64,000 nucleotides of DNA, from NCBI RefSeq assembly GCF_020037015.1, contig NZ_JAIQDE010000009.1, positions 1-64,000 on the forward strand. The letters run 5' to 3'. The notes under the pieces were generated by a model, which saw nothing but the letters and a program-made list of their open reading frames with translations, was not told the DNA's origin and made no database searches. Source of the stretch: Corallococcus sp. AS-1-6 (lineage in GTDB: Bacteria; Myxococcota; Myxococcia; Myxococcales; Myxococcaceae). Positions within the stretch are counted from its first letter, which is position 1. The number at the start of each line of letters is the position of its first letter. Below, piece by piece: positions 1 through 64,000 of this stretch. A program made the translations under genes and the position numbers.

Positions 1-91
1 CCACTGCCCGCTGTGCCTCCGCAGACTCGGCGCTCGCGCTCCTCCTCGAGGACCGTCACGTATCTGATCAAGTAGTACTAAGGTCCCGGGC

Positions 92-1105
92 ATGAACGTC
101 TACGAGATTCGCGGAGCCTTCGGTCTGGACAACCTGGTGCGCGCGGAGCGCCCGGACCCGGTGCCTGGACCCTTCCAGGTGCGCGTGCGCGTGAAGGCCA
201 CGAGCCTCAACTCGCGCGACCTGATGATGGTGGAGGGGCGCTACAACTCGCGCCAGAGGCTGCCGCTGGTGCCCAACTCGGACGGCGCGGGCGTGGTGGA
301 CGCGGTGGGCCCGGGCGTCACCCGCGTGAAGCCCGGCGACCGGGTGATGACGCTGTTCGCGCAGGGCTGGCAGGCCGGTGAGCCGACGAAGGCCATCACC
401 GCCACCACGCTGGGCGGGCCGCTGGACGGCGCGCTCGCGGACACGATGCTCCTGCACGAGGACGGCGTGGTGCCCACGCCCGCGTACCTCACCGACGAGG
501 AGGCCGCCACGCTGCCGTGCGCGGCGGTGACGGCGTGGAGCGCGCTCGTGACGCAAGGCGCGCTCAAGGCCGGGGGCACGGTGCTGGTCCAGGGCACGGG
601 CGGCGTGTCCATCTTCGCGCTGCAGATTGCCCGGATGTTCGGCGCGCACGTCATCGCCACGTCCAGCCGCGACGACAAGCTGGAGCGGGCCCTGAAGCTG
701 GGCGCCCAGGAGGGCATCAACTACGTCACCACGCCGGACTGGGAGAAGGCGGCGCGCACGCTCACCGGCGGCGTGGGCGTGGACCACGTGGTGGAGGTGG
801 GCGGCTCGGGCACCTTCGAGAAGTCACTCAAGGCGCTGCGCGTGGGCGGCACCGTGTCCGTCATCGGTGTGCTGTCCGGCGGGGCGGGCTCCGTGTCCCT
901 GGTCCCCATCCTGATGCAGAACCTGCGCGTGCAGGGCGTGTTCGTGGGCCACCGTCAGTCCTTCGAGGCGATGGCGCGCGCGTTCACCCTCAATGACATC
1001 CACCCGGTGGTGGACCGCGTGTTCCCCTTCGCGGAGGCGCGCGCCGCCTTCGAGCACATGAAGCAGGGCGCGCACTTCGGGAAGATCGTCATCAAGGTGA
1101 GCTGA
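92..1105 (+). CDS. Zinc-free MDR oxidoreductase (quinone oxidoreductase / alcohol dehydrogenase-like)
   Basis: A 337-aa medium-chain dehydrogenase/reductase. The N-terminal GroES-like half (to about residue 125) carries the SLNSRDLMM segment where zinc-dependent ADHs have the catalytic Cys. That Cys is absent here, and no four-Cys structural zinc lobe is visible, so this is probably a zinc-independent NAD(P)H-dependent reductase. The Rossmann half has the GTGGVS nucleotide-binding loop near residue 168, followed by a basic stretch (SSRDDK) that would suit NADP(H). Length is normal for the family. It starts at ATG with only a weak AAGG upstream. Its 3' end overlaps the convergent gene ending at 1092 by 14 bases. 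The substrate cannot be inferred from sequence. Confidence 0.85.
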   Translation: MNVYEIRGAFGLDNLVRAERPDPVPGPFQVRVRVKATSLNSRDLMMVEGRYNSRQRLPLVPNSDGAGVVDAVGPGVTRVKPGDRVMTLFAQGWQAGEPTKAITATTLGGPLDGALADTMLLHEDGVVPTPAYLTDEEAATLPCAAVTAWSALVTQGALKAGGTVLVQGTGGVSIFALQIARMFGAHVIATSSRDDKLERALKLGAQEGINYVTTPDWEKAARTLTGGVGVDHVVEVGGSGTFEKSLKALRVGGTVSVIGVLSGGAGSVSLVPILMQNLRVQGVFVGHRQSFEAMARAFTLNDIHPVVDRVFPFAEARAAFEHMKQGAHFGKIVIKVS

Positions 1106-1493
1106 CCCACGCGAAGTGGAAGTGGGCCTCCACCGTGGCCGTGGTGGTGCTCTTGGGCAGGGGCGGGAAGGGCGCCGCCTTCTTCACCGCGGCGAGCGCG
1201 GCGGCGTCCCACGCCCTGGCCCCGGACTCCGTGAGGATGGCGGTGGAGACCAGCTTGCCGTCCTTGTCGAGCACGGCCTGGACGATGGTCTTCCTGCCCG
1301 GGGCCGGCGTGCCCTTGGGACCCGGCTGCTTCCAGGCCTTCGCCACGCGCTGGAAGGCCTGCTGCTGATAGGCCGGGCTGTCCACAGAGCCCTGGAAGTA
1401 GGTCTGCAACTGGGGGCTGCCGCCCGCGGCCAGGGCCCCGGAGGCGAGGGCCAGCGCGAGCACCACCACGGCGGTTTTCGGGATGCGGAGCAT
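1092..1493 (-). CDS. Secreted TonB C-terminal-like domain protein
   Basis: A 133-aa protein with a clear Sec signal peptide (basic n-region MLRIPK, hydrophobic core to about residue 23, AxA-type site). The mature part resembles a lone TonB C-terminal domain: a KTIVQAVLDKDGKLVSTAILTESGARAWDAAALAAVKKAAPFPPLP stretch reads like the usual VxxxxxVxxDGxVxxxxVxxSSGxxxLDxAAxxAVxxAxPFPPxP pattern, followed by a short beta segment (VEAHFHFAW). No transmembrane anchor or proline-rich spacer beyond the signal is present, so it is not a full TonB. It likely acts in the periplasm or is exported. The longer open frame upstream is an antisense artefact of the next gene; the ATG at 1493 is chosen because the signal peptide begins there. 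Confidence 0.7.
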   Translation of the reverse strand: MLRIPKTAVVVLALALASGALAAGGSPQLQTYFQGSVDSPAYQQQAFQRVAKAWKQPGPKGTPAPGRKTIVQAVLDKDGKLVSTAILTESGARAWDAAALAAVKKAAPFPPLPKSTTTATVEAHFHFAWVSSP

Positions 1494-1513
1494 GGGCCGA
1501 ATATAGGGCCCGC

Positions 1514-2128
1514 TCAGCTCCTCGGCTGGGGGCCTCGGGGCAGGGGCTTCGTTTCGGGGGGCTTGCCCGCGCCCTTCTCCGGCAGCCAGGACAGGTCGTA
1601 CACCGCCGCGTCGCCCGCGCTGCGCATCAGCACCACGGAGGCGCCGTGCGCGCCGCTCATCTCCAGGCCGGCGGCGAACAGGCCCCGGTAGAAGCCGGCC
1701 ACCACCACCGGGCGGCAGGTGAGCACGTAGCGCGTGGGGCCCGTCTGCTCCAGCCGCGCCTCCAGGTAGTTGGTGCCCGTGCGCAGGTTGCGCGTCATCC
1801 GCTCCAGCATCCGGTGCGGGCCCAACAGCCGCACGCCCGCCAGCAGCGCGCTGCCGATGAGCGTGGCCCCGTAGCCCTCCAGGAAGCGCCGGCCCACCAC
1901 CTCCGCCCCGTCGTCCAGCGTGGCCGAGGGCGCGAGCACGGACGCCGCCAGCTTCAGCGACTCCACCCACACCTCCAGCGGATAGGCCACCGCCAGCTTT
2001 CCGCGCGGGTCGATGCCGGCCTCGCGCAACTGCCGCGCGCACGGCTCGTCCAGGTGGTCACCCAGGGCGCGAATCAGCCCTTCGAAGCTCTGCTGGAAGA
2101 CAAGGCGTTCGGGACTCGGGCTCGGCAT
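1514..2128 (-). CDS. DUF2378 (TIGR02265) family protein
   Basis: A 204-aa cytoplasmic protein matching the myxobacterial paralogous family DUF2378/TIGR02265: an LVFQQSFEGLIRAL opening, a YPLEVWVESLKLAASVL block, LEGYGATLIGSALL, a RNLRTGTNYLEARLEQ segment and an RPVVVAGFYRGLF segment. The family is expanded in Myxococcales and has no established biochemical role. A basic, proline-rich tail closes the protein. No membrane segment or catalytic motif is seen. It is divergent from the sigma-54 activator that starts at 2308, with about 180 bp between the starts, so the two may share regulatory DNA. Identification rests on recognised family pattern; function is unknown. Confidence 0.75.
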   Translation of the reverse strand: MPSPSPERLVFQQSFEGLIRALGDHLDEPCARQLREAGIDPRGKLAVAYPLEVWVESLKLAASVLAPSATLDDGAEVVGRRFLEGYGATLIGSALLAGVRLLGPHRMLERMTRNLRTGTNYLEARLEQTGPTRYVLTCRPVVVAGFYRGLFAAGLEMSGAHGASVVLMRSAGDAAVYDLSWLPEKGAGKPPETKPLPRGPQPRS

Positions 2129-2307
2129 GTCCTTCCACGCTACCCGTGTGAGCGGGGCTGTCTCAACCCGGTAGGTTCCCAGGTCTCAAGAAGTCCGCGC
2201 GAAAGTGTCCGAAAACGCAGTGCGGCACGCGGTCCGGCGGGTCGGCCGACGCGGCTCGACGCGTCGAAGGAGGGGGGGGCGGGAAGGGTGCGGTAGCGTC
2301 GTGGGCC

Positions 2308-3996
2308 ATGCCGCACGACCCCCTCGCAGACGTCTCCACGGCCGCGATGCAGGAGCGCGGAGCCTCCCGGGGGGCTCCCCGCGCCGTGCCCGCGCTGACG
2401 GTGGTGTCCCATCCGGTGCCCCGGCGCGTGGGGGAGCGGGTGCTGCTGGAGGCGGTGGCGGCGGGGCGGACGGTGGCCCTGTCCCGCAACGGGCCGGACT
2501 TCGCGAAGCCGGGCAGCTCCCTGGGGCTGCCGCTGGCGGATCCCTTCGTGAGCCGCAAGCCGCTGGAGCTCTCCGCGCTGGCGGGCGGAGGCGTGCGGCT
2601 GACGGTGCCGGAGGACGGCACGCACGTGGTCGCGGCGGGCGAGCCGCTCCCGGGCGCGCGGGACTTCGGGCCGGCGGAGCTGCGGGACGGCGTGGCGCTG
2701 GAGCTGTCGGGCCGCGTGGTGCTGCTGCTGCACACGGTGGAGCTGGACGGCGAGGGCGTGGCGGACACGCTCGGCATGGTGGGTGAGAGCGCGGGCCTGC
2801 GGCGGCTGCGCAAGCACATCGAGCGGGTGGCGGACCTGGACGTGTCGGTGCTCATCCGGGGCGAGACGGGCACGGGCAAGGAGCTGGTGGCGCAGGCCAT
2901 CCACCGGCTGTCACCGCGCGGGGCCGGGCGCTTCCTCAGCGTCAACCTGGGCGCCATCCCCAAGGAGCTGGCGGCGGCGGAGCTGTTCGGTTCGCGCAAG
3001 GGCGCGTACTCCGGGGCCACGCAGGACCGCGAGGGCTTCTTTCGCGCCGCGCACGGCGGCACCCTGTTCCTGGACGAGGTGGGCGAGGCACCGCCGGAGG
3101 TGCAGGTGATGCTCCTGCGCGTGCTGGAGACGGGGGAGCTGTACCCCGTGGGCGCCAGCCAGCCGGTGAAGGTGGACGTGCGGCTCATCGCCGCGACGGA
3201 CGCGCACCTGGAGGAGCAGATCCGCGACGGGCGCTTCAAGGCGCCGCTCCTGCACCGGCTGGCGGGCTACGACCTGCGCGTGCCCGCGCTGCGGGAGCGG
3301 CGCGAGGACGTGGGCCGGCTCTTCTTCCACTTCGCGCGCGAGGAGCTGGCGGCGCTGGGCGAGGCGGCGCGGCTGGACTCGGAGGAGCCGCACGCGGAGC
3401 CGTGGCTGCCCGCGCCGCTGGCGTCGCGGCTGGTGCGGGCGGCGTGGCCGGGCAACATCCGGCAGCTTCGCAACCTCACGCGGCAGCTCGTGATTGGGAG
3501 CCGGGGCCAGGCGCGGCTGCAACTGGATGCGGCGCTCGATGAAGCGCTGGGCGCGGCGGCTCCGGCGTGGGCGCAAGGGGCAGGGACCGTGGCGAGGCCC
3601 CTGGGGATGCCGGCGAGGGCTTCCGCGACGGGGGACGTGGCGGTGCCCCCGGGCGCGCGGGCCGCGGCGGGTGCTCCGGAGGCGCGCGAGGCGGCGGCGC
3701 CCCGGCGCAAGCCCTCGCAGGTGACGGAGGCGGAGCTGCTGGCCGCGTTGCGGGCGAGCGCGTGGGACCTGAAGGCCACGGCGGACGCGTTGGGCATCCC
3801 GCGCCCGTCCGTCTACGACCTCATCGAGCGCAGCCCGAACCTGCGCACCGCCGGGGACCTGGGCGCGGACGAAATCACCCGCTGCTTCGAGGCCTGCGGC
3901 GGCGACCTGGACGCGATGGCGCGCACGCTGGAGGTGTCGAAGCGCGCGTTGGGGCGGCGCTTGAAGGAGCTGGGGCTGACGGCGAAGGCACCTTGA
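2308..3996 (+). CDS. Sigma-54 activator with N-terminal FHA-like domain and GAYSGA variant
   Basis: A 562-aa bacterial enhancer-binding protein. Residues about 50-140 look like a degenerate FHA domain (ALSRNGPDF, PFVSRKPLEL), a phosphothreonine-reading fold often found in myxobacterial activators. Residues 155-395 are the AAA+ domain: Walker A GETGTGKE (185-192), Walker B GTLFLDEV (251-258), sensor/arginine region LRERREDV and WPGNIRQLRNL. The sigma-54 contact loop reads GAYSGA (232-237) rather than GAFTGA: F to Y and T to S. The C-terminus carries a Fis-like helix-turn-helix (LKATADALGIPRPSVYDLIERSP) and a second similar element at the extreme end. It is a paralog of the activator at 53646-55289, which has the canonical loop. 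Target promoters are not identifiable here. Confidence 0.88.
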   Translation: MPHDPLADVSTAAMQERGASRGAPRAVPALTVVSHPVPRRVGERVLLEAVAAGRTVALSRNGPDFAKPGSSLGLPLADPFVSRKPLELSALAGGGVRLTVPEDGTHVVAAGEPLPGARDFGPAELRDGVALELSGRVVLLLHTVELDGEGVADTLGMVGESAGLRRLRKHIERVADLDVSVLIRGETGTGKELVAQAIHRLSPRGAGRFLSVNLGAIPKELAAAELFGSRKGAYSGATQDREGFFRAAHGGTLFLDEVGEAPPEVQVMLLRVLETGELYPVGASQPVKVDVRLIAATDAHLEEQIRDGRFKAPLLHRLAGYDLRVPALRERREDVGRLFFHFAREELAALGEAARLDSEEPHAEPWLPAPLASRLVRAAWPGNIRQLRNLTRQLVIGSRGQARLQLDAALDEALGAAAPAWAQGAGTVARPLGMPARASATGDVAVPPGARAAAGAPEAREAAAPRRKPSQVTEAELLAALRASAWDLKATADALGIPRPSVYDLIERSPNLRTAGDLGADEITRCFEACGGDLDAMARTLEVSKRALGRRLKELGLTAKAP

Positions 3997-4068
3997 GCGT
4001 CAGGGCCGCGCCACGTGGCACGCTGGGTGCTAAGCCGTCGCGTCATCCGTCCCCCTGGAGGGTTCCCC

Positions 4069-4566
4069 ATGCGAAGCCGCGTCCACTTCCCGTTGTGCCT
4101 CACCGGACTGCTGCTGGCCTGTGCCAGCGGAGGTTCCCGCTCCACCGCCTCCGAAGCCGCGCTGTCCGACACCGGGCCGGTGCAGCCCTGCGCGGTGAAC
4201 CCGACGCCGCCCGATGCGAACACCCTGGTGACCATCACCGCCAGCGAGGGCGGCAAGGTGCACTTCAGCACCACGAATGTGCAGGTGCAGCCCGGGCAGA
4301 CGGTGGGCTTCGTGTCCCAGGTGCAGCAGGACCGGTGCATCGTCGTGTCCAAGGGCGGGCTCCTGGCGGCGGACTCGTCGAACCCGCTGCCGCTGCCCGC
4401 GTGCACGAGCGCCACGTGGACGCTGAAGTCCGAGGATGAGCCGGGAAGGACCACGTCCCTGTGGTCCTGCCCCACGAGCGACTGCTCGAGGTGCACGCAG
4501 CCCGAGGAGGGCCTCCGGCAGACCATCAACGGCACGCTGGAGGTCACCGGGCGCGGCGAGGACTGA
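4069..4566 (+). CDS. Small lipoprotein of unknown function
   Basis: A 165-aa protein whose ATG at 4069 gives a compact lipoprotein signal (MRSRVHFPLCLTGLLLAC with lipobox LLAC), better than the in-frame upstream ATG at 4015. The mature part includes ITASEGGKVHFSTTNVQVQPGQTVGFVSQV, a pattern resembling a cupredoxin-like beta sandwich, but metal ligands are not obvious. There are several Cys (CTSATW, SCPTSDCSRC) that could form disulfides. Not recognised as a named family. It stands alone between the sigma-54 activator and a convergent TetR gene. Confidence 0.6.
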   Translation: MRSRVHFPLCLTGLLLACASGGSRSTASEAALSDTGPVQPCAVNPTPPDANTLVTITASEGGKVHFSTTNVQVQPGQTVGFVSQVQQDRCIVVSKGGLLAADSSNPLPLPACTSATWTLKSEDEPGRTTSLWSCPTSDCSRCTQPEEGLRQTINGTLEVTGRGED

Positions 4567-4583
4567 AGCCCCGGCGGGGCCTG

Positions 4584-5213
4584 TCAGGGCTTGCGGGCCC
4601 TGGCCGGCCTGGCGAGGGGGCGCGAGGGCTCGGTGGGTGTCCGGGGGCCGGTGCTGGCGGTGACGGCCCGGAGCTCATCGAGTCCGAACTGGATGTGCCG
4701 TGAGAGGTCCTGCGCCTTCGGGTCCTCGAGCCAGCGCTCGAACGCGACCTTGAAGACGGCGATGCCTGCCTCCGCGGCCAGGCTCGCGGTGGGCTCGGTG
4801 ACGCCGCGTCCGCGAAGGGTCTCCGCGGCGGCCGAGGCAAGCGAGGCCAGCTTGATCAGCTCGCGCTCCCGGAGCTCCGCGTGCGCGGCGAGGAGCGTCT
4901 GCCGCGCACGTGCATGGTCGCGGCGGTCCTTGAAGAAGGGGGCCAGGGACTCGAGGGCGGCGGCGACCGCGTCGAGCGGCGCGGTCCCCTGGGGTGCATC
5001 CGCGATGCAGGTGACGATGCGCTCGTGGAGCGCGTCCGAGCCCCCGAACAGGACCTCCTTCTTGTCGGTGAAGTAGCGGAAGAACGTCCGCTCCGTGAGC
5101 CCCGCGCGCGCGGCGATCTCCTCCACCGTCGTCCGGTCGTACCCGTGCTCCTGGAACAGCGTCAGCGCGGCCTGTGCGAGCCGGTCTCGTGCGTTGGGTT
5201 CCCAGCGGCCCAT
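4584..5213 (-). CDS. TetR family transcriptional repressor
   Basis: A 209-aa TetR protein. The opening MGRWEPNARDRLAQAALTLFQEHGYDRTTVEEIAARAGLTERTFFRYF is a typical TetR helix-turn-helix (residues about 8-55); the C-terminal helices form the ligand/dimer domain and end in a basic tail. ATG at 5213 is favoured because many family members begin MGRWEPN; an ATG four codons upstream at 5225 is possible. It is divergent from the epimerase gene at 5294, and the gap between them holds two overlapping perfect palindromes (5241-5281), the expected layout of a repressor that controls itself and its neighbour. The ligand is unknown. Confidence 0.88.
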   Translation of the reverse strand: MGRWEPNARDRLAQAALTLFQEHGYDRTTVEEIAARAGLTERTFFRYFTDKKEVLFGGSDALHERIVTCIADAPQGTAPLDAVAAALESLAPFFKDRRDHARARQTLLAAHAELRERELIKLASLASAAAETLRGRGVTEPTASLAAEAGIAVFKVAFERWLEDPKAQDLSRHIQFGLDELRAVTASTGPRTPTEPSRPLARPARARKP

Positions 5214-5240
5214 GGGCACCAGCATAACCTGATTGCAGTC

Positions 5241-5281
5241 ACTGACATCACTTGTTAGGAGTGATGTCAGTAGCTGACATC
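5241..5281. promoter_or_regulatory. Double palindromic operator between tetR and epimerase genes
   Basis: Two overlapping perfect inverted repeats. The first has arms ACTGACATCACT (5241-5252) and AGTGATGTCAGT (5260-5271) with a 7-nt centre. The second has arms GATGTCAG (5263-5270) and CTGACATC (5274-5281) with a 3-nt centre, so the half-site TGACATC occurs three times. The element fills the intergenic gap of the divergent pair and ends one base before the Shine-Dalgarno of the epimerase gene. Operator function for the TetR protein is inferred from position and symmetry. Confidence 0.7.
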
Positions 5282-5293
5282 AAGGAGCGTTCC

Positions 5294-6196
5294 ATGCGCG
5301 TATTCGTCACGGGTGCGTCTGGTTTCATCGGCTCGGCGGTGGTCCCTGAACTCCTGGGGGCGGGGCATCAGGTGGTGGGGCTTGCCCGCTCGGACGCTTC
5401 GGCCCGGGCGTTGGAGGCGGCGGGGGCGGAGGTGCATCGCGGTTCGCTGGACGATCCGGACAGCCTGCGCGCCGGGGCGGCGAAGGTGGACGGCGTCATC
5501 CACCTGGCGTTCATCCACGACTTCTCCCGCTTCGAAGACTCGGTGCGTGCCGACGCGCGAGCGATTGCAGCCATCGGCGCGGCGCTGGAGGGCTCCCAGC
5601 GGCCCTTCGTCATCGCGGCGGGGCTGTTGGGCCTGGCGCCGGGACGCATCGCCGTGGAGACCGACGCGGCGGCTCCCTCCGGGCGTGGCGCATCGGAGGC
5701 GGCGATGCTCGCGCTGGCGGGGCGAGGCGTGCGCACGTCCGTCGTGCGGCTTCCACCATCGGTTCACGGCAAGGGCGACCATGGCTTCGTGCCGCACCTC
5801 ATCGCCTCCGCGCGGCGGACGGGGGTGGCCGCCTACGTTGGAGAGGGAGTGAATCGCTGGCCCGCGGTGCACCGGTCCGACGCGGCCCGGCTCTTCCGGC
5901 TCGCGCTGGAGCGGGCCCCCGCGGGTTCGAGGCTCCACGCGGTCGCCGACGAGGGGGTGCCCGTCCGGGACATCGCGGCCGTCATCGGTCGCCGGGTGGG
6001 GGTGCCGGTCGAATCAAAGACGCCAGGAGAGGCCGGCGACTTCCTCGGCTTCCTGGGGAGCCTCTTCGCGCTCGACACGCCTGCGTCGAGCGCCCGCACG
6101 CGCGAACAGTCTGGCTGGCGGCCCGAAGGGCCCGGGCTCCTGGCGGACCTCGACGACGACCACTACTTCGCACCGGGCGCTGGCACGATTCTGTGA
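5294..6196 (+). CDS. NAD-dependent epimerase/dehydratase-like extended SDR
   Basis: A 300-aa extended short-chain dehydrogenase. MRVFVTGASGFIGSAVVPELLGAGHQVVGLAR is the Rossmann TGxxGxxG fingerprint (residues 6-13), followed by DDPDSL and GVIHLAF segments typical of NAD-dependent epimerases. The usual YxxxK pair is not evident in the middle section (SGRGASEAAMLALAGRGVRTSVVRLPPSVHG), so catalysis may be atypical or the protein may be a reductase-like SDR. The ATG at 5294 is chosen because AAGGAGCG lies at 5282-5289; an in-frame upstream ATG lies inside the palindromic operator. Expression is probably under the adjacent TetR repressor. Confidence 0.85.
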   Translation: MRVFVTGASGFIGSAVVPELLGAGHQVVGLARSDASARALEAAGAEVHRGSLDDPDSLRAGAAKVDGVIHLAFIHDFSRFEDSVRADARAIAAIGAALEGSQRPFVIAAGLLGLAPGRIAVETDAAAPSGRGASEAAMLALAGRGVRTSVVRLPPSVHGKGDHGFVPHLIASARRTGVAAYVGEGVNRWPAVHRSDAARLFRLALERAPAGSRLHAVADEGVPVRDIAAVIGRRVGVPVESKTPGEAGDFLGFLGSLFALDTPASSARTREQSGWRPEGPGLLADLDDDHYFAPGAGTIL

Positions 6197-6292
6197 GCGC
6201 GGTGGGGGAGCGCTGGACCGGCGGCGTCCTGCCGTCCGCATGAATGAGAAGGTGAGAACCCGCGAGACGCTCCCCGCCCGCGGCCACCTCAA

Positions 6293-6819
6293 AACCTGTC
6301 CGACAGTCGGACAGGTTCAAACAGCCGAATCCGCAAGGGCCCCCGGTTCACCCGAACCACCGAAACCTGTCGGACAGTCGGACAGGTTCAAACAGCCGAG
6401 CCCGCAAGGGCCCCGGTTCCCCCGAACCACCGAAACCTGTCCGACAGTCGGACAGGTTCTGGGCGGTCACGTCCGCCGGGTGACCTGCTCCCTCCGAGCC
6501 GCGAAAACCTGTCGGACAGTTCGGACAAGTTCTGGGCGGTCACGTCCGCCGGGTGCCCTGCTTCCTCCGAGTCGCGAAAACCTGTCGGACAGTCGGACAA
6601 GTTCTGGGCGGTCACGTCCGCCGGGTGCCCTGCTTCCTCCGAGCCGCGAAAACCTGTCGGACAGTCGGACAGGTTCTGGGCGGTCACGTTCGCCGGATGG
6701 CCCTGCTTCCTCCGAGCCGCGAAAGCCTGTCCGACAGTCGGACAGGTTTGGTGCGGTCGTGTCCGCCGGGGCGCCGCTCCATTCAAGCCTCGGAGACCTG
6801 TCGCACAATCGGACCGGTT
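6293..6819. repeat. Eight-copy ~72-bp tandem array with 25-bp palindromes
   Basis: Eight cores of 25-26 bp start at 6293, 6364, 6434, 6506, 6579, 6651, 6724 and 6795 (spacing 70-73 bp). The best cores are perfect inverted repeats: arm AACCTGTCCGAC, one central A, arm GTCGGACAGGTT. Some copies have one mismatch in the left arm (GTCGGAC), the fourth has an extra T, and the eighth is degenerate. Between cores two spacer types occur. Copies 1-2 share a spacer containing the pair GGTTC/GAACC; copies 3-6 (and weakly 7) share one containing GGCGG/CCGCC around TCACGT. The array occupies most of the 681-bp gap between convergent genes, so it does not sit at a promoter. No convincing gene lies in the gap. 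Confidence 0.92.
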
Positions 6820-6877
6820 CAGTCGGTCATTCGTGGAGACCCGAGCAGGGACTGCTTGCCGCACCCCACCGGTGGGG

Positions 6878-9800
6878 TCATTCCGGCGGCAGCTTCGCGA
6901 GGGCTCGACGCAGATCCTCGCGCAAGCTGTTCGCGTCCTTCCACCGGGGGCGCGCGGTGTGCACGGCCTCGATGAGGGACAGCGCCTGCTGGAGGCGGGC
7001 GCGTGCGTCCGGGCCGGAGGCCGTCGCGCTCCAGTCGCGAAGAAACGCGCTGTAGGCCAGACGTGGCTCCAGGTTCTCGGGCTCCAACTCCAGCGCCTTC
7101 TGGAAGTCGCTCGCCGCGGCCTGGAAGGACGCGTCCGGCTTCTGGCCCCTGCGGACCTCCTCGCGAGCCTGGAGCGCCCGCACTTCACCCCTCCAGCGCC
7201 ATGCCAGCGCGAGAGACGGGTTGAGCTTCAGCGCGCGCTCCAGTGCTTCCGTGGCCTGGACGAGCGCCGGCCGTGGGTCCCTCCCATGTTTCAGCGCGTA
7301 CGCGGCCACGGTGTGGTGCACCTGGCCCAGGTTGGCCCACGGCTCCGCGAGTCCCGGCAGCAACGTGGTGGCCTGCTGGAGCTCGGCCTGGGCCTCCTTC
7401 GCGCTCGCGGTGGGGTCCTGGTCGCGCGACAGGCTCCAGGTCGCGCGCCACATGCGCACCTCGCCCAGGTTGTTGTGCGCGAAGCCCACCTTGGGCGCGA
7501 TGGCGATGGCCTGGACGAAGGCCTGCTCCGCCTGGTCCAGCAGGGGCTTTGGCGAATCTCCCCGGTCCCACGCCTCGCGGGCCTGGTCGAGCAGGATGGT
7601 CCCCACCCCGTTCTGGAGCGGCGGCAGCTTCGCGTTGATGGCGACGCCCCGGCGGTAGGCCTCCAGCGCACGCGCGAGCCCGGGCCCGGCGTCACCGCCG
7701 TGGTCTCGCAGGCGCAAGGCGAGCGCGCGGTGCACCTCCGCCAGATAGAACCACGCGACGACGTGCCCCGGGTCCAGCCTGCTCGCGCGCTCCAGCGCGG
7801 CCCGGGCCTCTTCCAGGTCCGCGTCCTTCGACGGTGCACGCGGATGGTTGGCGCGGTTCACATACGCCGTGCCCAGGTTGATCCACGCATCCGGCCGCTT
7901 CGCGTCCAGCGCCAGCGCCTGCCGATAGGCCGTGATGGCCCGCTGCCGGAATGGCAGTGAATCCCCGCCGCGCCCGTCTTCCGAGTCCGCCCACACCTTG
8001 AAGACGAGCCCCAGGTCCAGGTGGAAGTCGTAGTCGCGCGCGGACTCGGGAATGGATTCGAAGGCGGCGACGGCGGCCCGCAGTTGCTCGCGCGGATCCT
8101 CGTTCCGGTCCTGACGGTAGCGGGCCCACTGCCACCAACCCATGGCCAGCGCGTGGCGCGCCTCCACCTTCCCGGGAGCGAGCCTCAGCGCCTCCTTCGC
8201 CGCGTCGAGCGTGCGCGTCAGGAGCGGCACCACGTCGCCTCCACTGCTGAGGCTCGCCTGGGCCAGCCGCCGGTGCAGCCAGGCCTCCAGCACCCAGGTG
8301 TCCGCTTCATCGGGGGCCGCCGTGCGCGCCCGTGACACGGCCTCCATGCCGCGCGTGTACGCGGGCAGCACGTCCCCCTTGCCGGACAACTCCAGGAGCA
8401 GTGCCTCCCGCTCCAACTCCGCCCGCGCGCGGTGCACGGCGGACACGCTGCGGCCGATGTTCGCCGCCGCGCCGTAGGCCCGCCGTCCGGCCTCCAGGTC
8501 CTCCCGGGCCGCGTCCCGCTCACTCGCCAGGGCATGGCGCACGGCGCGAGCGAGCAGCACGTCGCCCCGGAGCAGCGGCGCCTCGTGGAACCACGGCAGC
8601 CGCGTGCCCAGCGCGTCCAGCGACTTCAGCGCGTCCTCGAAGCGCTCCTGATGGAAGGCGCGGAGGGCCTCCGCGTATTCCGGGGCGGGCACCTCCGCGC
8701 CCCGGCCCTGCTCCAGGAAGGCCAGCGCCGGGTCCCGGGAGCGCGTCCAGGCCTCGCGCCGCTTCGCCTCGCGGCGGTCCGCGTCCGGGATGCGGTCCGC
8801 CTCCAGCCGCTCGCGCTGGTAGCGGTGGCCCAGCACCAGCGCGAGCGCATACGCCACGCGGGGCTCGCGGAAGCCCTTCGCCCAGGCGGCCTCCAGGTGC
8901 GTGAGCGCGGCCTCCTCGTCCCCCAGCGCGAGGAACCCGCTCCCCAGCGCGTAGTGGCCCGGGCCTTCCGCGACGGGACCGGCGTCCCGCATGGAGGCCT
9001 CGATGTCCCGCATGCGGGCGCGCATCGCCTCTCGGTCCGGCCGCGTGTCGTGCAGGGGCGCCTGGCCGGAGTAGCGGGCCTGGGCCTCGATGCGCTCGAC
9101 GCCTTCCGTGAAGCGCCGGGCCAGCGACTCGCGGCGCGACACCTCCCGTTGCGCCATCACGCCCTGGCCCACTGCGCCCGCCACGGCGAGCCCGGTGAGG
9201 CTCGCGACGACGACGGCGGCCCGGTGACGCGCCACCCACTTGCGCACCCGGTACGCGGGGCCCGTGCGCGCGAGCACCCGGTCCCCTTCGAGGAACCGCG
9301 TGAGGTCGTCCGCCAGCGCTCGCGCGGAGCCGTACCGCCGGGAGCGGTCCTTCTCCAGGCACTGGAGGACGATGGCCTCCAGGTCCGCCGGAATGCCGGC
9401 GTCCAGCTCCCGCGGCCGGCGAGGCTCCTGGGTGGCGATGCGCCCGAGCACCTCCAATCCATTGGCACCCGTGACAGGCGGTTGGCCGGTGAGCAGGTGG
9501 TACAGCGTGGCGCCCAGGCTGTAGACGTCCGCGCGCCGGTCCAGCCGGGTGACCTCGCCCCGGGCCTGCTCGGGGGCCATGTACTGGGGCGTGCCCAGCA
9601 CGGTGCCGGTGGCGGTGGCGGCCTCGTCGCTGGTCCAATCGCGCGCCAGACCGAAGTCCATCACGTAGGGGCGCTGGGCGCCGTCCTCGCCGCGCTCCAC
9701 GAGGATGTTGGACGGCTTGAGGTCTCGGTGCACGAGCCCGGCCAGATGGGCCGCGTGGACGCCCAGCGTGGCGTCGCGAAGCACGAGCGCCTTCTGCTCC

Positions 9801-10354
9801 ACGGACAGCGTCCCGGCGAGCGTGTGCAGCGGCGCCCCCGCGATGTACTGCATGGCGATGTACGCGCGGCCCTGGACCTCACCGACCTCGTACACGCGGC
9901 AGACGCGTTCGTGGTCCACGCGGGCCTGGGCGCGGGCCTCGGAGATGAAGCGGCGGGACAGCTCCGGGTCCTCGTCGCGCACGAACTTCAGCGCCACGTC
10001 GCGGTGCAGCCGCAGGTCCCGCGCGAGGAACACGCGCCCCATGCCGCCCTGACCCAGGAACCTCACGGGCCGGTAGAGCGTCCAGTGCGGCACCGGGAAC
10101 GCGGGGCCGTCCGTCACGGTGGAGGGGGCGGCCCCAGGAGGCAGCGTGTCGTCCGCGGTGCCCGGCGTCTCCACGTCCAGGCTCCGGCGCAGCGACACGA
10201 GCGATTCCTCGGTGAGCCGCCCGCGCTCCACGAGGAGCCGCAGCGGGGAGACGCCACGCCGGAGCGCTTCCTCGCGCAGGGGCTCCATGTCCTCGCGGGA
10301 GAGCAGGCCCTCGGCCAGGGCCATGCGCAGCTCCGCTTCGTTCGCCTCAAGCAC
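6878..10354 (-). CDS. Transmembrane Ser/Thr protein kinase with TPR-rich C-terminus
   Basis: A 1158-aa Hanks-type kinase. The order is: a short helical N-terminal region (1-60), kinase domain about 94-360 with GQGGMG loop (101-106), VALK lysine K123, catalytic HRDLKPSN (209-216) and DFG (233-235), one transmembrane helix about 380-399, then about 750 residues of helical repeats with TPR character (AWINLGTAYVNRA, LAEPWANLGQVHHT). All catalytic residues are intact, so it should be active, with the TPR part outside the membrane. The GTG at 10354 is chosen by alignment with its paralog at 49112-52666; an ATG with GGAG at 10324 is the alternative. The much longer open frame upstream is antisense to other genes. 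The last codons lie about 60 bp from the palindromic repeat array. Confidence 0.88.
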   Translation of the reverse strand: MLEANEAELRMALAEGLLSREDMEPLREEALRRGVSPLRLLVERGRLTEESLVSLRRSLDVETPGTADDTLPPGAAPSTVTDGPAFPVPHWTLYRPVRFLGQGGMGRVFLARDLRLHRDVALKFVRDEDPELSRRFISEARAQARVDHERVCRVYEVGEVQGRAYIAMQYIAGAPLHTLAGTLSVEQKALVLRDATLGVHAAHLAGLVHRDLKPSNILVERGEDGAQRPYVMDFGLARDWTSDEAATATGTVLGTPQYMAPEQARGEVTRLDRRADVYSLGATLYHLLTGQPPVTGANGLEVLGRIATQEPRRPRELDAGIPADLEAIVLQCLEKDRSRRYGSARALADDLTRFLEGDRVLARTGPAYRVRKWVARHRAAVVVASLTGLAVAGAVGQGVMAQREVSRRESLARRFTEGVERIEAQARYSGQAPLHDTRPDREAMRARMRDIEASMRDAGPVAEGPGHYALGSGFLALGDEEAALTHLEAAWAKGFREPRVAYALALVLGHRYQRERLEADRIPDADRREAKRREAWTRSRDPALAFLEQGRGAEVPAPEYAEALRAFHQERFEDALKSLDALGTRLPWFHEAPLLRGDVLLARAVRHALASERDAAREDLEAGRRAYGAAANIGRSVSAVHRARAELEREALLLELSGKGDVLPAYTRGMEAVSRARTAAPDEADTWVLEAWLHRRLAQASLSSGGDVVPLLTRTLDAAKEALRLAPGKVEARHALAMGWWQWARYRQDRNEDPREQLRAAVAAFESIPESARDYDFHLDLGLVFKVWADSEDGRGGDSLPFRQRAITAYRQALALDAKRPDAWINLGTAYVNRANHPRAPSKDADLEEARAALERASRLDPGHVVAWFYLAEVHRALALRLRDHGGDAGPGLARALEAYRRGVAINAKLPPLQNGVGTILLDQAREAWDRGDSPKPLLDQAEQAFVQAIAIAPKVGFAHNNLGEVRMWRATWSLSRDQDPTASAKEAQAELQQATTLLPGLAEPWANLGQVHHTVAAYALKHGRDPRPALVQATEALERALKLNPSLALAWRWRGEVRALQAREEVRRGQKPDASFQAAASDFQKALELEPENLEPRLAYSAFLRDWSATASGPDARARLQQALSLIEAVHTARPRWKDANSLREDLRRALAKLPPE

Positions 10355-10462
10355 GCCAGCACGCTCCCATGCACCCCGGAGCGTACCGGAGCCCCCAGCC
10401 CCCACGCACGGCGGCGCGGCGCGGCTTGCGGTGCCCGGCCGCCCGTTCCCAAGATGCGCGGC

Positions 10463-11269
10463 ATGAGCTCCATGTGGGTCCTGGAAACGCCGCAGCCGCC
10501 GCCGGACGCGCGCATCGCCTATGGCGAAGCCCCGCAGCAGTTCACCGAGCTGCGCAGACCCAAGGGCAAGGGCCCGCACCCCGTGGTCCTCTTCGTCCAC
10601 GGCGGCTTCTGGCGCGCCGAGTACGGCCTGGAGCACGCGGGCCACCTGTGCGCGGACCTGACGAAGCGCGGCTTCGCGACGTGGAGCGTGGAGTACCGGC
10701 GCGTGGGCCAGGACGGCGGCGGCTTCCCCGGCACCCTGGAGGACGTGGCCTCCGCGGCGGACCACCTGATGAGCGCGGCGCCGTCGCTGGGGCTGGACCT
10801 CTCCCACGTGGTGGCCATGGGCCACTCCGCGGGCGGACACCTGGCCATGTGGCTGGCCGCGCGGCACCGGCTCCCGCCGAAGCATCCGCTCTACCGTGAC
10901 GCCCCGCTGAAGCTGAAGGGCGTGGTGTCCCTGGCCGGCGTGCTGGACCTGGCGCGGGGCGCGGCGCTGGACCTGGGCAAGGGCATCGTGAAGACCTTCA
11001 TGGGCGGCACCCCGGAGCAGGTCCCGGAGCGCTACGCCGTGGCGTCCCCCGCCGCGCTCCAGCCCCTGAAGCTGCCGCAGGTCCTCCTCCATGGCACCGA
11101 GGACGACACCGTCCCGCTGGAGGTCAGCGAGGGCTTCCACGCCCGGGGCGTCCAGCGGAAGGACCCGGTGCACCTGGTGCCGCTGAAGGGCGCGGGCCAC
11201 TTCGAGCTCATCGACCCGCGCTCCAAGGAGTGGCCGCGCGTGGTCCAGGCCGTGAAGCACCTGCGCTGA
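10463..11269 (+). CDS. Alpha/beta hydrolase with HGGFW motif (BD-FAE / kynurenine formamidase-like)
   Basis: A 268-aa alpha/beta hydrolase. It shows the oxyanion motif HGGFW, the nucleophile elbow GHSAGG, a late acid segment (LLHGTEDDTVPLE) and a catalytic His segment (GAGHFELID). The HGGxW motif is shared by arylformamidases and carotenoid/feruloyl-type esterases, so kynurenine formamidase activity is possible; a kynurenine operon lies at the far end of the window, but there is no direct linkage. Three in-frame ATGs (10454, 10463, 10472) are close together with no clear Shine-Dalgarno; the middle one is used. No signal peptide is seen. It converges on the hlyD-like gene ending at 11284. Confidence 0.8.
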   Translation: MSSMWVLETPQPPPDARIAYGEAPQQFTELRRPKGKGPHPVVLFVHGGFWRAEYGLEHAGHLCADLTKRGFATWSVEYRRVGQDGGGFPGTLEDVASAADHLMSAAPSLGLDLSHVVAMGHSAGGHLAMWLAARHRLPPKHPLYRDAPLKLKGVVSLAGVLDLARGAALDLGKGIVKTFMGGTPEQVPERYAVASPAALQPLKLPQVLLHGTEDDTVPLEVSEGFHARGVQRKDPVHLVPLKGAGHFELIDPRSKEWPRVVQAVKHLR

Positions 11270-11283
11270 GCCGCGGCCGGAGG

Positions 11284-12330
11284 CTACTTCTTCTGGGGCG
11301 CCGCTTCGGTGGGCGGCGCCTTGGACAGCGAGGGCGGGAACGCGTTGAAGCGGCGCCACAGCTCGTAGCCGAGCGGCACCTGCTCGAGCAGGACCCACCC
11401 GTGGGCCCGCACGCCCTGGCGCAGCAGGTCGCTCGTCGGCCAGGAGTCGCCCGGCCGCGGCGTGACGAGGATGCGGAAGCGGCCCGGCTGGCCTCCCCCG
11501 GCCGCGTCGATGACGGACACCTCGCCTCCGAAGGTGCCCACGGCCACGGACGGCCAGCCGCTGGCCTGGAGCGCGGGCCAGCCCTCGAACTGCAGGCGCA
11601 CCTGCCGCTGGCGCATCACCAGCGGCAGGTCGTTGCCATCCATCCACAGCTCCACCGCGCGCGAGCGCGTCTCCGGCACGAGCACCGCCAGCGTCTCTCC
11701 CGTCTTCACGTACACGGAGCTGTTGCCCGCGCTCCTGCGCAGGATGACGCCCGCGCGCGGCGCCGTCACCAACTGCCGCCCCTGGCGTGCCAGCCGCGTG
11801 TCCACCTTCGCCAGCTCCGCCCGGGCGCTGGTGAGCTCCTTCATCACGTCCGCCTCCTTGAGCTGCGCTTCCTCGTACTGCTTGCGCGAGCTGAGGCCCT
11901 GGTTGAAGAGCTGCCACTGGCGCCGCACGTTGCGCAGCGCCGTGTCGAGCGCGCGCTCGGCCGCCTTGAGACGCGCGTGCGCCGCTTCCTGCTCGGAGCG
12001 CAGGCGCTGGAGCAGCTCCGGGTCGTTGTCCACGATGCGCGCGATGGGCGCTCCCTCGGCCACGTACGAGCCCTCCTGGACGAACCACTCCTCCAGCCAC
12101 CCCTCCAGCGGGGCGTCCACGCGCTGCTGGCGCTCGTCCGGCGAGTACGCCACCACCTGGCCCTCTCCGAAGGCCGACTGCTGCCAGGGGATGAAGGCCA
12201 GGCCGAGCGCGAGCGCGACGCCCGCTCCCGCCATCCACCCGGCGAGCCTGCGGGCGGAGGCCACCGGGCGGACGCGGGCGAAGGACCCGACGCGGCCGTC
12301 CTCGAAGGACACGCGATAGCGCATGCTCAT
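11284..12330 (-). CDS. HlyD-family periplasmic adaptor (membrane fusion protein)
   Basis: A 348-aa type I secretion adaptor: a cytoplasmic N-terminus, one transmembrane helix at about residues 29-47 (GWMAGAGVALALGLAFI), a biotinyl-lipoyl-like half (VDAPLEGWLEEWFVQEGSYVAEGAPIARI), a long coiled-coil hairpin (about 105-190), the second lipoyl half (LVTAPRAGVILRRSAGNSSVYVKTGETLAVLV) and a beta-barrel region. It would bridge the ABC exporter and the TolC-like channel. It is the last gene of a three-gene operon and overlaps the ABC gene by four bases (ATGA), implying translational coupling. The proline/lysine-rich tail has no assigned role. Confidence 0.9.
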   Translation of the reverse strand: MSMRYRVSFEDGRVGSFARVRPVASARRLAGWMAGAGVALALGLAFIPWQQSAFGEGQVVAYSPDERQQRVDAPLEGWLEEWFVQEGSYVAEGAPIARIVDNDPELLQRLRSEQEAAHARLKAAERALDTALRNVRRQWQLFNQGLSSRKQYEEAQLKEADVMKELTSARAELAKVDTRLARQGRQLVTAPRAGVILRRSAGNSSVYVKTGETLAVLVPETRSRAVELWMDGNDLPLVMRQRQVRLQFEGWPALQASGWPSVAVGTFGGEVSVIDAAGGGQPGRFRILVTPRPGDSWPTSDLLRQGVRAHGWVLLEQVPLGYELWRRFNAFPPSLSKAPPTEAAPQKK

Positions 12331-14012
12331 GACCGCTTCTCCTCCGTCAGCATGTGGTCCTGCATTCGCAGCATCCGGTCACAGCGCGCCGCGAGCTCCG
12401 GCAGGTGCGTGGTGAGCAGCAGCGTCCACGGCGAGCCGGGGGCCAGGAGCCGGTCCACCACCCGCGCGCGCACGTCCGCGTCCAGGCTGTCCAGGGCCTC
12501 GTCGAGCACGAGCAGCCGCGGGCGCCCCACCAGCGCGCGCGCGAGCATCAGCCGCTGGGCCTGCCCCGGCGACAACTGCGTATGTCCGCCCGTCAGGCGC
12601 GTGCGCAGCCCGTCCGGCAGCCGCACCAGCTCATCCAGGAGGCCCACCGCGTCCAGGGCCTGCCGCACGTCCTGGAGCGACACCTCCGCGCGGCCCACCG
12701 CCACGTTCTCCTGCACCGTCCCGTCGAAGAGGTGGATGCCGCGCACCAGCGCCACCTGTGCCCGCAGCGAGTCGGTGGACACCTCGCGCAGGTCCATGCC
12801 GTCCAGCTCCACGAAGCCGTGGGACGGCTCCCGCAGGCCCACGGACACGTCCATCAGCAGGCGCTTGCCGGAGCTGTACGGGCCGACGATGGCCACGCGG
12901 CTGCCGGGCTCCACCGTCAGGTCCACGCCGCGCAGCGCCGCGGTGGACAGCGGGGTGGGGGGCAGGCTCACGTCCCGCAGGCGCAGGGCCGCGGCGCGCC
13001 CGTCCCGGCGGTCCAGGGGCTCGCCGTCCTCGGGCTGGAGGGGCAGGTCGAAGAGCTGGCCCACCTTGTCCACCGCGGCCAGCAGGTCATAGAGGGTCTC
13101 CAGGTACTTGCCGAACTTGGCGAAGCTGGCGGCCACCGGCGCGACGATGAGCTCCGCGGCCACGAGCTGGCCCAGGCTCAGTTGCTGGCGGGTGACGAGC
13201 CAGCCACCCACGCCCAGGAGCAGCCCGCTCGCCAGCGCCTGGACCGCGAGCGTCCCCACCACCTGCCGCAGCAGGATGCGGAAGTGTCCGTTGCGTGCCT
13301 CCAGGTAGGCCTGGGTCGCCTCGTCCGCGCGCCGCAGGGCCAGCGCCCCGCCCTCCGGGCCCCAGAAGGCGAGCGGCACCCGCGCCAGCTCCGTCAGCCA
13401 GCCCACGACCTCGTACTTGCGGTAGGACTCCTGGACGCTGCTGCGCACCGCGCCCCGCCCCAGCCCGAAGAGCACCAGCGCCATGCTCCCCAGCAGCAGC
13501 AGGTCGAAGCCGAGCAGCAGCGGGCTGTAGAAGGCGAGCAACACCAGCCCCACGAGCGCCTGGAGCGCGAGCGCCAGCCCGTCCAGCAGGATGAGGCCCG
13601 TCGCCTTCTGGATGGTCATCACGTCCATGAAGCGGTTCACCAGCTCCGACACGCGGAAGGTGTCATGCGCCTGCTGCCGCACGCGCGGCAGCCGCCAGGC
13701 GAGGTCCACCGCCATGCGCGCGAAGAGCCGCTGCTGGAGCCGCTCCGCCACCAGGACCTGCATCACCCGCAGGCCTCCGGCCAGGACGAGCAGGCCGCAG
13801 ACGACGAGCCCCAGCACCGCCAGGGGCTGGAGCACGGTGCCGAAGGCGGCGGTGTTCACCACCGCCTGCGCGGTGATGGGCACCACGAGCGAGAGCAGCC
13901 CCACTCCCGCGCCGTAGACGATGAGGACCCAGAGGTCGCCGCGCTCCGGGGTGAGCACGGCCTTCAGGCGCTCCCAGGGCGTCATGTGGGGAGGATGCGT
14001 TCGTGTGTCCAT
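12327..14012 (-). CDS. ABC exporter (permease-ATPase fusion) with altered Walker A and Q-loop
   Basis: A 561-aa half-transporter. The membrane domain (about 25-300) has five to six hydrophobic helices; the nucleotide-binding domain covers 340-555. The signature LSPGQ (480-484), Walker B RLLVLDEALDSLD with E505, and H-loop H536 are present. Two sites are unusual. Walker A reads GPYSSGKR (377-384), with Arg in place of the Ser/Thr that coordinates magnesium. The Q-loop position reads ALVRGIHLF, with Arg instead of Gln. ATP binding or hydrolysis may be altered. There is no N-terminal C39 peptidase domain, so any substrate is not processed by this protein. It lies between tolC-like and hlyD-like genes in a type I secretion operon; the substrate is not encoded next door. 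Confidence 0.88.
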   Translation of the reverse strand: MDTRTHPPHMTPWERLKAVLTPERGDLWVLIVYGAGVGLLSLVVPITAQAVVNTAAFGTVLQPLAVLGLVVCGLLVLAGGLRVMQVLVAERLQQRLFARMAVDLAWRLPRVRQQAHDTFRVSELVNRFMDVMTIQKATGLILLDGLALALQALVGLVLLAFYSPLLLGFDLLLLGSMALVLFGLGRGAVRSSVQESYRKYEVVGWLTELARVPLAFWGPEGGALALRRADEATQAYLEARNGHFRILLRQVVGTLAVQALASGLLLGVGGWLVTRQQLSLGQLVAAELIVAPVAASFAKFGKYLETLYDLLAAVDKVGQLFDLPLQPEDGEPLDRRDGRAAALRLRDVSLPPTPLSTAALRGVDLTVEPGSRVAIVGPYSSGKRLLMDVSVGLREPSHGFVELDGMDLREVSTDSLRAQVALVRGIHLFDGTVQENVAVGRAEVSLQDVRQALDAVGLLDELVRLPDGLRTRLTGGHTQLSPGQAQRLMLARALVGRPRLLVLDEALDSLDADVRARVVDRLLAPGSPWTLLLTTHLPELAARCDRMLRMQDHMLTEEKRS

Positions 14013-14016
14013 GGGC

Positions 14017-15522
14017 TCAGTTCCCCGCCGGGGTCGCCGTGGCGACCGGCAGCGCCAGCGCGGCGCGCAGCGTCGCCGCGACCTTGAAGTACTCCGCGAG
14101 CGCGTCCACCTCGCGCACCTGGGCCTCGGCCGCCGTCTGCTCGCGCAGGTTCACGATGAGCAGGCTGCTGTCGCCCTGGAGCAGGCGCGTGCGCTCGCCC
14201 ACCGCCAGCTCCCGCGCGGCGGCCGACTCCCGCCGGGCGAGCAGGACCCGCGAGCGGGCCGCGTCCAGGGCCGCGCGCGCGTCCCCCACCTCCACGGCGG
14301 CCCGCTCGCGCTGCAGCCGCAACTGGGCCTCCAGGCGGGACACGGCCGCGCGCGCGCTGCCGTCGCGGCCCTGCGCCACGCGGTTGAGGACGGGCACGTC
14401 CAGCACCACGCCCACCTCCAGCTCCGTCTTGCGCAGCCGGGCCGGGCCCGAGCCCAGGTCCTGCGCGGCCGCGACCGTCACGTCGATGAGGGGCGCCTGC
14501 TGGTTGGCCGCGAAGCGCGCCTCCACCCGCTGCTGGGCGGCCTGGGCCTCCAGCCGCGTCACGTCCGGGCGCCGCGCCAGCACGTCGTCGAGCGGCTCGG
14601 GGGCCGGGGGCGGTGCGTCCATCGAGGGGAAGCCCTCCGGCAGCCGCTCCGGGTGCAGGGGCACGGGCTGGCCGTCCGCGCCGCGCAGGTACAGCCCCAG
14701 CTCCAGCGCCGCCTGCGTCAACAGCCGCTCCGCCGCCACCACCTGCGACTCGCGCTGCGCGAGCGCGCGCTGGTTGTCCGTCAGCTCGAAGGCCGCCAGG
14801 TCCCCCTTGCGCACGCGCTGCGCCAACTGCGCGTCGCGGACGCGCGCGAACTCCAGCAGCTCCACGGCGATGGCCCGGCGGCGCCCGGCCGCGACCCAGT
14901 CCCAGTAGCGGTGGGCCGCCTGTCTCGATGATTCGAGCACGGCCTGCCGCACGGACAGCTCCGCCGCGCCGCGCCCCAGCCGCGCCCGCTCCAGCGTGGC
15001 GCGGCGGCGGTCCACCGGGCCGTTGCGCCACAGCGGCACCGTCACCCCGGCGCGCAGCTCGCCCGCGCTCAGCGTCTCCAGGTTGCCGTAGTACGGCGGA
15101 ATCTCCCCGTCGCCCCGGCGCCAGCCGCCGAAGACGGTGGCCCCGTGGTAGGGCGTGGGCTGCTGCACCATCGCCTCCAGCCGTGAGTACGTGTACGGCC
15201 CCAGGGGGAAGGCCGCGGCGCGCGCCTTCAGCTCCGGGTCGAAGCCGCCCTGCGCGGCGAGCAGCTCCATGCGCGCGGACTCCGCGTCCTGCCGGGCCGC
15301 CTCGATGAGGGGGAAGTGGGTCGCGGTGGAGTCGAGCACCTCCTCCAGCGTCAGGGGGCGCGCGGAGGACGCCTCCTGCGCGCGCGCCCGGGGGCTCCAC
15401 GACGCCAGCACCAGTCCGCACAGCGCGGCCGCGCACGAAGCGCGCCAGGGGCTCATGGCGCGGGGCCAACCGAGCCCGTCACCCCCCGGGACCCGCGAGG
15501 TCTGCCTGACGGCGGCGTGCAT
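14017..15522 (-). CDS. TolC-family outer membrane efflux protein
   Basis: A 501-aa TolC-like protein. The ATG at 15522 has a strong AAGGAGG seven bases upstream, which fixes the start; an internal ATG at 15456 would give a shorter signal peptide (MSPWRASCAAALCGLVLASWSPRARAQ). After the signal the protein has the repeated long helices typical of the family (LTLEEVLDSTATHFPLIEAARQDAESARMELLAAQGGFDPELKARA, and ESSRQAAHRYWDWVAAGRRRAIAVELLEFARVR). It forms the outer membrane channel for the downstream ABC (4-nt gap) and HlyD proteins. It is transcribed divergently from the NhaR-like regulator at 15662, which is the likely controller. Confidence 0.9.
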   Translation of the reverse strand: MHAAVRQTSRVPGGDGLGWPRAMSPWRASCAAALCGLVLASWSPRARAQEASSARPLTLEEVLDSTATHFPLIEAARQDAESARMELLAAQGGFDPELKARAAAFPLGPYTYSRLEAMVQQPTPYHGATVFGGWRRGDGEIPPYYGNLETLSAGELRAGVTVPLWRNGPVDRRRATLERARLGRGAAELSVRQAVLESSRQAAHRYWDWVAAGRRRAIAVELLEFARVRDAQLAQRVRKGDLAAFELTDNQRALAQRESQVVAAERLLTQAALELGLYLRGADGQPVPLHPERLPEGFPSMDAPPPAPEPLDDVLARRPDVTRLEAQAAQQRVEARFAANQQAPLIDVTVAAAQDLGSGPARLRKTELEVGVVLDVPVLNRVAQGRDGSARAAVSRLEAQLRLQRERAAVEVGDARAALDAARSRVLLARRESAAARELAVGERTRLLQGDSSLLIVNLREQTAAEAQVREVDALAEYFKVAATLRAALALPVATATPAGN

Positions 15523-15601
15523 GGAGTTCCTCCTTGAGCGCGGACGAGCGGGGCGGAGGGCGCCCTCCCTCGCGCGGTCCCAGAAGCTAGAGAAGCGCTG
15601 A

Positions 15602-15653
15602 CGTATCGGCAAATAGGTAATTGGAGAGTCTTCGCATCTGGGAAACCGATACG
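15602..15653. promoter_or_regulatory. Inverted repeat in the tolC / LysR-type divergent gap
   Basis: The arms CGTATCGG (15602-15609) and CCGATACG (15646-15653) are perfect inverted copies separated by 36 bp. The AT-richer centre (around CAAATAGGTAATTGG) is where promoters for the two divergent genes could lie. The right arm sits only 8 bp from the regulator's start codon, suited to autorepression. A LysR-type site is inferred from position; no textbook T-N11-A box is claimed. Confidence 0.45.
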
Positions 15654-15661
15654 ATGGGGCA

Positions 15662-16567
15662 ATGGACTGGTTCAATTACCACCACCTGCTGTACTTCTGG
15701 ATGGTCGCGCGCGAGGGCGGCGTCGTGGCGGCGGCGCGCAAGCTGCGGCTCAGCCAGCCCACGGTGACGGGGCAGGTGCGGGCGCTGGAGCAGTCCCTGG
15801 GGGAGAAGCTGTTCGAGCGCGTCGGCCGCAAGCTCGTGCTCACGGAGGTGGGCCGCTACGTCTACCGCTACGCGGATGAAATCTTCGCGCTGGGCCAGGA
15901 GCTGCAGAACGGGCTGAAGGGGCTGCCCACGGCGCGTCCGCGCAAGCTGCTGGTGGGCGTGGCGGAGGAGATGCCGAAGCTCATCGCGCACCGCCTGCTG
16001 GAGCCCGCGATGCGCATGTCCGACGACGTGCAGCTCATCTGCACCGAGGACCGGACGGAGAAGCTGCTGAGTGACCTGTCCCAGCACGCGCTGGACCTGG
16101 TGCTGTCGGGCTCGCCCGTGCCGCCCGCGTCCGGCATCCGCGCCTACAACCACCTGCTGGGCGAGTGCGGCACGACGCTGTTCGCGACCGCCAGGCTCGC
16201 ATCGTCGTTGCGCCGCGGCTTCCCGAAGTCGCTGGACGGGGCCCCCTTCCTGCTGCTGGCGGAGGTCGCGCCGTCGCGCCGCTCGCTCATGCAGTGGCTG
16301 GAGGCCCAGGGGGTGCGCCCCCGCGTGCGGGGCGAGTTCCAGGACAGCGCGCTGATGAAGGCCTTCGGCCAGGCGGGGGAGGGCGTGTTCCCGGGCCCCT
16401 CCGTCATCGAGGCGGAGATCCGCGCCCAATACGACGTGGAGGTGGTGGGGCGCGTGGACGCGGTGCGCGAGCACTTCTACGCGCTGACCGTCGAGCGGCG
16501 GCTGCGGCACCCCGCGGCGGTGGCCATCTCCGACGCCGCGCGCACGCAGTTGTTCCGGCAGCCGTGA
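15662..16567 (+). CDS. LysR-family transcriptional regulator, NhaR-like
   Basis: A 301-aa LysR-type regulator. The opening MDWFNYHHLLYFWMVAREGGVVAAARKLRLSQPTVTGQVRALEQSLGEKLFERVGRKLVLTEVGR is the winged helix-turn-helix and closely follows the NhaR subgroup pattern (NYHHLLYFW). A linker helix leads to the effector-binding domain (from about residue 95, RKLLVGVAEEMPKLIAHRLLEPA). NhaR in enterobacteria senses sodium; here the divergent type I secretion operon is the more likely target. The start codon follows a GATGGGGCA leader without a strong Shine-Dalgarno. Confidence 0.88.
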   Translation: MDWFNYHHLLYFWMVAREGGVVAAARKLRLSQPTVTGQVRALEQSLGEKLFERVGRKLVLTEVGRYVYRYADEIFALGQELQNGLKGLPTARPRKLLVGVAEEMPKLIAHRLLEPAMRMSDDVQLICTEDRTEKLLSDLSQHALDLVLSGSPVPPASGIRAYNHLLGECGTTLFATARLASSLRRGFPKSLDGAPFLLLAEVAPSRRSLMQWLEAQGVRPRVRGEFQDSALMKAFGQAGEGVFPGPSVIEAEIRAQYDVEVVGRVDAVREHFYALTVERRLRHPAAVAISDAARTQLFRQP

Positions 16568-16736
16568 CACGGCGGCCGGGCCCCAGGGGCCAGGCCAGGG
16601 GCGGCCCCGGCAGTCAGGCAGCCGGGCCCACCGTCGCCCGCCCGGATGGGGGACCGGGGGGAATGGCTTGCGCCCGTTCGCGCCCGCGGATGCGCACCCT
16701 GTCCTTCGGTCCAGAGGGACGGGAGGAGCAGACGGC

Positions 16737-17585
16737 ATGGCGACGATGGACGTGATGCGCGGGCCCGGGATGGAGCGGCTGTCACGCGGCGCGAAGGATG
16801 CCGCGAACCACCCGTGGGCGAAGAAGCTGGGCCGCATGGGCTACGCGGCCAAGGGCTGTGTCTACGCCATCATCGGGGTGCTCGCGCTGAAGCTGGCGGC
16901 AGGCGAGGGCGGACGCGCCACGGACAGCCACGGCGCGGTGGCCACCGTGGCGCACGGGCCCTTCGGCATCGCGCTCCTGTCGCTCCTGGCCGTGGGCCTG
17001 GCCGGCTACGTCATCTGGCGCTTCGCGCAGGCGTTCGCGGACACGGAGGACAAGGGCTCGGACGCGAAGGGGCTCGCCTCGCGCGCCATGTACTTCATCA
17101 GCGGCGTCATCTACGGCTCGCTGGCGCTGTTCGCCGTGAAGACGGTGGTGGGCGCGTCACAGGGGAGCCGCAAGGGCACCCAGGGCTGGACGGCGACGCT
17201 GATGGAGCAGCCCTTCGGCCGCGTCCTGGTGGTGCTGGTGGGGCTGGGCATCATCGGCTTCGCGCTGAAGCAGTTCCACACGGCGTGGAAGGCGAAGTTC
17301 CGGGAGAAGCTCTCGCTCACGGGCCTGGCGGCGGCGCATCAGCACCGCGTGGAGCGGGTGTGCCAGTTCGGCATCGCCGCCCGAGGCGTCGTGTTCACCG
17401 TCATCGGCGGCTTCCTGGTGCTCGCGGGCGTGGACGCGAACCCGGGGGAGGCCAAGGGCCTGGGAGAGGCCCTGGCCGTCGTCGCCCGCCAACCCGCGGG
17501 CGACGTGCTCCTGGGGGTGGTGGCGGCGGGCCTGGTGGCCTACGCCGCCTACCTGTTCCTCCAGGCGCGCTACCGCCGGCTCTAG
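16737..17585 (+). CDS. DUF1206 membrane protein
   Basis: A 282-aa integral membrane protein with six predicted helices arranged as three similar two-helix units. Each unit begins with a phrase like MGYAAKGCVYAIIGVLALKLA, ASRAMYFISGVIYGSLALFAVK or CQFGIAARGVVFTVIGGFLVLAG, and is followed by a second helix with GYVIWRFAQA, GFALKQFHTA or AYAAYLFLQA. This internal three-fold repetition is the hallmark of DUF1206. No function is established. The ATG at 16737 is preceded by GGGAGGAG; an earlier in-frame start would add a non-hydrophobic leader. Its TAG stop overlaps the stop of the convergent glutamine synthetase gene within a single CTAG. Confidence 0.82.
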   Translation: MATMDVMRGPGMERLSRGAKDAANHPWAKKLGRMGYAAKGCVYAIIGVLALKLAAGEGGRATDSHGAVATVAHGPFGIALLSLLAVGLAGYVIWRFAQAFADTEDKGSDAKGLASRAMYFISGVIYGSLALFAVKTVVGASQGSRKGTQGWTATLMEQPFGRVLVVLVGLGIIGFALKQFHTAWKAKFREKLSLTGLAAAHQHRVERVCQFGIAARGVVFTVIGGFLVLAGVDANPGEAKGLGEALAVVARQPAGDVLLGVVAAGLVAYAAYLFLQARYRRL

Positions 17586-19021
17586 AAGAGGTTCCAGAGG
17601 TACTGGTTGGTCACCTCGTGGTGGAACTGGATCTCCGCGTCCTTCACGCGGGTGCCCAACTGCTTGGGGCAGCGGTCCGCGGAGGCCACCTTCAGCTCCG
17701 CGTACTTGCCCTGCACCTGCTCACCCAGCGTCTGCGCGATGAACTGGCTGCCCTTGAAGAAGCGCACCGCGTCGTAGATGTTGTCCGGCAGGAAGCGCGT
17801 GCGGCTGCGCTTGGTCTCCGCGTCCTCCTGCGGCTGCGGGCCCTCCAGGCCGGTCTTCAGCAGCGTGAAGAGGACCATGTACGGGTTCGCGTCCGGCGCC
17901 ACCGAGCGGCACTCGATGCGCGCGCTGCGCTCGTTGCCGAACGGGATGCGCACCATGGCGCCGCGGTTGTTCGCGGAGGCCTTGATCTGGTTGGGCGCCT
18001 CGTAGTGCGGATCCAGGCGGCGGTACGAGTTCACGCTGGAGTTGAGGACCAGGCAGATGTCGTTCGCGTTGGTCAGGATGCGGTCGATGAACTCCCAGCC
18101 CATCGCCGACAGGCCGTCCTGGCCGCCCTTGTCGTGGAACAGGTTCTTGTTGTTCTTCGACAGCGACATGTTGATGTGCATGCCGTTGCCGTTCACGCCC
18201 GTGACGGGCTTGGGCAGGAAGCTGGCCGTCAGCCCCTGCTGCGCGGCGACCTGGCGGCAGAGCAGCTTGTAGAGCTGGATCTGGTCGGCGGCGACCAGCG
18301 CCTCGCTGTAGGAGAAGTTCATCTCGAACTGGGAGGGCGCCACCTCCGGGTGGTCCTTCTCGTTCTGGAAGCCCATGGCGCGCTGCGCTTCCGCGGCCTT
18401 GTCGATGAAGGTGCGCAGCGCGTCGCCCGGCAGCGCGTGGTAGTAGCCGCCGATGGAGATGAACTCGAACTTGCCCTCTTCGTGGTAGTGGCGCTCGGCG
18501 TCACGGTTCTTGAAGAGGAAGCCTTCGATCTCCGGCGCCGCGTGGAACACGGTGCCGTCCTTCTGGAACAACTGCTCGGTGGCGCGCTTGAGCTGGCCGC
18601 GCATGTCCGAGTGGTACGGCGTGCCGTCGCGCTCCAGCACCTCGCAGAAGGCCAGCACCTTGCCGGGGCCGAAGATGTCGGACGGCAGCCAGTAGAACGC
18701 GCTCCAGTCCACGTTCAGGCGCAGGTCGCTCTCCGCCTGCGCGGAGAAGCCGCGGATGGAGGAGCCGTCGAAGGTGAGGTTGTCCGCGCTCTTGAGCAGG
18801 AACTTCTTGTCGTAGTCCAGCATGTGCAGCCGACCTTCCAGGTCGGTGAAGCACACGGTGATGGCCTTGATGCGCTTCTCGTCGGTCAGGTACTTGATCC
18901 GCTCCTCGCGAATCTTCTCCGGCGACTCGCGGCGGAGGCGCTGTTCCTTCACCCGGAGGTTGAGCTCCTCCAGCTCGTCGTAGGGAATCTCCAGGAAGTC
19001 CCGCAGCGGCTTCTGCTCCAT
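17582..19021 (-). CDS. glnA: Glutamine synthetase (type I)
   Basis: A 479-aa glutamine synthetase: ATP + glutamate + ammonia to glutamine. The beta-grasp N-terminal domain carries the DGSSIRGF active-site loop (about residues 85-92). The catalytic domain holds EIEGFLF, the QFEMNF metal-ligand segment, NGNGMHINMSL, and the ATP/glutamate Arg loop (NNRGAMVRIPFGNERSARIECRSVAPDANPYMVL). The C-terminal part (LPDNIYDAVRFFKGSQFI) has no NLYDLPPEE-type tyrosine motif, so control by GlnE adenylylation is unlikely. It is a single-gene unit on the minus strand. A possible promoter lies about 70 bp upstream. Confidence 0.93.
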   Translation of the reverse strand: MEQKPLRDFLEIPYDELEELNLRVKEQRLRRESPEKIREERIKYLTDEKRIKAITVCFTDLEGRLHMLDYDKKFLLKSADNLTFDGSSIRGFSAQAESDLRLNVDWSAFYWLPSDIFGPGKVLAFCEVLERDGTPYHSDMRGQLKRATEQLFQKDGTVFHAAPEIEGFLFKNRDAERHYHEEGKFEFISIGGYYHALPGDALRTFIDKAAEAQRAMGFQNEKDHPEVAPSQFEMNFSYSEALVAADQIQLYKLLCRQVAAQQGLTASFLPKPVTGVNGNGMHINMSLSKNNKNLFHDKGGQDGLSAMGWEFIDRILTNANDICLVLNSSVNSYRRLDPHYEAPNQIKASANNRGAMVRIPFGNERSARIECRSVAPDANPYMVLFTLLKTGLEGPQPQEDAETKRSRTRFLPDNIYDAVRFFKGSQFIAQTLGEQVQGKYAELKVASADRCPKQLGTRVKDAEIQFHHEVTNQYLWNLF

Positions 19022-19088
19022 GGTCCTGCCTCCAGGCGTGTCCCCGGTTCCGGAATACCGGCGGAGACATCAAAAGCACGGGCGCAGG

Positions 19089-19115
19089 TATTTACATTCC
19101 GTGACGCGAAATCAA
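19089..19115 (-). promoter_or_regulatory. Possible sigma-70-type promoter of the glutamine synthetase gene
   Basis: Read on the minus strand, TTGATT (19115-19110) is followed after a 15-bp gap by TAAATA (19094-19089), in a locally AT-rich patch that is unusual in this genome. It would give a leader of roughly 60 nt before the ATG at 19021. No TGGC-N-TTGC sigma-54 signature was found nearby. Spacing is slightly short, so the call is tentative. Confidence 0.35.
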
Positions 19116-19262
19116 GCCTAAATTTGGCGGACTGAAGGCTAAAGAGCGTGTCGGGCCGCGCACGCACGCTCGAACGTCAAGGGATGGGGTGTCCGAGGCC
19201 CCGGCCAGTGGACACTGCGCGCCGCGCTGCGTTGGCGGCGTGTCCGCATTCGGACGTGCGGG

Positions 19263-20525
19263 CTACGGGAGGGGCACGAGCCCCTGCTCGGGCAGGGGCG
19301 TGCCGGCGGGCCACAGCACGTACGCGGCCCCCCGGGAGTGCTGCCAGGCGCGCCAGAGCTCGGCGCGGGGGTAGGTGGTGCCGGTGGTTTCGTTGGAGCC
19401 GAAAGCAGGGTCGTTGACGACGACGTCGCCGGTGTCGGTGAAGCCCCTCACGACGATGAGGTGGCCGTCGGTGCGGCGGGAGGCGCCGCCGGGGAGCTCG
19501 CCGGGTTCGTAGGCGATGCTGATGCTGACGGGGATGCCGGCGGCGATGAGGCGCTCCACGGGGGCGAACGAGTCGAAGCGGGCGACGAGTCCGTGCAGCG
19601 CGCCGTTGGACATGCTGGAGGCGTAGGCGGTGTTGAAGGCCCAGTTGCCGGTGCCCTTGTAGACCCAGTCATAGGTGTGGGCGGCGGCGGTGGGCACGGG
19701 GTGCTCCAGGTCCGCGCGGCCCAGCTTCCGGCTCCAGTAGCCGAGCAGCATGGTGGTGGACGTGGGGGAGCACCAGACCTCGCCGCCGTCCGGGTAGATC
19801 ATCTGCGAGTAGCCCGGCACGTCGAGCACGACGCCCCACCCGGTGCGGTCGGACGTGGCGTCCTGGGGCCTGAGGCGCGTGTCGGTGACGGCGGCGGCGA
19901 GCGCCCGGACGCGGGGGCTTGTGTCCGCGCGTTCGGAGAAGAGGTGGACGGTGACGCGCAGGGCGTCCGCGCGGCGCTTGAGGTTGAGGGTGTCGGTGAG
20001 GACGTTGCCGTCGGCGTCGCCCTGGCCGTCCACGCTGTGGCGCGCGACGGTGGCGGTGTCGAAGGCCCAGACGCCCAGCTCGTAGTCCTTCGTCCAGGTG
20101 CCTTCGATGCGGGCGGCGACGGTGAGCTTCACCCAGGTGCCGGGAGGCGTCTGGGCGTCGAAGGAGGGCACCACGCTGTCGAAGCCGCCGGGGACGGATT
20201 GGACCTCGGAGGTGGCGGTGCCGACGCGGAAGGTGCCGCCGTTGTAGAAGCTGCCGCCGTCGAGCCAGCCGCCCGCGGGGAACGGGTCGGTGCCGTCCTT
20301 CGCGGTGGACGGGTCCAGCTCCAGCGCGCCGTCAGCGGTGACGCGAGTACCGTCGCGGGAGAAGCGCGCGAGGTCGCCGGCCACGGACGTCTTCTGCCAC
20401 AGGCGCGCGGGGGAGCCGGTCTCCGGAGACGACGTGTCCTGCGGGACCGAGGATGGCGAGGAGGCGCAGGCCCAGATGCAGGTGGCGAGCAGGACGGCGG
20501 AGAGGACGCGAGCGCGGGCGTTCAC
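19263..20525 (-). CDS. Secreted C39-like cysteine peptidase family protein
   Basis: A 420-aa exported protein with a hydrophobic N-terminus ending in Cys-rich LLATCIWACASSPSS, so probably a lipoprotein. Residues about 60-225 form a beta-rich domain of unknown role (KTSVAGDLARFSRDGTRVTADGALELD, VKLTVAARIEGTWTKDYELGVWAFD). The C-terminal half is a papain-fold C39_2-type domain: VPGYSQMIYPDGGEVWCSPTSTTMLLGYW supplies the nucleophile Cys, TDGHLIVVRGF the His, and VVNDPAFGS the Asp. Families of this type cleave or bind peptides outside the cell; the substrate here is unknown. It stands alone, 176 bp downstream of the ferritin-like gene's stop on the same strand. Confidence 0.78.
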   Translation of the reverse strand: MNARARVLSAVLLATCIWACASSPSSVPQDTSSPETGSPARLWQKTSVAGDLARFSRDGTRVTADGALELDPSTAKDGTDPFPAGGWLDGGSFYNGGTFRVGTATSEVQSVPGGFDSVVPSFDAQTPPGTWVKLTVAARIEGTWTKDYELGVWAFDTATVARHSVDGQGDADGNVLTDTLNLKRRADALRVTVHLFSERADTSPRVRALAAAVTDTRLRPQDATSDRTGWGVVLDVPGYSQMIYPDGGEVWCSPTSTTMLLGYWSRKLGRADLEHPVPTAAAHTYDWVYKGTGNWAFNTAYASSMSNGALHGLVARFDSFAPVERLIAAGIPVSISIAYEPGELPGGASRRTDGHLIVVRGFTDTGDVVVNDPAFGSNETTGTTYPRAELWRAWQHSRGAAYVLWPAGTPLPEQGLVPLP

Positions 20526-20701
20526 GAAGGTGAGTTTCGCAAACGCCCGCGTAGGGGCTCAAGGCGGATTCCGGGAAAGTCCGGCCGGGCGGACAGATGC
20601 CGGTCAAGCGCCGGAATGTCAGACGCGGTTGCTAGATCGCCGTGCGCGACCGTGCGGTGCGGCATCACGAGCCGTGGCAGGGACTCATGAGCAGCGGCGG
20701 C

Positions 20702-22033
20702 TCATGCCCAGAGGTCCTGCTCCAGCGTGTCCAGCAGCGCCAGGGCCGCGTCCGGCGTGGGCATGCCCGCCTCCGTGATGATGCTCGCGTCCAGCGGCAC
20801 CGCGACCTCTTCGCGCAGGAGCGCCACCGCTCGCTTCTGCGCCTCGCGCAGCGTCCGCCGCTCCTCCTCGGACAGGCGCGGCCGGGCCCACTGGTCGATG
20901 TCCCAGGACAGCGCCGCGTGCCGCGTCTCGTCCTCCGCGATGCGGACCATGGCCTGCCTCACCTCCAGGTCCCGCGCGTGCATCGCCTGGTGGTGCGCGA
21001 GCAGCGCGCCGTACGTCTCCCGCACGCAGCCCTCCACGGCGTTCTCCAACGCCACGTCCATGAGCGAGCGCGGGGGCAGGTCCTCCACCACCGGACGCTG
21101 CGGCGTGCCTCCGAAGCGGCGCGCCAGGCGGTCCGTCACCCGGGCGTGCTGGACCTCCTCCATGGCGCTCCTCCGCGCCGCGTCCTGGAGCCCCACGTCC
21201 GCGCCGTGCAGCGCCAGCTCATCCCGCAGCCGCAGGAACGCGTGCACGGACGCCGCCTCCAGGTGCGCCGCGTTCGCGAAGTAGCGGCCCAGCGCCTCCG
21301 GGCCGTCGCAGGACTCCGCCACCTGGAGCCCCACCGGCCGCCGGCCGATGTTGCAGTTGGGGTCCCCCTTCTCCAGGACGCGCTTCTCCTGCTCCTGGAC
21401 CTCGCCGGAGGCCGTCACCTTCAGCACGTGCTGCGTCAGCTCCGTGCCCGGCCCGCAGGCGTACCCCTTCGTCGCGATGACGCTGAAGCTGCCATCCGCG
21501 TTCGTCTTCACCGCCCCCTGCTCCCTGTTGCCGCAGAGGAGCGTGTAGCCGGACGCGAAGGTCTTGAGCACCGCCTCCTGCTCCGTGTCGACCGTGCCCA
21601 GCAACTGCTGGAGCTCCGCCAGCGTCCCGTACGTCTTCACCTCGTCGCCGCGGGTCGTCACCAGGAAGGCCTCGCTGCAAAAGTCCACGCAGACCTTGTG
21701 GAAGCCGGCGGTGACGTTCGCGTTCTCCAGCGCCGTCTTGCACGCGGGGACGTCCGTGGCCGTCGCGCAGGGCTCACCGGAGGCGGCCGCGTTGGCATAG
21801 GTGGACGGGGCCGGGCCTCCGTAGGTGCTGATGTAGCGGAGCTGCACGAAGTCCGGCGCTGGCGTCAGCGTCAGGCCACTGACGGACAGCCCCTGCTCCG
21901 TGCAAGCGACCTCCGCGTAGCCCGTCAGGTCCACGCTGCCCTCCGAACCATCGCAGCCCGCCAGCACCAGGGGCGTGGCGAGCGAGGCGTGCAGGGCCCG
22001 CGAGAAGAGGCGGCGCAGTCGATGGATGTTCAA
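20702..22033 (-). CDS. Lipoprotein with ferritin-like C-terminal domain
   Basis: A 443-aa protein. The TTG at 22033 is chosen because AGGAG lies six bases upstream and it gives a good lipoprotein signal (MNIHRLRRLFSRALHASLATPLVLAGC). The N-terminal half (about 25-250) has many Cys and no recognised domain. The C-terminal half is a four-helix ferritin-like bundle: EAASVHAFLRLRDEL, ARRSAMEEVQHARVTDRLARRF with the ExxH pair, ENAVEGCVRETYGALLAHHQA, and RIAEDETRHAALSWDIDQWA with a second ExxxxH-like set. This suggests a di-iron centre. Such proteins are common in myxobacteria but of unknown role. The upstream DNA (22093-22147) contains several small palindromes. Confidence 0.75.
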   Translation of the reverse strand: MNIHRLRRLFSRALHASLATPLVLAGCDGSEGSVDLTGYAEVACTEQGLSVSGLTLTPAPDFVQLRYISTYGGPAPSTYANAAASGEPCATATDVPACKTALENANVTAGFHKVCVDFCSEAFLVTTRGDEVKTYGTLAELQQLLGTVDTEQEAVLKTFASGYTLLCGNREQGAVKTNADGSFSVIATKGYACGPGTELTQHVLKVTASGEVQEQEKRVLEKGDPNCNIGRRPVGLQVAESCDGPEALGRYFANAAHLEAASVHAFLRLRDELALHGADVGLQDAARRSAMEEVQHARVTDRLARRFGGTPQRPVVEDLPPRSLMDVALENAVEGCVRETYGALLAHHQAMHARDLEVRQAMVRIAEDETRHAALSWDIDQWARPRLSEEERRTLREAQKRAVALLREEVAVPLDASIITEAGMPTPDAALALLDTLEQDLWA

Positions 22034-22092
22034 GGGAGGCTCCTGGGAAGGGCGTGTGTCCGGGACCCTGAGCAATGGGGATGCCAGGGCTT

Positions 22093-22147
22093 CTTCCCAG
22101 GGAAGCGCCGCTTCCGAGTCGCTCGGAAAGCCGTGAGGGACTCGGAA
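22093..22147. promoter_or_regulatory. Cluster of small palindromes between ferritin-like and tetR genes
   Basis: Three perfect inverted repeats overlap here: CTTCCC/GGGAAG (22093-22105, 1-nt centre), TTCCGAG/CTCGGAA (22112-22128, 3-nt centre) and TTCCGAGTC/GACTCGGAA (22112-22120 with 22139-22147). Because both flanking genes are on the minus strand, the hairpins could end tetR transcription or act as operator sites upstream of the ferritin-like gene. The mutually exclusive second and third stems are also compatible with a structured leader. There is no T-run. Confidence 0.4.
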
Positions 22148-22165
22148 AGTTGAGGGGGACAGGAC

Positions 22166-22978
22166 CTAGGCGCCGCGCTTCCGGGCGGGCCTCCGGGCCG
22201 GGCCGCGAGGCGCGCGGGGCCGTTCGATGAGCGCGGCCAGCCCGTCCAGGACGCGCTCCAGCCCGAACGCATAGGCGTGGTCCGGGTCGTACGCGGCGCC
22301 GTGGGCCTTGCCCGCCGCGGAGCCCACCCGCGACGCGATGGGGTAGCGCTCCGGGTCGGACATGCGCGCGAGCAGGGGCGCGTTCGTCTCCCACCAGGCC
22401 CCATCGTCCATCTGGGACTCGAGCCGCGCGGCGCGCTGGTCCGAGGCCGCCCGGGCGGAGGACTCCACGAAGCCCAGCACGAACGTCAACGCCGCGTCCT
22501 GCGCCACGTCGTCCAGGCCCACGCCTTCGAGCGCCTGGAGCTCGTACTCGTATTTGGCCATCTGCCCGGGCCCCAAAGGCGGACGCGTGGTGGACACGTC
22601 CGCGAGCCAGGGGTGCCGGGTGAACAGCGCCCGGTTGTCATGGGCCACGGCCTCCAGCCGCGAGCGCCAGTCCCGGCCCTTCGGCTTGCGCCGGGGCATG
22701 CCCGCGTAGAGGGTGTCGAGCATTACGTCGATGAGCTCCGCCCGCCCGGGCACATACGTGTAGAGCGCCATGGGCGCGATGCCGAGCTTCCCCGCGAGCG
22801 CCCGCATCGTCACCGCGTCCAGCCCCTGCGCGTCCGCCAGCGCCACCGCGGCTTCCACGACGGCGGTGACGGTGAGCGCCTGCTTCGGACCCCGCTTGGC
22901 CTGCGAGGGGAGGGAGTCCCGCCACAGCAGCTCCAGCGTCCGGGTGGGGTCTCCCATGCTGCTGCGATGCGATGCCAT
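22166..22978 (-). CDS. TetR family regulator (TetR_C-type ligand domain)
   Basis: A 270-aa TetR-family protein. The DNA-binding part is ALTVTAVVEAAVALADAQGLDAVTMRALAGKLGIAPMALYTYVPGRAELIDVMLD (about residues 32-85), a form typical of members with the TetR_C (PF02909-like) ligand domain, which follows. The tail is basic (RPRAPRGPARRPARKRGA). ATG 22978 (MASHRSS) is used; ATG 22957 (MGDPTRT) is an alternative. It is divergent from the glyoxalase-family gene at 23070, and a perfect palindrome overlapping a putative -35 box lies between them, so it likely represses itself and that gene. Confidence 0.85.
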   Translation of the reverse strand: MASHRSSMGDPTRTLELLWRDSLPSQAKRGPKQALTVTAVVEAAVALADAQGLDAVTMRALAGKLGIAPMALYTYVPGRAELIDVMLDTLYAGMPRRKPKGRDWRSRLEAVAHDNRALFTRHPWLADVSTTRPPLGPGQMAKYEYELQALEGVGLDDVAQDAALTFVLGFVESSARAASDQRAARLESQMDDGAWWETNAPLLARMSDPERYPIASRVGSAAGKAHGAAYDPDHAYAFGLERVLDGLAALIERPRAPRGPARRPARKRGA

Positions 22979-23005
22979 GCGCCGGATTCTTCCAACGCCG
23001 CCGCC

Positions 23006-23038
23006 TTGACGCGCAACTACGTACGTCGTACGTAGATT
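23006..23038. promoter_or_regulatory. Palindromic operator overlapping the promoter of the glyoxalase-family gene
   Basis: Arms CTACGTAC (23017-23024) and GTACGTAG (23028-23035) form a perfect inverted repeat with a 3-nt centre, the usual size of a TetR-dimer site. TTGACG (23006-23011) lies just upstream as a candidate -35, and the right arm falls where the -10 would be, so a bound repressor would block RNA polymerase. The site is 39 bp from the regulator start (minus strand) and 35 bp from the glyoxalase-family start. Confidence 0.65.
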
Positions 23039-23069
23039 GGGTCCCTGGAATCCGTGAGGAGGGCCGTTC

Positions 23070-23477
23070 ATGCGAGTCACCGCTTCCGCCGTGTCCCTGA
23101 ATGTCGATGACGTGGAGGCCTCCGCCTCCTTCCTGAAGCGCCACTTCGGCTTCACGGAGGCGATGGCGGCGGACGGCTTCGTGTCCCTGTCCCGGCCCGA
23201 CGTGGGCTTCAACGTCATCTACCTGCGCACGGGCCTGAAGACGCTCAAGCCGGAGTCGCTGAAGACGCGCCGGGCGGACGGGCTCATCGTCGCGTTCGTC
23301 GTGGACGACATCGACGCGGAGTACGCGCGCATCCAGGCGGAGGGCGTGAGCATCCTGACCCCCATCGAGACGGAGGCGTGGGGCGAGCGCTACTTCCAGG
23401 TCGCCGACGCGAACGGCGTCATCGTCCAGCTCGTCCAGTGGATGCACGCGACGGGGCAGCCTGAAGGCGTTGCATGA
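23070..23477 (+). CDS. VOC / glyoxalase-superfamily protein
   Basis: A 135-aa protein built of two beta-alpha-beta-beta-beta units: ASAVSLNVDDVEASASFLKRHFGFTEAMAADGFVSLSRPDVGFNVIYL and DGLIVAFVVDDIDAEYARIQAEGVSILTPIETEAWGERYFQVADANGVIVQLVQW. This is the vicinal oxygen chelate fold of glyoxalases, dioxygenases and resistance proteins. The C-terminal E-R-Y-F-Q-V-x-D-x-N-G pattern is typical. A metal site is only partly conserved, so a binding/resistance protein is as likely as an enzyme. It is probably controlled by the divergent TetR gene and followed seven bases later by a methyltransferase gene. Confidence 0.85.
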   Translation: MRVTASAVSLNVDDVEASASFLKRHFGFTEAMAADGFVSLSRPDVGFNVIYLRTGLKTLKPESLKTRRADGLIVAFVVDDIDAEYARIQAEGVSILTPIETEAWGERYFQVADANGVIVQLVQWMHATGQPEGVA

Positions 23478-23484
23478 TGCGCGC

Positions 23485-24003
23485 ATGAGCACGGACCTGA
23501 TCGCGCCCCGGTTCCGCTGGGCGATGGAGGTGCTGCCCCTCGCCCCGCGCCTGCGGGTGCTGGAGGTGGGGTGCGGCCACGGCATCGCGCTGGGGCTCGT
23601 GGCCGCGCGGCTGCGGGAGGGGTGCGTCCTGGGCGTCGACCGCTCGGAGAAGATGATTTCCCGGGCGCTGCGGCGCAACGCGGACGCCGTCCTCGCGGGC
23701 CGCGTCGTGGCGCGCACCGGGACGCTCGCGGAGGTGGACCTGGGGCGCGAGCCGTTCGATGTCGCCTTCGCCATCAACGTCAGCTTGTTCGCGGAGGACG
23801 ACGCGCGCGCGGAGCTTTCCCGGCTGCGCGAGCGGCTGCGGCCTGGAGGCGCGCTGTTCCTCTTCCACGAAGCGCCCGTCGCCGCCCATGCGGAGCGCTT
23901 CGCCGCGCGGGCCGCGCGCAATCTGGAGGCGCATGGTTTCAACGTGCGGACCGTCCCTGCCGCGCCGTCGCGCGCGTGCGTCGTGGGGCAGGCGTCCGGG
24001 TAG
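23485..24003 (+). CDS. Class I SAM-dependent methyltransferase
   Basis: A 172-aa methyltransferase. Motif I is LRVLEVGCGHGIALGLVAARL (about residues 26-46, E/DxGxGxG). It is followed by an acidic post-motif (LGVDRSEKMISRALRR), a motif II-like stretch (PFDVAFAINVSLFAEDDARAELSRLRERLRPGGALFLFHEAP) and a short C-terminus. It is short for the family and lacks a substrate-specific insertion. The ATG at 23485 is used in preference to an upstream TTG at 23470 overlapping the previous gene. The seven-base gap from the VOC gene suggests co-transcription. Confidence 0.82.
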   Translation: MSTDLIAPRFRWAMEVLPLAPRLRVLEVGCGHGIALGLVAARLREGCVLGVDRSEKMISRALRRNADAVLAGRVVARTGTLAEVDLGREPFDVAFAINVSLFAEDDARAELSRLRERLRPGGALFLFHEAPVAAHAERFAARAARNLEAHGFNVRTVPAAPSRACVVGQASG

Positions 24004-24077
24004 AGGCATGCCTCCCACCGGGTGGGGAGTCCCACCGCTCCGGATGCGACGCGCGAGGCAGGCGGAGCGTTTGCCGG

Positions 24078-25193
24078 ATGTCAGACCGAGTGGATAGCGT
24101 GCAGCTCATGCCGGACATCCGCCTGCCTGCCGAAGCGAAGTACAAGAACGAGCTGGACGCCCTCGCCGCGCATGACGACAAACCCCGCCCACCGGGTTGG
24201 GCGCTGTCGCCCCGCGCCGTGGAGACGTACATCCTGGGCAGCCCCAAGCCCGTGGGAGGCGTGGCCATCACGCCCAAGTACGTGGGCGACAAGGGGCTCA
24301 TCCAGGTGTGCATCGCCACGCTCGCGTCGGACCGCGCGCTGATGCTCGTGGGCGAGCCGGGCACCGCGAAGAGCTGGCTGTCCGAGCACCTCTCCGCGGC
24401 CATCAGCGGCACGTCCGCGCTCGTCGTCCAGGGCACGGCGGGGACCAGCGAGGACCACATCAAGTACTCGTGGAACTACGCGCTGCTGCTCGCGCAGGGG
24501 CCCACGCCGGAGGCGCTGGTGCCGTCGCCCATCCTGCGCGCCATGCGCACGGGCAAGTTCGCCCGCTTCGAGGAGGTGACGCGCACGTCGCCGGAGATCC
24601 AGGACTCGCTCATCTCCATCCTGTCGGAGAAGCAGGTGTCCGTGCCGGAGCTGGGCGAGGTGACGAGCGCCCAGCGCGGCTTCAACCTCATCGCCACCGC
24701 GAACACGCGCGACCGGGGCGTCAACGAGATGAGCGCCGCGCTCAAGCGCCGCTTCAACTTCGTCACCGTGCCGGTGGTGGAGGACCTGGAGCAGGAGATT
24801 CAAATCGTGACGAAGCGCGAGGCGGAGCTGCGCTCGGACTACCAGGTGGGCGTGCCGCCGCCGGAGGAGCTGTCGCGCGTGCTGCTGACGCTCTTCCATG
24901 AGCTGCGCAAGGGCGTGACGAAGGACGGCAAGACGAAGGTGCGCACGCCGGGGGCGGTGCTGTCCACTGCGGAGGCCATCAGCGTGCTGTTCAACAGCTC
25001 CATCCTGGCGCAGCAGTTCGGCTCGGGGACGGTGACGTCGCAGGAGCTGGCGGCGTCGCTGGTGGGGGCGGTGGTGAAGGAGCAGGAGGACGACGTGAAG
25101 GCGCTGCGCGAGTACATGGAGACGGTGGCCAAGGGGCGCACGGGCCCGTGGAAGGAGCTGTACTCCGCGAGCAAGAAGCTCTTGAGGGGCTGA
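24078..25193 (+). CDS. MoxR-family AAA+ ATPase, first gene of four-gene MoxR-DUF5682-VWA-SWIM operon
   Basis: A 371-aa MoxR/RavA-type AAA+ ATPase. Walker A is GEPGTAKS (92-99). Sensor 1 lies in FNLIATANTRDRGVNEMSAALKRRFNFVTV, which also holds the Arg-finger region. The Walker B position reads FARFEEVTR (161-169), with E-E where most AAA+ proteins have D-E. This may be a subfamily trait. A helical lid follows (about 235-371). MoxR ATPases typically act as chaperones remodelling a partner VWA protein, and such a partner is encoded two genes downstream. The TGA stop overlaps the next ATG (TGATG). ATG 24108 is an alternative start. Confidence 0.88.
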   Translation: MSDRVDSVQLMPDIRLPAEAKYKNELDALAAHDDKPRPPGWALSPRAVETYILGSPKPVGGVAITPKYVGDKGLIQVCIATLASDRALMLVGEPGTAKSWLSEHLSAAISGTSALVVQGTAGTSEDHIKYSWNYALLLAQGPTPEALVPSPILRAMRTGKFARFEEVTRTSPEIQDSLISILSEKQVSVPELGEVTSAQRGFNLIATANTRDRGVNEMSAALKRRFNFVTVPVVEDLEQEIQIVTKREAELRSDYQVGVPPPEELSRVLLTLFHELRKGVTKDGKTKVRTPGAVLSTAEAISVLFNSSILAQQFGSGTVTSQELAASLVGAVVKEQEDDVKALREYMETVAKGRTGPWKELYSASKKLLRG

Positions 25194-27505
25194 TGGACCT
25201 GGCACTGCTCTCCCGGGTGCGGCACTTCCCGGTCCGTCACCACTCGCCGCGCACCACCGCGGTGCTCCTGAAGTGGCTGGAGCGCGTGAAGCCCGCCGTC
25301 GTCCTGGTGGAGGGACCCTGCGACGCGACGGCGCTGGTGGACGTGCTGTGCGACGCGCAGACCCGGCCGCCCGTGGCCATCCTGGGCTACCGCACGGACG
25401 GCACCCCGTCCTCGTCGCTGTGGCCCTTCGCGGCGTACTCGCCGGAGTACCAGGCGCTGAAGTGGGCCCGGGCGAACGGCGCGCGGGCGGAGTTCATCGA
25501 CATCCCGGTGGGCGTCAGCCTCGCGGTGGACCGCCACGCGCCCGGCCTGGGCGTGGAGTCGGAGGCCCCGGAGGGCAGCGCGCCCGCTCCCGATGAGGCG
25601 GTGCCGCTCACGGAGGCGTTCGCGCGCTCGCAGGGGTTCCGCTCCTTCGAGGAGTTCTGGGAGGCGTCCTTCGAGGCGCCGGACTGGAGCCCGGAGCAGT
25701 TCCGGCCGGTGCTCACCGCCTGGGCGGACGTGGTCAACGCGGGGCCCCGGCCGGGCTACCACCGCCAGCGCGACGCCTTCATGGCGCGCAAGGTGCTGGA
25801 GGTGGTGGCGGGCGGCGTGGCGCCGGACCAGGTGGCGGTGGTGGCGGGCGCGGCGCACACCGCGGCGTTCCTCGCGGGGGACGTGGATCCGAAGGAGGAG
25901 GCGAAGCTGCCGGAGGCCGGGCCGTGCGCGGTGACGGTGATTCCGTACAGCTTCCCGCGTCTGGCGGAGCAGTTGGGGTACGGCGCGGGCAACCGGGCGC
26001 CGCACTTCTACCAGAAGGCCCACGAGGCGAACTGCGACTTCCGGCGGGCCACGCTGGAGGTGCTGCTGGACTTCGCCGCTCACCTGCGGATGCGCGGCTT
26101 CTCCGCGTCGCTGTCGGACGTGCTGGAGGCGTACCGGCTGGCGGTGACGCTGTCGGACCTGCGCGAGAAGAGCGCCCCGGGCCTGGACGAGCTGCGCGAG
26201 GCGACCGTGGCCACGCTGTGCCGCGGCGACGCGACGCACGTGGACAGCTTCCTGTGGAAGAGCGTCATCGGCCACGAGGTGGGGCAGGTGGCGAGCCGCA
26301 TCGGGCAGAACTCGCTCCAGGCGGAGTTCTGGCGCGAGGTGGGCGAGCGGCGGCTGCCGCGTACGGACAGCCCGGAGACGTTCAGCCTGCGGCTCAACAA
26401 CCCGGTGGAGGTGGGCTCCTCCGTGTTCCTGCACCGGCTGCGCGTGGCGGGCATCCCGTACGCGTCGCTGTCCGGGACGGGGTCCTCGCGCAAGCAGGGC
26501 GCGGAAGGCGAGGCCGGCGGCTACGCGGCGCTCACCCGCGTGCGCGAGTCCTGGCAGGCGCAGTGGACGCCGTCCACGGACGTGGCGCTGGTGGAGAAGA
26601 TTGTGTTGGGCGACTCGCTGGAGGGCGTGACGACGCGCGTGCTCCAGGAGCGGCTGACGCAGGCGAAGACGACGGCGGAGGCGGCGGACGTGCTCCTGGA
26701 GTCCGTCATCACCGGCTGCTCCCAGACGGTGGCCCAGGCGCTCAAGGCCTGTGACGCGCACGCGGCCACGGACGCGGACCTGCCGTCGCTGGCGAACGCG
26801 GCGCGGGCGCTGTCGGGGCTCATGGCCTACGGCACCTCGCGCGCGCACTCGGACGTGGGGGACGAGGCGGTGGCGGCCCTGGGGGAGAAGACCTTCGGCC
26901 GGGCGCTGCTGCGCGTGCGTGAGGCCAGCGCCTGCGCTCCGGAGGGCGTGCCCCCGGTGCTGGACGCGCTGCGCACGCTGCACGAGGTGGCGCTGTCCCA
27001 GCCGCGCGCGGACAAGGAGGGCTGGCTGACGGAGGCGCGCGGGTTGATGGAGAGCCACGCGGTGCACCCGGCCACGTCCGGGCTGGCCACGGGCCTGCTG
27101 TACCTGGCGCGCGAGTTGCCGGAGGCGGAGGTGGCGCTGGAGGTGGGCCGGCGGCTGTCGGCGGCGGTGGAGCCCGCGGACGCGGCGGCGTACCTGGAGG
27201 GCTTCCTCCAGGTGAACGCCCTGGTGCTGGTGAAGAGCCGCGACGTGGTGAAGGCGCTGGATGACTTCCTCACCAGCGTGGAGCCGGAGCGCTTCCGGCA
27301 GACGCTGCCGGTGCTGCGCCGGGCGCTGGGCGCGCTGGGGGCCACCGAGCGCCGCTACCTGATGGAGAACGTGATGGGCGTGCGCCAGTTGAAGGACAAG
27401 GGCCGCGCGGTGAAGGCGGTGCTGGAGGAGAAGGACAAGGCGACGCTGAAGGACCTGAGCGCGGACCTGGGCAAGGCGCTCGACGACCTGGATGACCTGC
27501 TATGA
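25193..27505 (+). CDS. DUF5682-family protein (TraB/ChaN/EreA-like N-terminal motifs)
   Basis: A 770-aa protein with the DUF5682 pattern: MDLALLSRVRHFPVRHHSPRTTAVLLKWLERVKPAVVLVEGPCDATAL, then ILGYRTDG, FAAYSPEYQALKWARANGARAEFIDIPVGV, and VAVVAGAAHTAAFLAGDV. The HHSPR, EGPCD and GAAH elements resemble the conserved E-G and G-x-x-H motifs of the TraB/ChaN/erythromycin-esterase superfamily, so a hydrolase or metal/heme-binding role is possible. The rest (about 290-770) is mainly helical and rich in Ala/Leu, without recognised motifs. It is fused translationally to its neighbours (1-nt overlap with moxR, 4-nt overlap with the VWA gene). There is no signal peptide, so it is probably cytoplasmic. 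The biochemical role is unknown. Confidence 0.8.
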   Translation: MDLALLSRVRHFPVRHHSPRTTAVLLKWLERVKPAVVLVEGPCDATALVDVLCDAQTRPPVAILGYRTDGTPSSSLWPFAAYSPEYQALKWARANGARAEFIDIPVGVSLAVDRHAPGLGVESEAPEGSAPAPDEAVPLTEAFARSQGFRSFEEFWEASFEAPDWSPEQFRPVLTAWADVVNAGPRPGYHRQRDAFMARKVLEVVAGGVAPDQVAVVAGAAHTAAFLAGDVDPKEEAKLPEAGPCAVTVIPYSFPRLAEQLGYGAGNRAPHFYQKAHEANCDFRRATLEVLLDFAAHLRMRGFSASLSDVLEAYRLAVTLSDLREKSAPGLDELREATVATLCRGDATHVDSFLWKSVIGHEVGQVASRIGQNSLQAEFWREVGERRLPRTDSPETFSLRLNNPVEVGSSVFLHRLRVAGIPYASLSGTGSSRKQGAEGEAGGYAALTRVRESWQAQWTPSTDVALVEKIVLGDSLEGVTTRVLQERLTQAKTTAEAADVLLESVITGCSQTVAQALKACDAHAATDADLPSLANAARALSGLMAYGTSRAHSDVGDEAVAALGEKTFGRALLRVREASACAPEGVPPVLDALRTLHEVALSQPRADKEGWLTEARGLMESHAVHPATSGLATGLLYLARELPEAEVALEVGRRLSAAVEPADAAAYLEGFLQVNALVLVKSRDVVKALDDFLTSVEPERFRQTLPVLRRALGALGATERRYLMENVMGVRQLKDKGRAVKAVLEEKDKATLKDLSADLGKALDDLDDLL

Positions 27506-28719
27506 GCGTGGACCCCAAGGACCTGGACCCGAAGGACCGCGACGCGCTGTTGCGCTGGCGGCTGGCGCTGGGCCCGGAGGCGGAGAAGACAGGGGCCTGT
27601 CCCTCCCTGGGCGAGCTGGGCGCCAGCGCGGACACGGTGGACCTCAAGGGTGACGACCTGGAGGGCCTGGATGACGCGCTCTCCTTCGTCTACGGCGAGC
27701 GCTCCGCGGGGCGCGGCGGTTCGAAGCCGTACCTGCCCAAGTGGCTGGGCGCGCTGCGCGACTTCTTCCAGGACGACGTCATCGCGCTGGTGCAGAAGGA
27801 CGCCATCGAGAAGAAGGGGCTCACCCAGCTCCTCTTCGAGCCGGAGACGCTGCCCTTCCTGGACAAGAACCTGGAGCTGGTGACGACGCTGGTGAGCGCG
27901 CGGGGGCTCATCCCGGAGCAGGCCAAGGACACCGCGCGCGCCATCATCCGGGAGGTGGTGGAGGACCTGCGCAAGAAGCTGGAGTCCCCGCTGCGCACGG
28001 CGGTGCTGGGGGCGCTGCGGCGCGACAGGACGAGCCCCATCCCCATCGCGCGCAACATCGACTGGCGCCGCACCATCCGCTCCAACCTGAAGGGCTGGGA
28101 CGCGGAGCGAAAGCGGCTCATCCCGGAGCGCTTCTACTTCTGGCCCAACCAGCGCCGTCACCACGAGTGGGACGTGACGCTGGTGGTGGACCAGTCCGGC
28201 TCCATGGCGGAGAGCGTGGTGTACAGCTCCGTGATGGCGGCCATCTTCGCGTCGCTGGACGTGCTGCGCACGAGCCTGGTGCTGTTCGACACGGAGATCG
28301 TCGACATGACGCCCGTGCTGGCGGACCCGGTGGAGGTGCTCTTCTCCGCGCAGTTGGGCGGCGGCACGGACATCAACCGGGCGGTGGCGTACGCGCAGGA
28401 GCACTACGTGCGCCGGCCGGAGAAGACGCTCTTCATCCTCATCACCGACCTGTACGAGGGCGGCAACGCCGAGGAGCTGGTGGCCCGCCTGCGGCAGTTG
28501 GTGGACTCGCGCTCCAAGGTACTGTGCCTGCTGGCGCTGTCGGACAGCGGGCGGCCTTCGTATGACCACGCGATGGCGGAGCAGCTCACGGCGCTGGGGA
28601 TTCCGTGCTTCGGGTGCACGCCGCGCAAGCTGGTGGACGTGGTGGAGCGGGTGATGCGCAACCAGGACCTGGCGCCGCTGCTCGCGTCCGACGACAAGAA
28701 GGGGGAGCGTCATGGCTGA
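27502..28719 (+). CDS. VWA domain protein with intact MIDAS
   Basis: A 405-aa protein. The N-terminal ~220 residues are helical (PYLPKWLGALRDFFQDDVIALVQKDAIEKKGLTQLLFEP, EVVEDLRKKLESP). The C-terminal von Willebrand A domain carries a complete metal-ion-dependent adhesion site: DQSGS (D230, S232, S234), T289 in GGGTDIN, and D316 in LITDLYEGG. In MoxR-VWA pairs the metal-bound VWA protein is the client or adaptor of the ATPase. The ATG overlaps the DUF5682 stop by four bases, and its own end overlaps the SWIM gene by eight bases. Confidence 0.9.
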   Translation: MSVDPKDLDPKDRDALLRWRLALGPEAEKTGACPSLGELGASADTVDLKGDDLEGLDDALSFVYGERSAGRGGSKPYLPKWLGALRDFFQDDVIALVQKDAIEKKGLTQLLFEPETLPFLDKNLELVTTLVSARGLIPEQAKDTARAIIREVVEDLRKKLESPLRTAVLGALRRDRTSPIPIARNIDWRRTIRSNLKGWDAERKRLIPERFYFWPNQRRHHEWDVTLVVDQSGSMAESVVYSSVMAAIFASLDVLRTSLVLFDTEIVDMTPVLADPVEVLFSAQLGGGTDINRAVAYAQEHYVRRPEKTLFILITDLYEGGNAEELVARLRQLVDSRSKVLCLLALSDSGRPSYDHAMAEQLTALGIPCFGCTPRKLVDVVERVMRNQDLAPLLASDDKKGERHG

Positions 28720-31585
28720 GGTGCGGCCCGTCATCGGGATGGGCGGAATGACGGAGATCATCAGCGACAAGGCGGAGCTGGCCAAGGGCGCGGCCCTGTT
28801 CGACGGCAAGCAGCTCACGAACCTTTCGCGCTATGAGAACCGGCTCTTCGCGGACGCTGCGGGCTCCGGGGCGACGCCGTACAAGGTCTCGCTGGTGTTC
28901 GGCGAGGCGCGCTCGGACGTGAAGGGGCGGTGCTCGTGCATGGCGGCGCGCTCGCGCCCCTTCTGCAAGCACGCGGCGGCGCTGCTGGTGGCGTGGGCCC
29001 GGGCCCCGCAGGCCTTCGTGACGGCGGAGGCGGCCCCGGCGGCGCCCGCGGGCTCCGGCGGCGCGAGGAAGAGCGTGAAGAAGGGCAAGGCCGAAGCGGG
29101 CGACCTGATGAAGGCGGGCGTGGCGCAGGTGTCCACGCTGGTGCGCGAGCTGGGCCTGTCGGGCGTGGCGTCGCTGGGCGCGGAGCGGCCGGAGCAGGTG
29201 CGCGCGCTGGGCGAGGCGCTCCGGGCCAACGGCTTGCGGCGGCTGTCCGCGCGGGCGGTGGAGCTGGCGGGCCTGCTGGACGCGGCGGCGGCGCGCACGG
29301 GCACCTTCGAGGCGCCGGCGTACGCGGACCTGGTGGCGGACATGCTGCTCACCGCGCGCAAGGTGGAGAAGCACCTGGGCGGCGAGGCGCTGGAGCCCCG
29401 CCACGTCGAGGAGCTCATCGGCAAGACGTGGACGAAGAAGGACCGCGCGCCCGTCGAGGGGCTCGAGCTGGTGGAGTACGCGTTCTCCTCCAAGGTGACG
29501 CCGGACCGGTTCATGGTCCGCGAGAGCCGCTTCGTGGATCTGGTGTCGGGCACGCACTACAGCGAGAAGCAGATCCTCCCCGCGAACCTCAAGACGGTGG
29601 CCCCGAAGAACAGCCACGCGGGCGCCGTGCTCCAGGGGGCGCACGGCGGTCAGTACCCGGGCTTCGCCCCGCACCGGCTGGACCTGGAGTCGTGGAAGGA
29701 CGCGCCGACGGTGGACACGGCGGCGCTGGAGCGGCTGGTGGGCGCGGCGCTGCCGGACGTGGGCGCGGTGATGACGGCCTTCCAGGAGCACCGCAAGGAC
29801 GTGTTCGCGCCGGACCTGCTGCCGGTGTCCGTGCGGGCGGAGACGCTGCTCGCCAGCGGGGCCCGCTCGCAGTTCGTGGACGGCGCGGGGCGCGGACTCT
29901 TCCTGCCCGCGGACCCGTCGCTGGAGGAGCCGCTGGCCAGCGCGCTGGAGGACGCGAAGCTCCTGGCGGTGCTGGGGGACGTGGGGCTGGAGGCGGCGCT
30001 GCCGACCCTGTTCCCCTCGGCCGTCGTGGTGCGGACGCCGGAGGGGTTGGACCTGCGGCCGCTGACGCGCGCCTCGGACGCGCCCGTGTCGCCCCGGCGC
30101 GGCCGGGTGCGGGCCCCCGCGACGCCGAGCGCGCTGCCCCGCAGCGGGTGGGCGGACGCGGCGCGGGCGGCGGGTGCGTCACGGGCGGCCATCGCGCTCG
30201 CGGAGGTGCGCGACGAGCTGGCGGATGCCTTCGCCAGCGGCCTGTCGGCGCTGGGGCCTCGGACGGTGGAGCCGCTGGTGTCCCGGCTGAAGGAGCTGGG
30301 GCTGGAGAAGCCGGGCGCGCTGCTGGAGGCGCTGGCGCGGCGCGCGGACCCCGCGGAGCGGCTGGACGACTTCATCAAGGTGTACCAGGTGCTGGGCATC
30401 GCGCTGGTGCGGCTGGCGGGCGCGGTGCAGGTGGACATGGCCGGATTGGAGTCCGTGCCCACGCACCCGAGCATCCACGTGCGCCGCCCGGAGGAGGTGC
30501 TGAGCCCGGGGACGGCGATGGTGCGCCGGGCGCTCGGGGAGCTGACGCGCTACGAGGCGGCGGCGCACGCGGCGCGCTACTACGCGGGCCTGGGGCCGGA
30601 CGCGCTGATGCGGGAGCTGTACCCGGCGTGGAGCGATGGCTCGGCGAGCGCCTTCGTGGCGCGCACGGTGGCGGCGCGGGGCGAGGAGGCGCTGGGGGTC
30701 GTGCGGGGCGCGCTGAACGAGCGCCACAGCCGCATGGTGCGCCGCACCGCCATCCGCGTGCTGGGCGCGATGGGCGGGGTGCAGGCGCGGCGCGAACTGG
30801 ACGCGTTGACGCGCGCGGGGCACGACATGGGCCTGCGCCTGTTCGCGCGGGAGACGCTGGAGGACGTGCAGGCCCGGGAGTCAGGGGAGAAGGCCGTGGC
30901 GGAGCTGGCGCGGCGCCGCAAGGGCAAGGCGGTGCCGCTGATGCAGGCGGCGCTGTCGGAGACGACGAAGGACGCGCGTGCCGCGGCGGTGGCCCTGCTG
31001 GCGGACCTGGGCACCGTGGCGATGCCCGTGCTGCGCCAGGTGCTGAACTCGGACCCGGCGCGCGAGGTGCGGCGCGAGGCGGCGGAGGCGCTGGCCCGGA
31101 TGGGGGACGCGGACGTGCTCGGGCGGTTCGTCGACATGGTGCAGGGCCGCGGCCATGACGACGTGGAGGCGAAGCACGCCGTGTACGCGCTGGGCATGCT
31201 GGGTGACGTGCGCGGCGCGGAGGCCCTGCTGCTGGCGTTCGCGGACGGGTGGAAGCCCGGCGTCGTCGCGGAGGCCATGCGCACGCTGGGGCTGGCCCTG
31301 CTGCGGCCCGCGCTGGACCTGGCGGAAGCGCGTCCGGAGTTGTTGGAGCGGCAGGCGCTGCGCGGCCTCTTCGAGGCCTTCGACCCGCCCATCCTGGCGA
31401 AGGAGCTGCTCGCCCGCGTGCTCAAGGCCAGCGTGCACGTGGACCTGCTCAAGCGCGCGGAGGTGTACCTCAAGGTCGCGGCCGTGAACCCCGCGGTGGG
31501 CAAGGCCGTGGCCGCGCGCCTCATGGAGCTCCCGGCCGTGGCGGGAGACAGGGCCCTGGCCAAGGCGGCGAAGAAGCTCCTGTGA
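28712..31585 (+). CDS. SWIM zinc-finger / HEAT-repeat protein, last gene of the MoxR operon
   Basis: A 957-aa protein. The N-terminus contains a SWIM zinc finger with the CxC...CxH signature (C74, C76, C85, H87 in GRCSCMAARSRPFCKHAAALL), a motif that binds DNA or protein. Residues 130-640 are largely helical with no recognised motifs. From about residue 700 to the end there are HEAT-type repeats (VRRTAIRVLGAMGGVQARREL, ARAAAVALLADLGTVAMPVLRQVL, VRREAAEALARMGDADVLGRFVDMV, AKHAVYALGMLGDVRGAEALL), a scaffold for protein contacts. GGGGGAG precedes the ATG. It may be the recognition or scaffold component of the operon's complex; that role is inferred. Confidence 0.85.
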   Translation: MAEVRPVIGMGGMTEIISDKAELAKGAALFDGKQLTNLSRYENRLFADAAGSGATPYKVSLVFGEARSDVKGRCSCMAARSRPFCKHAAALLVAWARAPQAFVTAEAAPAAPAGSGGARKSVKKGKAEAGDLMKAGVAQVSTLVRELGLSGVASLGAERPEQVRALGEALRANGLRRLSARAVELAGLLDAAAARTGTFEAPAYADLVADMLLTARKVEKHLGGEALEPRHVEELIGKTWTKKDRAPVEGLELVEYAFSSKVTPDRFMVRESRFVDLVSGTHYSEKQILPANLKTVAPKNSHAGAVLQGAHGGQYPGFAPHRLDLESWKDAPTVDTAALERLVGAALPDVGAVMTAFQEHRKDVFAPDLLPVSVRAETLLASGARSQFVDGAGRGLFLPADPSLEEPLASALEDAKLLAVLGDVGLEAALPTLFPSAVVVRTPEGLDLRPLTRASDAPVSPRRGRVRAPATPSALPRSGWADAARAAGASRAAIALAEVRDELADAFASGLSALGPRTVEPLVSRLKELGLEKPGALLEALARRADPAERLDDFIKVYQVLGIALVRLAGAVQVDMAGLESVPTHPSIHVRRPEEVLSPGTAMVRRALGELTRYEAAAHAARYYAGLGPDALMRELYPAWSDGSASAFVARTVAARGEEALGVVRGALNERHSRMVRRTAIRVLGAMGGVQARRELDALTRAGHDMGLRLFARETLEDVQARESGEKAVAELARRRKGKAVPLMQAALSETTKDARAAAVALLADLGTVAMPVLRQVLNSDPAREVRREAAEALARMGDADVLGRFVDMVQGRGHDDVEAKHAVYALGMLGDVRGAEALLLAFADGWKPGVVAEAMRTLGLALLRPALDLAEARPELLERQALRGLFEAFDPPILAKELLARVLKASVHVDLLKRAEVYLKVAAVNPAVGKAVAARLMELPAVAGDRALAKAAKKLL

Positions 31586-31684
31586 CGCGTCCGCCCGCCC
31601 GCTTCGCGGGGGGCCGACGCGGGTGGGGGAGGCAGGCGCGGAGCCGTTGCGCGGCGTCCGGAATCCGGACAGCCTTCGCGCCGC

Positions 31685-32434
31685 ATGACGGAACCCGCTC
31701 CTCCTCCCGCGCCCCCACCGCGCCGCGACGACACGATGGGCGAGTTCGAGCTGACGTTCCTCGAGCGGCTGTCGCTCCAGATGCAGGGCATCGTCATCGC
31801 GGTCGTGCTGCGCGTCACCGACCTGCTGCTGCTGCTGCCGCGCCCCCGGCTCCTGAAGCCGTACCTGGGACTTTGGTGGCAGCGCCTCCTGCGGACGCCC
31901 TACAGCGCGCGGCGCACCTTCGAGATGGCGCGGGCGCTCCAGACCACGGGCCAGTCGTTCCGCGAGCTGATGTACGGCGAGACGCCGCTGGTGACGGCGC
32001 TGTGGTTCCTCAAGCGGGCGGGCGTGGGGCGGAGGAGCCGGGTGGTGGACCTGGGCGCGGGTCGCGGACGCGTGCTGCTCGCCGCGCGCTGGTGGGGCGC
32101 CGGGGCGCATGGCGTGGAGCTGATTCCGGACCACGTGGCGCGCGTGGCGCCGTGGCTCCAGCCCGCGGGCATCACGCTCACCGTGGGGGACATGACCCGC
32201 GAGCCGTTGACGGACGCGACCCACATCTTCTGCAACTGGGTGGCGTTCAGCCCGGAGACCAAGGCCCGGCTTGTCACCCACCTGCGCACCTGCGCGCCCG
32301 GCACGCGCATCATCACCGTCACCCGTCCCATCCAGGCGGAAGGTTTCACGGGGCATGTCAGTCACTGGATGCTCTTCACGTGGGGCCTGGAGAAAGTCTG
32401 GCTTCAAGAATACCGCCCGGACGCAATCACATAA
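31685..32434 (+). CDS. Class I methyltransferase with hydrophobic N-terminus
   Basis: A 249-aa protein. Residues about 35-60 (MQGIVIAVVLRVTDLLLLLPRPRLLKPYLGLWWQ) form one hydrophobic, possibly membrane-associated helix. The methyltransferase domain follows: RSRVVDLGAGRGRVLLAARWWG (motif I), AHGVELIPDHV (acidic residue after beta 2), and ATHIFCNWVAFSPETKARLVTHLRTCAPGTRIITVT. The general layout resembles small methyltransferases that act on lipids or quinones, but no substrate can be assigned. It stands alone, 99 bp after the SWIM gene, and could be co-transcribed with it. Confidence 0.75.
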   Translation: MTEPAPPPAPPPRRDDTMGEFELTFLERLSLQMQGIVIAVVLRVTDLLLLLPRPRLLKPYLGLWWQRLLRTPYSARRTFEMARALQTTGQSFRELMYGETPLVTALWFLKRAGVGRRSRVVDLGAGRGRVLLAARWWGAGAHGVELIPDHVARVAPWLQPAGITLTVGDMTREPLTDATHIFCNWVAFSPETKARLVTHLRTCAPGTRIITVTRPIQAEGFTGHVSHWMLFTWGLEKVWLQEYRPDAIT

Positions 32435-32511
32435 CCTTGACGTGTTGATGTCAGACGCCACGCCTAGTCTGCCTGCCTTCACTCGCAGTTGGATGGGAAA
32501 GGCAGGCCGAC

Positions 32512-33495
32512 ATGCACCTCGGGTTGAGAGGCCGTAACGCTTTCGCGGCGGCGGTGGTCGCGGTCCTCGTGGGTGGGGGCACGGCGCGGGCCGCGCCGGA
32601 GGCGGGTGGGGCGGCGGACCCCACGGGCAACGCGGGGTCGCGGACGTTCGCGGCGCAGTCGGACATCGCCGCGGTGCTCGCGTACTGGACGCCGGAGCGC
32701 ATGGCGGCGGCGATTCCCGCGGATGCGCCGGCGACGTCGGGGACGGCGCCCATCAGCCTGAGGCCGACGCCGGAGGACAAGGCGTGGGGACAGGTGGACG
32801 GCGCGGAGCCCCGGGGCGGCGTGCCCATGGGGGCGGCGGACATCCACTCCATGAGCGGCCGGGTCTTCTACACGAGCGACCAGGGCGTGAATTACTCCTG
32901 CTCCGGCAGCACGGTGAACAGCAATGGCAAGCGGGTGGTCTTCACCGCGGGCCACTGCGTGCACGGCGGCGGCGCGGGGCGCGGCTGGCACTACAACTGG
33001 GTCTTCGTGCCGGCGTACCACGCGGGCTCGCCGTACGGCGTGTGGTCGTCCTACCAGTTGTGGGCGAAGAACGGATGGATCAACAACGCGGACCGCGCCT
33101 ATGACGTGGCGGCGGCGGTGATGAACCCGCTCAACGGCGTGCGCATCGTGGACGCGGTGGGCGGCCAGGGCATCAAGTGGGGCATCGGGTACGGGCAGTC
33201 CATCTACCAGTTCGGCTACCCGGCGGATCCGCCCTACAACGGCTCGCAGTTGTACTACTGCGCGGGCGCCACCTGGAACGAGAGCGGCTTCCCCACCATC
33301 AGTTGCTCCATGACGGGCGGGGCCAGCGGCGGTCCGTGGCTGGAGAGCTATGGGCAGACGTTCTGGGCGTACCTGTACTCGGTCAATAGCTGGCAGTTCT
33401 GGAACCCGGATCCGACCCACGTCTACAAGTGGCAGGGCCCGTACTTCAGCTACGACACGGCGGGCAGCCTGTACGACCTCGTGAAGGACATGTAG
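32512..33495 (+). CDS. Secreted trypsin-like serine protease
   Basis: A 327-aa S1-type protease. A Sec signal peptide (RGRNAFAAAVVAVLVGGGTARAAP) is followed by a pro-region of about 90 residues. The triad is visible as His in FTAGHCVHGGGAGRGWHYNW, Asp in DRAYDVAAAVM and Ser in SCSMTGGASGGPWL. Spacing fits the glutamyl endopeptidase / bacterial trypsin-like group. Two Cys pairs (YSCSGS/AGHCV, YYCAG/ISCSM) could form disulfides. It is probably an extracellular enzyme for predation or nutrient release, as is common in myxobacteria. Confidence 0.88.
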   Translation: MHLGLRGRNAFAAAVVAVLVGGGTARAAPEAGGAADPTGNAGSRTFAAQSDIAAVLAYWTPERMAAAIPADAPATSGTAPISLRPTPEDKAWGQVDGAEPRGGVPMGAADIHSMSGRVFYTSDQGVNYSCSGSTVNSNGKRVVFTAGHCVHGGGAGRGWHYNWVFVPAYHAGSPYGVWSSYQLWAKNGWINNADRAYDVAAAVMNPLNGVRIVDAVGGQGIKWGIGYGQSIYQFGYPADPPYNGSQLYYCAGATWNESGFPTISCSMTGGASGGPWLESYGQTFWAYLYSVNSWQFWNPDPTHVYKWQGPYFSYDTAGSLYDLVKDM

Positions 33496-33549
33496 CGCGG
33501 GTGTCCCCGGGAGGGGCGGCGGGCGTCCGCTCCCTCCTGGCGGAGGCGC

Positions 33550-34944
33550 TCAGCGCGTCAGGTGCTTCAGCGTGAGGTAGACGAACTCCGCGCCGGGCTG
33601 GAGCGACGCCACCGGGACGCGCTCGTTGGGGGCGTGCGCGGTGCGCGCGTCGTCCGGCGTCAACGCGAAGAGGTCGATGCCATAGGCGTGGATGCCCGCG
33701 CGGCGCAGCGTGGCGGACTCGGTGGTGCCGGTGGACATGCGGGGAATCACCGGCGCCTTCGGCCACACCTTCGCCGTGGCGGCCTTCACCGCGCGGAACA
33801 TGGCGTTGTCCCCCACGGGGGACATGGGCGAGTCCGGCGGCGACACGTCCATCTCCACCTGGATGTCCTCGTCATTCACGGCGGCGACGAGGCGCTCGCG
33901 CACGGCCTTCGGGTCCGCGTCCGGCAGCAGGCGGCAGTTCACCGTGGCCTCGGCGGTGGCGGGGATGACGTTGGACTTCGTGCCCGCCTTGAACACCGTG
34001 GGCACGCAGGTGGTGCGCAGCACGGCGCCCAGCGCGGGGTCCAGCCGGGCCACGGTCGTCACCGCGTCCTCGGGCGGCGCGTCCGGAGACGCGGCGATGC
34101 GGCGCAGCGCTTCGCCCAGCTCGCCGGGGGTCGCCTGCGCGCGGCCCTGCACGTGCAGTCTGGCGGCGGGCGTCAGGTGCGCGGGGAAGGTGAGGGCGCC
34201 CACACGCGCCACCGCCGCGGCCACCCGCACCAGGGGCCCCGCGTCCACGGGCGGCGCGGAGGAGTGGCCTCCGGGGCCGGTGGCATTGAGCGTCACGTTG
34301 CGGGACACGCGCTCCGCGGCCTGGAGCGCCACGAAGCGCACCTCCTTGCGGTCCGGCGACAGCTCCGTGAGGCCGCCCTCGTTGAGCGCGAACTCCGCCT
34401 CCTTCAGCTCCGGGCGGTGCTCCATCATCCAGTCCAGCCCCTGGCCGGAGCCGACCTCCTCGTCCGCGCCCAGGTACAGCAGGATGTCGCGCGAGCGCGT
34501 GCCGCCCTCCTGCTTCAGCCGGCGCAGCGCGAGGATGCTCGCCGCCGCCATGCCCTTGTTGTCCTGCACGCCGCGTCCATGGAGCAGGCCGTCCTTCTCC
34601 GTGAGCGTCCACGGGTCGGTGACCCACTCGGCCTTCACGGCGGGCACCGTGTCCAGGTGCGCGAGCACGAGCACCGGCCGGCCCTTGCCGCTGCCCTTCA
34701 AGCGCACCAGCAGGTTGCCGCGACCGGGCGAGGGCTCGATGAGCTCCGAGTCGATGCCGGCCTCGCGCAGCCACTTCGCCGCCACCTGGGCCGCGGCCGT
34801 CTCGTTGCCGGGCGGATTGGAAGTGTCCGCGGCGATGAGCTCCGCGAGCAGCGTCCGCAGCTCATCCTTGGGCGCGGGACGGGATGACGCGGCGTGGCTT
34901 GGACCCAGCGCGAAGAGGACGATGACGAGGGGCAGGAGACGCAT
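33550..34944 (-). CDS. Exported M20-family metallopeptidase
   Basis: A 464-aa M20/M25/M40 peptidase with a signal peptide (MRLLPLVIVLFALGPSHAAS). Zinc-site segments are VLVLAHLDTVPA (His and Asp), LLHGRGVQDNKGMAA (bridging Asp), LLYLGADEEVGSGQG (catalytic Glu and ligand), and the late His in the C-terminal block (IHAYGIDLFALTPDDARTAHAPNERV). A lid/dimerisation domain is inserted in the middle (NVTLNATGPGGHSSAPPVDAGPLVRVAAAV). The family hydrolyses dipeptides, acyl-amino acids or carboxypeptidase substrates. It is divergent from the dipeptide epimerase at 35041, which hints at a shared peptide-salvage role. Confidence 0.88.
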   Translation of the reverse strand: MRLLPLVIVLFALGPSHAASSRPAPKDELRTLLAELIAADTSNPPGNETAAAQVAAKWLREAGIDSELIEPSPGRGNLLVRLKGSGKGRPVLVLAHLDTVPAVKAEWVTDPWTLTEKDGLLHGRGVQDNKGMAAASILALRRLKQEGGTRSRDILLYLGADEEVGSGQGLDWMMEHRPELKEAEFALNEGGLTELSPDRKEVRFVALQAAERVSRNVTLNATGPGGHSSAPPVDAGPLVRVAAAVARVGALTFPAHLTPAARLHVQGRAQATPGELGEALRRIAASPDAPPEDAVTTVARLDPALGAVLRTTCVPTVFKAGTKSNVIPATAEATVNCRLLPDADPKAVRERLVAAVNDEDIQVEMDVSPPDSPMSPVGDNAMFRAVKAATAKVWPKAPVIPRMSTGTTESATLRRAGIHAYGIDLFALTPDDARTAHAPNERVPVASLQPGAEFVYLTLKHLTR

Positions 34945-35040
34945 GGGGGAGAGGCTCGCCCCTTCCGGCCCGGGAAGGCAACGGAAGCGGTGTTTGCGAG
35001 GAGTGCCGTGTTAAGGGAAGGGCCCTGGAGGGATTCCGCC

Positions 35041-36060
35041 ATGGCCTCGCCGTTGAGCTTTCGCACCGTGGAGCTGCCGCTGCGTCACGCCTGGACCATC
35101 GCCCGGGGCACGAGCACGGTGAAGCGCAACGTGTTCGTGGAGGTGCGCTCGGAGGGGCACGTGGGGTACGGCGAGGCCGCGCCCAACGTGCGCTACGGCG
35201 AGTCGTGGGAGACGGTGGAGGCGGCACTCCACAAGCTGGCCCCCGTGCTGGAGGGCCGCGACCTGCGCCACTTCCGCGACGTGTCCGAGGCCGTGGACGC
35301 GGCGCTGCCGGACAACCCCGCGGCGAAGGCGGCGGTGGACCTGGCGCTGCATGACTGGGCGGGCAAGGTGCTGGGCGTGCCGCTGTACCGGATGCTGGGC
35401 GTGGACCCCGCGCGGCAGCCGGTGACGTCCATGTCCATTGGCATCGACGCGCCGGAGACGCTGGCCGTGAAGGTGCGCGAGGCGGCGGACTTCCCGGTGC
35501 TGAAGGTGAAGCTGGGCGCGGACCGCGTGCGGGAGGTGTTCGGCACGGTGCGCGCGCTCACGGGGCAGACCATCCGCGTGGACGCGAACGAGGCGTGGAA
35601 GCCGGACGAGGCGCTGGCGCACATCCAGTGGCTGTCCACGCAGGGCGTAGAGCTGGTGGAGCAGCCGCTGCCCGCGGCGGACGTGGAGGGCGCGAGGTGG
35701 CTGCGCGCGCGCTCGCCGCTGCCGCTGGTGGCGGACGAGTCGCTGACGAAGGCGTCGGACGTGCCGAAGCTGGCGGAGGGCTTCCACGGCATCAACGTGA
35801 AGCTCCAGAAGAGCGGCGGCATCCGCGAGGCGTTGCGCATCATCGAGACGGCGCGCGCGTGCGGCCTGAAGGTGATGCTGGGTTGCATGGTGGAGACGGG
35901 GCTGGGCATCGCGGCGGGCGCGCACCTGGCGCCGCTGGTGGACTGGGTGGACCTGGACGGCAACCTGTTGCTCGCGGAGGACCCGTACCGCGCGCATCCG
36001 GTGGTGCAGGGCCGCATCCAGTTGGGAGCGGGCGCGGGCCTGGGCGTGGAGCCCCGGTGA
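35041..36060 (+). CDS. L-Ala-D/L-Glu (dipeptide) epimerase, enolase superfamily
   Basis: A 339-aa enolase-superfamily enzyme. The catalytic barrel shows the KxK pair (K155, K157 in LKVKLG), metal ligands D181 (RVDANEAW), E207 (LVEQPL) and D232 (VADESL), and the second-side Lys in NVKLQKSGG (K254 or K257). This is the layout of the L-Ala-D/L-Glu epimerase group, which converts L-Ala-D-Glu from murein peptides to L-Ala-L-Glu. Other dipeptide specificities exist in the family. The gene overlaps the downstream DUF819 gene by four bases (GTGA), so the two are coupled. Confidence 0.85.
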   Translation: MASPLSFRTVELPLRHAWTIARGTSTVKRNVFVEVRSEGHVGYGEAAPNVRYGESWETVEAALHKLAPVLEGRDLRHFRDVSEAVDAALPDNPAAKAAVDLALHDWAGKVLGVPLYRMLGVDPARQPVTSMSIGIDAPETLAVKVREAADFPVLKVKLGADRVREVFGTVRALTGQTIRVDANEAWKPDEALAHIQWLSTQGVELVEQPLPAADVEGARWLRARSPLPLVADESLTKASDVPKLAEGFHGINVKLQKSGGIREALRIIETARACGLKVMLGCMVETGLGIAAGAHLAPLVDWVDLDGNLLLAEDPYRAHPVVQGRIQLGAGAGLGVEPR

Positions 36061-37259
36061 CGCCACCGCTCATCCAGGACCCGATGGCGGTGCTCGCCGT
36101 GCTGCTGGCGGTGCTGGCGGGGCTGTATGCGTTGCAGCGCTACCCGGCGGTGGCGCGGTTCTTCAACGTGGTGCCGCTGCTGGTGTTCGCGTACTTCGTG
36201 CCGACGCTGCTGTCGAACACGGGCGTCATCCCCACGCAGTCGGAGCTGTACCGCTTCACGCGCGTGTACCTGCTTCCCGCGAGCCTGGTGCTGCTGGTGC
36301 TGTCGGTGGACCTGCCGGCCATCGCGCGGCTGGGGCGCAGCGCGGTGGGCGTGTTCCTGGCGGGCTCGGTGGGCATCATGGTGGGCGGGCCGCTCGCGTA
36401 TCTGGCGTTGGGGTGGCTGGTGCCGGCGGAGCTGGGGGACCAGGCGTGGAAGGGACTGGCGGCGCTCAGCGGGTCGTGGATCGGCGGCAGCGCGAACTTC
36501 GTGGCCATTGGCCAGAGCGTGGGCGCGCTGGACAGCACGTTGAGCATGTTGGTGGTGGTGGACGTGGGCGTGTCCAACGTGTGGACGGCGGTGCTGCTGT
36601 CCTTCGCCGGGCGGGAGAAGGCGATGGACGCGAGCATCGGCGCGGACCGGACCGCGCTGGACCGGGTGCGTGAGGAGTCCGCGCGCATCCAAGCGGCGTC
36701 CGCCCGGCCCGCGAGTCTGTCCGACCTGCTGTCGATGCTGGCGGTGGCGTTTGGCGTGACGGTGGCGTGCACGGCGCTGGCGAAGCTGCTGCCGGACCTG
36801 GGCAACGTGGTGACGGGCTTCACGTGGGTGGTGCTGCTGGTGACGACGGTGGGCGTGGTGCTGTCGTTCACGCCGGTGCGAAGGCTGGAGGGCGCGGGGG
36901 CGAGCCGGATGGGCTCGCTGTTCCTGTACCTGCTGGTGGCGACGATTGGCGCGCAGGCGGAGTTCCGGCGGCTGTGGGACGCGCCCGCGCTGGTGGCGGT
37001 GGGGGCGCTGTGGATGTGCATCCACGCGGCGGTGACGATGGGCGCGCGGCGGTGGCTGAAGGCGCCGGTGTTCTTCGCGGCGGTGGGGTCGCAGGCGAAC
37101 GTGGGCGGCACGGCCTCCGCGTCCGTGGTGGCGGCGGCCTTCCATCCCGCGCTCGCGCCGGTGGGCGTGCTGCTCGCGGTGCTGGGGTACGTGCTGGGGA
37201 CGTACGGCGGGCTGGTGACGGCGCTGATGCTGGAGCAGGTGCACCGGATGATTCACTGA
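36057..37259 (+). CDS. DUF819 family membrane protein
   Basis: A 400-aa integral membrane protein with about 10-12 helices, starting from GTG at 36057 within the GTGA overlap. Characteristic DUF819 segments include NVVPLLVFAYFVPTLLSNTGVIP, LPASLVLLVLSVDLPAIARLG, GLAALSGSWIGGSANFVAIGQSVGA and VFFAAVGSQANVGGTASASVVAAAFHPALAPVGVLLAVLGYVLGTYGG. DUF819 proteins are putative transporters often found beside dipeptide epimerases. Together with the previous gene it is likely to import or export the dipeptide substrate or product, an inference from context. Confidence 0.83.
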   Translation: MTPPLIQDPMAVLAVLLAVLAGLYALQRYPAVARFFNVVPLLVFAYFVPTLLSNTGVIPTQSELYRFTRVYLLPASLVLLVLSVDLPAIARLGRSAVGVFLAGSVGIMVGGPLAYLALGWLVPAELGDQAWKGLAALSGSWIGGSANFVAIGQSVGALDSTLSMLVVVDVGVSNVWTAVLLSFAGREKAMDASIGADRTALDRVREESARIQAASARPASLSDLLSMLAVAFGVTVACTALAKLLPDLGNVVTGFTWVVLLVTTVGVVLSFTPVRRLEGAGASRMGSLFLYLLVATIGAQAEFRRLWDAPALVAVGALWMCIHAAVTMGARRWLKAPVFFAAVGSQANVGGTASASVVAAAFHPALAPVGVLLAVLGYVLGTYGGLVTALMLEQVHRMIH

Positions 37260-37271
37260 AGGGAGTCGCGG

Positions 37272-38216
37272 ATGCGGACGGGGCTGCTCTGGGCAGGGCT
37301 GTTGGCGATGAGCGGTTGCGCGACGAAGCCGGAGGTGGGCGCGCCTCGTGAGTCCCTGAAGGCGGTGGTGGAGTCGCTGGCGGGCGAGGCCACGCGCCTG
37401 TCGCCTGGGACGGACCTGTCGCTCGCGGTGATGGACCTGCGCACGGGGGAGACGGCGAGCGTCTCCGGCCTGGAGCCGCACATCTCCGCCAGCTCCGCGA
37501 AGGTGTTCTGGGTGGCGGCGGCGTTGGGACAGCGGGACATGGCGACGGCGGCGCCGCTCGCGGAGCAGGTGTTCCGCACGTCGGACAACGAGGCGTCCGG
37601 CGAGGTGATCGACCTGGTGGGCGGCCCGGATGCCATCAATGTCTATCTTCGCGGCCTGGGCCTGGAGCACACGGCGCTGACGAAGTGGAACTACGGCCGG
37701 GAGCGCTGGGCAACGAACTCTCCGCGCGTGATGGGGCGGGATAACTACTTCTGCGCGAACGACATGGTGTCGTTCCTGGCGCGGTTGGACCGGCGGCAGT
37801 TGTTGGAGCCGGAGCCCACGGCGCGGCTGCTGAAGTGGATGGAATTGACGCCTCGGGAGGGCTGCGGTGGGTGGCTGGGAACGCGCCTGCCGGTGAGCGC
37901 TCGCGCGTCGCTCCAGCACAAGGGCGGGTGGCTGCCGCCGGGTTGCTGTGGGGATGACGCGCGCTACAACGTTCTCAACGAAGTGGGGCTGGTGACGCTG
38001 CCGGACGGAGGACGGTACGCGGTGGCCATCCTGGCCTCGCGAGGACCGGACTGGCCGAAGCAGGCGTTCTTCGTGGAGCGCGCGTCGTGTGTCCTGTATC
38101 GGCACCTGGCGAAGGACGCGGCGCTCGACTGTGGTGACGCGCTGGCGGAGGCTGGGGGCCCCGCGCCGGTGGTGTTGGAGCCCGGAGCGCCCGCGCCGAA
38201 CTACGACTGCGAATGA
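37272..38216 (+). CDS. Lipoprotein serine hydrolase, class A beta-lactamase/DD-peptidase-like
   Basis: A 314-aa lipoprotein (MRTGLLWAGLLAMSGC, lipobox MSGC). The penicillin-interacting fold is suggested by an SxxK motif (S74-K77 in ISASSAKVFW), an SDN triplet (104-106 in FRTSDNEASG) and a KGG triad (HKGGW) near residue 218. The SxxK-to-SDN spacing is shorter than in class A beta-lactamases, so it is more likely a murein DD-peptidase or esterase-like relative. GAAGGGAG precedes the ATG. It sits 12 bp after the DUF819 gene and fits a peptidoglycan-peptide processing unit. Confidence 0.72.
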   Translation: MRTGLLWAGLLAMSGCATKPEVGAPRESLKAVVESLAGEATRLSPGTDLSLAVMDLRTGETASVSGLEPHISASSAKVFWVAAALGQRDMATAAPLAEQVFRTSDNEASGEVIDLVGGPDAINVYLRGLGLEHTALTKWNYGRERWATNSPRVMGRDNYFCANDMVSFLARLDRRQLLEPEPTARLLKWMELTPREGCGGWLGTRLPVSARASLQHKGGWLPPGCCGDDARYNVLNEVGLVTLPDGGRYAVAILASRGPDWPKQAFFVERASCVLYRHLAKDAALDCGDALAEAGGPAPVVLEPGAPAPNYDCE

Positions 38217-38674
38217 GTCGGAAGCCCGGCCGACCTTTCAGTGCGAGTGAACTCATGAAGCAACGACCGCGGTGTACCGAAGACGAATTGAAGGTCCTGG
38301 AGTCGCTGACCACGTACATGCGGACCTCGGTGTGGACGGGGCCTGGCTATCCCGTCGAGGCGTACCTGTATCGATGGCAGCAGACCGCGGAGACCGTCGC
38401 GGACTACCCGGACGGCATTGATGACTTCATCTATTGGCTGACGAGCCGGGACGCGCTGGAGTTCATCCTGGAGAAGGGCCCCCAGCCTGCCGTGGATGTA
38501 CTGAGGCGGCTGGTCGAGGAGGCCGACGAAACGTTCCGTGCCGCGACACGAGACGATGGCGGGCAGGCCCTATCGAGGTTCTGGAAGCCCGCTGGCACGA
38601 CGTGGTGGTACTCCCGCCGGCCTTTCACCGGGCCCCTCAGTACCTACCTGGATACGGGGAAGTACGGCGCATGA
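38213..38674 (+). CDS. Hypothetical protein
   Basis: A 153-aa cytoplasmic protein not recognised as any family. It is rich in Trp, Tyr and charged residues (VWTGPGYPVEAYLYRWQQTAETVADYPDGIDDFIYWLTSRDALEFILEKGPQPAVDVLRRLVEEADETFRAAT), probably a small alpha/beta domain. The C-terminal WWYSRRPFTGPLSTYL stretch is distinctive. It overlaps the serine hydrolase stop by four bases (ATGA) and could be translationally coupled to it, and it is less GC-rich than its neighbours. It could also be an immunity-like or regulatory add-on; there is no evidence for either. Confidence 0.6.
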   Translation: MSRKPGRPFSASELMKQRPRCTEDELKVLESLTTYMRTSVWTGPGYPVEAYLYRWQQTAETVADYPDGIDDFIYWLTSRDALEFILEKGPQPAVDVLRRLVEEADETFRAATRDDGGQALSRFWKPAGTTWWYSRRPFTGPLSTYLDTGKYGA

Positions 38675-38787
38675 CGCCGCGCTCGGCATGGGGCGCGGAA
38701 GCAGGACGGATGCCTTTGGGGCGCATGGCGTCCCCGCGTGAACTCGGGTTGTTGATGCTGTCCGACGTGAATCACGGGGAGGGGTAG
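38671..38787 (+). CDS. Possible 38-aa coupled small ORF
   Basis: An ATG overlaps the preceding hypothetical gene's stop by four bases (ATGA) and opens a 38-codon frame that ends two bases before the nitronate monooxygenase ATG. The peptide is MTPRSAWGAEAGRMPLGRM followed by ASPRELGLLMLSDVNHGEG, with no membrane helix or known motif. The perfect coupling at both ends argues for real translation, but a chance frame cannot be excluded in GC-rich DNA. Confidence 0.25.
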   Translation: MTPRSAWGAEAGRMPLGRMASPRELGLLMLSDVNHGEG

Positions 38788-38789
38788 CC

Positions 38790-39866
38790 ATGATGGATCC
38801 GCAGGCGTGGCGCAGGTTCTCGGAGCGGCTCGGGGTGGCGCATTCGATCATCCAGGCTCCGATGGCAGGGGGCCTGACGCCGCCGGAGTTGGTCGCGGCG
38901 GTGTCCGAGGCCGGGGGCCTGGGCTCACTGGGCGCCGCGTACGTGCAGCCGGAGGACATCGTCCAGCAGGCCCGCGCGGTGCGCTCCCTGACTTCGCGGC
39001 CCTACGCCATCAACCTCTTTGCGCCACAGCCCGCGGTGGCTCCCGCGGATCCTGGTCCCACGCTCGCCATCCTCGAGCGCTTCCATGCGGCGCTGGGGTT
39101 GCCTCCTCCCGTGATTCCGGCGGCGGCGATGCCGGACTTCGCGAAGCAGGTGGAGGCCGTGCTCGATGCGGCGCCCACGGTGTTCAGCTTCACCTTCGGC
39201 ATCCCGCCCGCGCCGGTGCTGGAGGCGTTCCGGTCGCGCGGCATCCTCGTCGTGGGCACCGCGACGAACGTGCGCGAGGCCCAGGCGCTGGAGGCCGCGG
39301 GCGTGGATGCGATTGTCGCGCAGGGCTCGGAGGCGGGGGGCCACCGGGGTTCGTTCGGCGGCTCGTTCGATGCGGGCATGGTGGGCACGATGGCGCTCGT
39401 GCCGCAGATGGTGGACGCCGTGCGGGTGCCGGTCATCGCCAGCGGCGGCATCATGGACGGACGCGGCATCGCGGCGGCCCGGATGCTGGGGGCTGCGGCC
39501 GTGCAACTGGGCACGGCGTTCCTGCGGTGCCAGGAGTCCAGCGCGGCAGCGGCCCACAAGGCGCTGTTGCGCGAGGCCCGGGATGAGTCGTCACGCATCA
39601 CCCGCGCCTTCTCCGGACGTCCGGCCCGCGCGATTCCCAACGAGCTGACCACCACGCTGGAGGAGGCTGGAGCCATCCTGCCCTTCCCGCAGCAGCACGG
39701 CGCCACGCGCACGCTGAGGGCCGCGTCGTCGAAGCAGAACGACACGCGCTTCATGGCCCTGTGGGCGGGGCAGGGCATTGGCCTGTCGCGAGAGGGTTCT
39801 GCCGCGGACCTGGTGCGCGCCCTGGTGGCGGAGACCGACGCCGCGCTGTCCGCCGTGCGCGGCTGA
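38790..39866 (+). CDS. Nitronate monooxygenase (2-nitropropane dioxygenase family)
   Basis: A 358-aa FMN enzyme of the NMO/NPD family: the opening VAHSIIQAPMAGGLTPPELVAAVSEAGGLGSLGAAY supplies the FMN-phosphate-side motif. ALEAAGVDAIVAQGSEAGGHRGSF is the catalytic-His region (H in GGHRG), and VPVIASGGIMDGRGIAAARMLGAAAVQLGTAFLRC the phosphate-binding strands. These enzymes oxidise alkyl nitronates such as propionate-3-nitronate. GGGGAGGGG lies upstream of the ATG. It follows the small coupled ORF directly. Confidence 0.88.
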   Translation: MMDPQAWRRFSERLGVAHSIIQAPMAGGLTPPELVAAVSEAGGLGSLGAAYVQPEDIVQQARAVRSLTSRPYAINLFAPQPAVAPADPGPTLAILERFHAALGLPPPVIPAAAMPDFAKQVEAVLDAAPTVFSFTFGIPPAPVLEAFRSRGILVVGTATNVREAQALEAAGVDAIVAQGSEAGGHRGSFGGSFDAGMVGTMALVPQMVDAVRVPVIASGGIMDGRGIAAARMLGAAAVQLGTAFLRCQESSAAAAHKALLREARDESSRITRAFSGRPARAIPNELTTTLEEAGAILPFPQQHGATRTLRAASSKQNDTRFMALWAGQGIGLSREGSAADLVRALVAETDAALSAVRG

Positions 39867-39867
39867 C

Positions 39868-40968
39868 TCAGGACGTGGAGGGCGGGCCCATGCTCCGGCC
39901 CGCGATGCGCTGGCGCAGCGCCACGAAGTACATGCTGCAGAAGGTGGCCACGAGGACCGCGGCTTCATCCCAGTAGTCCAGCGGCTCCTCGTTCTCGTCC
40001 AGCAGCGACAGGCTGAGCAGGCACAGCACCACGTGCACGGCGAACACGGGCAGCGACGCCTGTCCCAGCGCCTCCAGCACCTTGGGGCGCAGCCAGCGGA
40101 ACAGGCGGGGCGCGAGCCAGCTCGCGAGCAGCGCCACGGCCAGGAAGTTCACGAGCCGCAGCGGCGCGAGCGACCACTTGTCGAACAGCGCCCCCGCCGC
40201 GCCCAGGTCCACGTCGAGGTGGCGCACGACGAAGAACCCCAGGCTGACGACGATGGCGCCCGTGAGGAGCCGGCGGGACACGGGCTCGCGCTGCTCCGGC
40301 GCCGTGGCGCGGGCCACGCCCATCCACACCCCGAGCACCCACAGGAACTGCCACGCGAACAGGTCGAACGCGCCCGACAGGTCGATGCTCAACGGCGGCC
40401 ACGGCAGCACGGGGATGGCGACGAGCAGGTCATACAGGGCGCGCTTGAGGCCCACCTGCGCCCAGACCCAGATGAGGGCGCTCAGCCCCAACACCCGCGA
40501 CCAGCCCTCCTTGCGCGCACCGAGCAGCACGGCGGGGGTGAGCAACAGCAGCACGACATAGAGCGGGAGGATGTCGAGCAGCGGGGGACAGTAGAGGAGG
40601 AACAGGCTGCTCCACAGGGCAGTGAACGGATCCTGATGGAAGAAGCCCAGCAGGTTGTGGATGGCGGGCCTGCGCGCGGCGACGCCCAGCGCGGCGATGA
40701 TGGTGAACGCGAAGGAGAGCAGGGCGACGTGGTAGCCGTACACCTTGAGGGCGCGGCTCCAGAGGCTCTTGAACATCGCGGCCGTGCCCGGCTTCTTCGC
40801 GTGCACCACGCCCACGAGGAACGCGGAGAGGAACACGAAGCCCTCGGCGGCGGACACGAAGCCGAACGGCTGATTGCCGATGACACTCAGCCGGGTGGGC
40901 AGGTGCGTCAGCGTCATCAGGACGAGCAGCACTCCGCGCAGGCTGTCGAACTCAGGGCGGCGTTTCAT
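39868..40968 (-). CDS. OpgC-like acyltransferase membrane protein
   Basis: A 366-aa integral membrane protein with about ten helices. The start MKRRPEFDSLRGVLLVLMTLTHLPTRLSV resembles the OpgC/acyltransferase-3 opening (R-x-x-x-x-D-x-x-R-G). It is followed by FGFVSAAEGFVFLSAFLVGVVHAK and FLLYCPPLLDILPLYVVLLLLTPAVL, typical of the OpgC group that acylates periplasmic glucans. The substrate is unknown here. ATG 40968 is used; the in-frame ATG at 40992 would overlap the divergent toxin start. The two divergent starts are only 22 bp apart, leaving little room for separate promoters. Confidence 0.75.
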   Translation of the reverse strand: MKRRPEFDSLRGVLLVLMTLTHLPTRLSVIGNQPFGFVSAAEGFVFLSAFLVGVVHAKKPGTAAMFKSLWSRALKVYGYHVALLSFAFTIIAALGVAARRPAIHNLLGFFHQDPFTALWSSLFLLYCPPLLDILPLYVVLLLLTPAVLLGARKEGWSRVLGLSALIWVWAQVGLKRALYDLLVAIPVLPWPPLSIDLSGAFDLFAWQFLWVLGVWMGVARATAPEQREPVSRRLLTGAIVVSLGFFVVRHLDVDLGAAGALFDKWSLAPLRLVNFLAVALLASWLAPRLFRWLRPKVLEALGQASLPVFAVHVVLCLLSLSLLDENEEPLDYWDEAAVLVATFCSMYFVALRQRIAGRSMGPPSTS

Positions 40969-40990
40969 GGCGGGTAGACTCGCTTCACCC

Positions 40991-42382
40991 ATGCCACAGC
41001 CCCACGCCCCGGGTAAACCGCACCGGCCTCGCGGATCCAGTGTCACTGTCCGGATGGCGCACATGGCCGTCATCGCGTGGCTGCTGCTCGTGGGCACGGG
41101 CTGCGCGGCGTCCCGAAACGTGCGGCTCGACACGGGCCAGGGCCCTGCCCGTGTCCACACGCCGCGAGGGGACCTCCGGCCCGTTGAATTGGACGAAGAT
41201 GCCTTCGCGTCCGCGGTCACGGGGCTCGCACGTACCGCGCCTGTTGCCTCGCGCCCCGTGGAGGCGGCCCGCCGGCTGCTGGCGGCTTCGCTTCCGTCAC
41301 GCCCCTACGCACACGTGCGTGGGCACCTGGGGCTCATCTCCGTGCAGGAGCCCGGACGCGGACACCTCCGGCTCAACGATGCACCGGAGGCGGAGCTGGC
41401 GGCGGCGTATGGCCGGTGGTGCAAGCGCAAGGCGCTCTCCGGAGATTGTCTCCACCTGCTGGAGCGCGGGTCCACGCTGGATGAGGACGGCAAGCGGACG
41501 CTGGCCTTCTCCATCGCGTTGGACTCGGTGTGGGACGAGACGGAGGACGCGCTGCGCGGCATGACGGATCGCGAAGCGGTGCTGTCCATGATCGTCACGA
41601 CCGGCGCCCTGTATCTGGGCCTGTGGCTGTTGCCGGAGCCGGTGTCCAAGGGCGTCGCGGCGACGATGACGGCGGTGCTCATCGCCTACCTGGGCGTCGA
41701 CACGGTGTGGAGCCTCATCCAGGGATGGATGCGGCTCGCGGAGGCGGTGGTGGAGGCCACGACCTTCGACGCGCTCCGGGACGCGGGAGAACAGTACGGC
41801 GAGGTGATGGGCCAGAACGCTGCGCGGGCCTTCGTGATGCTGGCCACGGCGGCGCTGGGCAGCACCGCGGAGACACTGGCCGCGAAGGTGCCCACGCTGC
41901 CCGGTTCGGCGCAGGCGTCACTCGTGGGCGCGGCGGAGGGCGGCTTCCGGCTGGGCGCGGTCGCGCAGGTGGAGTCCGTCGCCGTGTCCACGACGGGTGA
42001 CATCCTCCTCACCCTGGCGCCGGGCGCGGTGGCGACCGGTGGGCCCGTGGAGGTGAAGGGGCCGAAGCACCACATCGCGTCGGACAAGTTCAGCACGTCC
42101 ACCGCGAATGGCGGCCCGTGGACGCCGCGTTACCAGCGGATCTTCAACAAGGCCGGGATGTCGCTGAACGATCCCGAGAACCAGGTGGATGTTCCCGGCC
42201 ACCGTGGCCCTCATCCTCGCGAGTACCATGAAAGAGTCCATCAACGGCTTGAGCAGGTAACGGCGACCTGCAAAACCATCGACCAATGCCGAGAGGCGTT
42301 GCAAGGTGCGCTACGCGCTCTGGCGCGTGAGATCGTCCAGGAGGGCAGTTTCCTCAACAAGCTGGTGACCCGCACGCAGTGA
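40991..42382 (+). CDS. SitA-like lipoprotein toxin with C-terminal AHH nuclease domain
   Basis: A 463-aa protein. A lipoprotein signal ends in VGTGC (Cys38). Residues about 60-160 and 170-340 form a long helical and partly hydrophobic N-terminal module (LSMIVTTGALYLGLWLLPEPVSKGVAATMTAVLIAYLGV). The C-terminal ~110 residues look like an AHH/HNH-type nuclease: KGPKHHIASDK (357-366), NDPENQVDVPGHRGPHPREYHERV (393-416). The combination of lipoprotein signal, long N-terminal module and terminal nuclease matches the SitA5-type polymorphic toxins of myxobacteria, lipoproteins passed between kin by outer-membrane exchange (TraA/B). An immunity-like gene overlaps the stop. Transfer is inferred; TraA is not in the window. 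ATG 41054 is an alternative start but gives a signal without a basic n-region. Confidence 0.78.
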   Translation: MPQPHAPGKPHRPRGSSVTVRMAHMAVIAWLLLVGTGCAASRNVRLDTGQGPARVHTPRGDLRPVELDEDAFASAVTGLARTAPVASRPVEAARRLLAASLPSRPYAHVRGHLGLISVQEPGRGHLRLNDAPEAELAAAYGRWCKRKALSGDCLHLLERGSTLDEDGKRTLAFSIALDSVWDETEDALRGMTDREAVLSMIVTTGALYLGLWLLPEPVSKGVAATMTAVLIAYLGVDTVWSLIQGWMRLAEAVVEATTFDALRDAGEQYGEVMGQNAARAFVMLATAALGSTAETLAAKVPTLPGSAQASLVGAAEGGFRLGAVAQVESVAVSTTGDILLTLAPGAVATGGPVEVKGPKHHIASDKFSTSTANGGPWTPRYQRIFNKAGMSLNDPENQVDVPGHRGPHPREYHERVHQRLEQVTATCKTIDQCREALQGALRALAREIVQEGSFLNKLVTRTQ

Positions 42383-42399
42383 GTGCACGAACCCGACCC

Positions 42400-42981
42400 A
42401 TGTCCTTGCGATATTTCGAACTCGCTGATGACGTGTACCTTGAGGGCCGCTGGGAACTGGGCCATCCACAGGACGCCCAGGGGCGGGACCTTGAGGACTC
42501 CTGGCAGTTCCGGATGGGCCGACCGAGTTCATGGGAAGGAAGCTTGCGCATCCCGGTGGAGGTTCCAGGCAACGCGCTCGACTACTCCCACGCGGCGTTC
42601 AGCACGCCGGTGGTCACCTCGCGGGTGGCATCCATCTTCGAGCAACTGGCCCCGAACGACGTCCAGCTCTTCCCCGTGGACATCGAGGGGCAGGCCGGCG
42701 ACTTCTTCATCCTGAACGCCATCCGCCGCGTGAACTGCATCGACGATGAAGCTTCGGAGGAGGCGCGGTACTGGACGCCCAGGGATGGGCTGACGGAGAA
42801 GGTAGGGACCTATCTCTCCGTGTGGGGCATGCGCATCGACACCACGCGGCTCGGCAGCGCGCGGGTCTTCCGGCCGCTGCACTGGGAAGTGGTCCTCGTC
42901 ATTCCGGAGGACATCAAGCTCGCGCTGGAATCCATCGGCGCCACGGGCGTGAGGTTCAAGGACGTGTCCCCGCTCCGCTGA
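42400..42981 (+). CDS. Imm11-type immunity protein (cognate of the SitA-like toxin)
   Basis: A 193-aa cytoplasmic protein. The opening MSLRYFELADDVYLEGRWELGHP and the middle SRVASIFEQLAPNDVQLFPVDIEGQAGDFFILNAIRRVNCIDDEASEEARYW match the Imm11 (PF07791-like) immunity family commonly placed after lipoprotein polymorphic toxins in myxobacteria. It contains no export signal, as expected for a protein that neutralises a nuclease inside the cell. A GTG at 42379 overlapping the toxin stop (GTGA) would add seven residues and provide coupling; the ATG at 42400 gives the family-like N-terminus. Confidence 0.75.
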   Translation: MSLRYFELADDVYLEGRWELGHPQDAQGRDLEDSWQFRMGRPSSWEGSLRIPVEVPGNALDYSHAAFSTPVVTSRVASIFEQLAPNDVQLFPVDIEGQAGDFFILNAIRRVNCIDDEASEEARYWTPRDGLTEKVGTYLSVWGMRIDTTRLGSARVFRPLHWEVVLVIPEDIKLALESIGATGVRFKDVSPLR

Positions 42982-43345
42982 TTTCCGCGCCTGCGTGCGT
43001 CACGGCGGCTGTCCGCCAGGTTGCTTGTTTCCGGGGGGCCGGTTGCAATCAGGGCTCACCCGGCTACATTCAGCACTTCACCGCAGCCGCAACCCCCGGG
43101 TCCCTCGTCAGATGACGGTTTCGCTCACAGCCTGCCTGCAGCGTGCTCCGCGCCGGATTTCCGTGCGCCGGACGCTGCCCGCGCACGGCCGAGCCACCGC
43201 CTGGCTTGTCACCCACGCCGCCCGTCTCGCGTAGTTCACGACGGACGGCGTCCGCTCCACCCCCACTGAACCTTCGCGCCACGCACGCCCACCTTTCCAG
43301 GTGTGCGTGCCATCCCCACTCCCCTTCCCACAGGAGGCAATCGCC
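42982..43345. other. 364-bp gap before rnk: no gene seen
   Basis: Short frames in the gap lack family features and plausible starts. It contains a candidate promoter at 43043-43070 and a bulged hairpin just ahead of the rnk Shine-Dalgarno: stems CACGCA/TGCGTG and CACCT/AGGTG at 43280-43309 with a TTCC loop. If the promoter is used, the rnk leader would be about 270 nt, unusually long for this genome. Confidence 0.5.
43043..43070 (+). promoter_or_regulatory. Possible sigma-70-type promoter upstream of rnk
   Basis: TTGCAA (43043-43048) and TACATT (43065-43070) are separated by 16 bp. Both are close to vegetative consensus in an otherwise GC-rich stretch. It would transcribe the rnk gene with a long leader. 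Tentative. Confidence 0.3.
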
Positions 43346-43762
43346 ATGACCCACGACCATTCCCTCATCGTCACCGACACGGACCTCCAGCGCCTGGAGC
43401 GCGTCGTCGAGCAGTACGGCAACGCCCGCAACGCCGAGCTCGTGGAGCAACTGGAGTCCGAGCTCGCCCGCGCCGTCGTCACGTCCTCCACCGCTGTTCC
43501 CCGCGACGTCGTCACCATGAACAGCACCGTCGTCTATGAGGACGAGGAGGCCGGCGAGACGCGCGAAGTCACGCTCGTCTACCCCAAGGACGCCAACAGC
43601 GACGCCGGCCGCATCTCCATCCTCGCCCCCGTGGGCAGCGCCCTGCTGGGCCTGTCCGTGGGCCAGACCGTGGAGTGGCCCCTCCCCCAGGGCCGCACCC
43701 GCCGCCTGCGCATCCTCGCCGTGCCCTACCAGCCGGAGGCCGCCGGGCACTTCCACCTGTAG
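43346..43762 (+). CDS. rnk: Rnk / GreA-GreB C-terminal-like regulator of nucleoside diphosphate kinase
   Basis: A 138-aa protein. A short N-terminal coiled region (LIVTDTDLQRLERVVEQYGNARNAELVEQLESELARA) is followed by the GreA/GreB-like C-terminal FKBP-type domain (VVTMNSTVVYEDEEAGETREVTLVYPKDANSDAGRISILAPVGSALLGLSVGQTVEWPLPQGRTRRLRILAV). Rnk proteins bind RNA polymerase and, in Pseudomonas and E. coli, affect nucleoside diphosphate kinase levels. An AGGAGG eight bases before the ATG fixes the start. A strong hairpin follows the stop codon. Confidence 0.88.
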   Translation: MTHDHSLIVTDTDLQRLERVVEQYGNARNAELVEQLESELARAVVTSSTAVPRDVVTMNSTVVYEDEEAGETREVTLVYPKDANSDAGRISILAPVGSALLGLSVGQTVEWPLPQGRTRRLRILAVPYQPEAAGHFHL

Positions 43763-43776
43763 GCCCCGCGTCCTCC

Positions 43777-43822
43777 CATGACGCGTCAGCGCCGTGCCCA
43801 TGGCCCGCGCTGACGCGTCATG
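43777..43822 (+). terminator. 15-bp stem-loop after rnk
   Basis: The arms CATGACGCGTCAGCG (43777-43791) and CGCTGACGCGTCATG (43808-43822) are a perfect inverted repeat with a 16-nt loop, beginning 15 bp after the rnk stop. There is no T-run, as is common for myxobacterial hairpins, so termination efficiency is uncertain. The core TGACGCGTC recurs in the hairpins near 52.7 and 53.2 kb. Confidence 0.6.
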
Positions 43823-43984
43823 CCCACCCCGGGGAGGCAGGCCCTCCGCCGCATCCCCGCGGGATTGCTGAACGTCGTCTTCCGGACACCTCCTGGCCCC
43901 GGGCGTGCAGACGTCCGCGCACCCCTCGCCCTGGCGAAGGGACGCGGGCCGCTCTCACGCCCGCGTGTGCATGTGGAGGAACGC

Positions 43985-45754
43985 TTGTTCGCACGAAGGC
44001 ATCACCTGGGGCTCGGAGGACTGGCGGTCCTCTGCGCCTTCAGCGCCCAGGCCCAGAGCAGCATTCCGGGCATTGAACTGGAGCGCCTGCAGCTCAACCC
44101 CGGCATGCGCGACAGCCTCGTGCTGTCCACCGGTGACCTGCTCCCCGCGGGTCAGTTCCGCATCGGGTTGACCGCGCACTACGAGAACCGGCCCCTCGTC
44201 CTGGTGGAGGACGGCGAGCGGCAGGCCGACATCGTCTCGAACCGCGTGACGGCGCACGTGAGCGCGGCGTACTCCCTCACGAACTGGCTGGAGCTGGGCG
44301 CGCAGGTGCCCATCGTCGCCCAGTGGGGGCCGGAGACCGCGTCGAATGGCGTGTCCCGCCCCACCACCAGCGCGCTCGGCACGCCGTGGGTCCAGGCCCG
44401 CGTGGGCTTCCTCGCCGAGGACCGGGGCGGGCCGCTGGACCTGGCGCTGCACCTGGGCGCGGCCCTGCCCCTGGGCAACAAGGCCGCCCTCACCCGCGAC
44501 GAGGGCTTCACCTTCTCCCCGCGCCTGGGCGCCGGCAAGCAGTTGGGCGGCACCTTCCGCGTGGGCGCGGACGTCGGCGCGCTCGTGCGCACGAAGACGT
44601 ACGCGCTGACGCCGCAGACGCAGCCCCCCCTGGACGAGATGGGCGTGGAGCTCAACGGCGGCGTCAACCTGTCCGCCGGCCTCTGGGGCCTGCGCGAAGA
44701 GGTCATCGTGCGCGGCACCGTCCCCACGCAGGACTCGCCCAGCTCGCTGGAGGCGCTCCTGGGCCTGCGCGTCCCCTCCGCGGACGGCACCGAGGTGTAC
44801 GTCATGGGCGGCCCGGGCTTTGGCCAGACGCCGGGCACGCCGCGCTTCCGCGTGCTCGCCGGGGTGTCCTTCGGCACGCCGCCCGCGCCCCAGGGCCCCG
44901 TCTGCATCGCGGGCCAGCCCCACGTGGCCGCCGAGTGCCCCGACCTGGATGCCGACGGCGACGGCGTGAAGAACCGAGACGACGCGTGCCCCACGACGGC
45001 GGGCCTGGCGCAGCTCCAGGGCTGCCCGGACAAGGACGACGACCAGGACGGCATCCCCAACCTGGCGGACCGGTGCCCCACGCAGGCGGAGAACAAGAAC
45101 GGCTTCCAGGACGAGGACGGCTGCCCGGACGACCCCGACTCCGACGGGGACGGCATCGTGGACTCCAAGGACCAGTGCCCCAAGGAGCCGGAGACGTTCA
45201 ACCGCTTCCAGGACAAGGACGGCTGCCCGGACGTGGAGCCGGACCGCGACGGTGACGGCATCGTGGACCGGCTGGACAACTGCCCCGACGAGCCCGGCAC
45301 CGAGGCGAACGGCGGCTGCAAGGAGGCGCCCGTCGCGCGCATCGACGCCGGGAGCATCCGCATCCTCGAGGCGGTCTTCTTCGAGAACAACAAGGCCGTC
45401 ATCCAGACGCGCAGCCACGCGGTGCTCGACAAGGTCGCGGCCATCCTCGTGTCCCACCCGGACATCGAGAAGGTGCGCGTGGAGGGCCACACCGACGACA
45501 CCGGCAAGGCCGACTACAACCTGGACCTGTCCCAGCGGCGCGCCGAGGCGGTGGTGGACTACCTGGTGAGCAAGGGCGTGCAGCGCGAGCGGTTGGAGGC
45601 GAAGGGCTTCGGGCCCACGCAGCCCATCGCGGACAACGCGAAGGCGGACGGCCGCGCGAAGAACCGCCGCGTCGAGTTCAAGATCGTCGGAGAGGCCGAG
45701 GGCGTGCAGACGGCGCCGGCCTCCTCCTCTTCCCCCGACACCCTCCGGAAGTAA
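43985..45754 (+). CDS. OmpA-family outer membrane protein with TSP3 calcium repeats
   Basis: A 589-aa protein. The TTG at 43985 is selected because GGAGGAA lies just upstream and it yields a signal peptide (RRHHLGLGGLAVLCAFSAQAQS). Residues about 30-300 are a beta-barrel-like region with alternating strands (FRIGLTAHYENRPLVLV, LGAQVPIVAQWG). Then come several thrombospondin type 3-like Asp-rich repeats (DLDADGDGVKNRDDACP, DKDDDQDGIPNLADRCP, DSDGDGIVDSKDQCP, DRDGDGIVDRLDNCP), which would bind calcium. The C-terminal OmpA peptidoglycan-binding domain follows (VRVEGHTDDTGKADYNLDLSQRRAEAVVDYLV and NRRVEFKI). It probably links the outer membrane to the cell wall. It is 12 bp from the next gene and likely co-transcribed with it. 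Confidence 0.9.
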   Translation: MFARRHHLGLGGLAVLCAFSAQAQSSIPGIELERLQLNPGMRDSLVLSTGDLLPAGQFRIGLTAHYENRPLVLVEDGERQADIVSNRVTAHVSAAYSLTNWLELGAQVPIVAQWGPETASNGVSRPTTSALGTPWVQARVGFLAEDRGGPLDLALHLGAALPLGNKAALTRDEGFTFSPRLGAGKQLGGTFRVGADVGALVRTKTYALTPQTQPPLDEMGVELNGGVNLSAGLWGLREEVIVRGTVPTQDSPSSLEALLGLRVPSADGTEVYVMGGPGFGQTPGTPRFRVLAGVSFGTPPAPQGPVCIAGQPHVAAECPDLDADGDGVKNRDDACPTTAGLAQLQGCPDKDDDQDGIPNLADRCPTQAENKNGFQDEDGCPDDPDSDGDGIVDSKDQCPKEPETFNRFQDKDGCPDVEPDRDGDGIVDRLDNCPDEPGTEANGGCKEAPVARIDAGSIRILEAVFFENNKAVIQTRSHAVLDKVAAILVSHPDIEKVRVEGHTDDTGKADYNLDLSQRRAEAVVDYLVSKGVQRERLEAKGFGPTQPIADNAKADGRAKNRRVEFKIVGEAEGVQTAPASSSSPDTLRK

Positions 45755-45766
45755 GGCGGACCGTTC

Positions 45767-48700
45767 ATGTTCAAGACCCTGATGCCTTCCCTCCGGGGAG
45801 ATTCATCCCGCATGGCCCTGCGCACGGGCCTGCACATGCTGGCCCTGTGCTCGCTGTTCCTCGTCGCCGGCTGCGAAGCGCGCTCCTCCACTCCCGGACC
45901 CGTGCTCACGAGCCAGGCGTCCGCGCTCGTGGGGGACGGCCGGCTCCAGCCCGGCGAGCAGTGTGACGACGGCAACACGGCGAGCGGGGACGGCTGTTCG
46001 TCCACCGGCACCGTGGAGGCGGGCTACCTGTGCCACGTGCCCGGCAACGCGTGCTCGCTGGCCAGCCTGTGCGGCAACAACACGGTGAACCCCGGCGAGC
46101 TGTGCGACGACGGCAACACGACCGACGACGGCAACGGCTGTTCGGCCACGTGTGACCTGTCGCTGTGTGGCAACGGCGCGTTCGACAACCGGCAGTACCC
46201 GTCCTACGCGCAGGAGGTCTGCGACGACGGCAACCGCTTCGAGGGCGACGGGTGCAGCCGCCAGTGCGAGGTGGAGCCCGGCTTCGCCTGCGCGGGCAGC
46301 CCCAGCCGCTGCGTGAGGGCGGGCGTGGCGGTGTTCAACACCGGCGTGGACGCGCAGAACCGCCGCCTGCCCGCGGGCGCGGTGGATCCGCACTGGTTCT
46401 ACGCCGGCACCACCACCGGCGCGGACACCGGCGTGCGCAACGCCAACGACTGGCCGCTGGAGATGCAGACCGCGCGCTTCATGGCGCCCCAGGGCGCGCA
46501 GACGTGCGTGTACCAGGACTTCCTCATCCCCTCGACGACGAACATCGCGCAGTTCCGCCTGCGCCTGGCCACCTTCAATGACAACCAGTTCGACGGCGCC
46601 AGGGTGAACGGCGTGGCCATCACCCCGGTCACCGTGAGCGAGCCCCCCGGCCAGCCCTGGCAGAAGAACATCTTCCGCGAGTTCGGCACCCACGCGGCCT
46701 GGCACCCGGGCCTCAACCGCATCGAGCTGTGCAACGAGAACGCCGCCAGCCCGCCGAACGCCTTCCGCTACCTCTTCGTGGACGCCTACGACGACCGCTG
46801 CGGTGACGGCGCCATCTCCCCGCGCGAGGAGTGCGACGACGGCAACACGAACAACAACGACGGTTGCAGCGCCACCTGCGGCATCGAGCCCGGCTACGGC
46901 TGCGCCGGGGCGCCCAGCGCCTGCGCGAAGACGTGCGGCAACGGCAACCTGAACCCCGGCGAGCAGTGTGACGACGGCAACACCACCGCCAACGACGGCT
47001 GCAACGCGAGCTGCCGCGTGGAGGACGGCTACGCCTGCCCCACGCCGGGCCAGGCGTGCGTGGCCTCCTGCGGCGACGGCGTCATCCACGCGGGGGAGCA
47101 GTGTGACGACGGCAACGTGTTCAGCTCCGACGGCTGCTCCGCGGCGTGCCGCATCGAGACGGGCTCCTCCTGCGGCGGCGCCCCGTCCGTCTGCGCCCCG
47201 CTGTGCGGCAACGGCGTGCTCAACGCCGGTGAGCTGTGCGACGACGGCAACACGCACCTGAACGACGGCTGCTCCAACGCCTGCACCCTGGAGCTGGGCT
47301 ATGCCTGCGCCACGCCGGGCCAGCCCTGCGCGAAGACGTGCGGCAACGGCGACGTGGACCCGGGCGAGCAGTGCGACGACGGCAACCTCACCTCCGGCGA
47401 CGGCTGCGCCACCGAGTGCCGCGTGGAGGACGGCTACGCCTGCTCCACGCCGTCCAACGGCCCCTCCGTGTGCGCCCAGTCGTGCGGCAACGGCACCCTG
47501 GACGCGAACGAGACCTGCGACGACGGCGACACGTCCTCCGGCGACGGCTGCTCCAGCGGCTGCCGCGTGGAGCCGGGCCATGGCTGCTCGGGTCAGCCCA
47601 GCACCTGCGCCACCCTCTGCGGTGACGGCCTCCGCGCGGGCGCCGAGTCGTGCGACGACGGCAACACGGTGGCGGGCGACGGCTGCGACGCCACCTGCGC
47701 CGTGGAGCCGGGCTTTAGCTGCCCCGTCCCCGGCACCGCGTGCCTCGCCACCTGCGGCAACGGCGCGCTGGAGGCTGGTGAGCAGTGCGATGACGGCGAC
47801 GCCGCCAGCGGCGACGGCTGCAACGCCATCTGCGCCGTGGAGCCGGGCTGGAGCTGCAGCGGCGCGCCCAGCGCCTGCGGCACCACGTGCGGCGACGGCG
47901 TCCGCGCGGGCACCGAGGTGTGCGACGACGGCAACCTGGTGGGCGGCGACACCTGCTCGCCGCGCTGCCTGCTGGAGGTGGGCCAGACGTGCAACGCGTC
48001 CAACGTCTGCGAGGCGTACTGCGACCCGGTCTCCCAGCAGTGCGTGGCGCAGCAGCCCGAGCCCGTGACGCCGACCCCGGTCATCACCGGCCCCGTGGCG
48101 AGCAGCACGGTGACCACCGGCACGCCTCCCATCACCGGCACCGGCGAGCCCGGCGCCGAGGTGACGGTGCGCGAGGGCTCCACCGTCCTCTGCACGGCCA
48201 CCGTGGACGCGGCCGGCCACTGGACCTGCACGCCCACGACGCCGCTGGTGGATGGCCCGCACTCCGTGACGGCCACGGCGAAGGGGCCCACGGGCAGTCC
48301 CAGCTTCCCGTCCACCGCCGTCCCCTTCGTCGTGGACACGGAGGTCCCGGCCCCGGTCATCACCGGGCCGGAGGCGAACGCCACGGTGACCACCGGCACG
48401 CCCGCCATCACCGGCACCGGCGAGCCCGGCGCCGAGGTGACGGTGCGCGAGGGCTCCACCGTCCTCTGCACGGCCACCGTGGACGCGGCCGGCGCGTGGA
48501 GCTGCGTGCCCACGACGCCGCTGCCGGACGGCCCGCACTCCGTGACGGCCACGGCCCGGTCGCCCGCGGGCGTCACCAGCCCTCCGTCCTCCACCGTCCC
48601 CTTCGTGGTGGACGGCGTGGTGCCGGACGCCCAGGCTCCGGACACCTCCATCGTGAAGGGCCCGGCGCCGACCACCTCCAGCCGCACGGCGGACTTCGAG

Positions 48701-48991
48701 TACGCCTCCACGGAGGAGGGCTCCACGTTCGAGTGCAGCCTCGACGGTGGCGCCTGGGGGCCGTGCAGCGGCAGCTACACGGTGGGCACCGGGGACCATG
48801 TCCTGCGCGTGCGCGCCGTGGATGGCAGCGGCAACACGGATGAGACCCCGGCGGAGTACACCTGGACGGTGACGAGCACGCGCGCCTTCGCGGGCGGCGG
48901 GTGCAGCACCGCGCCGGATGCCTCCTGGCTGGCCCTGCTGGGCCTGCTGGGAGTGCCGGGGCTGCGCCGCCGTCAGCGCCGCGCCGTCTAG
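45767..48991 (+). CDS. DUF4215 cysteine-repeat surface protein with MYXO-CTERM-like tail
   Basis: A 1074-aa exported protein. The N-terminus has a signal with a lipobox-like LFLVAGC. Twelve Cys-rich repeats of the DUF4215/TIGR02232 type follow (CGNGxxxxGExCDDGNxxxGDGCxxxC pattern). They are interrupted after the third by an unrelated ~150-residue beta-rich insert (VAVFNTGVDAQNRRLPAGAVDPHWFYAG through CNENAASPPNAFRYLF). Two Ig-like repeats (VITGPVASSTVTTGTPPITGTGEPGAEVTV and its near copy), then another beta domain, lead to GGGCSTAPDASWLALLGLLGVPGLRRRQRR. That tail matches a MYXO-CTERM sorting signal: GC, hydrophobic helix, basic end. ATG 45812 is an alternative start. It is probably anchored on the cell surface. 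Confidence 0.88.
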   Translation: MFKTLMPSLRGDSSRMALRTGLHMLALCSLFLVAGCEARSSTPGPVLTSQASALVGDGRLQPGEQCDDGNTASGDGCSSTGTVEAGYLCHVPGNACSLASLCGNNTVNPGELCDDGNTTDDGNGCSATCDLSLCGNGAFDNRQYPSYAQEVCDDGNRFEGDGCSRQCEVEPGFACAGSPSRCVRAGVAVFNTGVDAQNRRLPAGAVDPHWFYAGTTTGADTGVRNANDWPLEMQTARFMAPQGAQTCVYQDFLIPSTTNIAQFRLRLATFNDNQFDGARVNGVAITPVTVSEPPGQPWQKNIFREFGTHAAWHPGLNRIELCNENAASPPNAFRYLFVDAYDDRCGDGAISPREECDDGNTNNNDGCSATCGIEPGYGCAGAPSACAKTCGNGNLNPGEQCDDGNTTANDGCNASCRVEDGYACPTPGQACVASCGDGVIHAGEQCDDGNVFSSDGCSAACRIETGSSCGGAPSVCAPLCGNGVLNAGELCDDGNTHLNDGCSNACTLELGYACATPGQPCAKTCGNGDVDPGEQCDDGNLTSGDGCATECRVEDGYACSTPSNGPSVCAQSCGNGTLDANETCDDGDTSSGDGCSSGCRVEPGHGCSGQPSTCATLCGDGLRAGAESCDDGNTVAGDGCDATCAVEPGFSCPVPGTACLATCGNGALEAGEQCDDGDAASGDGCNAICAVEPGWSCSGAPSACGTTCGDGVRAGTEVCDDGNLVGGDTCSPRCLLEVGQTCNASNVCEAYCDPVSQQCVAQQPEPVTPTPVITGPVASSTVTTGTPPITGTGEPGAEVTVREGSTVLCTATVDAAGHWTCTPTTPLVDGPHSVTATAKGPTGSPSFPSTAVPFVVDTEVPAPVITGPEANATVTTGTPAITGTGEPGAEVTVREGSTVLCTATVDAAGAWSCVPTTPLPDGPHSVTATARSPAGVTSPPSSTVPFVVDGVVPDAQAPDTSIVKGPAPTTSSRTADFEYASTEEGSTFECSLDGGAWGPCSGSYTVGTGDHVLRVRAVDGSGNTDETPAEYTWTVTSTRAFAGGGCSTAPDASWLALLGLLGVPGLRRRQRRAV

Positions 48992-49111
48992 CGCCGCATG
49001 GCCTTGAGGAGCCCGCCGGAGGGGCCGGCCTTCCCCTTCCCGGGAGCGCCCCCTCGCTCCCTCTCATGGCGCCCTTCCGGCGGCGCTCCCGTGTCCCCCG
49101 GCCTTCCCCGT

Positions 49112-52100
49112 ATGCTCCCGTCCGTGCCCGGGGCAGGTCATCAGGAGTCGTACGAGGAGGAGGTCCTTCTCGCGCTGGACGAGGGGCTGCTGTCCTCCGA
49201 GGAGGCGGCCGCCCTGCGCGAGGAGGCCCTCCGCCTGCAACGCGGGCCCCTGGAGCTGTTGAAGGAGCGGGGCCGGCTGACGGAGGACACCCTGGACCTC
49301 TTGCGGCAGGACCTGGCTCGCGGCACGGACCGGGGTGAAGTCCCCATCCAGGAGGCCGCCACGCTGGGCACGGCGGTCCCGTCCTCGCTGGCCGTGGAGG
49401 GCGTGCCCGCCTTCCCGGTGCCCGGCTGGGACCGCTACGAGCCCGTGCGCTTCCTGGGGCAGGGCGGCATGGGGCAGGTGTTCCTGGCCTACGACCCGCT
49501 CCTGCGCCGCAACGTGGCCCTCAAGTTCGTGCGCGACGGGGACCCGGAGCTGGCCCGCCGCTTCCTGTCCGAGGCCCGCGCCCAGGCCCGCGTGCGCCAC
49601 GAGCGCGTGTGCGAGGTCTATGAGGTGGGCGAGGTGCGCGGGCACGCCTTCATCGCCATGCGCTACGTGGAGGGCCCGTCGCTGGGGCAGCTCTCCCAAT
49701 CGCTCACGCTGGAGCAGCGCGTCTGGGTGCTGTGCCAGGCCGCGGAGGGCGTGCACGCCGCGCACCGCGTGGGGCTGGTCCACCGCGACCTGAAGCCCGG
49801 CAACATCCTGGTGGAGCGCACGGAGGACGGAGGCTTCCTCCCGTTCGTGATGGACTTCGGCCTGGCGCGGGACTGGCGCGAGGACAGCGCCACCCCGAAC
49901 GCGGTCCTGGGCACGCCGCACTACATGCCGCCCGAGCAGGCCCGCGGCGAGGGCCACCGCCTGGACCGCCGCGCGGACGTCTACGCGCTGGGCGCGACGT
50001 TGTATGCGCTGCTCACCGGGCAGCCTCCCTTCACCGGCGGGACGGAGAAGGAGGTGCTCGCGAAGCTCCAGACGGAGCCGCCTCCGCGTCCGCGCGCGCT
50101 GGAGCCGGACATCCCGGAGGACCTGGAGGCGGTGGTCCTCAAGTGCCTGGAGAAGGAGCGGCCCCTCCGCTACGACTCCGTGCGCGCCTTCACGGAAGAC
50201 CTGGAGCGCTTCCTCTCCGGCGAGCCGGTGCGGGCCCGCCACGGCGCGCGCTACTGGCTGGGCAAGAAGGTCCGCAAGCACCGCGCGGCGCTGGCGCTGG
50301 GCGGCACGGTGGTGGCGGTGGTGGCCGGCGCGCTCACGCAGGCGCGGCTCGCGCGCGGCGAGGTGGCCGAACGCGAGCGGCTGGCCCGCGCCTTCACGGA
50401 GCGCGTGGAGCGCATCGAGTCCTCGGCGCGCTACTCCGCCCTGTCGCGCCTGCACGACACGCGCAAGGACCGCGAGGCCTTGCGCGCGAGCATGGCCGCG
50501 CTGGAGGCGGAGATTGCCCGCGCGGGAGCGCAGGCGGTGGGCCCCGGCGAGTACGCGCTGGGCCGCGCCCTGTTCGCGCTGGACGACCTGGATGGCGCGC
50601 GCGGGAAGCTGGAGGCCGCGTGGGCGCACGGCTACCGCGAGCCCCGCGTGGCGTGGGCCCTGGCGCAGACGCTGGGCCACCTGTACCGCGAGCAGTTGCT
50701 GCTGGACGTGGAGCGCCGCGCCCCCGCGCAGCGCGAGGCCCGCCTCAAGGAGCTGAACGGGCGCTACCGCGACCCGGCGCTCGAGTACCTGCGTCAGGCG
50801 GAGGGGCCGGACGTGCCCGCGCCGCCGTCGTTCGTGAAGGCCCTGTTCGCCTTCTACGAGGACCGCCCGGAGGACGCGCTGGCGCTGCTGGACGCGCCGG
50901 GCACGCAGTCGCCGTGGTTCTACGAGGCGCCGCTCCTGCGCGGCGACATCCTGCTCGCGCGCGCCACGCGGCGCTGGAATGGCGGGGACCGCGCGGGCGC
51001 CCAGGCGGACCTGGCGCTGAGCCGCGAGGCGTACGCCGCCGCCGTCGCCACGGCGGAGAGCCATCCTGTCGTGCACTCGGTGCTGGGGCGGCTGGAGCTG
51101 GCCGCGCTGGTGATGGAGCTGTACGGCGAGGGCAACGTGCTGCCGCACTACGAGCGGGGCCTGGAGGCGCTGTCGCACGCGCTCGCCGCCGCGCCGGACC
51201 ACGCCCGCTCGCTGGTGCTGGTGTCGCGCTTCCACCGCCGGCTCGCGGAGCAGCGCACGAACCAGGGCGGGGAGGGCGTGGAGGCGCTGCTGGAGAAGTC
51301 CCTGGCCGCGCTGCGCACCGCGGAGGCCGTGGCCACGCCGAGCGACCGCATCCCGCTGGAGCGGGCCCTGACGCACCGCCAGTGGGCGCGCTACCAGCAA
51401 CTGCACGGGGAGGACCCACGAGGGCAGTTGAAGCTCGCGATCGCCTCGTTCGAACAATTGCGCCCGGAAGACCGCGACTACGCGTTCCACGCCAACCTGG
51501 GCCTCGCGTGGCAGGGGCAGGCGGACGCGGAGGCCGCGCGCGGCGGGGACGCGCTGCCGCTGTTGGACAAGGCCATCGCCGAGTACCAGGCGGCGCTCCA
51601 GTTGAGCGAGCAGCAGCCGTTCTCGTGGATCAACCTGGGTGTGGCGTACCGCAAGCGGGCGGATGCCCGGAACGCGCCGGATGCGACGGGCGACCTGCGC
51701 CGCGCGAACAGCGCGCTGACGCGGGCCCTGTCCCTCAACCCGGACAACTTCGGCGCGTGCTTCAACGGCGCGGAGGTGGCGGAGCAGCTCGCGCGGGCCC
51801 GCTACCTGAAGGGCGAGGACGTGAGCGTGGACCTGGAGCGCGCCCTGGCGCTGTACCGGCAGGGGCTGGCGCTCAACGCGAAGCAGCCCGCGCTCCACAA
51901 CGCGCTGGGCTCCGCGGTGTTCTGGCAGGCGGAGCTGCGCGCGGAGGAGGGCGGCGACACGAGGGCCCTGCTCGAAGAGGCGAAGGCGTCCTTCGAGAAG
52001 GCCCGCGCCCTGGCGCCCACGCAGGGCTTCGCCTTCAACAACCTGGGCGAGTGGGAGGTCTTCCACGCGGAGCTCCAGCTCGCGAAGGGCGAGGACCCGA

Positions 52101-52666
52101 GCGCCGCGCTGCGCGCCGCGGTGGATGACTACACGCAGGCGCTGAAGCGGTTGCCGGACGACGCGGACCTGCTGGCGAACCTGGGCAAGGCCTGGGTGCG
52201 GCAGGCAACGTGGACGCTGTCGCAAGCGCGAGACCCGGCGGCGGACCTCACGAAGGCGGAGGCGGCGCTGAACCGGGCCCGCGAGCTGAACCCGCGCCTG
52301 GGCAATGCCTGGCGTTACCTCGCGGAGGCCTCGGGCGTACGTGCGCGCTGGATGGCGAAGGGCCACGGCGCGGCAGGCGAGTTCGCGCTCGCGTCGCAGG
52401 CCTTTGATGAAGCGATGAAGCTCGACCCGAGGCTGGAGTACCGGCTCGCGGCGGCGGAGCTCCACGGCGCTTGGGCGCGGTGGCGCATCCAGGAAGGGCA
52501 GGACGCCGCGGCCGGGCTGAAGCGGGGGCTGGAGCTGGCCGACGCGGTGGTGACGGCCCGTCCCCGGTGGCTCCATGCGCGCGAGGTGCGGGACAGCCTG
52601 CGGTCACTCCGCGATGCTGCCCGCGCTCCGTCCGGGGAGCCAGTGGCTGACGCCCCCGCGCCCTGA
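49112..52666 (+). CDS. Transmembrane Ser/Thr protein kinase with TPR-rich C-terminus (second paralog)
   Basis: An 1184-aa kinase. The N-terminal helical region (1-75) and kinase domain (about 108-375) align closely with the paralog at 6878-10354. It has GQGGMG (117-121), VALK with K138, HRDLKPGN (224-231), and DFG (248-250), all intact. A transmembrane helix (about 392-408) is followed by helical TPR-like repeats (PFSWINLGVAYRKRADARN, AFNNLGEWEVFHAELQLAKG, DADLLANLGKAWVRQATWTLSQARD). ATG 49112 is chosen because it is the first codon giving the conserved helical opening (YEEEVLLALDEGLL); earlier in-frame starts add a proline-rich leader unlike the paralog. Two small unknown genes and a sigma-54 activator follow on the opposite strand. 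Confidence 0.9.
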   Translation: MLPSVPGAGHQESYEEEVLLALDEGLLSSEEAAALREEALRLQRGPLELLKERGRLTEDTLDLLRQDLARGTDRGEVPIQEAATLGTAVPSSLAVEGVPAFPVPGWDRYEPVRFLGQGGMGQVFLAYDPLLRRNVALKFVRDGDPELARRFLSEARAQARVRHERVCEVYEVGEVRGHAFIAMRYVEGPSLGQLSQSLTLEQRVWVLCQAAEGVHAAHRVGLVHRDLKPGNILVERTEDGGFLPFVMDFGLARDWREDSATPNAVLGTPHYMPPEQARGEGHRLDRRADVYALGATLYALLTGQPPFTGGTEKEVLAKLQTEPPPRPRALEPDIPEDLEAVVLKCLEKERPLRYDSVRAFTEDLERFLSGEPVRARHGARYWLGKKVRKHRAALALGGTVVAVVAGALTQARLARGEVAERERLARAFTERVERIESSARYSALSRLHDTRKDREALRASMAALEAEIARAGAQAVGPGEYALGRALFALDDLDGARGKLEAAWAHGYREPRVAWALAQTLGHLYREQLLLDVERRAPAQREARLKELNGRYRDPALEYLRQAEGPDVPAPPSFVKALFAFYEDRPEDALALLDAPGTQSPWFYEAPLLRGDILLARATRRWNGGDRAGAQADLALSREAYAAAVATAESHPVVHSVLGRLELAALVMELYGEGNVLPHYERGLEALSHALAAAPDHARSLVLVSRFHRRLAEQRTNQGGEGVEALLEKSLAALRTAEAVATPSDRIPLERALTHRQWARYQQLHGEDPRGQLKLAIASFEQLRPEDRDYAFHANLGLAWQGQADAEAARGGDALPLLDKAIAEYQAALQLSEQQPFSWINLGVAYRKRADARNAPDATGDLRRANSALTRALSLNPDNFGACFNGAEVAEQLARARYLKGEDVSVDLERALALYRQGLALNAKQPALHNALGSAVFWQAELRAEEGGDTRALLEEAKASFEKARALAPTQGFAFNNLGEWEVFHAELQLAKGEDPSAALRAAVDDYTQALKRLPDDADLLANLGKAWVRQATWTLSQARDPAADLTKAEAALNRARELNPRLGNAWRYLAEASGVRARWMAKGHGAAGEFALASQAFDEAMKLDPRLEYRLAAAELHGAWARWRIQEGQDAAAGLKRGLELADAVVTARPRWLHAREVRDSLRSLRDAARAPSGEPVADAPAP

Positions 52667-52695
52667 AGTCCATGGGCGCGCACCGCAGTGCAGCC

Positions 52696-52741
52696 CCGGA
52701 CGCGTCAATGACAGGACGCGGCCCGGGGCTGACGTGTCCGG
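52696..52741. terminator. Hairpin between kinase and small paralog genes
   Basis: The arms CCGGACGCGTCA (52696-52707) and TGACGTGTCCGG (52730-52741) pair with one G-T mismatch. It begins 30 bp after the kinase stop and ends 4 bp before the stop of the minus-strand gene, so it could end both transcripts. The core resembles the hairpin after rnk. No T-run. Confidence 0.45.
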
Positions 52742-52745
52742 CGCC

Positions 52746-53126
52746 CTACCGGAGCAGCTCCTTCGGCGGGTCGCTGGTCACGTCGATGCCGCCGTTCTTC
52801 CGATCCAACTCGATGGGACCGACCTTGGCCTCGCTCCGGGTGCTCGACCCGTCGTCGATGGTCGCGTCGAACGCGTAGATCCGCTTCAACGCCGTCACCG
52901 AGACGGTCAGCGGGGAGGTCACCAGCGCGTGGGTCCCTCCGAGCTCGTACGGGTACGGGTTCGAGGCGGAGACGGTGAGGCAGTTCCCGGAGGGGAACGT
53001 GATGGTGGCGGTGTAGGAGGCAGGGTAGCTGCCCATCGAGAAGACAACCGTGTCACCGTGTTTCACTTCCGGGCCGGGGCTGTAGCTGATGGGATCCGTG
53101 GAGAGGTCGACTGTGATGGTGGCCAT
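52746..53126 (-). CDS. Small beta-rich protein, first of a tandem paralog pair
   Basis: A 126-aa protein with no clear signal peptide. The sequence ITVDLSTDPISYSPGPEVKHGDTVVFSMG, then ATITFPSGNCLTVSA, and the C-terminal GPIELDRKNGGIDVTSDPPKE are shared almost unit for unit with the gene at 53256-53612. The GDTVVF phrase recalls a cupredoxin-like beta sandwich without obvious copper ligands, and the DxxxGGIDVxSDPP ending may place it in the DP-EP family; this is only tentative. Function unknown. About 130 bp separate the paralogs. Confidence 0.55.
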   Translation of the reverse strand: MATITVDLSTDPISYSPGPEVKHGDTVVFSMGSYPASYTATITFPSGNCLTVSASNPYPYELGGTHALVTSPLTVSVTALKRIYAFDATIDDGSSTRSEAKVGPIELDRKNGGIDVTSDPPKELLR

Positions 53127-53219
53127 AGGTCCGCACAGCATTGCAGCCCCTGTACCAACATGCATTTCCCGGAGCGCCCCCCGGATGTTTCACGCCCGCG
53201 CGCTCCCGGACGCGTCCGT

Positions 53220-53249
53220 GACACGTCACCGCCCGGGAGCTGACGTGTC
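53220..53249. terminator. Hairpin between the two tandem small paralogs
   Basis: The arms GACACGTCA (53220-53228) and TGACGTGTC (53241-53249) are perfectly complementary around a 12-nt loop. It lies 7 bp beyond the stop of the minus-strand gene that ends at 53256, and belongs to the same TGACGYGTC hairpin type seen at 43777 and 52696. No T-run is present. Confidence 0.45.
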
Positions 53250-53255
53250 CGGCGC

Positions 53256-53612
53256 CTACCGGCGCGGCTCCTTCGGCGGGTCGCTGCTCACGTCGATGCC
53301 GCCGTTCTTCCGGTCCCACTCGTGGCCCTTGCGCGCCTGGGACTCCTGGCCGTTGTTGAAGTCCACGTCGAAGGCATAGACCCCGCGCGCGGCCGTCAGG
53401 GCGACGGTCAGGGGCGCGGTCGCCATCGTCGCGCCGCCCAGCGTGTACGGGCCGGACGTGGTGAGGCAGGTGCCGTTGGGGAACGACACGGTGGCCGTGG
53501 CGTTGAGCGCGTTGCCCAGCGTGAAGACCACCGCGTCGCCGTGCTTCACATCCGGGCTGGGGTTGTAGCTGACAGGGGTCGTGGAGACGTCGATGGTGAG
53601 GGTGTTGGTCAT
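53256..53612 (-). CDS. Small beta-rich protein, second of a tandem paralog pair
   Basis: A 118-aa protein: NTLTIDVSTTPVSYNPSPDVKHGDAVVFTLG, ATVSFPNGTCLTTSGPYTLGG, and WDRKNGGIDVSSDPPKEPRR. These segments align in order with the neighbour at 52746-53126, showing a local duplication. The C-terminal charged tail and the conserved KHGDxVVF and RKNGGIDVxSDPPKE blocks are likely the functional core. No export signal, enzyme motif or family is recognised; a DP-EP-like family is only possible. ATG 53612 is used; an in-frame ATG eight codons upstream cannot be excluded. Confidence 0.55.
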   Translation of the reverse strand: MTNTLTIDVSTTPVSYNPSPDVKHGDAVVFTLGNALNATATVSFPNGTCLTTSGPYTLGGATMATAPLTVALTAARGVYAFDVDFNNGQESQARKGHEWDRKNGGIDVSSDPPKEPRR

Positions 53613-53645
53613 GGTGCCCGCCGCCATTGCAGACACCGTACCAGC

Positions 53646-55289
53646 TCAGCTCGCGTCCAATCCCAGCTCACGCACCCGGCGCTGGAGCGCGCGGCGGGAG
53701 ACCTCCAGCTTCTGCACCATGCGGTCCAAGTCACCCTCGCACTCGTGGAAGCAGCGGGTGATCTCCTCCGGGCTCAGGTCGCGCGCGGTCCGCAAGAGCG
53801 AGCTCTTGTCGATGAGCACGTACACGGAGGAGCGCGGGATGCCCAGCCAGTCCGCCGTGGCCTTCAAGTCCCAAGCACAGGCGCGCAGGGCCTCCAGCAC
53901 CTCCTGCTCGCTCACCTCCGAAGGCTTGCGCCGCGCGGGGGCGCGCGTCTCCGAAGGCGCGGGCGTGTCCTCCGAGGCAGGGGAGGGCGCCTGCTCCGTC
54001 AGGGGCTGGCCGGGAATGGGGAGCGCGTCGGCGTCCAGCGACTGCTCCAGCCGCGCATCCACGCGCAGCCCGGGCAGCCCCCGGCTTCCAATCACGAGCT
54101 GCCGCGCGATGTTGCGAAGCTGCCGCACGTTGCCGGGCCACGCGGAGCGCACCAGCCGCGCGGCGAGCGACGCGGGCAGCCACGGCTCCGCCCTTGCGTC
54201 CGAGGAGCTCAGCCGCCCCGCCTCGCCCGTGGACTCCAGCTCCTGGCGCGCGAAGTGGAGGAACAGCGGCGCGATGTCCTCGCGGCGCTCGCGCAGCGGG
54301 GGCACGGTGATTTCGAAGCCCGCCAGCCGGTGCAGCAGCGGGGCCTTGAAGTGGCCGTCGCGGATGCGCGCCTCCAGGTCCGCGTCCGTGGCGGTGACGA
54401 GCCGCACGTCCACGCGCACCGGGCTCTGCGCGCCCACGGGATAGACCTCCTGGGTCTCCAGCACGCGCAGGAGCGCCGCCTGGACCTCCGGGGGCGCCTC
54501 CGCGACTTCATCCAGGAACAGCGTGCCGCCGTGGGCGGCGCGGAAGAAGCCCTCCCGGTCGCGCGCGGCGCCGGTGAACGCGCCCCGCACCGCGCCGAAC
54601 AGCTCCGCGGCGATGAGGTCCTTCGCCAGGGCGCCCAGGTTGACGCTGACGAAGGGGCCCGCGCGGCGCGGGCTCCGCTCATGGAGCGCCCGGGCCACCA
54701 GCTCCTTGCCCGTGCCCGTCTCGCCCCGCACCAGCACGGGCACCTGGAGGTCGGCCACGCGCAGCACGTCCTCGCGCACGCGGACGATGCCCTCGCTGTC
54801 GCCCACCATGCCCAGCCCCGCCAGCTCCGTCGGGGCCCCCGCGCCGCGCACGGTGGCCTGGTGCAGCAGCAGCGCCACGCGCCCGGCGAGCACCAGCGGC
54901 ACGCCCGCCACCAGCGCCCGCGCGGGGAACTCCCGCCCGCCGCGCACCGGCTCGCCGCCCACCCACACCGGCGTCCCGCCCTCCGGCACCCGCAGCCGCA
55001 CGCCGCCGTCCGGCCCCGCCTCGAAGCGCACCGGCGTGCGGCTGAGGAACGGGTCGCCCAGGGGCAGCGCCAGCACCGCGCCCGGACGGCTGAAGTCCGG
55101 CGCGTTGCGCGACAGCGCCACCGCGCGCTCCGCGGACAGCAGCCCGTCCAGCAGCAGCCGCTCCCCGATGCGCTGGGGCTGGGCATGGCCAATGAGCGTC
55201 AACGCCGGCACCACCTGGGCGGCCTGTGACGGCGAGCCCTGCGTGCGGACGGCGGTGGTGGAGAAATCCGTGGGGTTCTTGGGCGGCAT
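53646..55289 (-). CDS. Sigma-54 activator with N-terminal FHA-like domain (canonical GAFTGA)
   Basis: A 547-aa paralog of the activator at 2308-3996. The N-terminal FHA-like region (about 50-140) includes ALSRNAPDFSRPG and PFLSRTPVRFE. The AAA+ domain has Walker A GETGTGKE (189-196), the GAFTGA loop (236-241), Walker B GTLFLDEV, and WPGNVRQLRNI. The C-terminus has a Fis-like helix-turn-helix (LKATADWLGIPRSSVYVLIDKSS) plus a second HTH-like element (DRMVQKLEVSRRALQRRVRELGL). Because the GAFTGA loop is intact it should activate sigma-54 promoters, possibly in response to a phosphoprotein bound by the FHA-like domain. ATG 55289 is the first plausible start; the open frame extends upstream without one. 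Confidence 0.9.
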   Translation of the reverse strand: MPPKNPTDFSTTAVRTQGSPSQAAQVVPALTLIGHAQPQRIGERLLLDGLLSAERAVALSRNAPDFSRPGAVLALPLGDPFLSRTPVRFEAGPDGGVRLRVPEGGTPVWVGGEPVRGGREFPARALVAGVPLVLAGRVALLLHQATVRGAGAPTELAGLGMVGDSEGIVRVREDVLRVADLQVPVLVRGETGTGKELVARALHERSPRRAGPFVSVNLGALAKDLIAAELFGAVRGAFTGAARDREGFFRAAHGGTLFLDEVAEAPPEVQAALLRVLETQEVYPVGAQSPVRVDVRLVTATDADLEARIRDGHFKAPLLHRLAGFEITVPPLRERREDIAPLFLHFARQELESTGEAGRLSSSDARAEPWLPASLAARLVRSAWPGNVRQLRNIARQLVIGSRGLPGLRVDARLEQSLDADALPIPGQPLTEQAPSPASEDTPAPSETRAPARRKPSEVSEQEVLEALRACAWDLKATADWLGIPRSSVYVLIDKSSLLRTARDLSPEEITRCFHECEGDLDRMVQKLEVSRRALQRRVRELGLDAS

Positions 55290-55477
55290 GGACGTCCCCG
55301 GCAGCCTACAACGGGCTGGCTGCCCCGGGGCCTGGCAGGCGTCGCTCCCCGGAAACCGTGCCCACGGCCGCTCGCAAGCCGGGCACGGACGGCAGGGGCG
55401 CAAGCCACGCCCGCGCCCCGTCCGATGAATAGCTTTGTGACGCGTGCCGTGTGGATTTTCGAGAGAGCGCGACCTCC

Positions 55478-56191
55478 ATGACTCCATCGACCTCGAACAT
55501 CACCGTCTTCGGCGCCGTCCTCTTCGACCTGGATGGCGTCGTCATCGACACGACCGAGCTGCACTACCGCGTCTGGACGGAGTTCGCCCGCGAGCGGGGC
55601 TACGTGCCCACGCGCGAGCAGTTGCTCGCCACCAACGGCCGGCGGGCCGGGGAGACGCTGCGCGCGTGGTTCGGCGCGCGGTTGGGTGACGAGGAGGTGG
55701 CCGCGCTCACCGAGGACCGGGAGCGGGCCTTCCACCGGCTGCTCGACCACGAGCCCCTGTCCGCCGTGCCCGGCGTGGGCGCCTACCTGATGTCCCTGAA
55801 GCAGGCGGGCGTGCCCTGGGCCCTGGGCACGAGCGCCCTGGCGCGCAACGCGGAGCGGGCCCTGGCGCGCGTGGGGCTGGAGCACCTGTTCCCCGTGCGG
55901 GTGACGTCCACGGACGTGTCGCGGGGCAAGCCGGATCCGGAGGTGTACCTCAAGGCCTCCGCCGCGCTGGGCGTCCCGCCGCACGCCTGCGTGGTGTTCG
56001 AGGACGCGGTGGCGGGGCTCCAGGCCGCGCGGGCCGCGGGCGCGGCGTGTGTCGCCGTCGCCACGTCGTTCCCGCGCGAGGTCCTGGCGCGGGAGCGGCC
56101 GGACTGGCTGGTGAGGGACTTCCGGGACCTGCCGCAGGCGCTGCGCCCCGGAAGCCACGGCCTCACGGCGCCGACGGCACCTCACCCGTGA
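55478..56191 (+). CDS. HAD-superfamily hydrolase (beta-phosphoglucomutase-like)
   Basis: A 237-aa HAD enzyme. Motif I is VLFDLDGVVIDT (Asp nucleophile and Asp+2), motif II LGTSAL, motif III the conserved Lys in SRGKPDPEVY, and motif IV CVVFEDAVAGLQAARAAG. A helical cap (about 30-95) and the LHYRVWTEFARERGY opening fit the phosphatase/phosphoglucomutase subgroup. A phosphosugar or phosphoglycolate substrate is typical. ATG 55478 is preferred to the GTG at 55451. Its 3' end overlaps the convergent lipoprotein gene by 29 bases. Confidence 0.88.
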   Translation: MTPSTSNITVFGAVLFDLDGVVIDTTELHYRVWTEFARERGYVPTREQLLATNGRRAGETLRAWFGARLGDEEVAALTEDRERAFHRLLDHEPLSAVPGVGAYLMSLKQAGVPWALGTSALARNAERALARVGLEHLFPVRVTSTDVSRGKPDPEVYLKASAALGVPPHACVVFEDAVAGLQAARAAGAACVAVATSFPREVLARERPDWLVRDFRDLPQALRPGSHGLTAPTAPHP

Positions 56192-56930
56192 GCACGCAGA
56201 TGAGCGCGTCCGGGTCGCACTTCACGGGGAACAGCGGGTTGATGCCGGAGCCGCGCAGCCGCCCCGCGTCGTAGTCCGCGTACGGGTCGCACAGCGCGTC
56301 GTCCGGCAGCTTCGTCTTGCTGTTCTGGCACTTCACCACCGGCCAGATGCCCTTCACGGCGTACTCGGCGCTGCAGCCGTTCTCCGCGTAGACCAGGTCC
56401 GCGGTGAACTGCGTGCCCGGAATCTCCGGCGTGTTGTAGATGCGCAGGTTGCTCCACGTGTAGCCGAAGTCCTGCGCGGGCAGCACGCCGCCGTCCGCCG
56501 CCGTGGACGCGGGCACCTCCAGCCGCGTGGGCGTCAAATCCGGCACCGAGCAGAAGTGGTCCGCCCCCGGCGTCGCGGAGGCGAACGGCCCCACCGCGGT
56601 GGCGGACGCCTTCGAGTCCTCCGTCAGCCGGGACGCGAAGTCCTCCATCAGCTTGCCCAGCCGCGCGCTGCGCACGCCCACGGTGTCGGGCGCGGACGGG
56701 TCCGGGCTGAAGAACTTCTGCAGCCCCAGCGGCTCCGGCTTGAGCCGCGCGCAGACCGTGTCCGGGTTCTGCCCGGTCTTGAGCTGGTACGTCGCGGCGA
56801 ACGAGCCGGTGGAGCCGTCCGACACGGCGCGGGCCACGACGCACTCGGGCTCCGGTTCACTGCCGCACGCGCCCACGGCGACGGCCGCCGCCGCGAGCCC
56901 TGCACTCACTGCCATCCAACGAAGCTTCAT
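56163..56930 (-). CDS. Lipoprotein partner of the TonB-dependent receptor
   Basis: A 255-aa lipoprotein: signal MKLRWMAVSAGLAAAAVAVGAC with lipobox VGAC. The mature protein has four or more Cys pairs (ECVVARAV, DTVCARL, HFCSVPD, NGCSAEYAV, VKCQNS, LCDPY, VKCDPDALICVL) and no recognised domain. It starts 25 bp after the stop of the TonB-dependent receptor gene on the same strand, so it is probably co-transcribed and may be a surface-binding partner analogous to SusD-type proteins. That role is inferred from position. ATG 56930 is used; another ATG lies five codons upstream. Confidence 0.65.
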   Translation of the reverse strand: MKLRWMAVSAGLAAAAVAVGACGSEPEPECVVARAVSDGSTGSFAATYQLKTGQNPDTVCARLKPEPLGLQKFFSPDPSAPDTVGVRSARLGKLMEDFASRLTEDSKASATAVGPFASATPGADHFCSVPDLTPTRLEVPASTAADGGVLPAQDFGYTWSNLRIYNTPEIPGTQFTADLVYAENGCSAEYAVKGIWPVVKCQNSKTKLPDDALCDPYADYDAGRLRGSGINPLFPVKCDPDALICVLTGEVPSAP

Positions 56931-56955
56931 CGCGGGAGTCCTCATGGGCTTGGGC

Positions 56956-59900
56956 CTAGAAGCTGAGCTTCGCGCCCAGGCGGATGGAGCGCGGGGCCTG
57001 GTAGGCGGTGGGCCGCTTGAAGTTGGGGTTGATGTCCTGCACGCCGATGGGCAGCCCCGTGGCGGTGGAGATGACCTTGCAGTTGGGGTTGTTCTCACTG
57101 AGGCAGGCGGTGAGGTCGTCCGGCTTGCCGCCCTGCTCGATGGCGTACACGCGCGTGGTGGTGAAGGTCTGGTCCACGTCCGTGTACTGCTGGAAGTTGA
57201 AGAGGTTGAACACGTCCAGGGACACCGTGAGGACGTAGTCCTTCACCAGCCGCTGGTTGAGGCCCACGTGCCCGTCCACGCCGTGCACCCAGGGCAGCCG
57301 GCCCGCGCTGCCGCGCGGCAGGATGAACGTCTCCGAGCCGCTGCGGCGCGGGTGCGCGCCCAGGTAGTTGAGCGGCGCGCCGGAGCGCGCCCGGTAGTTG
57401 CCGCCCACGTTGATGCTGGTGCGAGGCCCCAGCACCAGCTCCTTCGCGGCGAACACCTTGAAGGAGTGCGTGCGGTCCCCGGGGAGCTGGCCCTCGCGGT
57501 TGACGGTGAGCGACACCAGGTCGAAGTCGCGCGTGAGGTTGGGGGAGAGCTGGCCGGTGTCCGCGCGGAACAGGCCGGAGTAGTTCCCGCGCAGGGTGGA
57601 CCAGGTGTAGCTGGCCTGGGCCAGCCACCCGTTGGTGAAGGCGCGCTGGAAGTAGAGGTTGACCGCGTCGTACTCGCGCCGGGCCAGCGGGAAGTCCGTG
57701 GAGTAGCCCTTGCCCGGGTTGCCCAGGAAGAAGGTGCTGCCGTCGTCGCGGCTCATGTCCTCGATGACGTCGTTGAGGTAGCGCCGGGTGTACGTGGCGC
57801 CCAGGCGGCTCGCGGTGAAGAGCTCGTACTCACCGCCCACCACGAACTCGTCCGCGGACTGGGCGCGAATCTGGGGGTCCACCGGCACGCGGTCTCCGCC
57901 CTGCGCGTCCCACAACTGGTTGGGGCTCTCGCGGTTGCCAATGGGCTGGCGGTTGGCGTTCTGGGTGCAGTCCCCCAGGAGCGAATCCTCCCGCGAGGGA
58001 ACGCACGGAGGCGAGTCGTAGGTGGCGGAGAGCAACTGCTGCTGCGGGAAGGACAGGTCCGCCATGTCCAGGGGGACGTTCTCGAAGAAGCGCGCGAAGT
58101 TGGCGAAGAGCTTGGCGCGGCCGCTCTGCGTCGGGTCGTAGATGACGCCCAGGCGCGGGGACCACTGGTTGGGCAGGTGCAGGCCCACCTCGCCGTCCAG
58201 GCCGTAGATGGTCTGCACGTCGTAGCGCAGGCCCACGTTGACGGTGACCTTGTCCAGGACGGACCAACTGTCCTGGATGAAGCCGCCCACGGTGGTGGAC
58301 GTGGAGGTGCCTTCCTTGTTGGGCAGGAACACCGGGAGGTCCGGCCCCTGCAGGTAGCCGTACTGGTTGAGGCTGAAGAAGCAGTCGCCGCCGGTGCACT
58401 CCTGCCAGGGCGTCAGGCCGGTGCGCGCGCGCTTGTTGTAGAAGCTCATCCGCTCGATGTCCGCGCCGGCCTTGAGGATGTGGTGGCCCAGGGCCTCCAG
58501 CAGGTACGTGCCCATCACCTTGCCCTGCACGCGGTCCAGCCGCTGGACGCTGATGGTGCCGGGGCCGCCGGTGGAGTAGGCCGTCACCGGGCAGCGCAGC
58601 CGCTGCTCCTCGGGCGTGGTGCCGCAGGCGTCCTCGGAGGGGAGCGTCTCGAACTCGTTGATGGTGTGGTAGCCGGGGTTGCGGGTGCGGCGCCAGGCGA
58701 TGTTGGGCTTCGCGGACAGGCCCTCGCCGGAGCCCAGGCCGGAGCCGTCCGACGGGAGGATGGAGTCCGCCTGGTGGTGCCAGCCGAGCGTCGCGTCCAC
58801 GAGCAGCTTCTTGTCGAAGAAGGACGACGCCTGCTTCGCGACGATGTCCATGGCGCTGTTGCTGCGCCGGGTGGCGATGGCCTCATAAGCGCCCTGCACG
58901 AAGGCGGTGCACGACAGGCTGGTGCACACCTCCGGCTCGCCGTCGTCGCTGAAGGAGTACTTGCCGCTGCCGCCGGAGGAGCGCGGCGTGCCGAACACGG
59001 ACACGGACAGGCTGTGGTCCGGGTTGAAGTTGTAGGTGAGCTTGCCCAGGTACTGCACGCTGCGCTCGTCGGCGAAGCGGCTGGTGCGGCTGCCGTCGAT
59101 GGGCGTCACCTGGGAGAAGCCGGTGGTGGGGTCCTTGCGGCGCGCGCCCACGGCGGCGCAGCCGTTGGCGGGGTCCACCTCCGTGCACAGCTCGTAGCTG
59201 CTGAGCTGGCGGTCCACCTGGATGCGATTGAAGGACGGCGCGACGCCCACGTAGAACCAGAGCTTGTCCTTGAGCAGGGGGCCGCCCAGGTCGAAGCCGA
59301 AGTCGCCCAGGTTGTGGGCGCTGCCCTGCGCGGAGATGACGCTGCCCTCGCGCAGGATTTCCTTGCCGGAGGTCTGGAACGCGCCGGGCGCGTAGTTGGC
59401 GAACACGGAGCCGTGGAACTCGTTGGAGCCGGACTTGGTGACGACGTTGAGCACGCCGCCGGTGGAGCGGCCGTACTCCGGCATGTAGCCGCCGGTGATG
59501 ACGTTGACCTCCTTGACGAACTCCACGGACAGGGGCGTGCCCAGGGTGCCCACGCCGGGGTCGTTCACGGACAGGCCGTCCACGACGTACTGGCTCTCAG
59601 GGGACGAACTGCCGCTGATGCTCACGCCGTAGCGGTCCTCGGTGGCGCCGGGGGCCAGTTCGGCCAGGCCTTCGAAGGAGCGGGACGCGGAGCCCTTGGT
59701 GCCGGGGCGGATGACGGCGATGTTGCGGATGAAGTCCTGGTCCACGGTGACGCCCGCGGCGCTGGAGCCCACGTCCAGGGTCGGCGGCGAGCCGACGACC
59801 TCGATGTCGGAGCTCAGGGTGTCCGGCGCCAGCTCCGCGTTGAAGCGGATGGTGCGGTCGATTCGCAGCAGGATGCCGTCGCGGGCATAGGGCTGATAGC

Positions 59901-60159
59901 CCTGGGCCTCGAAGCGCAGGGTGTACGTGCCCGGCGGGAGCTGGGGGATGCGGTACAGGCCGCTCTTGTCGGTGAGCACGGTGCGCTCGCCCTGAAGCTG
60001 GGCCGAGGTGGCGGTGACCACGACGTCCACCAGGGGCTGCTTGTCGAGCGCGTTCTTCAGGGTCCCGGTGATGACCGAGTTGCCCTGGGCCCAGGCCCCG
60101 GCGCCCCACAACACGGCCATGAGCCACAGCCCACGGATGAAACGGATTCGTCTGGACAC
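56956..60159 (-). CDS. TonB-dependent receptor with carboxypeptidase-regulatory-like domain (Oar-like)
   Basis: A 1067-aa outer membrane receptor. The GTG at 60159 is chosen because GGAGGGG lies upstream and the signal peptide (RRIRFIRGLWLMAVLWGAGAWAQG) starts right there. Residues about 25-115 are a CarboxypepD_reg-like Ig fold (VITGTLKNALDKQPLVDVVVTATSAQLQGERTVLTDKSGLYRIPQLPPGTYTLRFEAQGY). The plug domain follows (QYVVDGLSVNDPGVGTLGTPLSVEFVKEVNVITGGYMPEYGRSTGGVLNVVTKSG), then a long barrel ending in Phe (GAKLSF). The order resembles the Oar protein of Myxococcus. The substrate is unknown; a lipoprotein gene follows. Confidence 0.88.
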   Translation of the reverse strand: MSRRIRFIRGLWLMAVLWGAGAWAQGNSVITGTLKNALDKQPLVDVVVTATSAQLQGERTVLTDKSGLYRIPQLPPGTYTLRFEAQGYQPYARDGILLRIDRTIRFNAELAPDTLSSDIEVVGSPPTLDVGSSAAGVTVDQDFIRNIAVIRPGTKGSASRSFEGLAELAPGATEDRYGVSISGSSSPESQYVVDGLSVNDPGVGTLGTPLSVEFVKEVNVITGGYMPEYGRSTGGVLNVVTKSGSNEFHGSVFANYAPGAFQTSGKEILREGSVISAQGSAHNLGDFGFDLGGPLLKDKLWFYVGVAPSFNRIQVDRQLSSYELCTEVDPANGCAAVGARRKDPTTGFSQVTPIDGSRTSRFADERSVQYLGKLTYNFNPDHSLSVSVFGTPRSSGGSGKYSFSDDGEPEVCTSLSCTAFVQGAYEAIATRRSNSAMDIVAKQASSFFDKKLLVDATLGWHHQADSILPSDGSGLGSGEGLSAKPNIAWRRTRNPGYHTINEFETLPSEDACGTTPEEQRLRCPVTAYSTGGPGTISVQRLDRVQGKVMGTYLLEALGHHILKAGADIERMSFYNKRARTGLTPWQECTGGDCFFSLNQYGYLQGPDLPVFLPNKEGTSTSTTVGGFIQDSWSVLDKVTVNVGLRYDVQTIYGLDGEVGLHLPNQWSPRLGVIYDPTQSGRAKLFANFARFFENVPLDMADLSFPQQQLLSATYDSPPCVPSREDSLLGDCTQNANRQPIGNRESPNQLWDAQGGDRVPVDPQIRAQSADEFVVGGEYELFTASRLGATYTRRYLNDVIEDMSRDDGSTFFLGNPGKGYSTDFPLARREYDAVNLYFQRAFTNGWLAQASYTWSTLRGNYSGLFRADTGQLSPNLTRDFDLVSLTVNREGQLPGDRTHSFKVFAAKELVLGPRTSINVGGNYRARSGAPLNYLGAHPRRSGSETFILPRGSAGRLPWVHGVDGHVGLNQRLVKDYVLTVSLDVFNLFNFQQYTDVDQTFTTTRVYAIEQGGKPDDLTACLSENNPNCKVISTATGLPIGVQDINPNFKRPTAYQAPRSIRLGAKLSF

Positions 60160-60271
60160 GTCTGCGCCCCTCCCGGCGAAGGGGGCGAACTTTGTCGCAA
60201 AACGTGAGAAATCCACCAGCCCAAATCACAAAGACTTTGCCGTCAGAATGGAAAATGGCTGGCCCGCTGCG

Positions 60272-60853
60272 TCAGGGGATGTTCCAGGGCTCCGAAGTGA
60301 AGAGCGCGTGGAAGAGCGTGGTCTCCGGCGGCTTCATGAAGTTGACGTAGAGGGGGACGGGCGTCTGCGCGACTTCGAGCGGCAGCGCGGTGGCGCCGTA
60401 TTCGGCCTCGATGTGTCGGGCGACCGTGTCCGCGATGCCACGCAGTTCCAACGGAGCGGGACCCAGGAACACCTTGGAGTCCAGGCAGTGCTTGCCCAGG
60501 TACTGATGCCGAACGCAGTGCACCGTGTAGACCGGGGCGAGGATGCTGAGATACCCGGCGACGGTCCAGATGAACCGCGGCTTGTGCATGATGCGCTCGT
60601 AGGGAGGATAGACGAGCGCACCAAAGCTGGGGTTCGCCAGGGGCGGCGTGTAGTCCCTGGCATCGCAGCCGGGAAGTGCTTCTCGAAGTGTCTTCACAAA
60701 GGCCCCCCAGCGGGGCCTCTCCGAATTCTTCTCCTCCCACAGTGCCTCGTAGCGAAGATCCTCGGCAGTGCGCTCCTGACGGAAGACATAGGCCTGGTCG
60801 GAGCCCCAGTAGCGACGAGCAATCGCGAGCAGGTCATTCGCGGAAGGTGTCAT
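60272..60853 (-). CDS. Hypothetical cytoplasmic protein paired with a lipoprotein
   Basis: A 193-aa protein without export signal or recognised domain: MTPSANDLLAIARRYWGSDQAYVFRQ opening, a middle with FGALVYPPYERIMHKPRFIWTVAGYLSILAPVYTVHCVRHQYLG, and a C-terminus of mixed strands (LPLEVAQTPVPLYVNFMKPPETTLFHALFTSEPW). It overlaps the upstream lipoprotein gene by four bases (ATGA), a strongly coupled pair. A toxin-immunity or lipoprotein-chaperone relationship is conceivable from the layout, but nothing in the sequence shows it. Confidence 0.6.
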   Translation of the reverse strand: MTPSANDLLAIARRYWGSDQAYVFRQERTAEDLRYEALWEEKNSERPRWGAFVKTLREALPGCDARDYTPPLANPSFGALVYPPYERIMHKPRFIWTVAGYLSILAPVYTVHCVRHQYLGKHCLDSKVFLGPAPLELRGIADTVARHIEAEYGATALPLEVAQTPVPLYVNFMKPPETTLFHALFTSEPWNIP

Positions 60854-61329
60854 GGCTTCCGGCCTCCGGCATTCATGGGGCTGGTGGCCGTGTGGCACGT
60901 TGGAGCAACCCGTGAGCCCCGGACCGCACCACCGAGTGCCAGGGCGAAGGTGTCCCTGAACTGCTTGCAGGCAAGCCCCAGTGCTGTGACAGGTGTGGTC
61001 GAACTGAACACAGTCTGGGCCGCGAGGTTCGCGCAGTCCGCTGAGATGCGCTGGGCAAGCTCCCGCGGAAGGGGTCCCAACGCTTTTGTCTCCAGGGGCA
61101 TCCCGATGCCCAGCGTGCACTTGAAGACTTCTCCTGTGTCACGCCGGAGCGGAACATGAACACAGGCTTCCTGCCAGCCATCCGCGCCTGGTTCTGTCTG
61201 TTCAACGACCGTGACGAACCGGAAGTGCCGGGGCTGGAGGCTGCCCTCCACAACGGTTCCACCGCCCGTCGCGCAGCCCGTGATCAGCCACGCCAGCCCC
61301 AGGCATACCGCCCGCTTCGTCGCGTCCAT
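60850..61329 (-). CDS. Small lipoprotein of unknown function
   Basis: A 159-aa lipoprotein: MDATKRAVCLGLAWLITGC with lipobox ITGC. The mature part has VVEGSLQPRHFRFVTVVEQ, VHVPLRRDTGEVFKCTLGIGMPLET and AQRISADCANLAAQTVFSSTTPVTALGLACKQFRDTFALALGGAVRGSRV. No family is recognised. It is coupled to the following cytoplasmic gene by an ATGA overlap. Lipoprotein-cytosolic coupled pairs in myxobacteria include toxin/immunity modules, but this one lacks a nuclease or other toxin motif. Confidence 0.6.
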   Translation of the reverse strand: MDATKRAVCLGLAWLITGCATGGGTVVEGSLQPRHFRFVTVVEQTEPGADGWQEACVHVPLRRDTGEVFKCTLGIGMPLETKALGPLPRELAQRISADCANLAAQTVFSSTTPVTALGLACKQFRDTFALALGGAVRGSRVAPTCHTATSPMNAGGRKP

Positions 61330-61436
61330 GGCCTTCCCCCCGGAAGGCCACCGACGTCACTTCAAAGCCCTTCCAAAGCTCCATCGTCTCAGGGGGCGGG
61401 CTGTCCGCTGAGCTACGCCGCGATGTGAGCCGTGGC

Positions 61437-62174
61437 CTAGAAGCCCCGCAGTGCTCCACCGTCACACGCGATGGACTGGCCGCTGATGTACGCGGCCGGC
61501 TCCGACGCCAGGAACGTCACCAGCGCCGCGAACTCCTCCGGCCTTCCCAGCCGCCTCGCGGGGATGTTCGGCGCCACCTTCTCGTCGGACAGGCCCAGGT
61601 CCTTCATCCGGTCCGTCGCGTGGTAGCCCGGCAGCGCCGCGTTCACCGTGATTCCATACGGCGCCACTTCATTGCTCAGGCTCTTCACCAATCCCAGCAA
61701 CCCCGCGCGCAGGCCGTTGGACACCGTGAGGTTGTTCATCGCCTCGCGCGCCGCCGTGGACGTCACCAGCACGATGCGGCCCCAGCCCTGTGCCTTCATG
61801 CCCGGCAGCGCTTCCTGGATCGCATCCACCGTGGCCAGCCACAGGCTCTGGAACCCTGTCTGCCATTGCTCCACCGTGATGGCCTCGAAGCCTCCGGACG
61901 GCGGGCCCCCCGCGTTCACCACCAGCACGTCCAGGCCGCCCAGCTTCTGCGTGACTTCACGCACCAGCCCGCGCGCGGCCCCGGCCTGCGTCAAATCACA
62001 CGGCACCGCGAGCGCCGCGCCCAGCTCCTTCGCCGCCTTCTGGAGCTTCTCCCCGCCTCGCGAGGACACCGCCACCGTCGCGCGCTCCTTCACCAGCGTG
62101 TCCGCGATGGCGCGCCCCAGCCCCGAGGACGCGCCCGTCACCAGCGCCCGCCTACCCTTCAAGCCGAAATCCAT
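61437..62174 (-). CDS. SDR oxidoreductase lacking the usual YxxxK pair
   Basis: A 245-aa classical-size short-chain dehydrogenase. The TGASSGLG cofactor motif (residues 14-21) and NAGG segment are present. At the active-site position the sequence is TSTAAREAMNNLTVSNGLRAGLLGLVKSL: the family's Tyr and Lys are replaced by Ser and Arg (LTVSNGLRA). This alteration is seen in a recognisable SDR subgroup, so the protein may still bind NAD(P)H but use a different chemistry. It overlaps the start of the kmo gene by 23 bases and ends the kynurenine operon, suggesting a related metabolic or auxiliary role. Confidence 0.85.
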   Translation of the reverse strand: MDFGLKGRRALVTGASSGLGRAIADTLVKERATVAVSSRGGEKLQKAAKELGAALAVPCDLTQAGAARGLVREVTQKLGGLDVLVVNAGGPPSGGFEAITVEQWQTGFQSLWLATVDAIQEALPGMKAQGWGRIVLVTSTAAREAMNNLTVSNGLRAGLLGLVKSLSNEVAPYGITVNAALPGYHATDRMKDLGLSDEKVAPNIPARRLGRPEEFAALVTFLASEPAAYISGQSIACDGGALRGF

Positions 62175-63531
62175 CCGCGTGCTCCTCCATGAAAGGGGTC
62201 AGCCGGCCGCGAATCAGCTTCGCCGCCCGGTCCAGGTCCACGTCGTCCGGCCGCTTCAAGTCCTTCGCCAGCTCCGCCACGATGCCGCCCGCGATGGCGC
62301 CCACGCCGTACGCCAGCCGGTAGGGCACCCGGCTGAAGCTCACCAGCGTGTAGCGGCTGACGAACTCGCCCGGGAACGCGTTGAGCAACACCTTCTCCAC
62401 GCCCTTCTCCAACAGGAAGCGCGGATCCGCCGTGCTGTCGCGCATCTCGATGAAGTTCTCCACCGCCATGTCCGCGATGGCGTCCGCGTTCGTCTTGCGA
62501 AGCCGCTCGAACTCACCGAACGCCGCGGCCCAGTCCGCCTGCTTCGACAGGAGCGCGTCCAGCACCACGCAGTCCTCGAAGCCGCAGTTCATCCCCTGGC
62601 CGTAGAACGGCACGATGGCGTGCGCCGCGTCGCCCAGCAGCAGCGTGCGCCCGCCCGCGTGCCACGGCGCGCACTTCACCGTCACCATGTGCCCGGTGGG
62701 CCGGGAGAAGAACTCCTCCACCAGCCCGGGAATCAGCGCCTTCGCGTCCGGGAACTGCTCCTGGAAGAACGCCTCCAGCGCGGCGGGCGTCTGGAGCGTC
62801 GCGAAGCTCACCGGCCCCTCCCACGGCAGGAACAGCGTGCACGTGAAGCTGCCGTCTTCATTCGGCAGCGCGATGAGCATGAACGTGCCGCGCGGCCAGA
62901 TGTGCAGCGCGTGCTTCTCCATCTGGAAGCGCCCGCCCTCGCCCGGCGGAATCGTCAGCTCCTTGTAGCCATGCCCCAGCGTCTGCGAGTCCGTCTGGGA
63001 TTGCAGCGCCTCCCGCACCGCCGAACCCGAGCCGTCCGTGCCGAACACCACCGCGTCGCGCACCTCCCGCGTCACGCCCGTGGCCTCGTCCAGCACCGTG
63101 AGCATTCCCGCGGCCGGATCCGCCTGCGTCACCCGCTGACGGAAGCGGATGGACACGCGGCCCGTGGCTTCCGCCTGCGTCATCAGGAACTTGTTCAGCC
63201 AGCCGCGCGAGATGGAATTGATGTGCTGCGAGTCGTCCTTCCCATACGGCTGGAAGGCCAGCTCGCCCTTCACCGGGTGGATGACCCGCCCGCGCATGGG
63301 GATGGCGTGCTTCAGCGCCTCCTCCTCCAGGCCCACCTGCCGCAAGGCGTGCAGGCCGCGCGTGGAGATGGCCAGGTTGATGGAGCGCCCCGCGTCCAGC
63401 GTCTCACGGCGCATGTCCGCCCGGCGCTCCAGCACCTCCACCGTGTGGCCCCTGCGGGCCAGGTACAGCGAGAGCAGCGAGCCCACCAGGCCCGCTCCCA
63501 CCACCGTCAGCTTCGACTCATTCGAGGGCAT
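62152..63531 (-). CDS. kmo: Kynurenine 3-monooxygenase
   Basis: A 459-aa FAD monooxygenase. KLTVVGAGLVGSLLSLYLARRGHTVEVLERR is the GxGxxG FAD fingerprint. DAGRSINLAISTRGLHALRQVGLEEEAL and the later GDAAHAIVPFYGQGMNCGFEDCVVLD (FAD-ribose motif) identify the KMO group, which hydroxylates kynurenine at C3 using NADPH and oxygen. It lies between kynU (14-bp overlap) and the SDR gene in one minus-strand operon. The end of the protein is hydrophobic-poor, unlike mitochondrial KMO tails. Confidence 0.9.
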   Translation of the reverse strand: MPSNESKLTVVGAGLVGSLLSLYLARRGHTVEVLERRADMRRETLDAGRSINLAISTRGLHALRQVGLEEEALKHAIPMRGRVIHPVKGELAFQPYGKDDSQHINSISRGWLNKFLMTQAEATGRVSIRFRQRVTQADPAAGMLTVLDEATGVTREVRDAVVFGTDGSGSAVREALQSQTDSQTLGHGYKELTIPPGEGGRFQMEKHALHIWPRGTFMLIALPNEDGSFTCTLFLPWEGPVSFATLQTPAALEAFFQEQFPDAKALIPGLVEEFFSRPTGHMVTVKCAPWHAGGRTLLLGDAAHAIVPFYGQGMNCGFEDCVVLDALLSKQADWAAAFGEFERLRKTNADAIADMAVENFIEMRDSTADPRFLLEKGVEKVLLNAFPGEFVSRYTLVSFSRVPYRLAYGVGAIAGGIVAELAKDLKRPDDVDLDRAAKLIRGRLTPFMEEHADGFRLEG

Positions 63532-64000
63532 GGGCCTCCAGCGCCTTCACGAAGCGGAAGACGTCCAGGTACGTGTTGTAGAGGGGCGTGGGCGCGGCGC
63601 GGATGATGTCCGGCTCGCGGAAGTCGCAGATGATGCCGGCCGCGGACAGCCGCTGGAGCAGCCGCTTCGGCTCGCCCTTGAAGCGCAGGGACAACTGCGC
63701 CCCGCGCTGCTTCAGGTCGCGCGGCGTGGTGATGGTGACGTACCCCGCGGGCAGCCGGTCCAGGAGGAACTCCAGGTAGCCCGTCAACTGGTCGCTCTTC
63801 GCGCGCAGGGCCGCCATCGTCGCCTTGTCGAACAGCTCCAGCGACGAGCGCAGCGCCGCCAACTGGAAGATGGGCGGGTTGGACAACTGCCACCCCTCCG
63901 CGCCCGGCAGCGGGTCGAAGGTGGGGCCCATCTCGAAGCGCGTGGCCTTGTTGTGCCCCCACCAGCCCTCGAAGCGCGGCAGCTCCGGCGAGTGCGCGTG
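63518..64000 (-). CDS. kynU: Kynureninase, C-terminal part (runs off the window)
   Basis: The gene enters from the right edge; only its last 160 codons are visible. The first visible residues include PRFEGWWGHNKATRFEMGPTFDPLPGAEGWQLSNPPIFQ, matching the kynureninase PLP-enzyme signature (RFxGWWGH). The C-terminal domain then runs to KALEAHALE. Kynureninase cleaves kynurenine or 3-hydroxykynurenine to anthranilate or 3-hydroxyanthranilate plus alanine. It overlaps the kmo start by 14 bases. The Lys that binds PLP lies outside the window. Confidence 0.9.
   Translation of the reverse strand, partial: HAHSPELPRFEGWWGHNKATRFEMGPTFDPLPGAEGWQLSNPPIFQLAALRSSLELFDKATMAALRAKSDQLTGYLEFLLDRLPAGYVTITTPRDLKQRGAQLSLRFKGEPKRLLQRLSAAGIICDFREPDIIRAAPTPLYNTYLDVFRFVKALEAHALE

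Follow-up and report, generated by a model that had tools for sequence, protein, structure and literature searches.

The 64-kb window analysed here, the whole stretch of 64,000 nucleotides from Corallococcus sp. AS-1-6, carries an array of eight near-palindromic units between two convergent genes, and we consider it probable that this is one of many intergenic arrays of the genus that represent putative sites of a multi-copy FadR-type GntR regulator and serve as platforms outside promoters. A first-pass annotation had offered a protein-binding cluster, a cruciform-forming element and a mobile MITE-like repeat as options; the first of these is now the best supported, the core of the units being a palindrome that recurs upstream of genes for FadR-type GntR regulators. 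Neither the link to a regulator nor the replication-related polarity described below was among its suggestions.

The eight-unit array and its core

The units fill positions 6293-6819 with successive starts 71, 70, 72, 73, 72, 73 and 71 bp apart, and TRF reports a 72-bp period at 6363-6820; starts and period thus agree with the earlier description of eight units of about 72 bp at 70-73-bp intervals. The location between convergent genes was likewise borne out, both flanking genes being called by a crude gene caller, and the two spacer types that had been proposed can both be distinguished by eye. The features are as follows:

5411 to 6196, plus strand: left convergent gene (crude gene caller; start uncertain, the ORF from 5252 also being open)
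6293 to 6317, plus strand: core unit 1, a perfect 25-bp palindrome with a central A
6364 to 6388, plus strand: core unit 2, a G-G mismatch variant
6434 to 6458, plus strand: core unit 3, a perfect palindrome
6506 to 6531, plus strand: core unit 4, with a 1-bp insertion
6579 to 6603, plus strand: core unit 5, one mismatch to the pattern
6651 to 6675, plus strand: core unit 6, a G-G mismatch variant
6724 to 6748, plus strand: core unit 7, a near-perfect palindrome
6795 to 6819, plus strand: core unit 8, degenerate, three mismatches to the pattern
6318 to 6363 and 6389 to 6433, no strand: the two type A spacers flanking unit 2 (by eye)
6459 to 6505, 6532 to 6578, 6604 to 6650, 6676 to 6723 and, diverged, 6749 to 6794, no strand: type B spacers of units 3 to 8 (by eye)
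6878 to 10354, minus strand: right convergent gene (crude gene caller; start uncertain)

From a sequence motif, the left gene would encode an SDR/epimerase-type protein, and the right one looks, by eye, kinase- and TPR-like. The orthologous array of the related genome G018 has spacers that, by eye, resemble type A and type B.

The core, AAACCTGTCSGACAGTCSGACAGGTTT, had been described as a near-perfect 25-bp palindrome, which holds for units 1, 3 and 7 and not for units 2 and 6 (G-G mismatch), unit 4 (1-bp insertion), or units 5 and 8. When up to three mismatches are allowed, its pattern matches 13 times in the window, both strands counted, where 100 shuffles average 0.03; unit 4 escapes it because of the inserted base. 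A logo built from one unit per locus at 53 loci (from the window genome and contigs of named Corallococcus genomes) confines strong conservation to positions -3 to +23, AAACCTGTCSGACAGTCGGACAGGTTT: the core positions hold about 0.6-2.7 bits, whereas the arms hold at most 0.5 bit, in weak symmetric C-rich and G-rich patches. The palindrome ends in AAA and TTT, and the consensus reads as an A-run, a stem and a short T-run. Each 25-27-bp core contains GTC-N-GAC twice, with centres 8 bp apart and symmetric about the central A/T; the middle N is loosely held: C or G predominates here, whereas four exact sites of G042 have A or T.

As a selected feature, the cruciform option was not supported. Among 267 units, an excess of pairing over shuffles was found only at positions 2/18, the test running from 2/18 outwards to -9/29 and including 6/14, with the other inner pairs fixed by the search seed. 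At 6/14, G-G occurs in 79 of the 267 units and C-C in nine, and hence the centre base seldom flips alone. Folded as single-stranded DNA, window units 1, 3 and 7 give strong hairpins and units 2 and 6, with their stem G-G mismatch, weaker ones, while units 4, 5 and 8 are close to shuffled sequence in this respect, which folded at least as well in 48, 43 and 142 of 200 cases. Single folds suggest an extended outer stem around singletons; the comparison across loci extended out to position -9. We prefer to regard the core as a sequence that is recognised in double-stranded DNA, and not as a hairpin under selection. No match above the gathering score was obtained in Rfam for five loci, including the window array (L064), and no sigma-70-like site was found at 6150-6900. 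A CRISPR-like array was set aside because the spacers of one array resemble each other, and an attC-like integron site because the order of boxes, judged by eye, spoke against it.

The core is dispersed, as a genome-wide count that the first-pass annotation had proposed makes clear. In the window genome (9.5 Mb, 82 contigs) it has 175 forward and 172 reverse matches at up to two mismatches, against none for a reversed control; since the pattern is nearly palindromic the two counts are mostly the same places, which makes at least 175 places in all, and 78 places have the exact core. The 44 clusters that were read hold 144 cores at up to two mismatches, with two or more cores in 27 of them. At up to one mismatch the core is found in 24 of 96 family genomes. 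These include every one of the 16 genomes in the window's genus, where the number of forward matches runs from 5 to 193; five species of the genus are down at 5-10. A scan of named genomes for tandem cores returned nine stretches, all from Corallococcus (seven C. interemptor, one C. exercitus and one C. carmarthensis), several of which align at 85-93% with the window genome's own loci. In G041, three copies at different places (L135, L143, L151) agree at 98-99% over 94 bp, and for two of them the likeness extends over 157 bp, which suggests recent spread. G006, in which the GntR gene treated below is absent at E<=1e-20, has eight dispersed copies of about 70 bp (L080-L087), several with similar arms of the form CCTCCGG...CCGGAGG.

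Same-strand successive cores less than 170 bp apart are spaced at 65-74 bp in 164 of 268 cases, the peak lying anywhere from 66 to 72 bp across loci, a range wider than half a helical turn, so that strict helical phasing is not general. The suggestion that all sites face one side of the helix is thus weak as a general rule.

The left flanking gene is present in 15 of the 16 genus genomes, and we compared eleven places with 82-100% identity to it. Against the eight units of the window genome, 11 were detected in G018 (flank 90% identical) and four, with a different spacer, in G016; G017, G019 and G020 have one unit each, the latter two with two mismatches, and G022 has one core and one variant (by eye) past about 1.2 kb of other sequence. 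No unit was found in the 27-bp gap of G028, within the 847-bp gap of G029, or in 900 bp in G021 and G026, where right-hand synteny was not found. Unit number thus ranges from 0 to at least 11 between species, while across the 53 loci the core is kept against drifting arms. At two further loci of the window genome (L066, L075), single units correspond to arrays of nine and eight detected units in G018, whose outer flanks match the flanks of the single unit by eye. From these alignments we infer that arrays expand from within, by duplication of the core with about 23 bp of each arm.

A GntR regulator family linked to the core

When the window genome's loci are compared with each other, similar blocks of 1-2 kb adjoin cores, and these hold a gene, missed by our gene-calling script, for a GntR protein (PF00392 at E about 1e-12 in four proteins, with an FCD match at 0.02 in one of the four). 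A model of its first 235 residues (pLDDT 88) has as its top PDB match the FadR-DNA complex 1hw1 (E 5.5e-7, TM 0.62), and a second FadR-DNA entry, 1hw2, matches at TM 0.65; the 50 fold matches listed are GntR-type regulators. In the first 14 gene loci compared, the far edge of a core lies 141-146 bp before the start in 12; in L048 it lies 132 bp before it, and L097 has a C-centred variant at that place. Extending this to distinct upstream regions in the genus (genes at E<=1e-60; no more than a single substitution allowed within the inner 15 bp of the core), we found a core in 28 of 28, centred 106-139 bp upstream and mostly at 131-134. Such gene-adjoining cores are on the gene's strand in only eight of 13 cases.

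The sequence of the core points in the same direction. For operators of the FadR subfamily, PMC4494728 gives the consensus GTM-N0-1-KAC, in which GT and AC are typically 3 nt apart, and adds that weaker boxes often occur at 7-12 nt from the centre; GTC-N-GAC fits this consensus, with the same 3-nt distance, and the paired boxes of the core share the geometry. The operators described regulate nearby operons, whereas here we find tandem arrays mostly outside promoter gaps. Likewise, the E. coli FadR probe for fadL contains CTGGTCCGACC (PMC4259882), which is close to core variants beginning CTGGTCCGACAG.

Some further features of the gene loci may be recorded. Most GntR paralogs read (L068, L155, L188-L207 and others), among them ones that lack a palindrome, have, by eye, a promoter-like block about -75 to -35 from the start, such as TGTCAGACCCC...TTGGATGG, with a possible likeness to RecA-independent damage promoters. 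In L059 and L069, the cores ahead of the GntR gene are spaced about 135-141 bp apart instead of 72 bp. A core-like sequence also lies inside the 3' part of the coding region in L068 (1541-1573), L043, L097, L150 and L155, reading LSDSRTG or a close variant, and other paralogs are without it.

Gene and core tend to occur together. At E<=1e-20 the gene is present in 27 of the 96 genomes of the family, and 49 further genomes of the order gave no match (27/145). Both gene and core are present in 22 family genomes, the gene alone in five (G002, G005, G007, G039, G051), the core alone in two (G006 with eight cores and G025 with nine, all with one mismatch; gene absent at E<=1e-20) and neither in 67. 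The association has p = 7e-15 over the 96 genomes and 2e-6 outside the window's genus, values that carry no correction for phylogeny; in genus g19 (27 genomes) the single genome with the gene is the single genome with the core. Copy numbers of gene and core within the window's genus correlate at rho 0.78, again uncorrected for phylogeny: the window genome has 11 gene matches (two of them pieces at contig ends), and the nine genus genomes richest in cores have 8-15. In the more distant genus g3, all four genomes whose genes were read (G002, G003, G005, G007) have an altered 25-bp palindrome 182-273 bp upstream, with 11 of 12 pairs formed and at most two substitutions from the core in its inner part. 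In G079 a core with one mismatch to the pattern lies 131 bp upstream of the gene. No core-like site was found within 420 bp upstream in G041, G042 or G080 (one gene copy read in each, gene and core both being present) or in any of 20 copies read from G037 and G039, genomes with many gene copies (at least 29 and 16, respectively) and almost no cores. Outside the window's genus and g3, the GntR gene thus appears usually to be without an upstream site. Overall, the upstream cores, operator geometry and co-occurrence make a GntR protein the likely reader of the arrays.

The paralogs evolve unevenly along their length. Five of the nine full copies in the window genome (L043, L059, L067, L068, L069) share 96-98% identity over their first 235 residues, and the remaining four are about 81-89% identical to L068, yet the tails of the five are only 29-40% identical in the six pairs compared. 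L043 and L097 of G018, whose orthology was set by flanks on both sides, are 86% identical over the first 235 residues and 57% over the tails, and the N-terminal half of L043 is closer to its own paralogs than to L097. Since the two genes sit at orthologous places, gene conversion can explain this likeness without movement, and the simplest reading would be that some members of the family undergo such conversion in their DNA-binding half. In a tree of 56 sequences, tight groups unite 10 of 10 copies from G037, 8 of 10 from G039 and 5 of 9 from the window genome; its other copies and those of G018 do not form such groups. Two G037 loci (L192, L194) share a longer upstream flank, and the rest of the ten read differ past the promoter-like block, so that the copies of this genome appear to sit in different contexts. 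Some paralogs look like a case of concerted evolution, the DNA-binding half being kept uniform within a genome while the tails diverge.

Gene neighbourhood and orientation along the chromosome

The first-pass annotation had argued from the 3' ends flanking the window array that the units are not simple operators, and the wider sample agrees. Gaps of at least 60 bp that hold cores are convergent in 22 cases, divergent in seven and tandem in 47, as against 17, 62 and 115 for gaps without cores, an enrichment of convergent over divergent gaps with odds 11.5 and p = 5e-7. This sample is of fetched loci from the window genome, G018, G028 and G029, selected, with one sample excepted, for holding cores; genes were called by the crude script, and gaps adjoining GntR genes that it missed were left out. 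In the 47 tandem gaps the cores lie a median of 79 bp from the end of the upstream gene and 178 bp from the next start, and three of the 44 clusters read in the window genome fall within called ORFs. Placement at the promoter of a regulated gene hence fails for most arrays, the exception being the core upstream of the GntR genes themselves, and most arrays thus differ from the usual operator of a promoter.

Because of its central A, which is a T on the other strand, the core has a direction, and this allowed us to compare its orientation with the travel of the replication fork. The three genomes used (G018, G029, G028) are one contig each; dnaA is at the start of G018 and G029, and the origin of G028 was put near 2.06-2.09 Mb by synteny before its sites were listed. 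With exact cores grouped within 2 kb, and among the places listed, loci up to 2.55 Mb from the origin run with the fork in 72 cases, against it in 10 and are tied in six (p = 1e-12, a pooled value that overstates independence as some loci may be shared by descent among the three genomes). Each genome is significant on its own (1.5e-5, 1e-4 and 2.8e-4), and without the loci just upstream of a GntR gene the counts are 62, 8 and 5. Beyond 2.55 Mb they are 28, 18 and 4 (p = 0.18). For G018 the count covers 100 of 141 places, up to 6.89 Mb, its left near-origin arm lying outside; the remaining 41 places are 12 on the plus and 29 on the minus strand. By synteny with G018, the strand of the window array is the one that runs with the fork.

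The polarity does not follow the genes. We read 48 clusters together with their genes, namely 28 of the 33 G018 loci at 0-2.5 Mb (four GntR-linked loci and 2432966 being left out), all 13 listed G029 loci at 6.85-9.1 Mb and seven from G028; 43 run with the fork, three against it and two are tied, though the seven, unlike the 72/10/6 count, were hand-picked from a minus stretch and push this total upwards. Where the genes of an untied tandem locus are head-on to the fork, the cores still run with it in 10 of 11 cases. Relative to their flanking genes, the cores of tandem loci have the same direction in 10 and the opposite in seven in the window genome, and in 19 and 11 among the 48 clusters, where 28 of these 30 run with the fork. 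Transcription is accordingly not supported as the cause, orientation being independent of the direction of the flanking genes. Base skew is too weak to account for the centre A: twelve 20-kb samples taken from G018 gave intergenic AT skews of -0.044 to 0.077. A symmetric pair of dimers supplies no reason for a polarity either.

Competing explanations and known systems

Several other explanations account for parts of these data. Genes and sites might proliferate jointly as a selfish regulator-operator family with the arrays as decoys, which we consider somewhat unlikely: the 8-15 genes of the core-richest genus genomes and the at least 29 of G037 would fit, as would the grouping of many paralogs by genome (10 of 10 read from G037, five of nine from the window genome), but G037 and G039 are rich in genes and almost without cores, the L043/L097 likeness is explicable by gene conversion, and no mobility enzyme was seen. 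It is unlikely that the cores mark chromosome polarity or segregation for a translocase or a partition-like system, in use like KOPS or the sites of SlmA, Noc or MatP, be the reader GntR or another protein. Their near-origin orientation and its independence of gene direction speak for this, whereas polarity is not significant farther out, where KOPS-like marks should be strongest, and five species of the genus make do with 5-10 forward matches.

A REP- or MITE-like palindrome spread by a transposase, with some units later amplified in tandem, would agree with the dispersed, lineage-specific copy number, with a site that is empty in some species and filled or expanded in others, and with the near-identical G041 copies and the similar arms in G006, and a single-strand mechanism would suit the fork-related orientation. 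The earlier MITE-like option thus fits the spread. As regards machinery, the Y1/RAYT transposase (PF01797), the one transposase family searched, matches 13 of 96 family genomes and none of the 16 of the genus at E<=0.001; nor, in the few copies inspected, was a target duplication or terminal repeat identified. The dispersed genus copies moreover share the core and little arm sequence, and hairpin pairing is not kept where testable, so that we hold a mobile palindrome to be clearly unlikely. Bidirectional transcription terminators or 3' mRNA hairpins, a very unlikely alternative in our judgement, would explain the convergent gaps, the proximity to gene 3' ends and the A-run, stem and short T-run of the consensus; however, a scan with a threshold of 5 T in 8 found no terminator-like site at 6150-6900 (0.8 in shuffles), the stem G-G mismatch affects 79 of 267 units, three of the eight window units fold no better than shuffles, and clusters of up to 12 cores, the regulator link and the polarity would be left unexplained. 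Finally, a neutral VNTR, as the first-pass annotation would have had it were the core to occur only here and vary freely, matches the change in unit number from 0 to at least 11; with the core dispersed across the genus and conserved against drifting arms, and with non-random context and orientation, we regard it as extremely improbable. Local control, termination, a transposon alone and neutrality all fit less well than titration or clustering of the regulator or a role at the scale of the chromosome.

For the arrays as GntR sites, we advance the following mechanism. Each core could take two GntR dimers, and the window array up to sixteen, with loading that would presumably be co-operative. 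Tandem duplication of the unit of about 72 bp would let arrays grow and shrink while the core is mainly kept. As most arrays lie outside promoters and near gene 3' ends, they would most likely act as platforms and not as switches of the adjacent genes, and such multi-dimer platforms might titrate or cluster the regulator or mark the chromosome. Against this reading speak the cores of G006 and G025 in genomes without the gene at E<=1e-20, the gene copies of G041, G042, G080, G037 and G039 that have no upstream site, the three clusters of the window genome inside called ORFs, and the polarity, for which paired dimers give no cause and which the gene-adjoining cores do not share with the gene's strand.

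Among the papers listed by searches on Myxococcus and Corallococcus repeats, GntR operators and replication-oriented repeats, none described the repeat or the gene family, and the closest parallels are partial. Like the arrays here, the STAR elements of Staphylococcus lie between genes and combine a short conserved core with longer spacers peculiar to each locus; their unit number expands and contracts, and their copy number does not follow species relatedness. The STAR core is, however, a 14-bp direct repeat, for which no regulator is mentioned in the account consulted (PMC3532100), whereas the core here is a 25-bp palindrome that is tied to a family of GntR genes and, near the origin, takes its orientation from replication. 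The likeness is one of build, without sequence relation. REP palindromes with RAYT are short, dispersed, extragenic and sometimes arrayed, with copy number varying between relatives, as here (PMC3733652); our case differs in a genus without a Y1 transposase, a hairpin that is not kept in every unit and a GntR regulator as the linked gene. REP palindromes are marked by GTAG or CGTC at one end, and the logo of the 53 loci has AAA and TTT at the ends. A precedent for several GntR dimers on repeats is NanR, a GntR-type repressor of which three dimers bind a repeat operator, although it represses genes of sialic acid metabolism and its repeat is different (PMC8012715).

Dispersed sites outside promoters with a chromosome-scale distribution or polarity are familiar from SlmA, Noc, MatP/matS and KOPS, which belong to other protein families; to our knowledge none is a GntR protein with 72-bp tandem arrays. 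In a bolder form of the regulator reading, which we put forward tentatively as a minority possibility, the GntR paralogs, with a common DNA-binding half and differing tails, and the many multi-dimer arrays outside promoters would make up a lineage-specific chromosome-marking system, laid down or selected along the travel of the fork near the origin and serving chromosome organisation or segregation in place of local control. A fork-oriented polarity of near-palindromic, non-promoter elements that is independent of gene direction is unusual, and it would be explained either by a new replication-tied route of insertion or by selection for a role at chromosome scale. Short dispersed palindromes of bacteria frequently lack a known reader, and for the arrays described in this study a candidate, together with its family, can be named, which opens the binding to direct tests.
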